In this document: in pieces, positions 1 through 52,396 of the stretch
How positions within the stretch are numbered: the stretch's first letter is position 1
How the letters are laid out: each line of letters begins with the position of its first letter
From: Spartobacteria bacterium
Lineage (GTDB): Bacteria; Verrucomicrobiota; Verrucomicrobiia; Chthoniobacterales; UBA10450
Length of the DNA stretch: 52,396 nucleotides
Assembly (NCBI GenBank): GCA_003167555.1
Contig: PMSN01000016.1
Span: forward strand, 1-52,396
Direction: 5' to 3'
Made by a program: the position numbers and the translations under genes
The notes under the pieces: model-generated
What the model was told of the DNA's origin: nothing
What the model saw: the letters and a program-made list of their open reading frames with translations, nothing else
Databases searched by the model: none

Positions 1-837
1 TGGAGTCGGTGTTCCGAGGTAGACCTTTCCTCCTGCCGCATCCACCGCGATCGAGTTTGCTCCAGAAGGCACGCCGGCAGTTGTCGAAGTGACGATCGCG
101 CCGCTGCCGTCGAAAACGATGAGTTGAGTGGTTCCATTCTTATCTTGCCCTACCGCGTAGATCTGCCCATTTGCGCTGTCATAAGCCGCGTCAGCCGCGT
201 AGAAGCTGGGGATCGATAATGTCGTCAATGACTCGTTCGAGCTATCAATCAGGACGACCGGGCCAAAGGGAAATGCCAACATCTTGTTCGAAGCGGGGAT
301 CGCCACAATCAGATTGGCGCCATTTCCGGACGGCATATTAATCGTTTTTATGACGCTATGAGTCGGACCGTCGACGACGGCAACAGTGCCATAATAATCG
401 CTGACGTAAACCTTGTGATTCACTGGATTTACCCCTATCCCTGTACCGCCTGCATAGAGAGCCGGCTGCGAAATTGGCAATGGTAAAACAACGGCAGTAT
501 TCGGATCGATAGTGTTCGTAGCGCCTTCGCCGGTTACTAAGACCAGGCGTTGAGTGGAGCTATAACCAACTTCGCTTACGTAGTACACCTTGTTGCCACC
601 GGCTGTTGTACTGTCATCGACCGCGATTCCATACGCCTGCAGGGTGGAGTCGCCATCGCTCGTGGTGATCTTCGGCTCTCGTATTCCGGTCACGAACGAA
701 CCAGTGGTGGTATTAATGAGCGCGACGTTACTGTTCGTGTAGTACTGCCCTAGCGTGTAGAGCTTGTGCGTCGTCTGGTTGAACCCGAACTGCTGCGGCG
801 TGTATGTGCTCCCGCCAGGCTTGGGCGACGCGATCAT
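1..837 (-). CDS. beta-propeller (YVTN/YncE-like) protein, partial
   Basis: Reading the minus strand gives an open frame that leaves the left edge of the window. It is made of short repeated blades with segments such as NPVNHKVYVSDYYGTVAVVD and DAAYDSANGQIYAV, the pattern of cell-surface YVTN/YncE-type beta-propellers. Such proteins are usually secreted and of unknown ligand. The only in-frame start after the upstream stop (847-849) is the ATG at 837, which gives MIASPKPGGS with no signal peptide. The true N-terminus has therefore probably been lost where this gene meets the TPR gene on the other strand. The C-terminus lies outside the window. The fold call is fairly safe; function is unknown. 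Confidence 0.6.
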   Translation of the reverse strand, partial: MIASPKPGGSTYTPQQFGFNQTTHKLYTLGQYYTNSNVALINTTTGSFVTGIREPKITTSDGDSTLQAYGIAVDDSTTAGGNKVYYVSEVGYSSTQRLVLVTGEGATNTIDPNTAVVLPLPISQPALYAGGTGIGVNPVNHKVYVSDYYGTVAVVDGPTHSVIKTINMPSGNGANLIVAIPASNKMLAFPFGPVVLIDSSNESLTTLSIPSFYAADAAYDSANGQIYAVGQDKNGTTQLIVFDGSGAIVTSTTAGVPSGANSIAVDAAGGKVYLGTPTP

Positions 838-1477
838 GGCTGGCAATCACATCCGAGAAGATGTTGCGGTATATCGCGCGGCGCTGGCGCACTACCGGGA
901 GGCGCTGCCCATTTGCGAGCGACTCGTTGCCTCCGCGTCCAGCAGCGGGCCAGATGCCTAACGGTTGATGCAAACCTGCTCACGGATCGCCGCCATGCTT
1001 ACGGAAATCGGTGCCGCCACCCATGATGTTGGAACCTTTGCTGAGGCATTTGCATTTCACCAACGGACGCTGGCCCTCACCGAAGCCTCTCTGCGGGCAG
1101 AGCTCGAAAGCTTTCCGCTCCGGCGCGACTTTGCCGGCGAACTGGTGATGACGGCGTACGCCCACGTTCTGGCGGATGATGACCTAATTAGTGCGTCGGC
1201 CGATTGCCGGCGCGGCCTGGAAATCGCGCAGGCACTCGCCAAGGCCGACCCAAGCAACGTTGAGGCGCGGCAGGACCTGAGCCTGGCATACTACGTCACA
1301 GCACGCCTCATGCAGAAACGGGGTGATGCCAAGGGCGCGGCCGTGAATTACGATCAGTCCATCGCCATTCTCGAGTCATTAACTGCGGCGCATCCCGACA
1401 ACGTCGAGGCCGCTTCCGATCTCGTGCGTGCCAGGAAAGGGTTGACTGAGCTTAGACGCGCGGAGACTGCGCCTTAA
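815..1477 (+). pseudogene. TPR-repeat protein, truncated and split by a stop codon
   Basis: The plus-strand frame from about 815 encodes TPR-like helices (AVYRAALAHYREALPICERL). It hits a TAA at 959-961 and then continues in the same frame with QTCSRIAAMLTEIGAATHDV and two more TPR-like units up to the stop at 1475-1477 (KGLTELRRAETAP). The two halves join without a gap, so a nonsense mutation in one gene is the simplest reading. The 5' part is missing, because the minus-strand beta-propeller frame takes over near 815-837. The second half alone (from TTG 965 or ATG 968) could still be translated as about 170 residues. The parent looks like the TPR tail of a kinase- or scaffold-type protein; its role is unknown. 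Confidence 0.6.
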
Positions 1478-1621
1478 GAAGCAATTCGCGGAGTGTTACA
1501 GAGTTGATCTCAACACCTCGCAAAAGCACCCACTTATTATTATGCGCTTGCTCTTAGAAGGCCCGCCGTCGGTCTCGGAGTCGTCCAAATAGGTCTGTGC
1601 CTCTCCGAGTAGGTGGGTCTC

Positions 1622-1780
1622 TTACTGTAGGTTATAAGCTTCGACTACGGCGATGCCGGTAGTGTCGTTCTTGCCGCGCACGACAACCGTGTAGTTACCC
1701 GGGACCAGGGTTGCGAGGATGGCTGATTCGCGATCATCTGAGGGTGGGACTGCCTCCCAGACCTGGAACCAAGACAAGCT
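1622..1780 (-). pseudogene. C-terminal scrap of a secreted repeat/propeller protein
   Basis: On the minus strand the last roughly 50 codons of a gene survive, reading PPSDDRESAILATLVPGNYT, then VVVRGKNDTTGIAVVEAYNLQ, and ending at TAA (1622-1624). This tail closely resembles the C-terminal domain that closes many large secreted proteins in Verrucomicrobiota and Acidobacteriota. No start codon or upstream domain is present. The scrap is flanked on both sides by copies of the TPR gene 3' end, so it is a rearrangement remnant. It might be the lost tail of the same kind of protein as the beta-propeller at the left edge, but that is inference. Confidence 0.55.
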
Positions 1781-1811
1781 GAGATTTGAGCGCGCGAAGA
1801 CTGCGCCTTAA
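1778..1811 (+). pseudogene. second copy of the TPR gene 3' end
   Basis: The sequence just before glgA encodes LRFERAKTAP followed by TAA. This nearly repeats the last codons of the TPR pseudogene (LTELRRAETAP, TAA at 1475-1477), and the final 13 bases of the two are identical. No upstream coding frame remains. It is a 34-bp scrap left by duplication or recombination. It overlaps the glgA stop codon on the other strand by three bases. Confidence 0.5.
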
Positions 1812-3250
1812 GCCACAGCTTTCAGCGTCAGCGCCGCGTAAACGCTCTCGTAGCTTTGCGCTGCTTCTCCCCACGAGAAATCGCGGGACATCGCCCGTTC
1901 CACCAGCGCGGTCCAGAGCTTTTGGTCGTGGAAGGTTTCGCGTGCGCGCTTGATCGCATCCCAGAAAGCGTCCGGAGTTTTTTCGTAGCAGAGGAAACCG
2001 AAGCCGGCGTCCATCGTTGGATCGTAATCCTCGATGATCTCCTGAATTCCGCCGGTGGCGCGCGCCACTGGGAGCGCACCGTATTTCAAACTATACATCG
2101 CGCTCAATCCGCTCGGCTCGATCTGCGATGGGATTAAGGTCACGTCCGCTCCGGCTTCGATGAGATGAGCGAGTTGCTCATCGTAAGTTCTCCGGTAGGA
2201 AAACTTCGTCGGATATTTCCGTGCCGCGATAGCGAGCGCCGTCTCATATCCCGGATCGCCCTCGCCCAGGATGATGAGCCGCACGTCGTCCGAGAGCAGC
2301 CGATCGAGCAACGGCATGAACAGATCGAATCCTTTTTCCGGAACGAGACGCGTGACCATTCCGAAGACCGGCCCGGCCGGTGCCGGCGCGAGCGCCATCG
2401 CATCCAGTAACAAATCGCGACAGACTGCTTTGCCCGCGAGATTTCCCGGGCTGAACTGACGCGGCAGGAGAAAATCGGTCTCGGGATTCCAGCGTTCGTA
2501 ATCCGCGCCATTTAGAATCGCAACCAACCGATGCGCATGTTCGCGCAGGACGATGTCGAGACCGCCGCCGTCGTCCGGGCTGAGCATCTCGTGGCGATAA
2601 CGCTCGCTCACCGTCGTGATCTTGTCGGCGAATACGATCCCACCCTTGAGCAGGTTCAGCCGGCCGAAGAACTCGACGCCGCGCGGCATGAAGTATCGTT
2701 CGGGGAGATTCGTCAGGCCAAAGTCGAGACCCCAGAAACTTCCCTGCTCCGCGAGATGATGGATCGTGAGGACCGTGGTGAAGGGCAATTGCTGGTGGTG
2801 CACCAGCGCGGGGACGAGCGCGGCGGCCCAATCATGCACGTGCAGGATCTGCGGCGTGGGCGTCATCCGCCGCGCCAGCTCGAGCGCCGCTTTCGAAAAG
2901 AAAATGAAACGCGCGGGGTTGTCGTCGTAGGGCACACCGTGCTCGCCGTAAATTCCGGCCCGATCGAAAAAATCGTCGCAGCGAATGAAGAAAGTCTGGA
3001 CGCCGCCGGCCGTGCGGCCTTCGACGTATTCCGCCACATAATTTTTCGCGCCGACTCGCACCTCCACCGTGATCCCCGTATCCCGCAACTCGAAACTGGC
3101 GTTCTCGCTGATCTCCCGATAGTACGGCATCGCGATAGCAACCTCGTGTTTGCGCGCGCGCAACTCGCGCGGCAACGCCTCGAGCACGTCGACGAGCGCC
3201 GTCGCCCGTGCAAGCGGCGGCCCCTCGGCGCTGATCATTAGAATTCTCAT
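1808..3250 (-). CDS. glgA: glycogen synthase (GT5 family)
   Basis: A 480-residue GT-B fold glycosyltransferase that should add glucose from ADP-glucose (or UDP-glucose) to glycogen in the cytosol. Visible signs are the N-terminal MRILMISAEG, the LHVHDWAAALVP motif near residue 150, NGADYERWNP, RLVPEKGFDL, and the C-terminal donor-binding stretch PSQIEPSGLSAMYSLKYG with RATGG. The ATG at 3250 gives the usual family N-terminus; the frame extends further upstream only into repeat DNA. The odd point is that the sugar-nucleotide motif KTGGL of E. coli GlgA (Lys15) reads RATAL here, so the usual donor-binding lysine is an arginine. Family is secure; donor preference and activity are open. Confidence 0.88.
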   Translation of the reverse strand: MRILMISAEGPPLARATALVDVLEALPRELRARKHEVAIAMPYYREISENASFELRDTGITVEVRVGAKNYVAEYVEGRTAGGVQTFFIRCDDFFDRAGIYGEHGVPYDDNPARFIFFSKAALELARRMTPTPQILHVHDWAAALVPALVHHQQLPFTTVLTIHHLAEQGSFWGLDFGLTNLPERYFMPRGVEFFGRLNLLKGGIVFADKITTVSERYRHEMLSPDDGGGLDIVLREHAHRLVAILNGADYERWNPETDFLLPRQFSPGNLAGKAVCRDLLLDAMALAPAPAGPVFGMVTRLVPEKGFDLFMPLLDRLLSDDVRLIILGEGDPGYETALAIAARKYPTKFSYRRTYDEQLAHLIEAGADVTLIPSQIEPSGLSAMYSLKYGALPVARATGGIQEIIEDYDPTMDAGFGFLCYEKTPDAFWDAIKRARETFHDQKLWTALVERAMSRDFSWGEAAQSYESVYAALTLKAVA

Positions 3251-3259
3251 GAGAAAGAA

Positions 3260-3372
3260 GAAAACGTCCAACGCCGAACGCCAAACGTCCAACGCCGAAT
3301 TTCAGAAAAAATATCGAAGGGCGCTTTCTTAGTTCGGCGTTGGGCGTTCGGCGTTGGGCGTTCGGCGTTTTC
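3260..3372. repeat. inverted repeat between pcnB and glgA
   Basis: Two 40-bp arms (3260-3299 and 3333-3372), each built from repeated ACGCCGAACG-like units, face each other around a 33-bp spacer and could form a long hairpin. The right arm lies inside the 3' end of the upstream gene and encodes its last residues ([12 protein letters not shown]). The left arm lies just upstream of the glgA start. The position would let it modulate readthrough or stabilise the mRNA, but no T-run typical of a terminator follows it. Confidence 0.7.
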
Positions 3373-4708
3373 TTTCCGCTTCGCCTGAGAAGTACTCGGC
3401 CTTTACCCACTCAAGCGCTTCCTCCCGATGGCGCAGCGCTCCTTCGAGTTGTTGCGTCTCCACAGCTTCGAGAATCTCACCGAACTTCGGCCCCGGTTTC
3501 ATTCCAAGCGCGATCAGATCATCACCCCGCACCAGCGGCGGCGGGATGATCGGCTCATTGGCAAATTCTTCCCGTTTTTGCCGCAGAAAATCATAGTTAT
3601 CCAGCATGCCGTGACTGCTCTCGCAATCAACGCGGTGCAGCTCGAGCTCGTCCTCGAAAGTCGGCCGCGCCATGAAGCGTTTCAATTTCGCCACCCGCAT
3701 GTTCGGCACGTCCTTGAAGACCATGTGCTGCCGCACCGCTTCCACCGTCGCGTCGATCTCGGCTCGCGAAAATCGGAGCCGCTCCATGATCGCTTCCGTC
3801 ATTTCCGCGCCGATGCGATCGTGTCCGTTGAAACGAATGCGGCCCTCTTCATCGACGATGGAAGTCGGCGGCTTGCCGATGTCGTGGAAGAGCACGCTGA
3901 GAACCAGCGGCAACGAAACTTCTGGCGGCAACAACTCGAGCATGATCCGGGTATGCTTGAACACGTCGCCTTCCGGATGGAATTGCGGCGGTTGCTCGCA
4001 GCCTTTCATCGCGTCGATTTCCGGAAGAATAATTTTCATTAGTCCGCTGGCGTCGAGCAGCTCCCAGCCGCGCGCGCGCTGCGGCGAAAGGAAAATCCGC
4101 ACCAGCTCCTCGCGGATTCGCTCGGCGCTGATTTCATTGATCGATGCGGCGTGCGTCACAACGGCGTCCCACGTTGCCGTCTCGATCTCAAAGCCGAGGA
4201 CCGTCGCGAACCGAATCGCGCGGAGTATGCGCAAACGATCTTCGGCGAAACGCTGCGCGGGATCGCCGATCGCGCGAATCAAGCGCGCTTCCAGGTCCGC
4301 TCGGCCACCGACGAAATCGATCACCGCATCCGTTTTCGGATCGAAGAACATTCCATTGATCGTGAAGTCGCGCCGCGCCGCGTCTTCCTCCGCGCTGGCG
4401 AAATGCACTTCCACCGGCCGCCGGCCATCGAGATACGCGCCATCGGAACGGAAAGTCGCGACCTCGAACTGGAATCCATTTCCCAGCACCACGACGACTC
4501 CGAAATGCGCGCCGACCGCGTACGTCCGCGAAAACATTTTCTGCACGGCCTCCGGGCGCGCGTCAGTGGCGATGTCGATGTCCTTGGGAATCTGGCCGCG
4601 CAACAAATCGCGCACGCAGCCGCCCGCGAAGTAGGCGACATAACCCGCCCCGCGCAGGCGTTGCGCCACATCGCGAGCAGCGAGTTCCATTGGCGGAGCG
4701 GTTTTCAT
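3329..4708 (-). CDS. tRNA nucleotidyltransferase / poly(A) polymerase family with HD domain
   Basis: A 459-residue class II nucleotidyltransferase. The head domain has [12 protein letters not shown] and DIDIATDA (the metal-binding Asp pair), then [13 protein letters not shown] and the RRIL-type helix [15 protein letters not shown]-terminal HD domain ([12 protein letters not shown], then [10 protein letters not shown]) suggests CCA-adding activity with a phosphohydrolase module, although a poly(A) polymerase cannot be excluded. ATG 4708 is chosen because it gives a compact N-terminus right before the conserved head domain. The last 13 or so residues are encoded by repeat DNA and look like an accidental extension. 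It is upstream of and co-oriented with glgA (78 bp apart) and divergent from the antiporter gene. Confidence 0.85.
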
Positions 4709-4789
4709 ATTAGCGCGAGCATCCCGCTCGCGAACCAAACGAAACGCAAGCTGGAACCTTGCGCCACCTTAACCGATAACGTGGGGAAG

Positions 4790-5896
4790 ATGAAACTGTC
4801 GCTGAACTGGCTGCTAGTCTTTGTTCCAGCCGCGGTGGCTCTCCGCTTCTGGCCCGGCCTAACGAATCCAACGGCGCTCTTCATTTGCTCGGCCATCGCC
4901 ATCGTTCCCGTCGCGGGCTGGATCGGCCGCGCCACGGAGGAACTGGCGGCGCGCGCGGGCGAAGCGCTCGGCGGATTGTTGAACGCCACTTTCGGGAATG
5001 CCGCGGAGCTGATCATCGCCGGCGTCGCGCTCTCCAAGGGACTCACCGGCGTGGTGAAGGCATCGATCACCGGATCGATCATCGGCAATATTTTGCTCGT
5101 GCTCGGTCTCGCCACCTTGCTCGGCGGGGTGAAGCACAAGGAGCAGCTCTTCAACAAATCCGGCGCGCGCACTTCGGTGGTTTCGCTTTCGCTTGCCGCG
5201 ATCGCCCTCATCATCCCGACTGTTTTCCACCTGTCCGCCGCGGCCAGCCCGAGCGGTTGGAGTCCCAACGTGGAGCATCAGCTCTCGTTAGGCATCGCCA
5301 TCGTGCTCTTCGTCACGTATCTCTGCGTGCTCGTGTTTACCCTCGGGACGCACAAACATTTCTTCATCGGATGCGAGGGTGAGCTCGACGAAGAGATCGA
5401 GCACTGGAGCCGGACCAAAGCCATCGTGATCCTGGTGGTCGCGACCGGCGTTGTGGCGCTGCTTTCGGAGTTTCTGGTGGGAACAATCGAAAGCGTCCGC
5501 GCCTCGTTTGGTGTCACCGAAGTTTTCGTCGGCGTGATCATCGTGGCGATCGTGGGTAACGCGGCCGAGCATTCGACTGCAATCGTGATGGCGTTGAAAA
5601 ACAAAATGGACTTGAGCGTGGGGATCGCGATCGGGTCGAGTCTCCAAATCGCGCTCTTCGTCGCGCCGCTCCTGGTCTTTCTTTCCTACTTCCTCGGTCG
5701 TCCGATGAACCTGGAGTTTTCGCTCCCGGAGATTTTCGCCATGGTGGCGTCGGTTTACATCATCTTTCAGATCAGCGGCGACGGCGAAACCAACTGGATC
5801 GAGGGCGTCCAGCTTCTCTCCGTTTACCTGATCCTCGGCATCCTGTTTTTCTATCTGCCGGAAGGGCACGTCGGACTGGAATCGCCGCCGCCTTGA
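4790..5896 (+). CDS. cax: Ca2+/H+ antiporter (CAX family)
   Basis: A 368-residue inner-membrane protein with about eleven hydrophobic segments. It contains the two inverted family repeats: [17 protein letters not shown] followed by [11 protein letters not shown] in the first half, and [18 protein letters not shown] followed by [11 protein letters not shown] in the second. The two Glu residues of GNAAE are the cation-binding acids of this family. An acidic loop ([12 protein letters not shown]) separates the halves. ATG 4790 is preceded by GGGGAAG, a good ribosome binding site, and starts at the first membrane segment. It should exchange cytosolic Ca2+ for protons. It is monocistronic and divergent from the nucleotidyltransferase gene. 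Confidence 0.88.
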
Positions 5897-5924
5897 TTGA
5901 AGAAGCGGCGACAGAGTGCCGCGG

Positions 5925-6404
5925 TTACAGTTCGCCTTGCGCTTCAGTCTTTCTCGAGTGCTTGAACGAGTGAAGGATGAAGAAGAGGACCGCGATGCAG
6001 ATGCAGGAGTCGGCGACATTAAAGGCGGGCCACGGGTGCGCGAAAGGGATGTGCAAATCGAAAAGCAAAAAATCGATCACGTGACCATGCAGTAGGCGGT
6101 CGGTGAGATTTCCTATCACCCCGGCCAGAAGCAACGCCAGCGAAACGTCACGCCACGTGTCCGGCACGCGCCGCCGCAGCAGCAGCGCGACAACAAACAC
6201 GAGCGCCACACACGACAGGACGATGAAGAAAGTGTTGTTGTTCCGGAACGAACCGAAGGCCGCGCCGGTATTGGTCACGTGCACCAGACTGAAGAAATCG
6301 GGAATGACTTCGCTGCCTTCCGCAGGGACACGGGTCAGAACCAGCCACTTGGTCAGTTGATCCAGCGCGTATAGCGGCAGCGAAAAGAAGAGAATGAATT
6401 TCAT
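5925..6404 (-). CDS. lspA: prolipoprotein signal peptidase (signal peptidase II)
   Basis: A 159-residue membrane aspartyl protease with four hydrophobic segments that cleaves signal peptides from diacylglyceryl-modified prolipoproteins. Conserved boxes are present: ALDQLTKW, VTNTGAAFG, GNLTDRLLHGHVIDF (first catalytic Asp) and PAFNVADSCI (second catalytic Asp). Length is typical. It lies 44 bp downstream of ileS in the same orientation, the common ileS-lspA arrangement. Confidence 0.95.
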   Translation of the reverse strand: MKFILFFSLPLYALDQLTKWLVLTRVPAEGSEVIPDFFSLVHVTNTGAAFGSFRNNNTFFIVLSCVALVFVVALLLRRRVPDTWRDVSLALLLAGVIGNLTDRLLHGHVIDFLLFDLHIPFAHPWPAFNVADSCICIAVLFFILHSFKHSRKTEAQGEL

Positions 6405-6448
6405 TCAGCGAATTGACGAATTAGTGAATTAGCGATTTGGGAATCTCG

Positions 6449-9310
6449 TTAATCCTGTAAATCCTGTCTGCTTTTCTTTTCGACCACCGCCTCGCAGCGA
6501 TCGCACAATTCCGGATGCGCCGCGCTCACGCCGACAGCCGGCCGATGCCGCCAGCAACGGGCACATTTTTTGGAGGCCGTCTTCGAAATCAACGCGACCG
6601 GTTCTTTCCCCGGTTCGATTTTCAGATCGCTTAGGATGAAGAACTCCTCGATCTCTTCGTGCGGGATGCCGGCGATGACGTCTTGTTCGCAGCGCAAAAG
6701 GACAGCCGCCTCGAGCGCATTGCCGATCAACTTTTCCTGGCGCGCGCGCTCGACCGCCTGGCCGATGACAGCGCGCAAAGCCAGGAGCTGGGTCACCTGA
6801 CTGCTAGCCGTCGGGTTTCGAAATTCATCGTTCGGCTCGGGGAAAACTTCGAGATGAACGGAGCTGGCGCGGCCGAGAAAACTCCACGCTTCTTCCGCGG
6901 TGAAAACGGCAATGGGCGCGAGCAGCCGGCAGAGCGCATCGAAGATTCGATGCATCGCAGCTTGTGTCGCGCGTCTACGCAGCGAATCGGGCGCATCGCA
7001 ATACAGGCGGTCTTTTGTGATGTCGACATACAGGCTGCTCAGATCGACGGCGCAGAATTGGTTAAGCGTGTGATAAACCTTGTGGAATTCGTAGGCGGCG
7101 TAGGCAGCGCGGCAATCCGCGATCACGTTTTCGAGCCGATCCAGGATCCAGCGATCGACCAACGTCTCCGTCATTCCGAGCGCAGTCGAGGAACCCCGTG
7201 ACACGTCGGGCGACGCTCCACGGGGTCCCTCGACTTCGCTCCGCTGCGCTCGGGATGACGAATCGTAATCGGACAAGTTCCCGAGCAGAATTCGCAGCGT
7301 GTTCCGGATGCGCCGGTAGGTGTCGCCCAAGCGCGTGAACATTTCCTCCGAGAACGGAACATCATCCGTGTAATTGATGCTGCTCACCCAGAGCCGCACG
7401 ATATCCGCCCCGTGCTTCGCCACGAAATGGCCGGCATCCATCGGCTTGCTGTAGCTGCTCGATTTCGAAATTTTCTTGCCGTCGACATCTACGACGAATC
7501 CGTGCGTGACGCAGGCTTTGTAAGGAGCGCGATTGTGCAGCGCTACGCTCGTCATGAGCGACGATTGGAACCAGCCGCGATGCTGATCGGTCGCCTCGAG
7601 ATACATGTCGGCCGGATCGCGCAACGCGGGGTTCGTGGCCAGGACAGCGTAATGCGAGACGCCAGAGTCGATCCAGACGTCGATCGTGTCGTTGCGATGG
7701 CGCGTGCCCTCCGGCAACCCGAGCTCAAGCGCGAGCGCGGCGTCATCCAGTTCGAACCAGACGTTTGAGCCGCGTTGCGCAACGAGATCGGCGAGTTTCC
7801 GAATCCACTTCGGATCGAGAATCGCTTCGGCTTCCGCCGAATAAAAAACTGGCAGGGGCACGCCCCAACTCCGCTGGCGCGAGATCACCCAATCGGGCCG
7901 CGATTCCACCGTGCCGGAGATGCGGTTCTCGCCCCAGGGCGGAATCCAACGCACATCCTTGATCGCCGCGAGCGCATTTGCGCGGAGAGCATCGATGCGG
8001 ATGAAAAATTGTTCGACCGCGCGGAAGATGATCGGCGTCTTCGAGCGCCAGCAATACGGATACGAATGTTGGTAGGCTGCTGCGCTGATGAGCATCCCCT
8101 TCTCGCGTAACAGCGCCACGATGTCGGCATTCGCATCGAAAACGTATTTGCCGGTGAGATTCGGCAAACCGGCTTCATCCGTGTAGCGGCCGTGATCGTC
8201 CACCGGCGACAGAATCTGCAGCCCGTGCTTCCGGCCTAACGAGTAGTCGTCCTCGCCATGGCCGGGCGCGATGTGGACGGCGCCGGTGCCGGTATCCATC
8301 GTGACGAAATCGGCGGCGAAGATGGCGGAGGTGCGCGCCAGGAATGGATGTTGCGCGGCAAGGCCTTCCAGCTTGCTGCCGGGAAACGAACTGATCGGTT
8401 CGCCGGTCGGTTCGAAACCGGTGGCGGCGCAAAACTTATCCACCAGAGAAGCGGCGAGCACGAGTGTTTCGGAATGTGGGAGGGGCCTTAGTGCCCCGAC
8501 TTCTGTAGCCTCACCGCTCAGTCGGGGCGCTGAGGCCCCTCCCACATTTTTGAACTCCCGCGCGACATAAAGTTCCTTCGGATGGACCGCGATCGCGAGA
8601 TTTGCCGGCAATGTCCACGGCGTCGTCGTCCAGATGGCGATGCTCGCTTTCCCCGCGAGTTCGCCACTGACGATCGGAAACTTCACGTAAACAGTCGTGT
8701 CTTCGCGATCCTGGTATTCCACTTCCGCTTCCGCGAGCGCGGTCTGCGCGCCGGTGCTCCAGAAGACCGGCTTCATGCTTTCGTAAACGAGACCCTTCTC
8801 GACGAAGACCGCGAAGGCGCGGAGGATTTCCGCTTCGTAAGCCGGATCGAGCGTGAGATACGGATGCTCCCAATCGCCGAAGACGCCGAGCCTCTTGAAT
8901 TGCTCGCGCTGGATGTCGACAAATTTGCGCGCGAACGCTTCCGATTTCTGGCGCACCTCGAGCGGCGAAAGTCCGCGCGATTCTTTCACGACTTTGTATT
9001 CGATCGGCAAGCCGTGGCAATCCCAGCCTGGCACGTACGGCGCGCGAAAGCCGGCCATCGTTTTCGATTTCACCACGAGATCTTTCAGAATTTTGTTGAG
9101 CGCGGTGCCCATGTGGACGTCGCCGTTCGCGAAGGGCGGTCCGTCGTGCAGGACGAACAACTCGGCGCCGGCACGCGCGGCCTGGATCTGCTCGTAGAGG
9201 CCGGCCTCATTCCATTTCTTGAGCATCTCCGGCTCGCGCGTGGCGAGGTTTGCCTTCATCGGAAAATCCGTTTTCGGCAGGTTGAGAGTGTCCTTGTAAT
9301 TCTGGCTCAT
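6449..9310 (-). CDS. ileS: isoleucyl-tRNA synthetase carrying two in-frame palindromic insertions
   Basis: A 953-residue class I synthetase that charges tRNA-Ile and edits Val. The active-site HIGH motif reads HMGT (residues 66-69, in [13 protein letters not shown]), and KMSKS reads KISKS near residue 612. The C-terminal zinc ribbon CARCWRH...CDRC is intact. ATG 9310 gives [18 protein letters not shown], the normal N-terminus; an in-frame start 42 bp upstream adds an unlike leader. Two stretches are foreign to the family: about residues 254-279 in the editing domain (palindrome 8473-8548) and about 684-713 near the start of the anticodon-binding region (palindrome 7170-7259). The tail RQDLQD also comes from repeat-like DNA. 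All keep the frame, so the gene looks functional. Confidence 0.95.
7170..7259. repeat. palindromic element family A, copy 1 (inside ileS)
   Basis: A 90-bp imperfect palindrome that starts with GTCATTCCGAGCGCAG and ends with the near-complement CTGCGCTCGGGATGAC. It encodes about 30 residues of IleRS ([14 protein letters not shown]...STALGMTE) that have no counterpart in the family. Its length is a multiple of three. The same element occurs at 16742-16832 between genes and at 49924-50014 inside dnaE2. Confidence 0.85.
8473..8548. repeat. palindromic element family B (inside ileS)
   Basis: A 76-bp inverted repeat whose arms read AATGTGGGAGGGGCCT and its near-complement AGGCCCCTCCCACATT. It encodes about 25 residues ([20 protein letters not shown]) between EFKN and [14 protein letters not shown] of the IleRS editing domain, where the family normally runs straight through. 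It is unrelated to family A. Only one copy was found in the window. Confidence 0.75.
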
Positions 9311-9393
9311 GCGCGGAGCGGCGAGGCTAACACCCAGCGCGCGCCAGCGCAACGGACCGAGCCGCGCGGAGAAAAGTTAGAAGCAGAGAAGAA

Positions 9394-9413
9394 GGGCGGT
9401 TTGGAAACCGCCC
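9394..9413. repeat. short perfect hairpin in the divergent ileS / lipoprotein spacer
   Basis: A 20-bp perfect inverted repeat (GGGCGGTTT, GG, AAACCGCCC) in the 125-bp region between the divergent ileS and lipoprotein genes. No T-run follows it. It could be another genomic repeat unit or an operator; the sequence alone does not say. Confidence 0.45.
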
Positions 9414-9435
9414 CTCCTTGATCTAACAATTACGT

Positions 9436-9912
9436 GTGACCTTCTGGATCTTGATTCGACGCTGGACAAAAGTCTGGGCGGTGAGCGGCGCGGTCGGAAC
9501 CGTGCTCCTGCTTTGGTCATGCAGCCCCGGCGGAACCACCCTCGTGGAGACTGAAGTGGCCGGAAGTTCGGAGCTTCTTCCCGGCGAAAAAACTGACGTC
9601 GGGAAAATTGAATTCGTGGTCGAGCATCCGGGCGTGAAACACAAGCTCCAGGTCTGGCCGAAAGAAGCGGACGACGCCGCTGTCGCGCAGAGAAATTTTG
9701 GGGTCGTCAGTTTCGTCCTGACAGTGACCGACGCAGCGGGCAAACAAATCCATTTCGAAAATGTCGTCGCCCAAAACGGGAAAGTGGCCGAGAGCTTTTT
9801 CACGCCAGCGCAAGCCGGGCCGCACACGCTCGAGGTGTCGACGACGACCCGCAGCATTCCGAAAATCCACGTCCTTGTTTCCGATCCGAAAAGAAGGACG
9901 GGAAAAGGATGA
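9436..9912 (+). CDS. small predicted lipoprotein / secreted protein of unknown function
   Basis: A 158-residue protein with a basic N-terminus, a hydrophobic segment and the sequence TVLLLWSCSPGG, a plausible but non-ideal lipobox (Cys near residue 29). The rest is predicted beta-rich and acidic, with VEHPGVKHKLQVWP and FFTPAQAGPHTLEVS, like small periplasmic immunoglobulin-fold modules. It starts at GTG 9436; no ATG is available near the hydrophobic segment. It precedes the addB-like gene by 72 bp in the same direction. I do not recognise the family. Confidence 0.55.
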   Translation: MTFWILIRRWTKVWAVSGAVGTVLLLWSCSPGGTTLVETEVAGSSELLPGEKTDVGKIEFVVEHPGVKHKLQVWPKEADDAAVAQRNFGVVSFVLTVTDAAGKQIHFENVVAQNGKVAESFFTPAQAGPHTLEVSTTTRSIPKIHVLVSDPKRRTGKG

Positions 9913-9984
9913 AAGGTTACTAGCGCTCGGGTTTTCTTCTGCTGCAGGACAGCGTTTGTCCGTCCGGTCTGCTAAAGTGGATGC

Positions 9985-12900
9985 GTGAAACGGAAGACAG
10001 CACTCCGAATTGCGCCGTCGCCGCGCGACGCATGGGATGGCGCGATCCGGAGCTGGTTTGAGGAGACGCTCCCTGTCTCGTGGAAACAAACTCTGCCGTC
10101 ACTGGTCGTGGTGCCGACGCGAAGCCACGCGCATGCGCTCAAAGCGCGCCTGCTCCAGGACGCTCAATCGCATCTCGGCATTCAGTTCGCTACTCCGGCC
10201 GGGCTGCGAGATTTGCTCACCGGCGCGAGCGATCGGAGGCTGCCCTTGCGCGAACACCTTCGATTGCTGCTCGCAATCGCCGCGGAAGAAACGCTGCGCA
10301 AATCGGCGGAGCAGGAATCAAACGCGGACAATCTCGCGGCGAAAGCGGTCGTGCGCGCGCCGGATCACCTTCTGCGCACGCTCGATCGGCTGGAGATGGC
10401 GGGCTGGAATTTCGACGCGCTCCAACTGCCAGCGTTTCAGCCAATCGTGCGGCGATTTCGAGAACAACTGCGTGCCTGCAATTTCTCTCTCGTCGCGCAA
10501 TTTGACCGCGAGGCGATGGCGCAGTCCGCATCGCGGCCGCCAGTCTTCGCAAACCTCCTGCTCACCGGTTTCGACGCAGCCCATTGGTCGCACTGGTTCC
10601 TTCTTCGAGCGGCGGCCGCGGCCGCGGAGAATGCAACGGTCGTGCTGGAATATCCGCGAGAAAATCTGAGCGGCATTGACGCGTGCTGGATCGGTTCGTG
10701 GGAAGAAGCTCTGGGCGAAGCGAAGCCGATTTGGCCGAAGGCGAGCAAAACCAGCGACAGCTTTTTCAGTGAGGCCGAGATGCAAGGTGCCGCGGTTCGC
10801 CCGGCGAATTGCTCATTTGTCGTCGGCTCTGACGCATCGGAGCAAGCGGACGCCGTCGCGCTGATGTGTCTGCGATTCCTAGCGGAGGAAAAATGCACGC
10901 GCGTCGGCGTGATCTTTGGGGGCGCGGGATCGCTGCCTCGTTTGGTCGCCTGCGCACTCGCGAAACTTGCCGTTCCCCACAACGACGGCTTCGGACACCC
11001 GGTCCCAGGTTTATTCGAATCGGCGGAATGGCGCGCGTGGTTGCAGCTTCAGCGCGGACCGCGGATCAACTCGCTCGTTCGCTTTCTGAGGGCGCTGCGG
11101 ACTCGGGAAAAATTATTTCCCGAGCTGACGCTCCCGCGCTTTGAACACACGCTGCGCTCCGCCCACGCTCAGATTCTGGTCGACGACCTCGCCGTCTTGC
11201 AGCAGCTCTGCGTCGCCGATCCCGGACAAAAAATGCAGGAAGTCGCGAGCGTGTTGCAATTGATTCAATTCCTTCCCGCGCGCGGAAGTTTTTCGGAATT
11301 CCTCGGTGCGACCGGAAAAGCGTTCACGTGTCTGAAGTGGACGCGACACTGGATGGAAGTCGTAAATCACAGTGGCGACTGGGCGGACAAGGTGACCGCC
11401 AATTTTTCGCGAACGTTGTTCTTGCGCTGGCTGGAAGAAATCGCTTCGACGTTCAGCGCGGGCCGCGACGCGGTCGGCGATCATCCTTACGCCCGCGTGC
11501 AACTGCTGACCGTCGCGCAGGCGCAGGGGCAGGAATGGTCGCATCTCATTTTCGCGGGCTGGAACGAAGGAAGCTGGCCGCCGCCGGAAAAAGGTGAGTT
11601 CGCGCGCGAAGAAGAGATCCAGAATTTCAATCGCGGCATCCAGCAGCTCAACCGTCGCGCGGCAAAACAGGGCAGCCAGGGCGAAGGACACACTAGCGTA
11701 CGGGAAAACCATTCGCTTTATCTCGGGCCGTCGGAGCAGCGGCAGATCGCGCTCCGGCAATTTCACACGCTGGTCGAATCAGCCTCTGAGGGCATCGCGA
11801 TCGGCGCGAGTCTCGTGCAGGAATCCGCGCCCGACCGCCTCTGGAATCCGAGCGAACTTTTTTCGCACCTCTATCAGGAAACGCATCGGCAGCCTTTGAC
11901 GCAGGCGACGATGAAAGAATTGCAGCGCACGACGGCCGCGTGGCTGCAATCGGCTAGCCCACAAACGAAACGAAAAGCAGCGCCGCCCGCCGACGTGAGC
12001 CAGACGCGTCTCGCCTACGACGCCCGGCGTGATCCCGCCGCGGCTTCCGGCGTGTACGACTTTGCGCTTCATTCGCCGGCGGAGCGGATCGCGACTTTGA
12101 GCGTGAGCGAGTTCGAAGCGCTGCTGAAATCGCCCGCGCTTGTCTGGTTGAAAAAATATTTGGGCGTGGAAGGCACGGAGGATGAAACCAATCCCTGGAG
12201 CGCGGCGACCGGGCAGTGGGTCCACCGCTGGCTGGCGAATGTCGCCGGCGCCGACACAGAAAAGAAATTCGCGCGGCTTCCGGGCGCCGCCGAAATCGAC
12301 CAACGCATCCGGACCGCGGCCGAAGAAAAATACGCGGAGATCAAACGACTCTGCCAATCCGCCGGGAAATCGGTGCCAGATTGGTGGAACTCTGGCTGGC
12401 AAAATGCGTTCTGCCTCGCGCGCGTCCTCGGGGCGAAACTCGCGACGATCGAAGGCTGGCCCTGGATGGCGGCGGAGTGGACGATCGATGGCGAGGAACC
12501 AGTGCGCGTCGCAGGAGATGCGTCGCTAATGTTTCGCGGCCGGATCGATCTTCTCCTCGCCCGGCAGGAAGTCAGCACTCTCGAAGCCGAAGAGCTTTGG
12601 ATTCTTGATTACAAGACCGGCGTGAACAAGAAAGCCCTCGTTCCCGCACGCGAGGATACGGAAAAGAGGAAATCGCAGCTTCACAAAAAAATTCTGGACG
12701 GCTCCGCGTTGCAACTCGCTCTCTATGGGCTCGCGGCACGGCAACTTGGAGCGCGCCGCGTGTTCCTCAGTTTGTTGTCGCCGGCGGTGAAACCGGTTGC
12801 GCCACAACTTTCCGTCGAACAGATGGACGCCGAGGCAGATATCTTTCGAGAGCTGGCGCGCATGCAGCAAACGGGAGTCTTCGGCCTGTATGGGATGCTG

Positions 12901-13029
12901 CGCTCCCCGTGGGCGTTCGCGCGGCAATATCCGCTCGCTACTCTCGCGGTTGAACAGGAAATTCTTGAGCAACGCTGGGAGCTGACTCACCCCGCCCTCG
13001 CCAAAGAAGAGGACGATTTCTACTGGTGA
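9985..13029 (+). CDS. addB: AddB-like subunit of a helicase-nuclease
   Basis: A 1014-residue protein with the architecture of AddB/RexB: a helicase-like core without a visible P-loop (the equivalent region reads LPSLVVVPTRSHAHALK), the segment VAQAQGQEWSHLIFAGWNEG typical of the family, and a C-terminal PD-(D/E)XK nuclease with FRGRIDLLL near residue 850 and WILDYKTG near 871. The partner would be the AddA-like protein 0.5 kb downstream; together they would process double-strand ends for recombination. The cysteines that hold the iron-sulfur cluster in Bacillus AddB are not evident. Start is GTG 9985, the first start in the conserved frame. The pair is unusual in being separated by repeat DNA. 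Confidence 0.8.
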   Translation: MKRKTALRIAPSPRDAWDGAIRSWFEETLPVSWKQTLPSLVVVPTRSHAHALKARLLQDAQSHLGIQFATPAGLRDLLTGASDRRLPLREHLRLLLAIAAEETLRKSAEQESNADNLAAKAVVRAPDHLLRTLDRLEMAGWNFDALQLPAFQPIVRRFREQLRACNFSLVAQFDREAMAQSASRPPVFANLLLTGFDAAHWSHWFLLRAAAAAAENATVVLEYPRENLSGIDACWIGSWEEALGEAKPIWPKASKTSDSFFSEAEMQGAAVRPANCSFVVGSDASEQADAVALMCLRFLAEEKCTRVGVIFGGAGSLPRLVACALAKLAVPHNDGFGHPVPGLFESAEWRAWLQLQRGPRINSLVRFLRALRTREKLFPELTLPRFEHTLRSAHAQILVDDLAVLQQLCVADPGQKMQEVASVLQLIQFLPARGSFSEFLGATGKAFTCLKWTRHWMEVVNHSGDWADKVTANFSRTLFLRWLEEIASTFSAGRDAVGDHPYARVQLLTVAQAQGQEWSHLIFAGWNEGSWPPPEKGEFAREEEIQNFNRGIQQLNRRAAKQGSQGEGHTSVRENHSLYLGPSEQRQIALRQFHTLVESASEGIAIGASLVQESAPDRLWNPSELFSHLYQETHRQPLTQATMKELQRTTAAWLQSASPQTKRKAAPPADVSQTRLAYDARRDPAAASGVYDFALHSPAERIATLSVSEFEALLKSPALVWLKKYLGVEGTEDETNPWSAATGQWVHRWLANVAGADTEKKFARLPGAAEIDQRIRTAAEEKYAEIKRLCQSAGKSVPDWWNSGWQNAFCLARVLGAKLATIEGWPWMAAEWTIDGEEPVRVAGDASLMFRGRIDLLLARQEVSTLEAEELWILDYKTGVNKKALVPAREDTEKRKSQLHKKILDGSALQLALYGLAARQLGARRVFLSLLSPAVKPVAPQLSVEQMDAEADIFRELARMQQTGVFGLYGMLRSPWAFARQYPLATLAVEQEILEQRWELTHPALAKEEDDFYW

Positions 13030-13101
13030 AAACGCTCATCCTTTTTTTTCAGGACCAACGGTTCGATGTTTTCGCGAATAACGCGGGAGGCGCAGTCTCC
13101 C

Positions 13102-13327
13102 CGCACAGCGCCGAAGGCGCGCAGGATTACAGCCCGGAGCGGAGCGCAGCGGAGCTCCGGGATATCGCACCCTCCGTGTCAAACCCCTTTCAAGGGGTGA
13201 CGGAAACCGTGCCGCGCACAGCGCTGGAGGCGCGCAGGATTACAGCCCGGAGCGAAGCGCAGCGAAGCTCCGGGATTTCATTCCCTCTCCATCGAACCCC
13301 TTCAAGGGGTGACGGAATTTGTGTCCC
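13102..13327. repeat. tandem repeat family D (two units of about 113 bp)
   Basis: The addB-addA gap (13030-13540, 511 bp) contains no convincing gene. It holds two direct copies of a unit starting CGCACAGCGC (13102 and 13215). Each unit contains GGCGCGCAGGATTACAGC, a GC-rich palindrome beginning CCCGGAGCG and ending GCTCCGGG, and a second small hairpin (AACCCCTTTCAAGGGGT). A degenerate third palindrome (CCCGGAGTT ... CACTCCGGG) lies at about 13401-13430, and a CCCTACGGGCG block follows. An open frame that crosses the gap is only repeat DNA read through. Confidence 0.75.
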
Positions 13328-13540
13328 GCCAACTCCCACGGTGCCAACGTCGCCGATCGTTCCACCGCCCCTTTTCAGGGGCTTGGTCGCTGTAGATATT
13401 CAACCCGGAGTTCCGCTACGCTTCACTCCGGGCTCTAGTTCCGCCGCCCCCTACGGGCGCTTTATTCAGTCACCGAAGAATCAAGACGACGTTCGAAATG
13501 TCGGACGGCGCAGGCGCCTCTCTTCGATAGCTGCAAAAAA

Positions 13541-16500
13541 ATGAATAAGGAGCCAAAAGAACCGGGCGATCAATCCGAGCGGCGTCGATTCGCGGAAGAA
13601 CTCGACCGCAATTTTTCCGTCGTGGCTTCCGCGGGCTCGGGGAAGACGCGCGCGATCACCGATCGCGTTTTGCAGATCGCACGCGCTCCAAACGCGCGCG
13701 AAATCCTGCCGCAGCTCGTCGTCGTCACTTTCACGAATCGCGCGGCGGACGAGATGCAGCAACGCACCCGGCAGCAAATCCTCGAGGACAAACTTCCCGC
13801 GGAAATTGTGAGCGCGTTCAACCGCGCGTTCTTCGGAACGATCCACGCCTTCTGCATGAAGCTGCTCACGAACTACGGACATTATCTTGGCCTGCCCGCG
13901 CCGCTCGAGTTGATCACGGACGACGAAGATCTCTGGCAGGAATTCGTGCAGCAACAGACGCGGCTCGGCGCGGCGTTGAGCAAGGAAAACCGCGCGGCCC
14001 TCTTCCGGCTCGCGCAAGCGCGCGACATCATGGAGCTGGGCCGGCGCGCCGGCTCCGCGCTCTTGCGGCCCGGCGAAATCGGGCCGTGTCCGAAACTCGA
14101 TTTCAGCGCGGTCCACGCGGTGGCCGCGAAAGGAAGCGGACAGGCCAACATCATCAACTCGAAAGCCGAACTCGCGGATTGGGAGGAGAGATACAATGCC
14201 GATTGGGAATTTCTGCGCTGGCCGATTTGTTCGACGAACGCGAAGGAATTTTCCGGGCGCTGGCGGGGAGCGTTCACGCCGCTGCGACGATGGGTCGCCG
14301 ATGCCGCGCTCTGCGTGGCCGCGGAAGTGCAACGCGACTACCGCGATTTCCGGCTCGAACGCGGCGTTGTTACTTACGCCGATCAGATCGCGCTCGCGGA
14401 TGAATTGCTCCAGCATCCTTCCGCCGCGCGGCGCGTGCGCGAACAGAATTTCCGCGTCATTCTCGATGAAGCGCAGGATACCGATCCGGCCCAATTCTCG
14501 GTCCTGCTCGAAATCACGCGGCCGCCCGACGCGACTGGACGCTGGCTGGAGACGCGGACCGACCCGCCGAGATCCGGACGCTTCTGCATGGTCGGCGATT
14601 TCCAACAGTCGATTTATCGCGACCGGGCCGATCTCAAAAATTATCGGGCAATTCACGATTCGCTGGTCGAGAGCGGCTCCGCGACGGAGCTGACTTTCTC
14701 GGTCACGTTTCGGCTCGATCAAACGCAGGTCGATTTCATCAATCGCACGTTTCGCGAGATCCTGGACGACGCGGATGGGCAGGTTCGCTTCGTGGAAATG
14801 CAGCCGCGTCCGGAGGTTCTGCCCGGTCAGGTGATTCGCGTTTCGCTCGCGGGCGGATTGCTGCCGAAGGGCGGGAAACTCAAGGATTACCAGAAAGCGA
14901 ACATCGAAGCCGACGCGCTCGCGCGTTGGATCAAAGAGACGGGTTTGGAAAAATTGCGGGCGAATTCCTGGCGGGACGTCGCGATCTTGTGTCCGCGCAA
15001 AGTTTGGCTCCGCACGATGGCGACCGCGCTGCGCAAAATCGGAATGCCGGTGGCGATGCAATCGGAGAGCGCCTTCAAAGCGGACAGTCCCGCCCACGCG
15101 TGGTTGACGGCACTCTGCACGATCGTGGCCGACCCGCTCAACGCGTACGAAATCGCCGGCGTGCTGCGGGAAGTGTTCGGCATTTCAGATCACGACTTGG
15201 CGATGTTTGCCGAAGGCGAAGGCAGCCGTTTCCGAATCGACGAGCCGAGGACTGCGGTCGGAATCGTTTCGTCCCGTCTTCGCTCGCTGGCGGAAACGCG
15301 GGAAAACCTGGAGAGCAAATCGCTCTTCGAAGCGCTGACCATCCTGGTGAGTGAAACGCAATTGCGGGAACGGCTCGCGTCGCTTCCACCGGAGGAATTC
15401 GGTGATCTCCCGAGGGAATTGGATTCGCTCCTGGCCCTCGCCGCGGAAGCCGAAGCCCAGGGAGCCACCCTCGCGGATTTCGCGGAGAAGTTGCGCGCGG
15501 ATTTCGAGACGCCGCGCGATGTGCGCCTTTCCTCCGAAGATGGGATTCAATTGATCACTTCGCAAAAGGCGAAGGGCTCGGAGTGGCAGGCGGTGATCGT
15601 GCCATTTCTTGCCCGCGACATCCGATCACCGGTCCCGCGCTATCCATCGCTGATCAAGACGCCGGGCTCGGGCGAAATGCTGGTCGCGCTGAGCAAGGAA
15701 GATCCGTCGGACGAAGTGAAAAAAGCGCGGACGCTTTCGGAGCAACAAGAGATGCAACGGCTGCTTTACGTCGCGACCACGCGAGCCCGCCACACGCTCG
15801 TGCTCGCGCTCGATCGCGAACTTTTTCTAGATGTAAAAGGAACGCTTTCGAGCCGAGCGCAACTGACGCTTCTCCACGGCGACGAGAATTCAGAGCAGTT
15901 CGAAGCGTTATCGGCAAAACCCGAAGCGTGCGCGCTGACTTCCGCAGCGGCCTTGGAGTTGAAAGGGGAAACCGATCGGCCGCCGATATCGCCGCCGAGC
16001 ATCGATCGAAAGCAAGTGCAGACGGCGGGACGGCGCGCGGCTGACTTCGTGCACAAATTCAATCCGAGCGGTTACGATGCGGAAGGCTCCGCGACCGAGT
16101 TAAGTGAAAATGCGCCCTCGATGATCATCGGTCGCTCGACTCCGGATACGCCGGCGACGTTGTATGGCAGTTGGTGGCACTCGCTCTTGCAAGAGATGCC
16201 CTGGCAATCCGGAATCGAGGCGGCGGATGCGATTTTGGGGCAACACCTGACGAGTTCGCCTGACAAACGGCGCGCGACCGCCGAATGGAAACTCGTCCGG
16301 GAAAGTTTGCGCGGCGACTCGATCTTGAGCCGGTTCCTCTCAGGCAACGCCGCGCGCGCTCACACTGAGTTCCCGTTCGTCTGGAGCATCGATCATCACG
16401 CCTGCGTTGAAGGCGTGATCGACCTGCTCGTGGTCGACACCGCCGCAGGCAAATGTCTGCTCGTCGATTGGAAGACAAACCGGATCGCCGCAGGCGACGA

Positions 16501-16729
16501 AGAGAAGTTACGGCAGCGTTATCGGCCGCAGATCGCCGCGTATTGGAAAGCGGTGCGCGAGATCACGAAGCTGGAAGTCGAAGCCGGCATCTTCGCGACG
16601 GCCACGGGCCAGTTCATGTCGTATGAGACGGATGAACTGGAAACTGAATGGACGCGCCTGCGCGCGTTGCCGGCAGAGCAGCTCTCTTCTGTAGCCGCGT
16701 CCTTGTGGGACGCGCCGGATCGACGTTGA
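13541..16729 (+). CDS. addA: AddA-like UvrD-family helicase with C-terminal nuclease
   Basis: A 1062-residue SF1A helicase-nuclease. Motif I is ASAGSGKT (residues 29-36), motif Ia VVTFTNRAADEM, motif II ILDEAQDTDP near 309, motif III GDFQQSIYRDR, motif IV-like TFRLDQTQVDFIN, motif V TSQKAKGSEWQAV and motif VI YVATTRARHTLVLA. The C-terminal nuclease shows HACVEGVIDLL and LLVDWKTNR near residue 975. It should be the ATP-driven motor and one nuclease of an AddAB-like complex acting on double-strand breaks. ATG 13541 gives a short leader before motif I. The gene ends 12 bp before a family A palindrome. Confidence 0.88.
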   Translation: MNKEPKEPGDQSERRRFAEELDRNFSVVASAGSGKTRAITDRVLQIARAPNAREILPQLVVVTFTNRAADEMQQRTRQQILEDKLPAEIVSAFNRAFFGTIHAFCMKLLTNYGHYLGLPAPLELITDDEDLWQEFVQQQTRLGAALSKENRAALFRLAQARDIMELGRRAGSALLRPGEIGPCPKLDFSAVHAVAAKGSGQANIINSKAELADWEERYNADWEFLRWPICSTNAKEFSGRWRGAFTPLRRWVADAALCVAAEVQRDYRDFRLERGVVTYADQIALADELLQHPSAARRVREQNFRVILDEAQDTDPAQFSVLLEITRPPDATGRWLETRTDPPRSGRFCMVGDFQQSIYRDRADLKNYRAIHDSLVESGSATELTFSVTFRLDQTQVDFINRTFREILDDADGQVRFVEMQPRPEVLPGQVIRVSLAGGLLPKGGKLKDYQKANIEADALARWIKETGLEKLRANSWRDVAILCPRKVWLRTMATALRKIGMPVAMQSESAFKADSPAHAWLTALCTIVADPLNAYEIAGVLREVFGISDHDLAMFAEGEGSRFRIDEPRTAVGIVSSRLRSLAETRENLESKSLFEALTILVSETQLRERLASLPPEEFGDLPRELDSLLALAAEAEAQGATLADFAEKLRADFETPRDVRLSSEDGIQLITSQKAKGSEWQAVIVPFLARDIRSPVPRYPSLIKTPGSGEMLVALSKEDPSDEVKKARTLSEQQEMQRLLYVATTRARHTLVLALDRELFLDVKGTLSSRAQLTLLHGDENSEQFEALSAKPEACALTSAAALELKGETDRPPISPPSIDRKQVQTAGRRAADFVHKFNPSGYDAEGSATELSENAPSMIIGRSTPDTPATLYGSWWHSLLQEMPWQSGIEAADAILGQHLTSSPDKRRATAEWKLVRESLRGDSILSRFLSGNAARAHTEFPFVWSIDHHACVEGVIDLLVVDTAAGKCLLVDWKTNRIAAGDEEKLRQRYRPQIAAYWKAVREITKLEVEAGIFATATGQFMSYETDELETEWTRLRALPAEQLSSVAASLWDAPDRR

Positions 16730-16741
16730 CAACAAATCGCT

Positions 16742-16832
16742 GTCATCCCCGAGCGAAGTCGAGGGATCCCGTTGCACGTCGCGCGACTTTCGCCGGGGTC
16801 CCTCGACTCCGCTTCGCTCCGCTCGGGATGAC
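16742..16832. repeat. palindromic element family A, copy 2 (intergenic)
   Basis: A 91-bp palindrome filling most of the gap between the convergent addA and ino1 genes. It starts GTCATCCCCGAGCGAAG and ends CTCCGCTCGGGATGAC. It directly abuts the ino1 stop codon. Its place between convergent genes would suit a bidirectional terminator role, although copies inside ileS and dnaE2 argue against that as the main function. Confidence 0.85.
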
Positions 16833-17936
16833 TTAGCTCTCGCGCTCGCCGCTGATGAACTCTTCGACGTTGCGATAGGCTTCGTCGTCGGTCATCTGCA
16901 TCGGCGGATGCTTCGAAAAAAACGCGGACGCGGAATGCAGGACGCCGCCTTTGCCGCGATCAAGCGCAAGCTTGCAGCAACGGATCGCGTCGATCGCCAC
17001 CCCGGCGGAGTTCGGCGAATCTTCCACGGAGAGTTTTATGTCGAGCTCCATCGGCACGTCGCCGAAAAGTTTTCCCTCAACCCGAATGAAACAAATTTTG
17101 TTATCGTTCTGCCACGGAACGTAATCGCTCGGGCCGATGTGAATGTTGTCATCGGCCAGGCGCGTGCCGATGACCGATTGCACTGCCTCGGTCTTAGAAG
17201 TTTTCTTCGAAGCGAGGCGGCTCCGATTCAGCATGTTGAGAAAATCGGTGTTGCCGCCGGTGTTGAGCTGATAAGTGCGTTCGACCTTCACGCCACGCTT
17301 GCGGAAGAGATCGACGATGGTCCGGTGCAAAACCGTCGCACCCATCTGCGCTTTGATGTCGTCGCCCACGAGCGGCAGATTTTTGTCCTCGAAGCGCTTT
17401 ATCCAAACGGGGTCGCTCGCGATGAAGACCGGAATGTTATTGACGAAGCCGAGCCCGGCTTCGAGCGCACAGCCGGCGTAGAAGCGCGTGGCCTCCTCCG
17501 AGCCGACCGGCAGATAATTTGCCATGATCTCCGCGCCGGAATTGCGCAGCTCTTCGATGATCTGTTCGCGGGTCGATTCTTTTTCGAGCGGAAGAAAGGT
17601 CCGCTGCGCATCGTACTCCTGCATGTGCGCGGGATAGCCGTCAAAGACGCAACCCATCATGACGATGGCGCCCGTGGGCCTGATCTTGTCGCAGAAAATT
17701 TTCGTGCAGTTCGGGAGCGCGAAGATGGCCTCGGCGGCATCGAGCCCGACTTTCCGGCGATCGATGTCGAAGGCGGCGACGACTTCGATATCCTGCGGTT
17801 CGTAAGGGCCGATTCGTCTGTGCATCAACCCGACATCAGCACCGTTGCCGGAAGACCCTCGATAAAAGTTGATGCCCTGGAGCAGCGAACTGGCACAGTT
17901 CCCGACTCCCACGATGGCAATTCTGATTTTGTTCAT
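16833..17936 (-). CDS. ino1: myo-inositol-1-phosphate synthase
   Basis: A 367-residue NAD-dependent enzyme that makes L-myo-inositol-1-phosphate from glucose-6-phosphate. It has the N-terminal Rossmann motif IAIVGVGNCASSL, LPVGSEEATRFYAGCALEAG, NTGGNTDFLNM, SRLASKKTSKTEAV (active-site lysines) and NSAGVAIDAIRCCKLALDRG, all typical of the bacterial/archaeal family. ATG 17936 is chosen because upstream codons encode a low-quality leader and it begins the Rossmann strand. In this window it is the likely source of inositol-phosphate for the nucleotidyltransferase and CDP-alcohol phosphotransferase genes 17-20 kb away. That link is inference. Confidence 0.92.
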   Translation of the reverse strand: MNKIRIAIVGVGNCASSLLQGINFYRGSSGNGADVGLMHRRIGPYEPQDIEVVAAFDIDRRKVGLDAAEAIFALPNCTKIFCDKIRPTGAIVMMGCVFDGYPAHMQEYDAQRTFLPLEKESTREQIIEELRNSGAEIMANYLPVGSEEATRFYAGCALEAGLGFVNNIPVFIASDPVWIKRFEDKNLPLVGDDIKAQMGATVLHRTIVDLFRKRGVKVERTYQLNTGGNTDFLNMLNRSRLASKKTSKTEAVQSVIGTRLADDNIHIGPSDYVPWQNDNKICFIRVEGKLFGDVPMELDIKLSVEDSPNSAGVAIDAIRCCKLALDRGKGGVLHSASAFFSKHPPMQMTDDEAYRNVEEFISGERES

Positions 17937-18112
17937 TACAAGAAAACTCCAAACTAGCCGTTGCTGCTCGCACAATATTGCCATATTTGCGGAGCGCAAT
18001 CCCGGACGAGGCGCTCTAAAATTGTGGGATTGGCTGGCTCCCGGCCCGGCAAGAGGCCCAAGTGCCGAGGATTTTGATTGAAAAACCAAGCCCTGCCACT
18101 GAGATAGAGCCC

Positions 18113-19483
18113 ATGCGGCGTAGCGCCCGAATCGTAATCCTTCTTCTGGCGTCGGCCCGGATCGGCACGGCCGATCCCACCTACACGGTCGAGGACGCCA
18201 TCGCGGTGGCGAAGAAACAGAACATCGAGATCGCGATCGCCAGCAAACAGGTGGACGCGGCGCGCGGCGGCGTGATCGAAGCACGCTCGGGCTTTCTGCC
18301 CTCGGTCGTCTCCACCGGTTTGCTGCGGCGACGGGAACGCCAGGAGGCGTCGCGTCTTCGCCCCGAAGATTACGACGCGTCGGTCCGCGTGGTGCAGAGT
18401 CTTTATACCGGCGGCGCGATCACGAGCCAGGTGGCCATCGCGCGCTTAAATCACGACAAACGCGTGCTCGAATATCAGGCGCTCGTGAATCGCGTGTCGA
18501 TGGATGTGCGCCTCGCGTTTTTCGAGCTGCTCTTGAACAAGGCCAAGATCCATGTGCGCGAACAGTCGGTGCAGGTTTTCCAGGAGGAACTCAAGACGCA
18601 ACGGCAACGCTTCGAGACGGGAACCGTGGGCGCATTGAACGTGAGCCGCGCCGAGGTCGCGCTCGCGAACGAACAGCCCGAGCTGATCGACGCGCAGACG
18701 CAGCTCCAAAATTCTTATTTGAAACTGGGCCAACTGCTCGGGATGGATGCGCGCGCGAAATCGATGGCCTTCGAGGCGGCCGGCCCGCTCGAATATTTTC
18801 CGCGCCATCCCGATTTGAACGAGTGCCTCGCCTACGCCGACGTGACCCGGCCGGAAATCAAGGCGCGCGAAATCGATGTCGAGATCGAAAACCAGCAACT
18901 GATCCTCGACCGAAGCGAGACGCGTCCGCGCGTGGAAGCGTTCACCGGCTACGAATTGTATAGCGAAAACGACCCGCTCGTCGGAGCGGAGTTCAACCAC
19001 GGCTACATCGTCGGAGTAAATGCGAGCTGGCATATCTTCGACGGATTCGCGACGCGCGGCCGGATGCAGGCGACCCGGGCCCGGCGCGACGCAGCGATCC
19101 AGGCGCTGGCAGCGGCGCGGCTATCGGTCGCGTCAGATGTGCGAAGTGCGTTTCTCGATTTGCAACAAGCGAGCCGGATCCTGGAATCCGAAACGCGTAA
19201 CGTGCAAAACGCGGACGAATCGCTCGAAATCGCCAAAGGCAATCTCGGCGCCGGCTTGGGAACACAGCTCGATATTTTGCAAGCGGCCTCGGACGTGACG
19301 CGCACCCGCACGACACGGTTGGGCGCAATCTATCTTCATAATGTCGCGCTCGCGCGGCTGGCGCGCGCCTCTGCGCGCGAACCGAAGGCGCTTGATTTTG
19401 CCGCGAAGACGAAAAGCGATTCGCCCGGGAAACCGATCGCAGAGGTCGTGGCGCCACCGTCAACTTTGGGAGGCGCGCGATGA
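18113..19483 (+). CDS. TolC-family outer-membrane efflux protein
   Basis: A 456-residue protein with a short signal peptide (RIVILLLASARIGTADP) and two repeats of long amphipathic helices, the OEP domain of TolC-like channels: VEDAIAVAKKQNIEIAIASK at the N-terminus, LYTGGAITSQ in the first beta region and IFDGFATRGRMQATRA in the second. It should form the outer-membrane duct of a tripartite exporter. ATG 18113 is preferred over upstream starts because it gives the signal peptide. First gene of a tightly packed operon with a second TolC-like gene, a HlyD-like adaptor and an FtsX-type permease; the 176-bp spacer to divergent ino1 must hold both promoters. Confidence 0.85.
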   Translation: MRRSARIVILLLASARIGTADPTYTVEDAIAVAKKQNIEIAIASKQVDAARGGVIEARSGFLPSVVSTGLLRRRERQEASRLRPEDYDASVRVVQSLYTGGAITSQVAIARLNHDKRVLEYQALVNRVSMDVRLAFFELLLNKAKIHVREQSVQVFQEELKTQRQRFETGTVGALNVSRAEVALANEQPELIDAQTQLQNSYLKLGQLLGMDARAKSMAFEAAGPLEYFPRHPDLNECLAYADVTRPEIKAREIDVEIENQQLILDRSETRPRVEAFTGYELYSENDPLVGAEFNHGYIVGVNASWHIFDGFATRGRMQATRARRDAAIQALAAARLSVASDVRSAFLDLQQASRILESETRNVQNADESLEIAKGNLGAGLGTQLDILQAASDVTRTRTTRLGAIYLHNVALARLARASAREPKALDFAAKTKSDSPGKPIAEVVAPPSTLGGAR

Positions 19484-20805
19484 AACGATTCGCGCTCGTC
19501 ATCACGGCTGCGATCGCTTGCGCCGCGGCTAATGCGCAGGCTCTCTCTCTCGATAAAGCCCTCGCGAGAACGCTCGAGAAAAATCCCATGATCGTCGACG
19601 CGAAGCTCGCGCTCGAACAAGCCGTGGGCCGCCGCCTCGTCTTGCGATCGAATGGTTTGCCCGACGCGAGAATTCAAATCCTCGGCGGCGACCAGGGCGG
19701 AAAACGCGCGGGGCAATCAGCCAACCAGCCGTTTGGATTTGGTCGCGGCTTTTTCACGCAAGCGTTGTTCGACGCCGCTGTTCCGGCTTCGCGCCGCCGC
19801 GGCGACATCGAAGTTCTGCTCGCGGAGCAGCGCTTGAATGTCGCGGTTGTGCAGCAACTTCATACCGCGCGGATCGCGTTTTACACTGCGCTCTTTAACG
19901 ATTCGCTTCGCACCCTCGGTGAAGCGCAACGGCAGCGACTCGCCGAAAACGTGACCGCGCAAGCCGAGCGCTACCAGGCCGGACGCGCCGACCGCGGCGC
20001 GATGGTCACTGCGCAATTGCTCGAGCGCGAACTCGATCCGCGCATCGAGGATGTGCGCCGCCTTTATGACGGCGCGTTGCTCACGCTCGCCACTTGCATG
20101 GGAGAAAATCTAGGGCCGACGGCAAACCAGGTCCGGCCGGAAGGAGATTTGACCTTCGCGGCCACGAACCTGGATCTGCCATCAGAGACCACGGCGGCGC
20201 TCGAAGATCGCGCTGATTTGAGACTCGCCCGCCTCCTGGTCCGCGCCGCGGGAGAGGACCAGCGAATCATCGAAGCGGCCTATTACCCTGCGCTCGATGC
20301 AACGATCACGGGCACCTATATCCCGATCACCGTTCACACGGCCAATGGTGGCTCGCCCCGCAGTTCCGACAACATCATTTCGTCGGAAGGAACCGTCGGC
20401 GTCGCCTTTACCTGGCGCGTGGTGGATAATGGCAAGGTCGGCGGCCAGGTCATGCGCGCGCGCGCCATTCGCGAGATGAACGAAATTTCGCTTCACCAGC
20501 TCGAAGCCAACGTCTCGCTCGAGCTGAAACGCATCCACAATAATTTTCACGCGATCGAGGGGCGCTGGAATTCGTTGAGTGCGGCCGTCGCCGGCGCCGA
20601 GCAGAATGTGACCGTGGTGCAGCGGACCCTGGCCGAGGGGCTTTCCTCGCAATTGGAATTCCGCACGGCCGAGGGAAGTTTCCTCGAAACCAAAAGCGCT
20701 CTCTTGTCCGCCGCGTATCAACAAAACGTGGCGCGCGCCGAATGGGATCGCGCGACCGGCCGCTACTTTCAATTTTCCGGGGACACCGCCGGAAAGTTGC
20801 ATTAG
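19480..20805 (+). CDS. second TolC-family outer-membrane efflux protein
   Basis: A 441-residue paralogue of the OEP family with a clear signal peptide (MKRFALVITAAIACAAANAQA). Helical repeats start at LSLDKALARTLEKNPMIVDA and the second beta-barrel segment reads TFTWRVVDNGKVGGQ-like (VAFTWRVVDNGKVGG). The start ATG overlaps the stop of the preceding gene (ATGA), indicating translational coupling. Two different outer-membrane channels in one export operon is uncommon. They may form mixed channels or serve different substrates. Confidence 0.83.
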   Translation: MKRFALVITAAIACAAANAQALSLDKALARTLEKNPMIVDAKLALEQAVGRRLVLRSNGLPDARIQILGGDQGGKRAGQSANQPFGFGRGFFTQALFDAAVPASRRRGDIEVLLAEQRLNVAVVQQLHTARIAFYTALFNDSLRTLGEAQRQRLAENVTAQAERYQAGRADRGAMVTAQLLERELDPRIEDVRRLYDGALLTLATCMGENLGPTANQVRPEGDLTFAATNLDLPSETTAALEDRADLRLARLLVRAAGEDQRIIEAAYYPALDATITGTYIPITVHTANGGSPRSSDNIISSEGTVGVAFTWRVVDNGKVGGQVMRARAIREMNEISLHQLEANVSLELKRIHNNFHAIEGRWNSLSAAVAGAEQNVTVVQRTLAEGLSSQLEFRTAEGSFLETKSALLSAAYQQNVARAEWDRATGRYFQFSGDTAGKLH

Positions 20806-21972
20806 GTGCAGCCGTTGAAGTTTTCCTACCCGAAGAAATACATCTGGGTTGCCGTCGCCGGAGTGCTGCTGGTCTTCGGCGCGATTTATTTTCTCACGCT
20901 GCCGGTGGCGGAGATCGTAGTGGTGCGCCGCGGCACGGCCATCTCGGCGATCTACGGCACGGTCCGGATCGAATCCACGCTGCTGGTTCCCGTGCGCGCG
21001 CAGAATGCCGGCTTCATTCAACTGGCGGAGCCACTTTCGGCCGGGCGCGGTGCGATCGGGAAGAAGGTCGAGAAAGGAGAATTGCTCGCGACCATCGCGG
21101 ATGAAACAACCGCGCGTCTCTTGAAACAGGCTCGTGCCGACCTTCAGGCCGCGACGCAGCGGGCCGAACTTCCGTTGCCTTCCACCGAGGCGCTCAAGGT
21201 GGCAGAGGACAATCTGGGCCGCCTCGAAAAATTGACCGCGCTCAGCAATGTCCCCGCGGTGGAGCACGAGAAGGCCAAGAGCGAAGTGAACCGCCTCCGC
21301 GGACTGCTCGAGAGCGAGAGGATCGAGCGCGACCGCAACCTCGCCATGCTTGAGGAGACGCGCCAGAAACTCGAAGCCCAGCTGAAGAATTCCGAAATCC
21401 GCGCGCCGATGGACGGCCTCCTCACCGCGATCAAGACCATCGATGGCGAGCTCGTGGCGGACCGCGCCGAGCTGTTCACGATCTCGTCGCCGAAGAATTA
21501 CGTGCGCGGCGAAGTGGACGAAGAAGATGTGGGCGAAGTGAAAGTGGGCATGACGGCGGTGGTGCAGGTCTACGCGTTCCGCACCCGCCAGTTCAGCGCC
21601 AAAGTTTCCGCGATCCAGCCGTCGGCCGATCCGGAAACGCAGCGTTACACCATCGTCCTCGACCTGGAGAATCCGCCTGAGAATCTCATGGCCGGCATGA
21701 CCGGCGAAATGAACATCATCACCGGCTCGCACGAGAACGCGCTTCTGTTGCCAACGCGCGCCATCGTCGTGGACCAGGCGCTTATCGTGAGACACGGCAT
21801 CGTGCAGTCGCGCACGGTGAAGGTCGGTTATCGCACGCTCGATTTCTCCGAAATCCTCGACGGCCTTGCCGAAGGCGACCGCGCCATTCTTTCCGATCAG
21901 GATAAATTGCGCCCGGGAAAATTGGTCCGGCAACGGGTGGCGAAGATCGCACCGCGGCCGGAACAAAAGTGA
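20806..21972 (+). CDS. HlyD/MacA-type periplasmic adaptor
   Basis: A 388-residue membrane-fusion protein with one N-terminal membrane anchor (YIWVAVAGVLLVFGAIYFLTL), a split lipoyl domain, a coiled-coil hairpin (about residues 100-195, rich in Glu, Arg, Leu), the return strand NSEIRAPMDGLLTAI and a beta-barrel domain with GMTGEMNIITG. It should link the inner-membrane ABC permease with the TolC-like channel. GTG 20806 follows the preceding stop codon directly. The family assignment is clear from domain order. Confidence 0.87.
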   Translation: MQPLKFSYPKKYIWVAVAGVLLVFGAIYFLTLPVAEIVVVRRGTAISAIYGTVRIESTLLVPVRAQNAGFIQLAEPLSAGRGAIGKKVEKGELLATIADETTARLLKQARADLQAATQRAELPLPSTEALKVAEDNLGRLEKLTALSNVPAVEHEKAKSEVNRLRGLLESERIERDRNLAMLEETRQKLEAQLKNSEIRAPMDGLLTAIKTIDGELVADRAELFTISSPKNYVRGEVDEEDVGEVKVGMTAVVQVYAFRTRQFSAKVSAIQPSADPETQRYTIVLDLENPPENLMAGMTGEMNIITGSHENALLLPTRAIVVDQALIVRHGIVQSRTVKVGYRTLDFSEILDGLAEGDRAILSDQDKLRPGKLVRQRVAKIAPRPEQK

Positions 21973-23216
21973 CCCCGCCTCTTTACATTGCGATCCGCTT
22001 CCTCAGCCATCGCAAGCGCGCGTTTATCCTGAGCCTGAGCGGCGTCGTTTTCGGCGTAGCCATTTTCATTTGCACGCAGGCGCAAACTCAGGGGTTCGCG
22101 AAAAATTTTATCGACTCGACGCTGGGCAGTAATGGCGCGCTGGTACTGCGCTCACGTTTCCAAACCGGCGCCACCGGATTGATGGTCCCGCCGAAAACCT
22201 CAGCGGGCAACGCCGCCGGCCTGCCGCGCCGCCATTTCCTCAGCGGCATCACGAACGCGTCCGAGATCATGCGCATCAGCCGTCAATTTGCGGACGTGGC
22301 CGCCTGCTCGCCGGTCCTGCGCGGCACCCTCAGCGCGCGCGCCGGTTTCGAGAACGCAACCGTCGATCTCTTCGGCATCGATCCCGTCTACCATCTCCAA
22401 ACCACCAATCTCGCGCAGCAAATAATCGCGGGAACGTTCGACGAATTTCGAAACAACCCGAACTCCGTCATCGTCGGTTCGCGTCTCGCCGAAGCGCTCG
22501 AAGTCGGCGCGGGCGATGCCATTCAATTACTTTCGCCCGGCGGCGAATATCGGCGCTTCACCGTGGCAGCCATCGCGCGGAGCGGCGTGGGCATAGTCGA
22601 TGCCGGCCGCGTTTATTCTCACGTGCGGGTCGCGCAGACCCTTTTGCGCAAACCTTTTTCTGCTTCCATGATCGTCTACAAATTGCGCGATCCCGAGCGC
22701 GCGCCGGCGCTGGCCCGCGAGTTTGAAACGCTGTTCCAACACGAATCGCAAAGCTGGCAGGACCGCGAGGAAGCGAATCTTCAGCTCTTTGTTACTTTGC
22801 GCATGTCGGCCGCGATCACGGTCTCGTTGATCATCCTCCTGGCCGGTTTCGGGATCTTCAACGTGCTCACCATGTCGGTGCTCGCGAAGATCAAGGAGAT
22901 CGCCATTCTGCGCTCAATGGGCTACCGGGCCCGCGACATCTCCTCGATCTTCCTCTGGCAGGGCGCGATGATCGCGGCCGCCGGTTCGATCATCGGCTGC
23001 ATTGTCGGCGCGCTCTTTACCTGGGGCGTCTCGCACATCCCGATTCAGGTCCGCGGCCTGGTTTACGCCAATCACTTTCTAGTCACCTGGGACTGGCGGC
23101 ATTATTTCTGGGCAACGCTGCTGGCCGTCATCGCGGTTTTCATCGCGAGCTATGTGCCGGCGCGGCGGGCCGCGTCGCTCGCGCCAGTCGCCACCTTGCG
23201 CGGATCGAGCGCGTAA
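21969..23216 (+). CDS. FtsX/MacB/LolE-type ABC transporter permease
   Basis: A 415-residue permease with one N-terminal membrane helix (FILSLSGVVFGVAIFICTQA), a periplasmic MacB-core domain of about 220 residues, and three C-terminal helices with the family signature IKEIAILRSMGYRARDISSI and PARRAASLAPVATLRG. It belongs to mechanotransmission-type ABC systems that move lipoproteins, lipids or peptides. The GTG start overlaps the adaptor stop (GTGA). The cognate ATPase is not next to it, as expected, but at 31573, beyond a 8.3-kb accessory block. A truncated paralogue lies at 24598-25539. Confidence 0.88.
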   Translation: MTPPLYIAIRFLSHRKRAFILSLSGVVFGVAIFICTQAQTQGFAKNFIDSTLGSNGALVLRSRFQTGATGLMVPPKTSAGNAAGLPRRHFLSGITNASEIMRISRQFADVAACSPVLRGTLSARAGFENATVDLFGIDPVYHLQTTNLAQQIIAGTFDEFRNNPNSVIVGSRLAEALEVGAGDAIQLLSPGGEYRRFTVAAIARSGVGIVDAGRVYSHVRVAQTLLRKPFSASMIVYKLRDPERAPALAREFETLFQHESQSWQDREEANLQLFVTLRMSAAITVSLIILLAGFGIFNVLTMSVLAKIKEIAILRSMGYRARDISSIFLWQGAMIAAAGSIIGCIVGALFTWGVSHIPIQVRGLVYANHFLVTWDWRHYFWATLLAVIAVFIASYVPARRAASLAPVATLRGSSA

Positions 23217-23254
23217 CTGGATCGCGAAAGACGAACAAAAAGCGTGTGGCCTAA

Positions 23255-24481
23255 ATGATGCGCGCGATTCACCTTTATCAAGCCGGAGACTGGTTGAGCC
23301 CAAGCCGCTGGCCCAGGTGGTTCTTCCGGGATGTCTTAACTCCTTTTGCTGCGACTCGGATACTGCTGATCGCTGTGGCGTGGCTCGGTTTTCACCTGGT
23401 GAAGACACCTTTGAAAAGCGGCAAACGCGAAATCGGAAGCACCGACATGGTCAGCCCGATAAACGGGCAGCTCTCCCCGGATACTCACCCTTTTGTGAAC
23501 ATGTGGTTCAGATGGGACAGTGAATGGTACCTCTCGATTGCGAAGAATGGTTATCAATTTACTCCGGGACAGGAATCCAATGTTGCCTTCTTTCCTCTCT
23601 ATCCATACGCAGTTCGCTTGGTGCACTTCGTCATTCCGTGGCGAAGTGATGCAGGATGGCTTTTGATCGGAATACTCATCTCTAATGGCTCGCTCCTTGT
23701 CGCACTCGCTTACCTTAACCGGCTGGTTCGCCTGGACTATGACGAAGCGACCGCAGCTCGCGCCGTCCTTTATCTCTGCGTCTTCCCTACGACTCTGTTC
23801 TTGTCCGCGTTCTACTCAGAGTCTCTGTTTCTGGCGTTTGTCCTAAGCGCCTTCTACTATGCCCGGTGCGGCCGCTGGCTTGTTGCCGGGATCCTCGCTG
23901 CTGCAGCCGCCGTCGGCCGGCCGCCAGGCGGACTGCTGATCATTGCTCTGGCCTTCGAGTATCTCGATCAGAAACAACTTCAGTGGAAGCAGGTAAGACT
24001 GGATTGCCTGGCGCTACTTCTGGTTCCGGCGGCCGTGGCCAGTCACCTGGCTTTCTTCCGATGGCGGTTCGGCGAATGGGATGTCCTCTCCAGGACTGAA
24101 GCCGTGGCAAGCTGGTCTCGCACCCTTACTCCGCCGTGGATTACGCTGGGAACATTTTTTCAGCGGGCGCATTCGGGGACAAACAGTCGTGACTCTTATC
24201 TCGACTTTGCTTTCACGATTGCCCTGCTCTGCCTAACGACGTTTGCCGCTTTTCGGCTGCGACTTAGCTATACGGTCTATGCCGTCGCCACGGTCCTCTT
24301 TATCACGTCCTGGGGATACCTGACTTCCGTTCCGCGATATGGCGTGGTCATTTTCCCAATCATGATCGCGCTCGCTTTGTTAGGCCGGAGCAATGCCTTT
24401 AACCGGGCTTACCTCACCATTTCGGGATGTATTGCCGCTTACTGCATGTTCGTATTTTCGCATTGGGGCTGGGTGGGATAG
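23255..24481 (+). CDS. PIG-V-like GT-C mannosyltransferase
   Basis: A 408-residue integral membrane protein with about nine hydrophobic helices. The segment FRWDSEWYLSIAKNGY resembles the WDxxWY-type motif of PIG-V/GPI mannosyltransferase II relatives, and FPTTLFLSAFYSESLF and GRPPGGLL are also typical of this group. Such enzymes use a polyprenyl-phosphate sugar on the outer face of the inner membrane. A DPM1-like synthase that could supply that donor lies 1.3 kb downstream. Its more relaxed base composition compared with the flanking permease genes suggests it was acquired. It sits where the ABC ATPase gene would be expected. Confidence 0.75.
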   Translation: MMRAIHLYQAGDWLSPSRWPRWFFRDVLTPFAATRILLIAVAWLGFHLVKTPLKSGKREIGSTDMVSPINGQLSPDTHPFVNMWFRWDSEWYLSIAKNGYQFTPGQESNVAFFPLYPYAVRLVHFVIPWRSDAGWLLIGILISNGSLLVALAYLNRLVRLDYDEATAARAVLYLCVFPTTLFLSAFYSESLFLAFVLSAFYYARCGRWLVAGILAAAAAVGRPPGGLLIIALAFEYLDQKQLQWKQVRLDCLALLLVPAAVASHLAFFRWRFGEWDVLSRTEAVASWSRTLTPPWITLGTFFQRAHSGTNSRDSYLDFAFTIALLCLTTFAAFRLRLSYTVYAVATVLFITSWGYLTSVPRYGVVIFPIMIALALLGRSNAFNRAYLTISGCIAAYCMFVFSHWGWVG

Positions 24482-24597
24482 ACGGAGTTGGAAGTGGGCG
24501 CGCCCTCGCGCTTAAACAGACGATCCAGCACAGCCCGATCACTCTGATCCAGTCCAATGATCCGCCATGCGAGAATGTAAGCGCCGGCATACAAGCC
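24482..24597 (-). pseudogene. C-terminal remnant of a polysaccharide flippase
   Basis: The minus strand encodes GLYAGAYILAWRIIGLDQSD followed by RAVLDRLFKREGAPT. This matches the C-terminus of the intact flippase at 28387 (LGGYIVMWRIIGLDPTDRAI, then VDHLFKKK). Nothing upstream of it survives, because a truncated permease gene on the opposite strand begins immediately at its 5' side. It is direct evidence that a flippase gene once stood here. Confidence 0.75.
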
Positions 24598-25539
24598 CGC
24601 AGCCGGCAATTCGCCGATGTCGCCGCCTGCTCGGCGGTTTTGCGCGGCACGGTCAGCGCGCGCGCGGGCTTCGATAATGCCACCGTCGATCTTTTCGGGA
24701 TCGACGCCACGTCGCACCTCCAGACGACCAACCTTGCCCAGCAACTGACCGCCGGGAGCCTTGACGAATTCCGGAACAACCCGAACGCCATCATCATCGG
24801 TTCACGTCTGGCCGAATTCCTCCAGGTCGAACCCGGCGATGCTCTCCAGTTGCTTTCGCCCGGCGGTGAGTACCGGCGTTTCGCCATCGACGCCATCGCG
24901 CGCAACGGGGTCGGGGTTGTCGATGCGGTCCGGGTTTATTGCCACGTCCGCGTCGCGCAAACTCTGCTGCGGAAACCGTTCGCTGCCTCGATGATCGTTT
25001 ACAAACTGCGCGATCTGGAGCGCGCGCCGACCGTCGCCCGCGCGTTCGAAAATCTATTTCAACACGAAGCCCAGAGCTGGCAGGACCGCGAAGAGGCCAA
25101 CCTTCAGCTCTTCATGACCGTGCGCCTTTCCGCCGCCATCACGGTCTCGCTCATAATCCTCCTGGCCGGCTTCGGAATCTTTAACGTCCTCACCATGTCC
25201 GTCCTCTCAAAGATCAAGGAGATCGCGATCCTGCGCTCGATGGGTTATCGCGCCCGCGACATCTCGGCCATTTTTCTCTGGCAAGGCGCCATGATCGCCA
25301 CGGCGGGCTCGGTGATCGGGTGCATCGCCGGGGCCGCTTTCACGTTGGGCGTTTCCAAAATCCCCATCCAGGTCCGGGCATCTTGGTACGCAAACCATTT
25401 TCTGGTGGCGTGGAACTGGCAACATTACCTGTGGGCCACGCTCCTGGCGGTCATCGCCGTCTTCATCGCCAGCTACGTCCCCGCTCGGCGCGCGGCGCAG
25501 CTTGCGCCGGTCGCCACTCTTCGTGGTTCTAGCGCCTAG
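24598..25539 (+). pseudogene. truncated paralogue of the FtsX-type ABC permease
   Basis: From SRQFADVAACS to the stop, this matches residues from about 100 to the end of the permease at 21969 almost residue for residue (for example IKEIAILRSMGYRARDISAI, PARRAAQLAPVATLRGSSA). The first 100 residues, including the first membrane helix, are missing. The frame stays open upstream to 24427, but those codons are antisense to the flippase remnant and to the end of the mannosyltransferase gene, so the apparent 370-residue protein would have an unrelated N-terminus. Many silent differences from the intact copy indicate an old paralogue rather than a recent duplication. Confidence 0.8.
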
Positions 25540-25740
25540 TTCAGGCTTGCTCCCGCGACAAATGTGCTTGCCGAAGATATCACAATCGTCCCGCGGGGGC
25601 ATGTCTCCCTCGCCGCTGGTGGGTGGAATGAATGGAGCGCAGCTCTCTTTGGGGTATTAGTAAAGGCGGAAGGTGGAGTCAGAGGTCAGCGTGAAGAAGA
25701 AGCAAACGCCGAGCGTTGAATTTTTCCAAGACGAGCGATT

Positions 25741-26430
25741 ATGAAAGTTTCGGTTGTCATTCCTTGTTTCAATGAAGTGGGAACTATCGAATATATCGTG
25801 CGGACGGTGCGGGGGGCGCCACTGGCGAATATTGAAATCGTTGTCGTGGATGACGGATCAACCGATGGCACCGCAGCAGTTCTTAAAGAGAAAGTCTCGT
25901 CGTTGGCCGATCAAATCATCTATCAACCACACAATTGCGGTAAGGGCGCGGCTCTGCGCGCCGGCTTCGCCGTGGCTACTGGAGATGTGATCCTGGTGCA
26001 GGATGCCGACCTGGAATACAATCCGAGTGAGTACCCGGTCTTGCTCGAGCCGATTTTTTCCGGAAAGGCTGACGCGGTTTTCGGTTCGCGCTTCATGGGT
26101 GGTCAGGCGCATCGCGTGCTCTATTTTTGGCACATGGTCGGCAACAGGTTTTTGACGCTGCTCTCGAACATGTTTACGAACCTTAACCTGACTGACATCG
26201 AAACCGGCTATAAAGCGTTCCGTGCGCCGCTGCTGAAGAGCCTTCGGCTTCGTGAGAACGGTTTCGGATTTGAACCGGAAGTCACCGCGAAACTCGCGAA
26301 GACGCGATGTCGCATTTACGAAGTAGGCATTTCCTATAGCGGACGGACCTACCGTGAAGGCAAAAAAGTGAATTGGAAAGATGGGTTCCGGGCGATCTAC
26401 GCGATTTTGCGCTACAGTATTTTTCCGTAA
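25741..26430 (+). CDS. GT2 glycosyltransferase, polyprenyl-phosphate mannose synthase-like
   Basis: A 229-residue GT-A fold enzyme with [40 protein letters not shown], the DXD-like [10 protein letters not shown] and [15 protein letters not shown], matching dolichol/polyprenyl-phosphate mannose synthases that lack the membrane tail. It would transfer a sugar from GDP- or UDP-sugar to a polyprenyl phosphate and so supply the GT-C enzymes on either side. ATG 25741 starts directly at the first beta strand. The 200 bp upstream (25540-25740) hold no gene that I can see. Confidence 0.85.
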
Positions 26431-26511
26431 GATCGCACCAACTTTACCTATCGGGACGTTATCCGCGGCAAGGGGTCGGAGGCGATCGTAAACTTGTCGG
26501 CGGGAGCGGAG

Positions 26512-27981
26512 TTACCGACTATCGGCTACCCGAGATAGGTGAGCCGGATATTCGTAAACGAAGACCTCGCGACCGGGAAACTGTTTTAGAAGCGCATCCC
26601 GCTCCGGCTGGCCGCACCAGTTGAAATAGAGGCTACTGGCGGACGAGATATCAGGTGGGTTTCGAGTAAAATCACAGACGTTATCAATGTCAGGGTAGGT
26701 GCCGGTTTTAAGGAAGAAAATTTTTTTCCCATCTCCCGCTTGTGCCGCTGTCCGTTCCAGGTCTCGCTGGCAGTAACTGGAATAGCCTTGCACCGCCAAA
26801 AAAGAGACACTGCCAATAATCTGGAGAGCGAGAGCATAGTTCCACAGGCGACGCGAACCAGCTGCAGCATCGCGCCCGAGCCATCTGTAGAGATCGACTA
26901 CAGCCAGAAGAAGGAATGGAAAGTAACCCAGGAGGTAACGCGGGCCGGGACCGCCCCCGGAGGCTGGGTAGAAGAAATAAAGCCCAAGGTTCATTAAGAA
27001 TAAGACGAGGTACATTCTTACCTTGGGTGGAGCCTGGTAGCGTTTCCAGAAAACGACCAGCAGGACGAATGGTGGGAAAACCCAGAGAAGATTTACGAGG
27101 CGCGACACGGTTCTGAGGATTCCAATCCATGAAATCATGAGACGATCGTGCATGCCCGGTGAATGGTTTAATGCGGTAGGTGTTTGAAGCGGATCGCCCG
27201 AAAGGAGTGTGTCATAAAGAAGGTTACCACTGGCCAGAAGCCCAAACCCAACACCAAAGAGAATGAGCTCGGAGAACCTCTTGCGACGTAGCAGCCTCAC
27301 TCCAATCCAGGCGGCCAAAGGAACCCAATCGATGTATCGGATCAGGGACGAATAGCCAAGGAGAGCGCCCGCGCTGAAGAGCAGCAGTCGCGAAGACCCA
27401 GGGCGGCGCTGCGCAGCGTCGTAGGCGACAAAGGCCGCGAACACAAAGAGCGCGGTAGCAATGTGAGGACGAAGCGAAGCCGCGTAGTAAGAAAAGAAAA
27501 GACAAAGTGTCAGCAAAAATCCAGTGACTCTTACCAGCTCCTTGCCCATCTGCTGCTCCACATATCGCAGAATGAGAAACGCGAGGAGGGCACCAAGTAT
27601 CGGATTAATCAGCCACGGCATTCCGAGCAGAGCGCCGAGTGCGAGAAAAGCAGGCCCGCCCGGGGGGTACTTTGAGAATCGACGGCCGTGATTGTCGCTG
27701 ATGCAATTCGTCCTGACGCAGTCGTGGAGCGGATTGGCCTCGTCGTAGAAAGAACTCTCCGCATACATTTTTCCTGAGGCAAAGAGCTGTGCTTGGTACA
27801 GGTAGGAGTAGTCGTCGCCAGACGTCGGGTATCGCTGGACAAGCGCGAAGGCAATAAGCAATGCCTCCACCAACACCACCAATGAGAACAGCAATTTTAG
27901 CTTCTTTGTCACGAATGCGGGTTTACACTTTTCTTTGTCTCGGCGCAGGGAAAATTTTGGGGATGCACTCACGCCCGGCAC
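26512..27981 (-). CDS. GT-C membrane glycosyltransferase (GT39/83-like)
   Basis: A 489-residue protein with about ten hydrophobic helices and the first-loop acidic motif SGDDYSYLYQAQLFASGK, typical of ArnT/PMT-like polyprenyl-phosphate-sugar-dependent transferases; GRRFSKYPPGGPAFLALG is also characteristic. The C-terminal part (from about residue 410) is soluble. It is convergent with the GT2 gene that probably makes its donor. The start is uncertain: the first 25 residues are basic and hydrophilic, and a start nearer KLKLLFSLVVLVEALL is possible. Confidence 0.7.
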   Translation of the reverse strand: MPGVSASPKFSLRRDKEKCKPAFVTKKLKLLFSLVVLVEALLIAFALVQRYPTSGDDYSYLYQAQLFASGKMYAESSFYDEANPLHDCVRTNCISDNHGRRFSKYPPGGPAFLALGALLGMPWLINPILGALLAFLILRYVEQQMGKELVRVTGFLLTLCLFFSYYAASLRPHIATALFVFAAFVAYDAAQRRPGSSRLLLFSAGALLGYSSLIRYIDWVPLAAWIGVRLLRRKRFSELILFGVGFGLLASGNLLYDTLLSGDPLQTPTALNHSPGMHDRLMISWIGILRTVSRLVNLLWVFPPFVLLVVFWKRYQAPPKVRMYLVLFLMNLGLYFFYPASGGGPGPRYLLGYFPFLLLAVVDLYRWLGRDAAAGSRRLWNYALALQIIGSVSFLAVQGYSSYCQRDLERTAAQAGDGKKIFFLKTGTYPDIDNVCDFTRNPPDISSASSLYFNWCGQPERDALLKQFPGREVFVYEYPAHLSRVADSR

Positions 27982-28058
27982 ATTCTCGCTTTGATCTAGC
28001 AGGCGATTAGCTCGCGAGCTCCGCCCGAGTCAACTTAGGCGGCGCAGCCTGAGGCGTG

Positions 28059-28146
28059 GGTGGGTCTCGCGCTCCGCCGCGCGATGCTTCATTGTCCCGG
28101 CTTCGCGGGCATTCTGTCATCAAGCGACGGAGCGCTCAATCCACCT
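28059..28146. repeat. palindromic element family E, copy 1
   Basis: An 88-bp imperfect palindrome starting GGTGGGTCTCGCGCTCCG and ending CGGAGCGCTCAATCCACC, with the central block TGTCCCGGCTTCG. It matches the reverse complement of the element at 35361-35454. It lies in the 219-bp gap between a glycosyltransferase gene and the ATPase remnant; the rest of that gap shows nothing else. Confidence 0.75.
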
Positions 28147-28200
28147 GATCTGCACCGAAAAAGTTTCACTGCCGCTCTGAGTGTGGCTACCTTAAAATTC

Positions 28201-28368
28201 ATGGAGGCCGAAGTTTCGCTCAGCTGCGAGGGAATCCAGCGCTACCTCGGCGAGGAAGACTCACGCGTGCACGCCTTGCGCGGGGTGTCGCTCCAGCTCG
28301 AGCGCGGCACGGTGCACGCGGCCGTTGGCCCCTCGGGCGCTCATCGCAAATGCCCTATGCGAAGCTAG
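28201..28368 (+). pseudogene. 5' fragment of a LolD/MacB-type ABC ATPase
   Basis: It encodes SLSCEGIQRYLGEEDSRVHA and continues to AVGPSG, then breaks off in the middle of the Walker A motif and runs into unrelated codons (AHRKCPMRS) and a stop. The sequence and about 40 bp upstream (TTTCACTGCCG ... GCTACCTTAAAATTC) match the intact ATPase gene at 31573. It is a truncated duplicate cut at the P-loop, next to the 3' end of the flippase gene on the other strand. It cannot bind ATP. Confidence 0.85.
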
Positions 28369-28386
28369 ACGGAACCCGTTTCCTTT

Positions 28387-29946
28387 TTACGGCGAGACAG
28401 GCGCGGTGGCTTTCTTTTTGAAAAGATGATCGACGATCGCGCGATCTGTCGGATCGAGTCCGATGATGCGCCACATGACAATGTAGCCGCCAAGGTAAAG
28501 GAGAGCTGCGCCGAGTTCGAAAATCGGTCCGTGCCAGCAGAGGCGCACCAACAAGCTGAACGGAAGCGGCCCGAGCGCAGCCAACCACGGTTTCATCATC
28601 GCGCGCCAGGGCCAGCGCCAATGAAGGAAATGGGTGATCTCGAGTCCGCGCAGCAATCCGTGAACGCAATAAGGAGCAAAAATGCCGAGGGCCGCACCGA
28701 GCGGACCAAGCACCGGAATCAAAAGCAGGCAGAGCCCAATCGCGATGGCTAACGCGATCGCGGAATTGAGCAGGTTAATGTGCGGACGGTCGATCATCAG
28801 GATGGTCTCGCCCAAGCTGACGAACGCGTTGGTCGCGCAGGCGACGGCAAGAATCGCAGCCCAGGGACCTCCGCGAGCAAAGCCAGGACCAAAGATGGTC
28901 ATGATCGCAGTCCCGGCGAGCGCAAAGACGGCGACGGCCGGCAGCAGAAGCGCCAGCATCCAGCGAGCGAGATAACCAAAGCTCTGTTCGGCTTCCGGTA
29001 TTTTTCCGCTGAAGATCTTGGGCGCGATGACTGGAGCGAAGATCGGGGTAAAGATCTGGCTGACTTTGCGCAACCCGCCGCTGAGCTGCACGGCCGCCGC
29101 ATAGATGCCGACCGTTTCCAGGGTCACGCCGGGAGCGCGGCCGATGAATGTGCCAAGAATGAGCACGTCGAGATGCATCAGGGCGATGTTGAGAAAATCG
29201 TAGAGCGCAATCGGGGCTGAATTGCGCAGCAGCTTGGGGATCAGGTTCGCCTCATTGACCGCACCCGAAGAAGGAAGCGGGATGAACAGGCGTCGCATCA
29301 AGGTGAAGGCGACCAGTCCCGAAGCGAGCGTCCCGCCGATGGCTGCAATTTCCGGGGCGAACTGCCTCATTCCGGCAAGCATGGCGAGAAGCAACGCGGC
29401 CGCGGTGCCGAGGCTTTCCGTTAAGCCGCGTGAATAAATGTCGTGGTGCATGATCGCCATGCCCCGGGAAAGCGCGTTGCTCACCCGGTAAAGCACCACC
29501 CCGGGAATGGCGAGGAGGATCAGAGCAATGGCGCGCGACACTTCTGGGCGCGAGATGAAATGCGGTCCGACTTTCCAAACGAAAAACGATCCAAGTAATG
29601 CGACGACAACGCTGCACCAGATCGAGATTCTCAGCACTGCCTTCTTGATTTTGCGGCTGCCAGAGCGGTCGCCGGCCGCTTCACATTTCGCTACGAACGC
29701 GATCGCACTTTGATCCAGCCCGAGCGCGCCGAACTTGCTCGTGAGATCCATCGTCGCCCACGCAATCCCAAATATGCCCAAAGCTTCGCTTCCAAGGAGG
29801 CGGGCGACGAGAAAGGTGAAGATACCCCGCAGGTTCGAGCTGAGAAAAGCGATCGTGTTGAAAAAGGCGCCCCGCGCCAGAAGCGCGCCGCGCGAAGCCG
29901 ATTCGTGCGCGGCGCTCTCGGCTAGTTGAACGGTGGTCCCGGGCAT
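28387..29946 (-). CDS. polysaccharide/lipid flippase (MOP superfamily, Wzx-like)
   Basis: A 519-residue membrane protein with 12-14 hydrophobic helices and the Polysacc_synt pattern: FFNTIAFLSSNLRGIFTFLV and ARLLGSEALGIFGIAWATMD at the N-terminus and WRIIGLDPTDRAI at the end. It should flip a lipid-linked glycan or similar amphiphile across the inner membrane. The ATG at 29946 follows the stop of the upstream glycosyltransferase by four bases; a start at 29970 would overlap it. It is paralogous to the flippase at 32303 and to the remnant at 24482. Confidence 0.82.
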   Translation of the reverse strand: MPGTTVQLAESAAHESASRGALLARGAFFNTIAFLSSNLRGIFTFLVARLLGSEALGIFGIAWATMDLTSKFGALGLDQSAIAFVAKCEAAGDRSGSRKIKKAVLRISIWCSVVVALLGSFFVWKVGPHFISRPEVSRAIALILLAIPGVVLYRVSNALSRGMAIMHHDIYSRGLTESLGTAAALLLAMLAGMRQFAPEIAAIGGTLASGLVAFTLMRRLFIPLPSSGAVNEANLIPKLLRNSAPIALYDFLNIALMHLDVLILGTFIGRAPGVTLETVGIYAAAVQLSGGLRKVSQIFTPIFAPVIAPKIFSGKIPEAEQSFGYLARWMLALLLPAVAVFALAGTAIMTIFGPGFARGGPWAAILAVACATNAFVSLGETILMIDRPHINLLNSAIALAIAIGLCLLLIPVLGPLGAALGIFAPYCVHGLLRGLEITHFLHWRWPWRAMMKPWLAALGPLPFSLLVRLCWHGPIFELGAALLYLGGYIVMWRIIGLDPTDRAIVDHLFKKKATAPVSP

Positions 29947-29950
29947 ACGG

Positions 29951-31078
29951 TCAACGCGCAGCCGCCGCACGATAAACTTCCAGCGTCTCGCGCGCGCAAC
30001 GATTCCAGGAAAATGCGCGCGCCCGCGCCAGCCCTTGCCCGGCGAGGGAGCCGCGCAGCTCGGGTGCCACCATCAGTTGACGAAGCGCGGCGGCCAGCGA
30101 CTCCAGCTCCTCCGGCCTAACGAGTAATGCCGCGCCGGCGGTGATCTCGCGTAACGCTGGAATGTCGCTGCAGATCACCGGACAGCCGCACGCCATTGCC
30201 TCGAGGACGGGCAAACCGAAACCTTCATAGACCGACGGCTGAATCAACGCCTCTGCCCCCTGCAAAAGCACGACCAGATCTTCCAGCGCGATTGCCTCAT
30301 GCCAGATAAGCCGGTCCTCGATGTGCAAATCGCGGCCGCGGCGCATAAGCCGCTCGCTCTTCTTTCGCCGCTGGACAAAAACGAGACGCCACGGCGGCGG
30401 GGCGGCGGCGGCGAACGCTTCGAGAGCGAGATCGTGCCGCTTTGTCGGAACATTCGCACCGACCACGAGAAGATATGGCCACTCTCCACCAAGAAGCGAC
30501 GCGGCGCGTTTTTGCGCAGCGGAAAGATCCTCCCCCGGTCGAAAACAGTCGTCGGCTCCTTCCCAAATAACGATTACGCGCGTTGCGGCCGCCGGCATCA
30601 TTGCGCAAATGCGATCGGCCGTCGCCTGGCTCGGCGCAATCACAAACGTCGCCTCACGCAACGCGCGCCAGACCGCACCCGTGTAGTAAGACCATCGCTC
30701 CACACCATGAAGGTGAAGATCGGGACGTTCCAGCGCCATCAAATCGTGGACGGTCACAACGCTGGCGCATTTTACGTTTCGCGGCAGCAGGTTGTGCGGG
30801 CTGTGAAAAACATCGATCCCGGTCAAGGAGGCAAAGTGTTCCGGCCACCATGTGGTCAAGGGCGAATTCGGGCCAGGCCTGACAGTTACCTCGCTCGTGT
30901 TCACCGCTGGAGAGAGCGGACGCGGGGCCAATCGATGCCTCCAGAGAAGAAAATGATCGTTCGCTCCCAGATTAGGGAGATGATCTACCAGCGCTTGAAC
31001 GTAGGAGCCGATGCCGCTCGGTTTTTTCTGCACGGATCTCGCGTCGATCGCGACGGTGATTGATTTGCCCGATTTCAA
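29951..31078 (-). CDS. GT4 glycosyltransferase
   Basis: A 375-residue GT-B enzyme. The N-terminal domain has IAVAIDARSVQKKPSGIGSY-like sequence (VAIDARSVQKKPSGIGSYV) and VFHSPHNLLP; the C-terminal domain has LLVVGANVPTKRHDLAL, QPSVYEGFGLPVLEAMACG and CPVICSDIPALREI, the donor-binding E-x7-E region. Typical of mannosyl-, rhamnosyl- or glucosyltransferases acting on lipid-linked glycans at the cytosolic face. It is co-transcribed with the flippase downstream (four-base gap). ATG 31078 is taken; the first strand begins at ITVAIDAR. Confidence 0.85.
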   Translation of the reverse strand: MKSGKSITVAIDARSVQKKPSGIGSYVQALVDHLPNLGANDHFLLWRHRLAPRPLSPAVNTSEVTVRPGPNSPLTTWWPEHFASLTGIDVFHSPHNLLPRNVKCASVVTVHDLMALERPDLHLHGVERWSYYTGAVWRALREATFVIAPSQATADRICAMMPAAATRVIVIWEGADDCFRPGEDLSAAQKRAASLLGGEWPYLLVVGANVPTKRHDLALEAFAAAAPPPWRLVFVQRRKKSERLMRRGRDLHIEDRLIWHEAIALEDLVVLLQGAEALIQPSVYEGFGLPVLEAMACGCPVICSDIPALREITAGAALLVRPEELESLAAALRQLMVAPELRGSLAGQGLARARAFSWNRCARETLEVYRAAAAR

Positions 31079-31264
31079 TGCGCCGGTTTTCCGCGGGTGG
31101 AATCAAGAGGGGATCTCTTTCCAGATGCGATGGTGCGACTTCTCGCTGAAGGCCTCCGCCCGAACGGCAACACCAGAGTTCGATTCATTTCGTCGAGCGA
31201 TCCCCCGCGGTTTCTTTCGCTTGGGTGCCCGGCGTTTCGACTTGTGCCGAGGTGCGGACTATTC

Positions 31265-31510
31265 TCATCCGCGGTTCGACCGAAGAGCGATCGCCCCGTT
31301 CACATCCTTGCAATAATGTAATCGGCCGGTCATCCAACTGTTAGCTACTGTGGCTATGCTTCGGTCGGATTCCGAGAGAATTATCGCCTCGCGAAACCCG
31401 AGGCGTTGCACGATCCGCAATAGCCGTTCCAAAAGCGATACGCCGAACGGCTCGCAGAACGTGTCGGGCGCGCGGGCCAGAATGAGCAATTGCGGTCGCG
31501 AGGTTTCCAT
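31265..31510 (-). pseudogene. N-terminal fragment of a nucleotidyltransferase-like protein
   Basis: The frame encodes RPQLLILARAPDTFCEPFGV then SLLERLLRIVQRLGFREAII, the start of a MobA/IPCT-like nucleotidyltransferase fold, and stops after 81 residues with no catalytic domain. It resembles in layout the N-terminal domain of the fused CDP-alcohol phosphotransferase encoded at 35452-36627. It may be a remnant of a related gene or a small protein. The neighbouring stretch 31080-31264 shows no recognisable coding sequence. Confidence 0.4.
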
Positions 31511-31572
31511 GAGGCCGGGAGACGAAGCAAAAAGGTTTCACTGCCGTCGGGAGTGAAGCTACCTTAAAATTC

Positions 31573-32277
31573 ATGGTCGCCGAAGTTTCGCTCAGTTGCG
31601 AAGGCATCGAACGTTATCTGGGCGAGGAAGATTCGCGCGTGCATGCCTTGCGCGGGGTCACGCTCCAACTCGATCGCGGCACCGTCCACGCCGTGGTCGG
31701 TCCGTCCGGTTGCGGCAAGAGCACGCTCCTCTACATCCTCGGCTTGCTCGATCACGCCGATAGCGGCTGGGTCACGATCGAGGCCGAAGCGGTCTCGCAT
31801 TTGCGCGACGATGCGCTGGCGAAAAAACGGAACGAACTGCTCGGCTTCATTTTTCAATTCCATTTTCTCCTGGAGGATTTTACCGCCCAGGAAAATGTCA
31901 TGATCCCGATGCGACGTCTCGCCGTCTTGAGCGAACCCGAGATGCTGGAGCGGGCCGCGTATCTGCTCGATGAAGTGGGGCTGGGAAGCAAATTGAAAAG
32001 GCCGAGCCGGCATCTTTCCGGCGGCGAACAACAGCGCGTGGCCGTCGCCCGCGCGCTCGCGAACAACCCGAGTGTGATTCTGGCCGATGAGCCAACGGGA
32101 AATCTCGACAGCGCAAATTCCCGGCGCGCTTTCGAGTTATTGCAACGCATAGTGCAGGAGGAGCGCAAAGCTCTCCTGCTCGTGACGCACAATCCGGAGA
32201 TCGCGGAAGCCTGCGACTGGATTCACGAGATGCAGGACGGCTTGATCGTCGGCAGCCATCCGCGCGGCCGCAGATGA
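31573..32277 (+). CDS. LolD/MacB-type ABC transporter ATPase
   Basis: A 234-residue ATPase with Walker A GPSGCGKST, Q-loop FIFQFHFLLEDF, signature LSGGEQQRVAVARAL, Walker B ILADEPTGNLDS and H-loop LVTHNP. It is the energy source for an FtsX-type permease of the MacB/LolE group, most likely the one encoded at 21969. About 40 bp upstream of its ATG is conserved in front of the truncated copy at 28201, so that block probably carries the promoter; no clear Shine-Dalgarno sequence precedes the ATG. The N-terminal extension VAEVSLSCEGIERYLGEEDS is specific to this gene pair. Confidence 0.92.
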   Translation: MVAEVSLSCEGIERYLGEEDSRVHALRGVTLQLDRGTVHAVVGPSGCGKSTLLYILGLLDHADSGWVTIEAEAVSHLRDDALAKKRNELLGFIFQFHFLLEDFTAQENVMIPMRRLAVLSEPEMLERAAYLLDEVGLGSKLKRPSRHLSGGEQQRVAVARALANNPSVILADEPTGNLDSANSRRAFELLQRIVQEERKALLLVTHNPEIAEACDWIHEMQDGLIVGSHPRGRR

Positions 32278-32302
32278 AGCGGGCCAGCCTTCGCCAAATT
32301 CC

Positions 32303-33841
32303 ATGACGACCGCCGAGACAATGCTGCGTCCGATCACGCCGCCCGGGACCCTCGAGCGCGGAGCACCCGTCGATCATGGCGCGGAATTGAAGCGCGGCGC
32401 GTGGGCAAATTTCATCGCGATGCTCGCCTCGAATTTTCGCGGCATCTTCACTTTCCTCGTCGCGCGGCTGCTTGGCCCGGCCGCGCTGGGCATTTTCTCG
32501 GTCGCGTGGGCGACGACCGATCTGGTGAGCAAAATCGGCATCTTTGGGCTCGACGACACGATCATCACTTTCATCGCGCGGGCCGAAGCGGCCGGCGATC
32601 GCGCGCGCAGCCGCATGCTTTTTCGCCTCGCCGTTTTCCTGGGAGTGCTGCAATGCGCCATCCTCGCGGCGATCGCGATCACGGTGGTGCGGCTCTTCGG
32701 GAATCGGCTCGGGCTCGATCCGCAAATGGTGGCGGCGCTTTCGGTGATGCTTTGCGCGATGCCGGTGGTCGCCTTGTATCGCATCAACACCGCTGTGTCG
32801 CGCGGGATGAAAGTGATGCGGCACGACATTTTTTCCCGCGGGATCACTGAAACAATCGTGACCACCCTCGCTTTCCTCGTTGCGCTCCAATTCGGAAAGA
32901 CTTTCGCGCCCGAGATCGCGGTCATCGTGGGAATGGGCGCGTCGGGGATCGTCGCGCTCCTTCTGGCGGCATCGCTCTTTCGCTCCGCGCCTCCGGCTCC
33001 AGCCGCCATTTCCTACCTTGCAGAATCCCGTCGCTTGCTCGCCTACGCCGCGCCGATCAGCGCTTACGATTTACTCAATTCGATCATCGTTCGGCTCGAT
33101 GTGATCATGCTCGGATGTTTTGTCGGACGCGCGCCTGGCGTGACGCTAACGACCCTCGGCATCTACGGCGCGGCGGTTGAAATCGCCGGCGGCTTGCGCA
33201 AGATCAATCAGGCATTCAATCCAATCTTCGCGCCGATCGTGGCCGGGTTGACGGTCGATGGAGATCAGGAGCACGCCGCCGCGGCCTTCTCGCGCGTCGC
33301 GCAATGGATGCTCTGGATTCTGCTGCCGCTCGTCGCCGTCATGGTCCTGGCCGGCTCATTTATTCTGGGGATCTACGGCCCGGCGTTTCGTCAGGGTGGA
33401 ATGTGGCTCGGCATTGTCGCGATCGCCTGCGCGACCAACGCATTCGTCAGCCTCGCCGAAACGGTGATCACGGTGCAAAAGCCGCGGCTGAATTTGTTGA
33501 ACTCGATCATTACTTGCGCGGTCGCGCTCACCGCGAACCTCTGGCTCATCAGCCGTTTCGGCGTGACGGGCGCGGCGTTTGGCATTCTCCTTCCCTACGT
33601 GTTGCAGGGAATTCTCCGTTATCGCGCGCTCCGTCTCGTCTTTCGCTGGCGCAACCCGTGGGGCGACGTCGGCCATCCGTTGCTCGCCGGTCTCATCGCT
33701 GCCGTGCCTGCGTTCGCCTGCCGCGTATTGATCGATGGAAGCGCCGGCCAGGTCATCGCCGCAGTCGTGTTCCTGTTGGTTTACGCTCTCGCATGGCTCT
33801 ACTATCGCAAAGTGATTGCCAACGTGAGGAGGGCGGGATGA
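32303..33841 (+). CDS. polysaccharide/lipid flippase (MOP superfamily)
   Basis: A 512-residue paralogue of the flippase at 28387, sharing NFRGIFTFLVARLLGPAALG at the N-terminus and the same 12-14 helix pattern. It follows the ABC ATPase gene by 25 bp and overlaps the SDR gene (ATGA), so it may belong to the same transcript as both. The C-terminal tail differs from the other paralogue and ends YYRKVIANVRRAG. Substrate unknown; its place at the head of the lipid-like cluster makes a lipid-linked or lipid substrate attractive. Confidence 0.82.
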   Translation: MTTAETMLRPITPPGTLERGAPVDHGAELKRGAWANFIAMLASNFRGIFTFLVARLLGPAALGIFSVAWATTDLVSKIGIFGLDDTIITFIARAEAAGDRARSRMLFRLAVFLGVLQCAILAAIAITVVRLFGNRLGLDPQMVAALSVMLCAMPVVALYRINTAVSRGMKVMRHDIFSRGITETIVTTLAFLVALQFGKTFAPEIAVIVGMGASGIVALLLAASLFRSAPPAPAAISYLAESRRLLAYAAPISAYDLLNSIIVRLDVIMLGCFVGRAPGVTLTTLGIYGAAVEIAGGLRKINQAFNPIFAPIVAGLTVDGDQEHAAAAFSRVAQWMLWILLPLVAVMVLAGSFILGIYGPAFRQGGMWLGIVAIACATNAFVSLAETVITVQKPRLNLLNSIITCAVALTANLWLISRFGVTGAAFGILLPYVLQGILRYRALRLVFRWRNPWGDVGHPLLAGLIAAVPAFACRVLIDGSAGQVIAAVVFLLVYALAWLYYRKVIANVRRAG

Positions 33842-34638
33842 AACGCGTCTTCCTCACCGGCGCGAGTTCCGGCATCGGCCTCGCCACCGCGACGCTGCTG
33901 GCAGAACGCGGCGACGAAGTCTGGGGCACATCGCGCGATATCGCGCGACTTCCGCCGTTGCCGCATCTCCATCCCGTTCGTCTCGATCTCGGCGATTTAC
34001 ATTCGTTAGGCCAAAGCTTTGCCGCCGCGCTCAACGACGCCGGCCATTTCGACGTCGTGATCAACAACGCGGGCAGCGGCCATTTCGGTCCGGGCGAATT
34101 TCTCACCGTCGATGCCGTCCGCCAGCAATTTCAGACGGTTGTGTTCGCGCATATCGAGCTTTGCCGGCTCGCCTTTGCCGCAATGCGTGTGCACGGCAGC
34201 GGCCGCATCATCAACGTCACCTCGCTGGCGTCGCGATTGCCCGTGCCATTCATGGGCGCATACAACGCGGCGAAAGCGGCCATGGCCTCGTTTACCATGT
34301 CGCTCCAATTGGAACTGGAAGGCTCCGACATTCGCATCATCGATGTGCAGCCGGGCGATATTTGTACCGAGTTCAACGACGTGATCGCGAAAACAGAAAT
34401 GGACGACCGCTACGCCGCGCGTGTCGAAAAGACCTGGCGCGCGGTCGATCGCAACATGAAGGCGGCGCCGAAACCGGACTTAGTCGCGCGCCGCATTGCG
34501 AAACTGATCGATGCCGCGAATCCCCCGCCGCGCGTCACAGTCGGCGACACACTTCAATCGATCATCGCCCCGATCATCTTTCGTCTTCTGCCGCAGCGCG
34601 TCCGGATCTGGGGCTTGAAGAAATATTACGGACTGTAG
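33838..34638 (+). CDS. short-chain dehydrogenase/reductase
   Basis: A 266-residue classical SDR with the cofactor motif TGASSGIG, NNAG at about residues 80-83, the catalytic Ser in INVTSLASRLP and YNAAK. The C-terminal extension (PPPRVTVGDTLQSIIAPIIF) resembles SDRs that act on lipid or steroid-like ketones. Because a serine-palmitoyltransferase-type enzyme is encoded nearby, reduction of a 3-keto-sphingoid base is an attractive role, but this is inference; no sequence feature proves it. The ATG start overlaps the flippase stop. Confidence 0.8.
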   Translation: MKRVFLTGASSGIGLATATLLAERGDEVWGTSRDIARLPPLPHLHPVRLDLGDLHSLGQSFAAALNDAGHFDVVINNAGSGHFGPGEFLTVDAVRQQFQTVVFAHIELCRLAFAAMRVHGSGRIINVTSLASRLPVPFMGAYNAAKAAMASFTMSLQLELEGSDIRIIDVQPGDICTEFNDVIAKTEMDDRYAARVEKTWRAVDRNMKAAPKPDLVARRIAKLIDAANPPPRVTVGDTLQSIIAPIIFRLLPQRVRIWGLKKYYGL

Positions 34639-34640
34639 CC

Positions 34641-35363
34641 GTGGGCAGCATCACGGACGCGGTCATCTTAATGGCGGGAACCGGATCACGTCTCCGCGGC
34701 TCCGCGGACACGATCGCGAAACCGCTCATTCCGATCGCCGGCCGTCCGCTGATTTCCCACGCGATCGAATCGTTCGACAAGGTTGGCGTGAAGCGATTGC
34801 ACGCGGTAGTCGGCCCGAACGGCGACGAGCTGGCCGCGGCCGTGGCGCCGCTGCTTCCCGCGCACATGCAGTTTCATCCCATCGGAAATCTGAACTGGCA
34901 GAAGCAAAACGGCGTCTCGCTCCTCACCGCCGCGGGAAAGGTGAACGCACCGTTTTTCCTCGCGATGGGCGATCACCTCTTTGAATCGTCGATTCTCGAC
35001 TCGCTCATCGCGCACGCAGACCTGACGCGATTGAACCTGGCCGTCGATAAGAAGATCAAAGCGATCTTCGATTTGGACGACGCGATGAAAGTTCGGACGG
35101 AAGGCAATCTGATCGTTGCGATCGGCAAAAAGCTCGAAAACTACAACGCGATCGACACGGGAATCTTTCTCTGTCCCGAGATCATGTTCGAGTATTTGCG
35201 CCGCGTCTTGAAAGATGGCGATTGCAGCCTGGCCGACGGCGTGCGGCTCATGGCGGAGGAAGGAAACGCTCTCGCCGTCGATATTGGCGACGCCTGGTGG
35301 CAGGACGTGGACACGCCCGAAATGCTGCAGCGCGCCGAAGCGGAAGCGAAGCGTTTGCTCTAG
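34641..35363 (+). CDS. sugar/inositol-phosphate nucleotidyltransferase (IPCT-like)
   Basis: A 240-residue nucleotidyltransferase with ILMAGTGSRLRGS, KPLIPIAGRPLI, FFLAMGDHLFE and QDVDTPEML. The middle part (LNLAVDKKIKAIFDLDDAMK, VRTEGNLIVAIGKKL, NAIDTGIF) recalls the inositol-1-phosphate cytidylyltransferase domain of the IPCT/DIPPS enzymes of Archaeoglobus and Thermotoga, from memory rather than alignment. It would make CDP-inositol (or another NDP-alcohol) for the CDP-alcohol phosphotransferases that follow. GTG 34641 is two bases after the SDR stop. The stop TAG lies inside the end of a family E palindrome. Confidence 0.7.
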   Translation: MGSITDAVILMAGTGSRLRGSADTIAKPLIPIAGRPLISHAIESFDKVGVKRLHAVVGPNGDELAAAVAPLLPAHMQFHPIGNLNWQKQNGVSLLTAAGKVNAPFFLAMGDHLFESSILDSLIAHADLTRLNLAVDKKIKAIFDLDDAMKVRTEGNLIVAIGKKLENYNAIDTGIFLCPEIMFEYLRRVLKDGDCSLADGVRLMAEEGNALAVDIGDAWWQDVDTPEMLQRAEAEAKRLL

Positions 35364-35454
35364 GTGGATCGCGCGCTCCGTCGCGCGATGACGAGGAAAT
35401 GCCGCCGAAGCCGGGACAGATAAACATCGAGCGGCGGAGCGCTCGATCCACCTA
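35361..35454. repeat. palindromic element family E, copy 2, carrying stop codons of both flanking genes
   Basis: A 94-bp palindrome fills the gap between two convergent genes. It begins TAGGTGGATCGCGCGCTCC and ends with the near-complement GGAGCGCTCGATCCACCTA. Its first three bases are the TAG of the plus-strand nucleotidyltransferase gene, and its last three are the TAG of the minus-strand phosphotransferase gene. It may act as a bidirectional terminator-like hairpin. Confidence 0.85.
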
Positions 35455-36627
35455 GGCGCGGCCACGCGAGAAACTTTTCAACGCGAGCGCCAGACTGATC
35501 GCGGCGACGGCGAAGAGCAGATGTAAAATCAAACTGGGCAGGCCGAGCGCAGCCAGAAAAACAAAACCGAGAACGGCAACATCGCGCTTCGTTAACTGGA
35601 TCAGCCAGGACGTGGACTTCTCGCCGAGCCGCAGGATTCCGGAACGCTCGACCAATTCACGATGGCGCGGATAGAGCGCGCCGCCTAACGACACTGCTGC
35701 GTTTTCGCCCGGCTTCTGTCTCGCGAGCAGGAACTCGTTCGCTCCAATCAAGAGCGCGGCGAGGATTCCTTCCACGACGTAGAACCAGGCGAGACCGTGG
35801 AAATTCGAAAGACCAAAGCCCAAGCCGAGGACCAAAAGAATGTTACTCGCGACGTCGCAGAGATCGTCGAGCCGGCGCCCGCGCTCGCTTTCGAGAAACT
35901 TCGCGCGCGCGATCTCGCCGTCGCAACCATCGAGCACGCTGAAGAATTGATAGAGCACGAGACCCCAGAAGAACGACCAGTAGGTTCCTTGCAAAAGAAT
36001 AAATGACGCCACGACGGGAATCGGGCCGATGAGGAGCGCCCAGGCGTTCGGAGTCGTGGGGAAGCGCAGGAGAAGCCGCGTCACGGCCCGCGAGATGGGA
36101 CGATTCAAATAACGCGAAACAAAACCGTCCTGCGATTTTCCGCTTCCGCGCAAAAACAGTTTCTCGATCTCATCAATCTCGTTGCCGTCGCGGATGTAAT
36201 TCCACTTTCCTTCCAAGGATGGAGGAAACGATTCGAGGGAGTGCGCACAACTTTCCCACCGCTCTTTCTCTCCGTGCGAGGCGACCATTTCCAGAGGAGT
36301 CGGCGCGACTTCGAGGAATTGCGCAAGCGCATTGCGCCAGAGAAAGAGCCGCGTGCTCAGCAGCAGGTCGAACGGTTCCGACCCGGCGTAATTCGTAAAC
36401 GCAACCATAGCGAGCCGCGCATGCGTCGGGAACCATCGTTGCGATTGATCGAGGGCCGGGCTCCACAGAACGCAGACGACGAGCGGCGCGGTCTGTTTGC
36501 TCTGGACGGCAAATTCGTTGAGCGAAAGCGCGAGCCGATCGAGTTGGCGCAAGCCCGCGACCAGCCAATCCGCCGACTCGTCGGCCAAAACCAGAACGCG
36601 CCGCAGCGTGCGAGCTTCAGCGTTCAC
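35452..36627 (-). CDS. CDP-alcohol phosphotransferase with degenerate N-terminal nucleotidyltransferase domain
   Basis: A 391-residue protein. The C-terminal half is a membrane CDP-alcohol phosphotransferase with the complete signature DGEIARAKFLESERGRRLDD plus LCD (all four conserved Asp, near residues 228-251) and several helices. The N-terminal 160 residues (RRVLVLADESADWLVAGLRQ onward) look like a worn nucleotidyltransferase fold. The linker GSGKSQDGFVSRYLNRPIS recalls fused IPCT/DIPPS enzymes that join CDP-inositol to an alcohol phosphate. GTG 36627 overlaps the stop of the upstream GNAT gene (GTGA), so the two are coupled. The acceptor is unknown. Confidence 0.75.
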   Translation of the reverse strand: MNAEARTLRRVLVLADESADWLVAGLRQLDRLALSLNEFAVQSKQTAPLVVCVLWSPALDQSQRWFPTHARLAMVAFTNYAGSEPFDLLLSTRLFLWRNALAQFLEVAPTPLEMVASHGEKERWESCAHSLESFPPSLEGKWNYIRDGNEIDEIEKLFLRGSGKSQDGFVSRYLNRPISRAVTRLLLRFPTTPNAWALLIGPIPVVASFILLQGTYWSFFWGLVLYQFFSVLDGCDGEIARAKFLESERGRRLDDLCDVASNILLVLGLGFGLSNFHGLAWFYVVEGILAALLIGANEFLLARQKPGENAAVSLGGALYPRHRELVERSGILRLGEKSTSWLIQLTKRDVAVLGFVFLAALGLPSLILHLLFAVAAISLALALKSFSRGRA

Positions 36628-37772
36628 GCCGGCACGCTCGCATCCAACGGGCGCCGATAAATCCGATAAGTCTTGTACTTCTCCGCGCCGATCGCCTCGA
36701 GAAATCGATTCATCATCGTGTTGTTTTCCAGGATCAGGCTGCATTCCCCGACCCAGCCCCGCTTGATCATCGCTTCTTCGATGACGCGCAAAACGAGAAT
36801 CTCCGCGATGCCGTGCCGCCGATATTTCGGCACCACGCCAAGTGCCACCAGCCGCACCGTTTTCGTCCGGCTCTTGTGATAAAGAAGTTTCGCGAGCCCG
36901 ATCGGCAGACCGAACGTCGTCAGTCGCCCGTTTATTTTTCGGAGCGCAACATTGATGTCCTGCACGCAAAGAATGAAGCCGACCGGTTCGCCCTCGACCT
37001 CCGCCAGCCAGATTAGCTCCGACTCGACGATGGGCTTCAGCTCGTGGGTCATGAAGTCGAATTCCTTTTCGGTGAATGGCACGAAGCCCCAGTTGTTGCT
37101 CCACGCTTGATTGTAAATATCGCGGATCCTCCGGCCTTCCGCGGTAATGTTGCGCAGGTTCGCCTGACGAAAGGTCACGTCGCCGCCGCGCTTTTCCAAG
37201 GCGCCGGCGAGGCGGCGCAAACGTTCCGCGGCGTCGGTGGGATTCGCAAACCACCACGCGTAGAAGTCCATCGTTTTCTCGAAGCCCCACCGTTCGAGCA
37301 ACGCGCTGTAATACGGAGGATTATGCGAGGTGAGAAGCGTCGGCGGAAATTGAAACCCGTCGACGAGCAGGCCGCAGACGTAATTCGTCGAGTAATCGAT
37401 CGGGCCCATGATCTCGTTGCGGCCGCGCGCGCGGAGCCAATCAGCCGCGGCGACGAACAGCGCATCCGCGACTTGCTGATCGTCGATCGAATCGAACAAA
37501 CCGAAACAGCCGACGTTCGTGCCTTGGATTGAGTTGTAGTTTGGATCATCGCTCGCCATGATTCGCCCCACGATTTCGCCACCGGCGCGCGCGAGAAAAA
37601 GCGCGGCGTCGCCGTGTTCGTAGAACGGATGCTTGCGGCTGAGAAACTCTTTGCGCTCGATCAGGAGCGGAGGCACCCACGCCGGATCGTTCGCGTAAAT
37701 GCGCCAGGGGAACTTGATGAAGGCGTCCCTCTCAGCCCGCGACTCGACCTGGGTTATTTCTATCTGCGGCAC
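36624..37772 (-). CDS. GNAT-fold acyltransferase, possible N-acyltransferase of lipid synthesis
   Basis: A 382-residue protein with an N-terminal domain (FPWRIYANDPAWVPPLLIER, FYEHGDAALFLARAGGEIVG) and a C-terminal GNAT core with LGVVPKYRRHGIAEILVL (acyl-CoA-binding loop) and LILENNTMMNRFLEAIGAEK. This two-part family is, as I recall, found near sphingolipid genes in several bacteria, and the Caulobacter ceramide synthase bCerS has been described as a GNAT-fold enzyme. It is therefore a candidate N-acyltransferase for a sphingoid base, but no alignment supports this here. It is translationally coupled to the phosphotransferase gene. Confidence 0.65.
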   Translation of the reverse strand: MPQIEITQVESRAERDAFIKFPWRIYANDPAWVPPLLIERKEFLSRKHPFYEHGDAALFLARAGGEIVGRIMASDDPNYNSIQGTNVGCFGLFDSIDDQQVADALFVAAADWLRARGRNEIMGPIDYSTNYVCGLLVDGFQFPPTLLTSHNPPYYSALLERWGFEKTMDFYAWWFANPTDAAERLRRLAGALEKRGGDVTFRQANLRNITAEGRRIRDIYNQAWSNNWGFVPFTEKEFDFMTHELKPIVESELIWLAEVEGEPVGFILCVQDINVALRKINGRLTTFGLPIGLAKLLYHKSRTKTVRLVALGVVPKYRRHGIAEILVLRVIEEAMIKRGWVGECSLILENNTMMNRFLEAIGAEKYKTYRIYRRPLDASVPA

Positions 37773-37860
37773 GACAAGTTGATTTCAGCGCTCGGGCCGC
37801 CGCACGCAAGATCGAAATGACGTTGCGGCCCGGGAGAATCTGAGTACTAGCAACGGCCTT

Positions 37861-38730
37861 GTGACGCCTCATGACGGCCAATCTGTTCTTCCGCAGGGTC
37901 CCGCTTTCCGGGCCCTGGAAATCGAGGAACTGGCGGACGTTTACTTTTTCCGGCCGCTCGGTTCCGTGATCGTTCGTCCCGCCGCCGCGCTTGGAATAAA
38001 TCCGATTCAGCTCACCATCTTTAGCATGCTCGTCGGCGTCGCGGGCGGCGCGCTGCTCTTCAGCGAACGTTTCGCACTCGTGGGTTTCGCGTTGCTCATT
38101 CTCTACAGCATCTTCGATTCAGCCGACGGACAACTGGCGCGTGTGACCGGCCAAGTCACGGAGCTGGGCCGCGTGCTCGACGGCGTGGGCGGATACGTCA
38201 CGCACGTGGTGATGTACCTCGCGATCACCGCGGGGCTCCTCCAGCGCGGCGGAGGCCCCAGCATTCTTATTTGGATGCTGCTGGCCGCGATCGCAAATAT
38301 CGCGCAGGCGCAGATGTACGAATATCATCGGCATCATTATGCGACGATCGTCGTGAAGCGTTTCGTCCCCCGCGACGATCCGGCGAAGATCACCTCGCCC
38401 TGGATCAAATGGCTTTATGGCGGGTACCTCGCGATGCAACGAATGCTCAACGGTCTGCACGTCGAGGTGGAATCCGCGATGGCGGCGCGATCCATCGGCG
38501 GCGCCGTCCGCGAGGACGACCGGGCCAGGTATCGCGATTGTTTTTACTGGCCGGTGCGTGGCTGGAATTTGCTCGGGGACAACACGCGCTTCTACGTCAT
38601 CGGTGTCCTGGCGTTGCTCCATCGGATCGATTTATTTTTCATGTTCATTCTGGTGCCGATGAACCTGGCGCTCGTCGCGCTCTGGCTCTGGCAACGGCGG
38701 GCCGATCGCAGATTTCTCGAGAGCGTTTGA
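37861..38730 (+). CDS. CDP-alcohol phosphotransferase family protein lacking the last catalytic Asp
   Basis: A 289-residue membrane protein with six or so hydrophobic segments and the signature FDSADGQLARVTGQ followed by VTELGRVLDGVGGY. The first three conserved Asp (86, 89, 107) are present, but the fourth, expected at residue 111, is Gly. In the family the last Asp is considered the catalytic base. The protein might be inactive, use another base, or have a different acceptor. GTG 37861 is the first start in frame. It precedes a HAD hydrolase gene by 18 bp and leads a six-gene operon. Confidence 0.75.
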   Translation: MTPHDGQSVLPQGPAFRALEIEELADVYFFRPLGSVIVRPAAALGINPIQLTIFSMLVGVAGGALLFSERFALVGFALLILYSIFDSADGQLARVTGQVTELGRVLDGVGGYVTHVVMYLAITAGLLQRGGGPSILIWMLLAAIANIAQAQMYEYHRHHYATIVVKRFVPRDDPAKITSPWIKWLYGGYLAMQRMLNGLHVEVESAMAARSIGGAVREDDRARYRDCFYWPVRGWNLLGDNTRFYVIGVLALLHRIDLFFMFILVPMNLALVALWLWQRRADRRFLESV

Positions 38731-38748
38731 TCGGTTAGACTCTTCTTC

Positions 38749-39450
38749 ATGCTACGCGCGATCCTCTTCGACATGGGCGGTACTCTCGATGGCGACGGCC
38801 TGCATTGGCTCGATCGTTTCGTCGCGCTCTACCAGAGTTTCGGAGTGAAACTTCCACGCGAGATGATCCGAGCGGCGTTCGATGAAGCGGAGCGACAATC
38901 AGCCGTGGACGAGAGCATCATGTCGTCAAATCTCGAGCAGATGATCGAGCTGCACGTGAAGTGGCAGACAAAACATCTTGGTCTGAAAGATCCGGAACTC
39001 GAGCAACATCTCGTCGGCGGTTTCATCGAGCCCGTTCGCGAAGCCGCGAGCGAGAACGCGCGATTGCTCGCAACGCTCGTTGAGCGCGGCTTCGAGCTGG
39101 GCGTCGTTTCGAACGGTTGCGGCAACGTCGAGAAACTTTGCGCCGATCTTGGTTACGCGCCGTATCTCTCCGTCCTCGTCGATTCGCGCCGAGTGGGAAT
39201 CTCCAAACCCGATCCCGCGATCTTTCATTACGCGGCCGAAAAACTCGGCGGCCATCCTGCCGCGATGATGATGGTGGGCGATTCGTTTGAGCGCGACGTG
39301 GCGCCGGCGAAGAAAGCGGGAATGAAAACGGCCTGGCTCGAAGGCGTCGTGGCACGACAATGCCCCGATCCGTCGCTGGTCGATCTGCGTCTTCGCCGAC
39401 TCGCCGATCTTCCCGCCGCCTTGTCCGCAGCTTCGCTGGCTTTGGCATGA
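38749..39450 (+). CDS. HAD-superfamily phosphatase
   Basis: A 233-residue HAD hydrolase: motif I is ILFDMGGTLDGDG (a Gly replaces the usual second Asp position partner, as in phosphatases with DxGGT), motif II VVSNG, motif III ISKPDPAIFHYAA and motif IV MMVGDSFERDVA. A helical cap follows motif I. Likely removes phosphate from a small phosphorylated alcohol or sugar in the same pathway as the neighbours. Its stop overlaps the start of the nucleotidyltransferase gene (ATGA). Confidence 0.8.
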   Translation: MLRAILFDMGGTLDGDGLHWLDRFVALYQSFGVKLPREMIRAAFDEAERQSAVDESIMSSNLEQMIELHVKWQTKHLGLKDPELEQHLVGGFIEPVREAASENARLLATLVERGFELGVVSNGCGNVEKLCADLGYAPYLSVLVDSRRVGISKPDPAIFHYAAEKLGGHPAAMMMVGDSFERDVAPAKKAGMKTAWLEGVVARQCPDPSLVDLRLRRLADLPAALSAASLALA

Positions 39451-40184
39451 ACACGCCGCGGAATTTTTCTCTCAGAGCGGGCGTGCTCGCCGCCGGCCGC
39501 GGCGAACGCCTGCGCTCGTCGAATCTCCTCAAGCCGCTGGTGAAAGTAGGAGGCCGCACCTTGATCGAACGCGTTCTGACCTCGATGGCCGAAGCCGGCG
39601 CGTCCGAGGTCACGGTCATCATCAACGAAGACTCGCTTCCGGTTCGAGATCATGTCGCCGGTTCGGATTGGCCATTCGAGCTGCGCTGGATCGTCGAAAC
39701 GACATTGTCATCGATGCATAGTTTTTTGCGCGTAATCGAAGCGCTCGCCGCGGACGGCGACGCTGGGCCTTTTCTCCTTTCGACTGTCGACACGGTCGCG
39801 GGCCCGCAGACTTTTTCGCGGTTCATCAGCGAGGCGAGACGCAATAAGGAGGCAGCCGTGACACTGGCAATCACTTCGCCCGGAAATGATGAGAAGCCGC
39901 TGCTCGTGCGTTGCACCGCGGACGATCCGCGCATCATCGCGATCGGCGCGGCAGCGGCGCCTTCCGATCTCGCGACCGCCGGATTGTATGCGGTCCGCCC
40001 CTCAATTCTTCACGAGGCGGACGCGGCGCGGCATGATGGAGTCGATGCGCTGCGCACATTTCTCGGTCGCCTGCTCGATCGCGGTTACTACCTGGCCGCC
40101 ATTCGAATCGCGAAGTCGATCGATGTCGATCGCCCCGCCGATATTGGCACCGCTGAAGCATTTCTCCGGAGCGCGGCGGTATGA
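39447..40184 (+). CDS. nucleotidyltransferase (sugar- or polyol-phosphate activating)
   Basis: A 245-residue enzyme with AGVLAAGRGERLRSS, KPLVKVGGRTLIERVL, VTVIINEDSLPV and LLSTVDTVAG, a MobA/GlmU-type NTP-transferase fold. A second activating enzyme so close to the IPCT-like one suggests that two different head groups or intermediates are activated. Substrate is unknown. Both ends overlap neighbouring genes by four bases, indicating strict co-expression. Confidence 0.75.
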   Translation: MNTPRNFSLRAGVLAAGRGERLRSSNLLKPLVKVGGRTLIERVLTSMAEAGASEVTVIINEDSLPVRDHVAGSDWPFELRWIVETTLSSMHSFLRVIEALAADGDAGPFLLSTVDTVAGPQTFSRFISEARRNKEAAVTLAITSPGNDEKPLLVRCTADDPRIIAIGAAAAPSDLATAGLYAVRPSILHEADAARHDGVDALRTFLGRLLDRGYYLAAIRIAKSIDVDRPADIGTAEAFLRSAAV

Positions 40185-40993
40185 AACTACTGCTCGGATT
40201 GTACCGGGAAAAACAGTACTCGCCCGGCCGTCATCAATCGAACGACGCGCAACTGCTCGATCAGATTGCGCATCGGCTGCGGGAGCGCGATTTCACGGTC
40301 GACCTGGTGACTCTCGGCGAGGCAATAAGCCGCCGGTCCGACGCCGCGATTATTTTTTCGATGTGCCAGGGACGCGCGTCACTCGAGGATCTGGCGGAAT
40401 GGGAACGCGAAGGCGTCAGGATTATCAACAGCCCGCAGTCGGCTTTGAACACGCATCGCGATCGGCTGCCAGCGTTGATGGTCAGGGCCGGCGTTTCGTT
40501 TCCGCAAACGCAACTGGTGGGCACGAAGGAGAACGCTGCTCTGCCTGCGTTCGATCTCAATGGCGGTATTTGGCTGAAGCGCGGCGATGTCCACGCGTGC
40601 GTGACGGCAGACGTGCAGTGGATCGATTCGCGCGAGCGTCTCGAGGCCGGCCTGGCGGATTTTGCGAAACGCGGTATCGACAGGGCGGCGGTGCAGGCGC
40701 ATCGGGCCGGCGATGAGATTAAATTCTACGGCGTGGCCGGCGGCGGATTTTTCCACTGGTTCTATTCCGGTGCGGCCCGCAAGTATCCCTTCAATTTCGC
40801 GGAGCTACAGAGCCTGGCCAACCGGGCCGCCACCGCCGCGGGTCTGGATATTTTCGGCGGCGATGTCATCGTCTCGACTGCCGGTGAGCTGACGCTGATC
40901 GATTTGAACGACTGGCCGTCATTCGCCCCCTGCCGCGAACGGGCGTCGTATGCGATCGCCGACTTCATTACGAAACGTGTCCATGGCAGGTAA
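40181..40993 (+). CDS. ATP-grasp ligase-like protein
   Basis: A 270-residue protein with the ATP-grasp order: a Rossmann-like N-terminal region, then NSPQSALNTHRDRLPALM, WLKRGDVHACV (ATP-binding lysine), and the metal-binding tail FGGDVIVSTAGELTLIDLND. It resembles RimK/LysX-type ligases that join a carboxylate to an amine, but is shorter and not clearly of any named subgroup. It probably attaches an amino acid or similar acid to an amine produced by the aminotransferase encoded next. Its 3' end overlaps that gene by 11 bases. Confidence 0.65.
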   Translation: MKLLLGLYREKQYSPGRHQSNDAQLLDQIAHRLRERDFTVDLVTLGEAISRRSDAAIIFSMCQGRASLEDLAEWEREGVRIINSPQSALNTHRDRLPALMVRAGVSFPQTQLVGTKENAALPAFDLNGGIWLKRGDVHACVTADVQWIDSRERLEAGLADFAKRGIDRAAVQAHRAGDEIKFYGVAGGGFFHWFYSGAARKYPFNFAELQSLANRAATAAGLDIFGGDVIVSTAGELTLIDLNDWPSFAPCRERASYAIADFITKRVHGR

Positions 40994-42299
40994 GACTCAA
41001 CTTCATTCCCAGGCGCGAACGAAAGCGCTCTTCGACGAGGAACATCAATTCATCGCGCCGGGGTTGCAGACGATCGCGCTGTTATCCGAACTGGCGATCG
41101 ACCACGGGAATGGAGCGACGCTGACGGATCTCGACGGGCGAACGTATCTGGATTTGAACGCCGGGGTTTCGGTCGCGAGCCTCGGCCACGCCCATCCGCG
41201 CTACGTCGCGGCACTCACGAAACAACTCGAGACGATCACTGTCGGCAGTTTCACCTCGCGGCCACGCGCTGCACTCGTTAGGCTGATCGCTGATTTGGCG
41301 CCCGGAGAGCTGAGCCGGACGCAATTTTTCAGCGGCGGAGCCGAAGCAGTGGAAGCGGCGATCCGGCTGGCGCGTTCGCACACGAAGCGGACCGACATCA
41401 TCGGGTTCACCGGAGGTTTTCACGGAAAGACTGCCGGCGTTCTCCCGATCTCGGATGTCGATTGGAAAAATCTCATCGGGCCGCTCCCGACCGGGCATCA
41501 CATCGCGCCGTACGCGGACCCGACGCGGTTCGCCGGTTCGGAGACGGAATGCCGTGAGCACGCGATCAAAGAACTGCGCCGCGTGATCGAGAGCGAAGTG
41601 GCGGGGCGTCCCGCCGCGATCGTGATCGAGCCGATTCAAGGCACAGCCGGCAATATCGTGCCGCCTCCGGGTTTTCTCCGCGAAGTGTCCGAAGTCGCGC
41701 ATGAGTACGGCGCGCTCCTCATTGCCGACGAAATGATCACCGGCTTCGGCCGCACGGGACGGATGTTCGGGTGCAACAGCGACGGTGTGATTCCCGACAT
41801 CATGACTCTCGGGAAAGGAATGGCCTCGGGATTTCCAGTGAGCGCGCTGGTTTCGACCGAGGAAATCATGGCCGCGAAACCGTTCTCGCTTCCGAGCGCG
41901 TCTTCTTCCAGCTACGGCGGAAATCCGCTCGCCGCCGCGGCGGCGTTGGTCACGATCCAGACGATTTTGTCCGACAAGCTGGTCGAAAACTCGGCCCGAG
42001 TCGGAGCCGTGCTGCAGGATGGATTACGAGCGCTCGCGGCGAAACATCGCTCGATCGCGAACGTGCGCGGGCAAGGATTACTGATCGGCTTTGATTTTGT
42101 AACCGATCAGGAAAGCAAGCGACTGCTGCCAAAGGAAAAATGCATCGAGTTTTTCAAAGGTTGCCTGGCCGAAGGACTGATCGCGATGAGCTACACGCCC
42201 CGCGTGCGCATCCATCCGCCGCTAATCCTTTCGATTGATCAGGCGAATTCCGCGCTGGCCATCATGGATCGAGTGCTGGGGCGCTTCGAATCGCAGTAG
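40983..42299 (+). CDS. class III PLP-dependent aminotransferase
   Basis: A 438-residue fold-type I aminotransferase similar to glutamate-1-semialdehyde aminomutase relatives. Visible features are LDLNAGVSVASLGHAHPRYV, FFSGGAEAVEAAIRLAR, FTGGFHGKTAG, LIADEMITGFGRTG and the PLP lysine in MTLGKGMASGFPVSAL. It would convert a keto group (on a sugar, cyclitol or lipid) to an amine. ATG 40983 is the start inside the ATP-grasp end; codons further upstream overlap more. Confidence 0.82.
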   Translation: MAGKTQLHSQARTKALFDEEHQFIAPGLQTIALLSELAIDHGNGATLTDLDGRTYLDLNAGVSVASLGHAHPRYVAALTKQLETITVGSFTSRPRAALVRLIADLAPGELSRTQFFSGGAEAVEAAIRLARSHTKRTDIIGFTGGFHGKTAGVLPISDVDWKNLIGPLPTGHHIAPYADPTRFAGSETECREHAIKELRRVIESEVAGRPAAIVIEPIQGTAGNIVPPPGFLREVSEVAHEYGALLIADEMITGFGRTGRMFGCNSDGVIPDIMTLGKGMASGFPVSALVSTEEIMAAKPFSLPSASSSSYGGNPLAAAAALVTIQTILSDKLVENSARVGAVLQDGLRALAAKHRSIANVRGQGLLIGFDFVTDQESKRLLPKEKCIEFFKGCLAEGLIAMSYTPRVRIHPPLILSIDQANSALAIMDRVLGRFESQ

Positions 42300-42302
42300 C
42301 AC

Positions 42303-43274
42303 ATGCGCATGTTGAAAGGCGCGATCGTTGGATTTGGCGAGGTCGCGCGGAATGGTCATTGGCCGGCCTACGCGGCATCGCGCGAGGCGGAGATCGTCGC
42401 AGTCGTCGATCGGACCGCGGAACGCCGGAAGGTCGCGCAAGAATCGCTGCCGAGCGTCGCGACATTTTCCACGCTCGAGGAGTTGGCGGCGGGAGCCGAA
42501 ATCGACTTTGTGGATATTTGCACCCCGCCCGCACTCCACGGCGAGCCGATGCTCGATGCGCTCGCGCGCGGCTGGCACGTCCTTTGTGAAAAACCATTCC
42601 TGCTGGATCTCTCGGAACTCGAAAAGGTGCGGAGCCTGGCGCGGGAACGCGGGTGCGCCGTGGTGCCCGTCCATAATTGGAAATACGCACCGATCGTTAG
42701 GCGAGCGACCGAGATATTGCGCGCGGGCGCCATCGGAGAATTGCGCGGAGTGGAGATCGAGACTTTGCGCGTCGAAGATTGCGCGGCCGCCGATCCGGAC
42801 CGCCCGAATTGGCGGCGCGATCCCGCGATCGCCGGTGGCGGCGTCCTGATGGATCACGGCTGGCATGCGATCTATCTCGCGCGGCAATGGTTCGGTGCGG
42901 AACCGAGCGAAATCCATGCATCGCTCCACCGGGCCACGCCGGCGGGAGCGGAAGATGAAGCCACGCTGACGCTCGTTTTCCCCAGCGGTCAGGCGAAAAT
43001 TTTCGTCACCTGGCGAGCGGACGTGCGGCGAAACACGATGCGCCTCTTCGGCGAGCGCGGCGAGATCGCGATCGATGACGACACGTTGCGAGTTGGCGAC
43101 GAATCGATCCGGTTCGAGAGCGCGCTTTCCGCCGGCTCACATCATGCCGATTGGTTCGCGTCGATGTTGCCCGACGTCATTGCGAGCTTCCGCGAGCCGA
43201 CGCTCAGCCTGCAAGCTTTTGAAGAAGCGGCGCTTTGCCTCTCGGTGATTCGGCGCGCCTATCAGCCGGCGTAG
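42303..43274 (+). CDS. Gfo/Idh/MocA-type NAD(P)-dependent dehydrogenase
   Basis: A 323-residue oxidoreductase with an N-terminal Rossmann domain (KGAIVGFGEVARNGHWPAYA), VDICTPPALHGEPMLDAL and the conserved HVLCEKPFLLD, followed by the MocA-type C-terminal domain. Substrates of this family are sugars and cyclitols, including myo-inositol; it could therefore make the keto compound used by the aminotransferase. It starts three bases after the aminotransferase stop; a second ATG six bases downstream is equally possible. The 3' end overlaps the convergent SPT-like gene by 13 bases. Confidence 0.82.
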   Translation: MRMLKGAIVGFGEVARNGHWPAYAASREAEIVAVVDRTAERRKVAQESLPSVATFSTLEELAAGAEIDFVDICTPPALHGEPMLDALARGWHVLCEKPFLLDLSELEKVRSLARERGCAVVPVHNWKYAPIVRRATEILRAGAIGELRGVEIETLRVEDCAAADPDRPNWRRDPAIAGGGVLMDHGWHAIYLARQWFGAEPSEIHASLHRATPAGAEDEATLTLVFPSGQAKIFVTWRADVRRNTMRLFGERGEIAIDDDTLRVGDESIRFESALSAGSHHADWFASMLPDVIASFREPTLSLQAFEEAALCLSVIRRAYQPA

Positions 43275-44578
43275 TTGGATCGCTGCGCGTGCTGCAGTTG
43301 CGCGGGAACGAACGTGTCGGAAACGATGTTGAGCGCCTCATCCAGATCGGCGCGCGTATGGTTCGCCGTCACGCAGGCGCGGAAACAAATCCGATCCTCC
43401 GGCACCGCGGGGTAATCCACCGGCGCGACGAAAAGTCCGCGAGCGCGAAGTTCGTGGCCGAGCCGGTACATCCGCTCGCGATCGCCAACCACCAGCGGCA
43501 TGATGTAAGTGGTGGAATCGCCGGTATTGACTCCGAGCGCATTGAGTTGCGCGCGAAAATAATTGGCGTTTTCCCAGAGCCGCGTCCGCCGTTGCGGCTC
43601 ACGCGTCGCGACCTCGATCGCTTTCAGAATTGCTCCGACCACGACCGGTGGAAGCGCGCAGGAGTAAACGTAGGAATGCGCGTAAAAGCGCAGGTAATCG
43701 AGCGTCTCGGAACTGCCGGCGACAAAGCCGCCCAGCGCGCCGAACGCTTTTGAGAATGTGCCGTAGACCAGCGGAATGCGATCTTCCACGCCGAAAATCT
43801 CGGCGGCGCCGCGGCCGTTCTCGCCGCACGCCAGCATCGAGTGAGCCTCGTCGATAAAGACACTGGCATTATGTGCCTCGGCTACGTTGAGCAGATCCTC
43901 CAGGTTGGCGAAATCACCGTCCATGGAATAAATCCCTTCGATGACGACGAGCTGGCGTTTGTCTTTGCGCCGGGCCAGGGCCGCCTCGAGGGAAGCGGGA
44001 TCGTTATGTTCGAAACGGCCGAGCCGGCAACGCGAGAGGACCGCGCCATCGCGGAGACTGAGATGCGACCTGTTATCGAGAATCGCGACGTCGCTCTTGC
44101 GCAATAACCCGGAGAGGGTTCCGAGCGCGCCGCCGAAGCCGCTGTTAAAAAGCATCGCATCTTCGCGGCCGAGGAACTGCGCCATGGTCCGCTCGAGTTG
44201 CCGATGGAGATCGGTCATGCCGGAGAGCATCGGCGACCCGCAAGCGCCCATGCCGTATTTGGCGAGCGTCTTGTTGGCCGCGGCAATCACTTCGGGGTGA
44301 TTGGCGAGGCCGAGATAATTGTAGGAGCAAAGATTGATGACGGACTGCGCCTTACCGTCATATTGAATCGAAGTGCGAGCGTCGGCCGAGCCGAGCATGT
44401 TAGGTTCGTAAAGGGCCGCGGCCCAAGCGACCGCGCCCCGCCGCCATTCCGTAAAGCCGGCGGGCGGCGCGAGGGGATCGCTGCGTTCGCCCACGACGAA
44501 ATCGCCGAGGCCAAGGGATGCATCAAATCTCGATTCCGATTCCGATTCGTGCTCGTTGTTGTTTCCACTCATGGGCAT
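43262..44578 (-). CDS. serine palmitoyltransferase-type alpha-oxoamine synthase
   Basis: A 438-residue PLP enzyme of the alpha-oxoamine synthase family (SPT, KBL, AONS). It shows VINLCSYNYLGLANHPEV, GMGACGSPMLSGMTDLHRQ, DEAHSMLACGENGRGAAE and YGTFSKAFGALGG with the PLP lysine near residue 275. It has no biotin-pathway neighbours but lies 0.2 kb downstream of a sphingolipid-desaturase-like gene in the same orientation, which favours serine palmitoyltransferase (3-keto-sphinganine synthesis) over AONS. The N-terminus is low-complexity (NEHESESESR). An in-frame ATG six bases downstream is possible. Confidence 0.8.
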   Translation of the reverse strand: MPMSGNNNEHESESESRFDASLGLGDFVVGERSDPLAPPAGFTEWRRGAVAWAAALYEPNMLGSADARTSIQYDGKAQSVINLCSYNYLGLANHPEVIAAANKTLAKYGMGACGSPMLSGMTDLHRQLERTMAQFLGREDAMLFNSGFGGALGTLSGLLRKSDVAILDNRSHLSLRDGAVLSRCRLGRFEHNDPASLEAALARRKDKRQLVVIEGIYSMDGDFANLEDLLNVAEAHNASVFIDEAHSMLACGENGRGAAEIFGVEDRIPLVYGTFSKAFGALGGFVAGSSETLDYLRFYAHSYVYSCALPPVVVGAILKAIEVATREPQRRTRLWENANYFRAQLNALGVNTGDSTTYIMPLVVGDRERMYRLGHELRARGLFVAPVDYPAVPEDRICFRACVTANHTRADLDEALNIVSDTFVPAQLQHAQRSNYAG

Positions 44579-44778
44579 GGGTCTAAACTGGGAGAAGAAC
44601 GCGGGTGATTCAATTTCATAACCAACTCGTGCGTCCCTTTCCAGGCCTCACGGCTCTTTTCGTCTCGTGAATGAGCGGCGATACAGCGATCACCCTGATG
44701 GTCATCCGATTAAGCAGCCCAGCAAGATATGGAAACGCCCGCAAAACGTCTACAAAATAAAATCGGCCTCTTCCGCCA

Positions 44779-45828
44779 CTACCCGATCCCCCGGCTCAAT
44801 GCCTCCTGTGGCTCCAAATTTCCGGTGCGGCTCCGCGGCGCACGATCGTTCGGCCGTTCCACTCGCGAGAAGAGTGTGTATCGCTTATCGAATAAAAATT
44901 GGAGCAGCAACCGGCTCCATGAGGTGTGGTATCTCAACGTGTCGTAAAACTCCGGAGCCAGCGCCCGCAGTTTCGGCAGATTGTTCCAGGAGATGGAGGG
45001 GAAATCGTGATGCTCATTGTGGTAGCCCACATTGAGCGCGACCACGTTGATCGGGCCGTAATAACTGAACGTCTCCTGCTCGGGATCGAGCGTGTAATGC
45101 TCCTGCACCCAGCGCGCGCCTACGGGATGGAGGCCGATCGAAAAGAAAAACGAACAGACGAGATACCAGATGCCGCTCCAGCCACAGACGTAGACGATGC
45201 CGGCATCGTAGGCGGCGGCGCAGAGCACATTCACCACCGTCCAGGTGCTCCACATCGTGATGGCCCGCAAACGCGGCGGCCGCGTCAGTTGGAAAAAGGG
45301 AAAGAAGAGTAGCCAGAGAGCTTTGCTGAACCACTTGTCGCCGATGAGGCGCGCCTCCCATTGATTGGGAATGTCCGCATCGGATTCGTAATCGCCCTGA
45401 TGAGCGTGATGCTTGAGATGGTAGACGCCGAAACTGATCGCGCCGGGGAAGAGATTCGGCAGGTCCGCCACGATCGCCGTCATCTTGTTCAGGAATTTGC
45501 TCCGAAAAACGAGATTGTGAGTGGCGTCGTGGATGATGACGTAGGTGCAATGGTTCGCGAAGGCGCCGGCGCAGTAGGCGACGATCAAACTAATCCACCA
45601 GGCGTTGGGACCGAGCCGCCCCATGGCATACGCGATTGAGGTCTGCATAGCCAAGACGAGGCACGCGACCAGAGCAGTGTAAGGATTGCGGCTCATCAGC
45701 CCGCGGACTTCGGGATGCGCTTTCAGAATGGCGCGCGTCCGTTGCGGATGCGGCTGATCAAATTCGGACTGATGGAAATCGGCTTGCATTGCCGCTTCCA
45801 GAGTAGGGTCGGACGCCGCAAATTCCAA
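44779..45828 (-). CDS. sphingolipid delta-4 desaturase-like membrane fatty-acyl desaturase
   Basis: A 349-residue membrane di-iron desaturase with the three histidine boxes HDATH (100-104), HLKHH (137-141) and HNEHH (270-274). The N-terminus (DQPHPQRTRAILKAHPEV) and the segment GLHPVGARWVQEHY...ETFSYYGPINVVALNVGYHN strongly recall eukaryotic DES1/DEGS1 (DQPHADRRREILAKYPEI in the human enzyme, from memory). DES1 puts the 4,5 double bond into dihydroceramide. The gene is upstream of the SPT-like gene in the same direction, a meaningful pairing. Substrate assignment is inference; family is secure. Confidence 0.85.
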   Translation of the reverse strand: MEFAASDPTLEAAMQADFHQSEFDQPHPQRTRAILKAHPEVRGLMSRNPYTALVACLVLAMQTSIAYAMGRLGPNAWWISLIVAYCAGAFANHCTYVIIHDATHNLVFRSKFLNKMTAIVADLPNLFPGAISFGVYHLKHHAHQGDYESDADIPNQWEARLIGDKWFSKALWLLFFPFFQLTRPPRLRAITMWSTWTVVNVLCAAAYDAGIVYVCGWSGIWYLVCSFFFSIGLHPVGARWVQEHYTLDPEQETFSYYGPINVVALNVGYHNEHHDFPSISWNNLPKLRALAPEFYDTLRYHTSWSRLLLQFLFDKRYTLFSRVERPNDRAPRSRTGNLEPQEALSRGIG

Positions 45829-45861
45829 CTCCGATTAGAGAGTTTGAATCAACGGCCTGTT

Positions 45862-46512
45862 CTATGGTCGCGAAATTCTCGATCTCGACCGACGCCAGCG
45901 CGAGCGGACCAGGCGCGCTCCAACGAGCGCAATCAATCCCGCACCACAGAACCAGGCTGAAGGTTCCGGCAGCATGGACATTGTGTCCATCGCCGCGTCT
46001 GGAGCCATGGGCGCATTGGTCTGGGCACTGATCCCGGTCCCGAGGTTGCCTCCCGCTACGGCCAGGTAAATGTTGGGCGCGCTAAAGTTGGCGAAGTGAT
46101 TGAAACCCCTCAACTCGCCGCGCGCGGACGACGCGAAAAGCGAGTCTGATGCTGTGCCATCAGCAGTCTCAAAGCGCGCAGCTCTTTGCTTGCGCACGGT
46201 TTCCGACTCCATCGCCTGGCCCGTTACTGTGGGGCGGAGTCCGGCGAGCGATTCCGCGGCGATGCGCTCGGGAACCGGATCAAGAGGGACGGCGCGGGCC
46301 GAATAGACGGGGACTTCGTCGGGCGAACGCGCGGACGCAGTTGCGTCAGCGCTGCTGAAACGCGAATAGGCCAGGAACAAAGCGCCACCGCACCCGACGA
46401 TGGCGAACCCGAAGATGGCCGACAGCGGCAGGCGGGGAACGATATCCGCAAAGCGGTCGCGAGCGCTGCGAAGCACTTTGTCTGTTCGGGGATTCTTCGA
46501 CGTGATAGCCAT
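45862..46512 (-). CDS. PEP-CTERM-sorted surface protein
   Basis: A 216-residue protein with one N-terminal membrane segment (AIFGFAIVGCGGALFLAYSR), an Ala/Ser-rich central region, and a C-terminal PEP-CTERM signal: LPEPSAWFCGAGLIALVGARL followed by basic RSRWRRSRS. Such tails direct processing by an exosortase and surface anchoring, often in species that make exopolysaccharide. The exosortase itself is not in the window. The central domain is not recognised. Confidence 0.7.
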   Translation of the reverse strand: MAITSKNPRTDKVLRSARDRFADIVPRLPLSAIFGFAIVGCGGALFLAYSRFSSADATASARSPDEVPVYSARAVPLDPVPERIAAESLAGLRPTVTGQAMESETVRKQRAARFETADGTASDSLFASSARGELRGFNHFANFSAPNIYLAVAGGNLGTGISAQTNAPMAPDAAMDTMSMLPEPSAWFCGAGLIALVGARLVRSRWRRSRSRISRP

Positions 46513-46683
46513 GAGATGCCAAATCCAAGACGGGAATTTTGCCGGCTGATTTGGAGTTCTAAAAAGAGCACGAAGCGTTCCCGGTTAAGCGCATTTTCCA
46601 TAATGGTTGGCGGCTCCCCGCCAGGGTCTTCCGGCGCAACGATTTGCCGCGCGTCTTGGAACTACAAGTCGCGGACGCGAGTG

Positions 46684-47262
46684 CTATTGATCCGGAGCAA
46701 TGACATCCCGATGGCGCCACGCGTAGCGAAGTCCGGAGTAAACCGTGAACGCGATCGTGATCCAGACCAGAACAGGTCCAGCTTCATTCCAGGCGCGGGA
46801 CCACCAAACCGTTTCGGGCCCAGCATACTTGAGCTCGCGTGCCGCCAGCAGCACGAGGAAAAAAATTACCGTGATGATCTGCCACGACGTTTTGTGTTTT
46901 CCGAGCCGCTCCGCCGGCAGAATCTGACCCCGGGCCGTCGCCATCAGGCGCAAGCCCGTGATTAAAAAATCGCGCGCCACCACCGTTGTCGCTGCCCATG
47001 CTGGAACCCCCCCGAGCGGCACCAGCGAAATAAGCGCCGCCGCCATCATGATCTTGTCCACGAGCGGGTCCATCAGCTTCCCGAAGTTGGTGACTGCCCC
47101 GTAGCGCCGCGCGATTTCGCCGTCTACGAAATCGGTGATGCCGGCCAGCAAAAAAATAAGAAGCGCCGCGGTGCGCCCGTAAATCCAGTTGGAATTGAGC
47201 GACGCGACAAAAAGAACCGTCAGAGCCAGGCGGCTGACGGTTAAACGATTCGCCCAATTCAT
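46684..47262 (-). CDS. pgsA: CDP-diacylglycerol-glycerol-3-phosphate 3-phosphatidyltransferase
   Basis: A 192-residue membrane CDP-alcohol phosphotransferase with the full signature DGEIARRYGAVTNFGKLMDP followed by LVDK (all catalytic Asp present), plus the N-terminal NWANRLTVSRLALT typical of PgsA. It makes phosphatidylglycerol phosphate. ATG 47262 overlaps the moaE stop (ATGA); upstream codons in this frame lie inside moaE. It is the canonical family member, in contrast to the two divergent ones at 35452 and 37861. Confidence 0.88.
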   Translation of the reverse strand: MNWANRLTVSRLALTVLFVASLNSNWIYGRTAALLIFLLAGITDFVDGEIARRYGAVTNFGKLMDPLVDKIMMAAALISLVPLGGVPAWAATTVVARDFLITGLRLMATARGQILPAERLGKHKTSWQIITVIFFLVLLAARELKYAGPETVWWSRAWNEAGPVLVWITIAFTVYSGLRYAWRHRDVIAPDQ

Positions 47263-47714
47263 GAGAGGGCGGGCGCTGCGTTGCGGCTTGGCAGCGACTT
47301 CTGCGCGGAGCCCGTGTCGGTCGCTTTTTTGAAAACAGGATGTTTCCAAATCGGCACCACGCGTTTCAACTCGTCCATGATCCACGCGCTGGCGCTAAAT
47401 GCGGCGGAGCGATGCCCACTCGTGACCCGGACAACGACCGACGCCTCCGCTACGGGCACAAAACCGATGCGGTGACGAATCACGACCTGCCGCAGCCCGA
47501 ACTTGGCCGAGGCAGATTCCGCGATCGCGCGCATTTGATGCTCCGCCATGGCGCGATGCGCCTCGTATTCAATTCCGGAAAGCGCCCGTCCATCTTCAAG
47601 GCCGCGCACGACTCCAAAAAAATTCACGATTGCGCCACTGTCCGCATCGCCCTTGGCAGCGGTCGGATCGAGCGGCGATTCGGTCAGTGAAACTTCGCAA
47701 ACGGAAATTGCCAT
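47259..47714 (-). CDS. moaE: molybdopterin synthase catalytic subunit MoaE
   Basis: A 151-residue protein with GAIVNFFGVVRGLEDGR, GIEYEAHRAMAEHQM, HRIGFVPVAEASVVV, GHRSAAFSASAWIMDELK and the active-site VPIWKHPVFK. It transfers sulfur from MoaD to precursor Z in molybdenum cofactor synthesis. No moaD or other moa gene lies nearby. The Ala/Ser-rich tail is longer than usual. It is coupled to pgsA downstream. Confidence 0.9.
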   Translation of the reverse strand: MAISVCEVSLTESPLDPTAAKGDADSGAIVNFFGVVRGLEDGRALSGIEYEAHRAMAEHQMRAIAESASAKFGLRQVVIRHRIGFVPVAEASVVVRVTSGHRSAAFSASAWIMDELKRVVPIWKHPVFKKATDTGSAQKSLPSRNAAPALS

Positions 47715-47780
47715 GCGCTATAAGAACCGGATAGAGTCTCTCCCACCGCTACTCCCCGGCGTGATCAAGGAGATACTAAA

Positions 47781-49259
47781 ATGAGCACGAATCAATGTGA
47801 TATCGGACTGATCGGCCTCGCTGTCATGGGCGAAAACCTCGTCCTCAATATGGAATCGAAGGGATTCACCGTGGCGGTCTTTAATCGGACGTGGGAGGTG
47901 ACGGAGAAGTTTGCGAACGGCAAGGCAAAGGGGAAAAACATCCAGCCCGCGCGCACGATGGAGGAATTTGTGGGAGCACTCAAGCGCCCGCGCAAGGCGA
48001 TGATCATGGTGAAAGCCGGTGCGCCGGTGGATGCCGTCATTAACCAGCTCGCTCCCCTTCTCGAAAAAGGCGACGTGATTATTGACGGCGGTAATTCTCT
48101 TTTCACCGACACGCAGCGCCGCTGCAAAGATTTGGAAGGGCGCGGCCTGCACTTCGTCGGCTGCGGCGTATCGGGCGGCGAAGAAGGCGCGCTCAAAGGT
48201 CCGTCGCTTATGCCGGGCGGTCCGCGCGATTCCTGGGAAATTATCGCGCCGATCTTTCGCAAAATTGCGGCGCAAGTGGACGGCGAATCATGCTGTCGTT
48301 ACATGGGCCCCGATGGCGCCGGCCATTACGTGAAGATGGTCCACAACGGCATCGAGTACGGCGACATGCAGCTCATCTGCGAAGCGTACGCGATCCTGAA
48401 AGACGTGGCGGGCCTGCAAGCCAATGAGATGGCCGGCATCTTCGACGAGTGGAACAAGGGCGATCTGAACAGTTATCTCATCGAGATCACCTCACAGGTC
48501 TTGCGCAAAGTGGATCCCGACACGGGGAAACCGCTCGTGGATGTCATTCTCGACAAGGCCGGACAAAAAGGAACGGGGTTATGGACGTTGCAATCCGCTC
48601 TTAGTCAATCCGTCGTCATTTCCACGATCAACGCCGCGGTGGAAGCCCGCGTGATTTCGTCGCGGAAAGATGAACGAGTCGCGGCTTCGAAGATTCTACC
48701 GCAACCAAAGGTACCGAAGTTTACTGGCGATCGAAACGAATTGATCACCGCCGTGCGCGACGCGCTCTACGCGTCGAAGATTGTCTCCTATGCGCAAGGC
48801 ATGGAGTTGCTCGGCGCCGCCAGCGCCGGGTCGCATTGGAATTTGAACTTCGGCGACATCGCCACGATCTGGCGCGGCGGTTGCATTATCCGCGCGAAAT
48901 TCCTGAACCGAATCAAGGAAGCCTACGAGCGCGATTCCAAGCTGCACAATCTGCTTCTCGATCAGTACTTCACCGAGATCATCGGCCGGACGCAGGACAA
49001 TTGGCGCGTGGCTGTGGCGACCGCGGTGACGCATGGCGTGGCCGTGCCGGCTTTTAGCGCGTCACTCGGTTACTTCGATAGCTACCGCTCGGCGCGTTTG
49101 CCTTCCAATCTGCTCCAGGGGCAGCGCGATTTCTTCGGCGCGCATACTTACGAACGGATCGACAAGCCGGGTGTCTTTCACACCGAGTGGATGGAATCCG
49201 ATGACAAGCCGACAGAAAAACCAGCGCAGGCGAAAGAGCAATCCCGGGCGGCGGAGTAA
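47781..49259 (+). CDS. gnd: 6-phosphogluconate dehydrogenase (decarboxylating)
   Basis: A 492-residue NADP-dependent enzyme of the oxidative pentose phosphate pathway. It has the Rossmann motif IGLAVMGENLVLNMESKGF, VIIDGGNSLFTDT, GCGVSGGEEGALKGPSLMPG, and the substrate-binding KMVHNGIEYGDMQL; length is standard for the long form. ATG 47781 follows GGAG at good distance (AAGGAGATACTAAA). The 66-bp spacer to divergent moaE must contain both promoters. The charged tail (EKPAQAKEQSRAAE) is unremarkable. Confidence 0.95.
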   Translation: MSTNQCDIGLIGLAVMGENLVLNMESKGFTVAVFNRTWEVTEKFANGKAKGKNIQPARTMEEFVGALKRPRKAMIMVKAGAPVDAVINQLAPLLEKGDVIIDGGNSLFTDTQRRCKDLEGRGLHFVGCGVSGGEEGALKGPSLMPGGPRDSWEIIAPIFRKIAAQVDGESCCRYMGPDGAGHYVKMVHNGIEYGDMQLICEAYAILKDVAGLQANEMAGIFDEWNKGDLNSYLIEITSQVLRKVDPDTGKPLVDVILDKAGQKGTGLWTLQSALSQSVVISTINAAVEARVISSRKDERVAASKILPQPKVPKFTGDRNELITAVRDALYASKIVSYAQGMELLGAASAGSHWNLNFGDIATIWRGGCIIRAKFLNRIKEAYERDSKLHNLLLDQYFTEIIGRTQDNWRVAVATAVTHGVAVPAFSASLGYFDSYRSARLPSNLLQGQRDFFGAHTYERIDKPGVFHTEWMESDDKPTEKPAQAKEQSRAAE

Positions 49260-49267
49260 GGTCCCCA

Positions 49268-49489
49268 ATGCCGATCTACGTTTACGAAACGACCGATCCG
49301 TCGAAACCGGTGCGCCGATTCGAGGTGAAGCAGAGTATGAAAGACGAGCCGCTGCGGGTGGATCCGAAAAATGGTGAAGCTGTGCGTCGCGTTATTTCCG
49401 GCGGCTACGGCGTGCACGTTCCCGGTGGATCGACCGGGCCTTCCGTTGGTTCCGTCGGTTCGCACGGCCCCGGCTGCGGGTGCCATTAG
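49268..49489 (+). CDS. FmdB-like small protein with degenerate zinc ribbon
   Basis: A 73-residue protein that starts MPIYVYETTDPSKPVRRFEV, like FmdB-family putative regulatory zinc-ribbon proteins, but lacks the usual CxxC in the first half; the only cysteines are in the C-terminal GPGCGCH. It lies eight bases after gnd in the same direction and is probably co-transcribed. Its stop is one base from the dnaE2 stop on the opposite strand. Function unknown. Confidence 0.65.
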   Translation: MPIYVYETTDPSKPVRRFEVKQSMKDEPLRVDPKNGEAVRRVISGGYGVHVPGGSTGPSVGSVGSHGPGCGCH

Positions 49490-49490
49490 C

Positions 49491-52396
49491 TCAATGAAAA
49501 TCGTGCGAGTCAGTGCCGACTAGTTGCTCGTGGACGAGCGGCCTGATCTCACGCGCTTTGATCAGCACGACGTTATCGGAATTTTGCACGGTTCCTTTGA
49601 TGACGAGAAATGGCTCTTCCGTGATCAAGAGCCGCATCCGCTCGAATAAATCCGGCGTCACAATCGCATTCGAAACGCCGGTCTCGTCTTCGAGGCTGAT
49701 AAAAACGAAACCCTTTGCCGTGCCGGGTCGCTGACGGCAGATCACGTTGCCAGCGATCTCGACGGTGGCGCCATGACGCGCGGAGATGAGATCAGCCGCT
49801 CGCCAGATATTCGGCAAATGCGACCGGAGCAATTTCATCGGATGCGGCCCTGTCGTTAGGTTCATCGCATCGTAATCCGCTTTCACGCGCTCGGGTAGCG
49901 TCATTGGAAGAAGGGGGGATGCCGTCATCCCGAGCGAAGTCGAGGGATCCCGTGGCTGAATCGAGCGTATTGCGACGGGGTCTCTCGACTTCGCTTCGCT
50001 CCGCTCGGGATGACGGCTCTCTTGATACGAGTCAAACAACGGCTCGGGCGGTTGCTCTTCCACTCGCCACATCGCAGCGCGACGATGTTCTGAAAAACAA
50101 TTGAGCGCGCCCAATTCCGCCAGCGTCCGCAGCTCTTCTTTCGAAAACCCTACGCGCTGCTTGAAATCATCGAGCGATAGAAACGCGCCTCGCTCACGTT
50201 CTTCGATCAGCTTTTCGCCGTGCTCTTTCCGCAACCCGTTCACCACGCAAAATCCCAATCGCACCGTGTCATTGGAAACAACCGTGCAACGCCAATCCGA
50301 TTCCCGCACACAAACCGGCTGGACGCGAAGCCCGTGGCGCTGCGCATCGGCGACAACGGTGGCCGGCGTATAAAATCCCATCGGCTGATTGTTCAACAAA
50401 CTCGCGTAAAACTCCGGAGCCCGATGCACTTTCAGGTAAGCGCTCCCATAGGCGAGGATCGCGAAACTGATCGCGTGCGATTCGGGAAATCCATAGAGCG
50501 CAAATGAACTGATCGCTTGCAGGATTTTCTCGATCACTTCCGGCGTGACGTTGTTGCGCATCATTCCGGCGCGCAATTTTACGCTCACTTTCTCCATCCG
50601 TTCCTGCGAGCGATGAAAACTGAGCGCCCGCCGCAGTTCCTCCGCTTCATCACCGGAAAAATCCGCCATGATCATGGCGATCTTGAGCATCTGTTCCTGG
50701 AAGAGCGGCACCCCAAGCGTGCGGCCCAGGACCGGCTCGAGACGCGGATCGAAATACGTGACCCTTTCGCGGCCGGCCCGGCGCGCGAGATAAGGATGCA
50801 CCATGTCGCCCTGGATCGGACCGGGCCGAATGATCGCGACCTCGATCACGACATCGTAAAAACATTTTGGCTTCATCCGCGGGAGCGTGGCCATCTGGGC
50901 GCGGCTCTCGATTTGAAAAACGCCGATCGTGTCGGCGTTCTGCATCATCTCGTAGGTCGGCGCGTCATCCGTCGGGATGTGGGCCAGATCGAGGGGCCGG
51001 CCGCGTTCGCGGCAAACCTCGAACGCATCCTGCATCACCGACATCATCCCGAGCCCGAGCAGGTCCACTTTCACGATGCCGAGATCTTCGCAATCGTCCT
51101 TGTCCCATTGCGCCACGACACGCCCCGGCATCGAGGCATTTTCCAACGGCACAAAGGAACTCAGTTTCCCCTGGCAAATGATCATGCCGCCCGAATGCTG
51201 GCCGAGATGCCGCGGCAATCCGTAAATGGATTGATAGAGCGAGATGAACGCCGGCATGCGCGGATGCGCTTTCGGCAAACCGGCCTGCTCGATCTGCGCC
51301 ATGAGATCGAGCGTGTGCGGGAAATCGCCGTTCCCAAAAAGATGCGAGAACCGATCTAATATATTAGACGACAGGTTGAGCGCTTTGCCGATCTCGCGCG
51401 CGGCGCTTCGCCCGCGATAGGTGATGACGTTCGCTGTCATGGCGGCGCCGTGCTTGCCGTAGCGCCGGTAAACTTCCTGGATGACGCTCTCGCGCCGATC
51501 GCCACTCGGCAGATCGAGATCGATATCGGGCCAGCCTTTGCGGCTTTCGCTGAGGAACCGCTCGAAGACGAGATTATTGCTGACCGGATCGACCGGCGTG
51601 ATCCCGAGGCAATAACAAACGGCGCTGTTCGCGGCGCTGCCGCGGCCTTGCACCATCACATTGTGTTCGCGGCAGAAATTAATGATGTCCCAGACGATCA
51701 AAAAATAACCGGAAAACCCGAGCTTTTGGATGAGACGCAATTCCTCCTCGAGTTTTTGTTTTACCGCGGTGCTGATCGAGGAGTAACGCTGTTGCGCGCC
51801 AAAGAGCGTGATCGTGCGCAGGAACGAATTCATGTCGTGTCCATCGGGGACAGGAAACGCCGGGAACTCGTAGCCGATGTTTTCGAGGGAAAATTCGAGG
51901 CGATCGGCGACGCGCGCCGTGTTGTCGATTGCATCGAGGCGATCGGGAAAAAGAGCGCGCATTTCGGCGTCGCTCTTCAAATGTCTTTCCGCGTTTTGGC
52001 TCAAGAGCTTGCCCGCCGCATCGAGATGGGTGTGTTCGCGGATGCAGGTGAAGACGTCGAGGACTTGCCGGCCGATCGGGCGCGCGTGCCGCACGCCATT
52101 CGTTGCGATAACCGGCAGGCAACATTGTTCCGCCAGATCGCAGAGGCGTTGATTGATCCGATCTTCGCCGCGCAGGAAATGGCGCTGAATCTCGACGCAG
52201 ACGTTGTCGCGACCGAAGACGTCGATAAGAGATTGCGCGCGCTCCGCGGAACTCTGGGGAGCGCAGGCTGCCAGCCTGCACCGTCCGGCAGCTTGCCGGA
52301 CGGAACGGTTGCTCTTGCGCGTGATTCCCAAAGATGTTTGCGGCAAGCTGCCGCAAACGGCAGGCTGGCAGCCTGCGCTCCCCAGAAGAGCGATCA
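49491..52396 (-). CDS. dnaE2: error-prone DNA polymerase DnaE2 with in-frame palindromic insertions, partial
   Basis: The last 967 residues of a C-family DNA polymerase; the PHP-domain start lies beyond the right edge. Catalytic acids are in WPDIDLDLPSGDRRE and GIVKVDLLGLGMM. The C-terminal OB-fold reads VICRQRPGTAKGFVFISLED, the variant of translesion DnaE2 rather than replicative DnaE. Two foreign stretches occur: near residue 12 of the visible part, encoded by palindrome 52253-52386, and about 175 residues before the C-terminus, encoded by palindrome 49924-50014. Both keep the frame. It should act in SOS-type mutagenesis, normally with ImuA/ImuB, which are not seen here. Confidence 0.9.
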   Translation of the reverse strand, partial: IALLGSAGCQPAVCGSLPQTSLGITRKSNRSVRQAAGRCRLAACAPQSSAERAQSLIDVFGRDNVCVEIQRHFLRGEDRINQRLCDLAEQCCLPVIATNGVRHARPIGRQVLDVFTCIREHTHLDAAGKLLSQNAERHLKSDAEMRALFPDRLDAIDNTARVADRLEFSLENIGYEFPAFPVPDGHDMNSFLRTITLFGAQQRYSSISTAVKQKLEEELRLIQKLGFSGYFLIVWDIINFCREHNVMVQGRGSAANSAVCYCLGITPVDPVSNNLVFERFLSESRKGWPDIDLDLPSGDRRESVIQEVYRRYGKHGAAMTANVITYRGRSAAREIGKALNLSSNILDRFSHLFGNGDFPHTLDLMAQIEQAGLPKAHPRMPAFISLYQSIYGLPRHLGQHSGGMIICQGKLSSFVPLENASMPGRVVAQWDKDDCEDLGIVKVDLLGLGMMSVMQDAFEVCRERGRPLDLAHIPTDDAPTYEMMQNADTIGVFQIESRAQMATLPRMKPKCFYDVVIEVAIIRPGPIQGDMVHPYLARRAGRERVTYFDPRLEPVLGRTLGVPLFQEQMLKIAMIMADFSGDEAEELRRALSFHRSQERMEKVSVKLRAGMMRNNVTPEVIEKILQAISSFALYGFPESHAISFAILAYGSAYLKVHRAPEFYASLLNNQPMGFYTPATVVADAQRHGLRVQPVCVRESDWRCTVVSNDTVRLGFCVVNGLRKEHGEKLIEERERGAFLSLDDFKQRVGFSKEELRTLAELGALNCFSEHRRAAMWRVEEQPPEPLFDSYQESRHPERSEAKSRDPVAIRSIQPRDPSTSLGMTASPLLPMTLPERVKADYDAMNLTTGPHPMKLLRSHLPNIWRAADLISARHGATVEIAGNVICRQRPGTAKGFVFISLEDETGVSNAIVTPDLFERMRLLITEEPFLVIKGTVQNSDNVVLIKAREIRPLVHEQLVGTDSHDFH
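49924..50014. repeat. palindromic element family A, copy 3 (inside dnaE2)
   Basis: A 91-bp copy of the same palindrome as at 7170 and 16742, starting GTCATCCCGAGCGAAGTC and ending CGCTCCGCTCGGGATGAC. It encodes HPERSEAKSRDPVAIRSIQP and then RDPSTSLGMT in DnaE2, between the helix-hairpin-helix region and the OB-fold, where variable linkers are tolerated. Confidence 0.85.
52253..52386. repeat. nested palindromic element family C (inside dnaE2)
   Basis: A 134-bp element with outer arms TCTGGGGAGCGCAGGCTGCC and the complementary GGCAGCCTGCGCTCCCCAGA. It encloses two smaller palindromes, CCGTCCGGCAGCTTGCCGG (52281-52302) and TTTGCGGCAAGCTGCCGCAA (52337-52357). It is read through in the dnaE2 frame as AGCQPAVCGSLPQT and VRQAAGRCRLAACAPQSS without a stop. 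Unrelated to families A and B. Confidence 0.85.

Follow-up and report, generated by a model that had tools for sequence, protein, structure and literature searches.

The closest described counterparts of the element presented here are the CGTC-tagged REPs (Di Nocera, De Gregorio and Rocco 2013, PMC3733652). According to the accessible parts of that account, these repeats end in CGTC or TGTC with an adjoining AT, form inverted dimers with outward-facing tags, lack an associated transposase gene and also occur inside genes, with published copies in dnaE2 and in tRNA synthetase genes; intragenic repeats of R. conorii are equated there with RPE-4 and RPE-6 and placed within the CGTC families. The same text reports intragenic GTAG REPs in O. 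terrae, a member of the Verrucomicrobia, with genes hit twice, and recB genes of two Xanthomonas species that carry different REPs at about the same site. Rickettsia palindromic elements (RPEs), in the sections of PMC10969869 and PMC3733652 available to us, are short palindromes of about 150 nucleotides that lie in frame within conserved genes whose functions are unrelated, and the REPINs of the REPIN/RAYT system (Bertels and Rainey 2011, PMC3116915) appear in the accessible text as dispersed, non-autonomous doublets forming one hairpin.

The window, that is, the whole stretch of DNA analysed, comprises 52,396 nucleotides and represents an entire contig (C29) of the draft genome of a Spartobacteria bacterium of the Chthoniobacterales (4,202,510 bases in 29 contigs; hereafter G000). 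On its minus strand, at positions 6449-9310, it contains ileS, the gene for isoleucine--tRNA ligase (IleRS), with 953 open codons, a score of 831.6 bits against the TIGR00392 profile (cut-off 621.4) and the expected IleRS domains in a profile search. Within this gene, a palindrome of the form GTCAT...ATGAC fills exactly positions 7170-7259, corresponding to 90 nucleotides and a 30-residue peptide; when the neighbouring C and G are added (7169-7260), both of its ends read CGTC outward, as in an inverted pair with its tags on the outside. RNA folding of positions 7165-7264 yielded z-scores of -7.80 for the minus and -8.31 for the plus strand, with none of 200 shuffles being equally stable. A preceding sequence-only reading, which had described a 90-bp palindrome inserted into ileS with neither frame change nor stop, is borne out by these data. 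Its estimate of about 30 added residues is correct for the 30 in-frame codons, but not for the net gain: delimited by the motifs RILLGNL and TLVDRW, the loop comprises 39 residues with the element compared to 18 in the four short-loop alleles of the genus, a gain of only 21, because the allele with the element lacks about 27 nucleotides of the other allele's loop.

This CGTC-like element is dispersed through the genome. In G000, 68 BLAST matches merged to 47 places and, as one copy was split, to 46 copies; including 10 further places listed with another query, there are at least 56 element places, from copy searches in which part of the first-look candidates was scored. Four of them lie within 13 kb of one locus (L082; G000:C14:5000-23000). 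The outward dimer GTCAT...ATGAC was found in 41 of the 47 places, and the 82 ends of these copies have T (39), C (26), A (12) or G (5) before GTC, in keeping with CGTC or TGTC tags, although the copies were chosen by GTCAT...ATGAC and the agreement is partly by construction; likewise, the AT at the stem start, present at both ends in these 41 places, equals the selection rule. In its end types, the outward inverted dimers, the intragenic copies and the lack of an associated transposase gene, and apparently in the adjoining AT, the element resembles the CGTC REPs as far as the accessible text describes them. It differs in that the hosts named there belong to the Proteobacteria, Chlorobi, Bacteroidetes, Spirochaetes and Thermotogae and not to the Verrucomicrobia, and in that its single-unit stem and tail do not clearly fit the lengths stated: when three typed halves were folded, their outer stems measured 4 to 6 bp, and tails were CCC, compared to a stem of 8-9 bp, a loop of 4-5 and a CCA tail in the published unit.

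Three of the 47 places, in ileS, dnaE2 and tgt, were bordered left and right by coding-like sequence in a shared frame, as judged by a home-made codon log-odds score without a gene finder and with places of weak or short flanks, such as L090 and L082 at 3440, left uncounted. Both other copies named in the sequence-only reading proved to be real: the intergenic one near 16742 (16749-16832, with GTCAT starting at about 16743), whose place is occupied in G001 only among the relatives, and the one at 49924-50014, which reads in frame (RHPERSEAKSRDP...STSLGMT) within dnaE2, the gene for error-prone DNA polymerase (49491-52346, minus strand; its 5' part is missing at the contig end). Also upheld was the suggested likeness to RPEs, since a short palindrome stands in frame in conserved genes of differing function and is patchily distributed in relatives. 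By contrast, the statement that its sequence is different from that of RPEs was too strong, given the CGTC-type ends and the placement of RPE-4 and RPE-6 in CGTC families in the available text of PMC3733652. Compared by description only, and within what the accessible sections state, the differences from RPEs lie in the host phylum, in the length of 90 rather than about 150 nucleotides and in the encoded product: two reading frames are used and there is no single conserved peptide, with an 11-residue peptide in ileS as opposed to RHPERSxAKSRDP in dnaE2 and tgt. We also considered whether the element avoids stop codons, an idea that was rejected; the 41 copies had 3.17 open frames each compared to 3.84 in dinucleotide shuffles, and all 100 shuffle sets had as many open frames or more, so that the element is not specially stop-free.

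Rather than being a fixed part of the protein in all relatives, the 30 residues are confined to two of the eight genus genomes and to six of 49 readable loops in the family. The latter stem from 83 genomes searched, 59 of which gave a strong ileS match and 50 of which had their loci examined. In the genus, the loop carries the CGTC-like element in G000 and G001 and another palindrome in G004 and G007, and is short in four genomes; aligning IleRS from sister strains, as had been proposed, does reveal genes lacking the element (six of eight), but these alleles carry other repeats, the short ones included. No clean empty site was found among the alleles compared at ileS and at the 16742 site, and the proposed inspection of the element ends showed no target-site duplication, as would mark a MITE, at either site, the compared alleles being diverged or holding other repeats. 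In the family, 38 of the 49 loops could be assigned a repeat motif from five classes, leaving 11 with none; the tally is 16 for GGAANNCAGGAA, 11 GTAG-like, six CGTC-like, two each for CCAAGGAG and CTCCCC, and one for CTCCCC together with a GTAG-like motif. Of 980 control windows, matched in length and taken from other parts of these genes, 58 contained any of these motifs, the five classes having been defined by hand once the loops had been seen. In a motif-free test, 15 of 49 loops folded with z < -3, compared to two of 147 control windows; among more distant relatives, this was the case for three of 24 loops (L165, L167 and L172). One ileS loop, L142, contains two repeat kinds. Dispersal was tested for two of the five classes, CGTC-like and GGAANNCAGGAA, while copies of CCAAGGAG and of one GTAG-like palindrome are found again next to transposase genes and, for CTCCCC, the palindrome itself was found in two genomes and half of it in a third. 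Upstream of ileS in the window, at about 9391-9422, we noticed a sequence, GGGCGGTTTGGAAACCGCCCCTCCTTG, that by eye resembles the CCAAGGAG palindrome of the G004 and G007 loops.

The short loop, ESGKQESRK, was initially taken for the empty ancestral allele. A strict regular expression for its repeat gave no match in 370,935 bases of G000, G001 and window sequence, but this interpretation was withdrawn, as a looser pattern, GAATCNGGAANNCAGGAANSCAGGAA with at most two mismatches, matches a dispersed family repeat. It is present in 71 of 83 family genomes, the reversed control being absent from all 83, with 49 places in G042, 27 in G006, 23 in G005, nine in G001, six in G002, five in G000 and four in G003, some of the counted places being ileS itself; several of those listed form inverted pairs tens of bases apart.

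The CP1 loop of ileS, two linkers of dnaE2 and a loop of tgt vary in the same way as this ileS loop. The CP1 loop of G000 contains, at about 8465-8556, a second in-frame palindrome (TGTGGGAGGGGCC...GGCCCCTCCCACA) that is unrelated to the CGTC-like element and folds with z -8.22; such a GTGG palindrome occurs in G000, G004 and G032, while the inserts in L120, L125, L128 and L139 are different. In G002 (L035), a longer and diverged stretch of the CP1 domain, with up to 38 extra residues, is unlike its genus relatives. At the C-terminal linker of dnaE2, the CGTC-like element is found in G000, G001 and G004, and other sequences in the remaining five genus genomes; that of G002 resembles the palindrome in the N-terminal part of dnaE2 of G000, G001 and G002 (52253-52386 in the window, a pair), which is missing in G003, the G004 sequence being cut there. 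In tgt, the loop before FGIVQGG holds the CGTC-like element in G000 and G004 and other sequences in six genomes. Inverted repeats of the AACGTCCAACGCC type at 3263-3369 of the window could, by eye, encode the NVQRPTSNVQR peptides that G001, G002 and G003 have in this loop.

Like REPINs, as the accessible text describes them, the CGTC-like element is a dispersed, non-autonomous doublet forming one hairpin, and five other palindrome families of these genomes flank Y1-transposase genes. Y1_Tnp matches numbered five in G000 and 51 in the genus, and 31 loci were examined. On both sides of such genes we found the CP1 palindrome (L064, L242), the CCAAGGAG palindrome (L243, L063), the dnaE2 N-terminal palindrome (L065), a GTAG-like palindrome (L252) and the repeat of window positions 13099-13196 (L061, L230, L231). 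The last is a 98-nucleotide palindromic repeat present in the window as two tandem copies, 83% alike, at 13099-13309. Unlike these, the CGTC-like element flanked none of the 31 loci on both sides, L247 having a single copy some 0.8 kb away to one side; this agrees with the statement, in the available text of PMC3733652, that CGTC repeats come without a transposase. Inverted pairs of CGTC-like copies on contigs C23 and C19 of G000 offer a lead for an intervening transposase.

We consider it likely that the palindrome in ileS is one copy of a dispersed, REP-dimer-like repeat, and that the IleRS loop has been recurrently colonised and overwritten by active small palindromes. An AlphaFold2 model of IleRS, based on 39 sequences, had a mean pLDDT of 84.9, with values below 50 at residues 259-275 and 687-712, the two inserts, and likewise at further short stretches, while the helices at 655-678 and 717-738 were of high pLDDT. 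Both inserts are thus predicted to be disordered, and the loop bearing the element would directly precede the anticodon-binding domain, which begins at residue 719 (Pfam). A palindromic repeat with CGTC-type ends would have spread through part of this lineage of Chthoniobacterales, one copy settling in this disordered loop, where it may have survived because the frame was kept, no stop arose in that frame and only a tolerant surface loop was altered. The same loop would then be colonised and overwritten by the small palindromic repeats that happen to be active in a given genome. Copies probably arrive by transposition, several of the other families being moved by the Y1 transposase whose gene the same palindrome flanks, and the CGTC-like family by some enzyme, no candidate having been found among the 31 Y1_Tnp loci of the genus. 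Selection would have removed most insertions inside genes, and the element-bearing IleRS presumably works. As relatives carry unrelated repeats there, this loop, part of an enzyme that a soil bacterium needs for protein synthesis, looks like a spot where small selfish DNAs land time and again.

Copies of the CGTC-like element itself may have landed independently or may in part share descent. On an ileS tree built without the loop columns (71 rows, a quick tree with 16 of 68 inner branches open), parsimony required six changes for the six CGTC-like alleles and 26 for all states. We nevertheless do not claim six independent landings, as the copies of G071, G075 and G077, all of the genus g14, are mutually nearest (0.87-0.90), which suggests, from their sequences, that three of the six descend from one insertion. 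Descent and loss may also explain part of the pattern, as G000 has further copies in common with both G001 and G004. An account resting entirely on descent and loss, in which CGTC-like copies at ileS, dnaE2 and intergenic sites date back to the ancestor of the genus and were lost or overwritten in some lineages, with little repeated landing, is conceivable but doubtful. It gains from the copies common to G000 and G001, at ileS, dnaE2, the 16742 site and L079 (the last also in G004). However, the carriers form no clade: in a tree built from ileS, dnaE2 and tgt, G001 groups with G005 (98/98) and G000 with G002, G003 and G004 (88/90), while two genus searches, one of them at E 1e-8, found no element match in G002, G003 and G005, so that this account would call for massive loss, more than once. 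(G006 gave none at E 1e-8, yet one place, on C100, in the other listing.) Moreover, paralogues in G000 itself are nearer to its ileS copy (up to 0.933) than is the copy of G001 (0.90), albeit by only 3 of 90 bases, and the L086 site is filled in G000 only.

A bolder version of recurrent colonisation, to which we give little credence at present, would make some loops of essential proteins self-perpetuating docking sites, where a landed hairpin attracts or templates the next and unrelated palindromes succeed one another, supplying disordered linkers. That the inserted loop was instead recruited for a function such as tRNA binding or regulation, with its sequence kept by selection, is very unlikely. 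All six CGTC-like ileS alleles do start in the same frame (SSR...) and remain open, even the enlarged one of L125, and the loop adjoins the anticodon-binding domain, but unrelated peptides fill it in relatives, it is predicted to be disordered, and dnaE2 and tgt read the element in another frame. Misassembly at repeats, which can mislead assemblers of draft genomes such as these, is scarcely credible as the origin of the element in ileS, because similar elements occupy this loop in six genomes and, in several that were assembled separately, stand between intact flanks, besides the intact frame over 953 codons and the like picture in other genes.

The class of event, REPs lying in frame within genes such as dnaE2 and those of tRNA synthetases, is already known, and recurrent colonisation extends it by several repeat families turning over in one loop of an essential enzyme. 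Within what the available text of PMC3733652 reports, the O. terrae and Xanthomonas recB cases differ from the present one, which comprises 49 readable alleles of one ileS loop with five motif classes, in addition to CP1, dnaE2 and tgt; a literature search, with subscription papers mostly outside its reach, returned no account of a single ileS loop in which unrelated REPs follow each other. Within one essential gene, the alleles offer a natural set of loops holding one repeat insertion, two, or a decaying one, on which REP movement, loop tolerance and the targeting of palindromes into palindromes can be tested by genome comparison. They also caution annotators against taking such peptides for conserved domains. 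Relatives of sharply different copy number, such as G001 with many copies and its sister G005 with no match, lend themselves to the hunt for the CGTC transposase. Elsewhere in the window, a 300-nucleotide direct repeat, 77% alike, lies inside neighbouring ORFs (22277-22576 and 24600-24899), and positions 28054-28337, 31530-31709 and 35360-35457 hold still other repeats, inverted ones among them, that are 77-90% alike.
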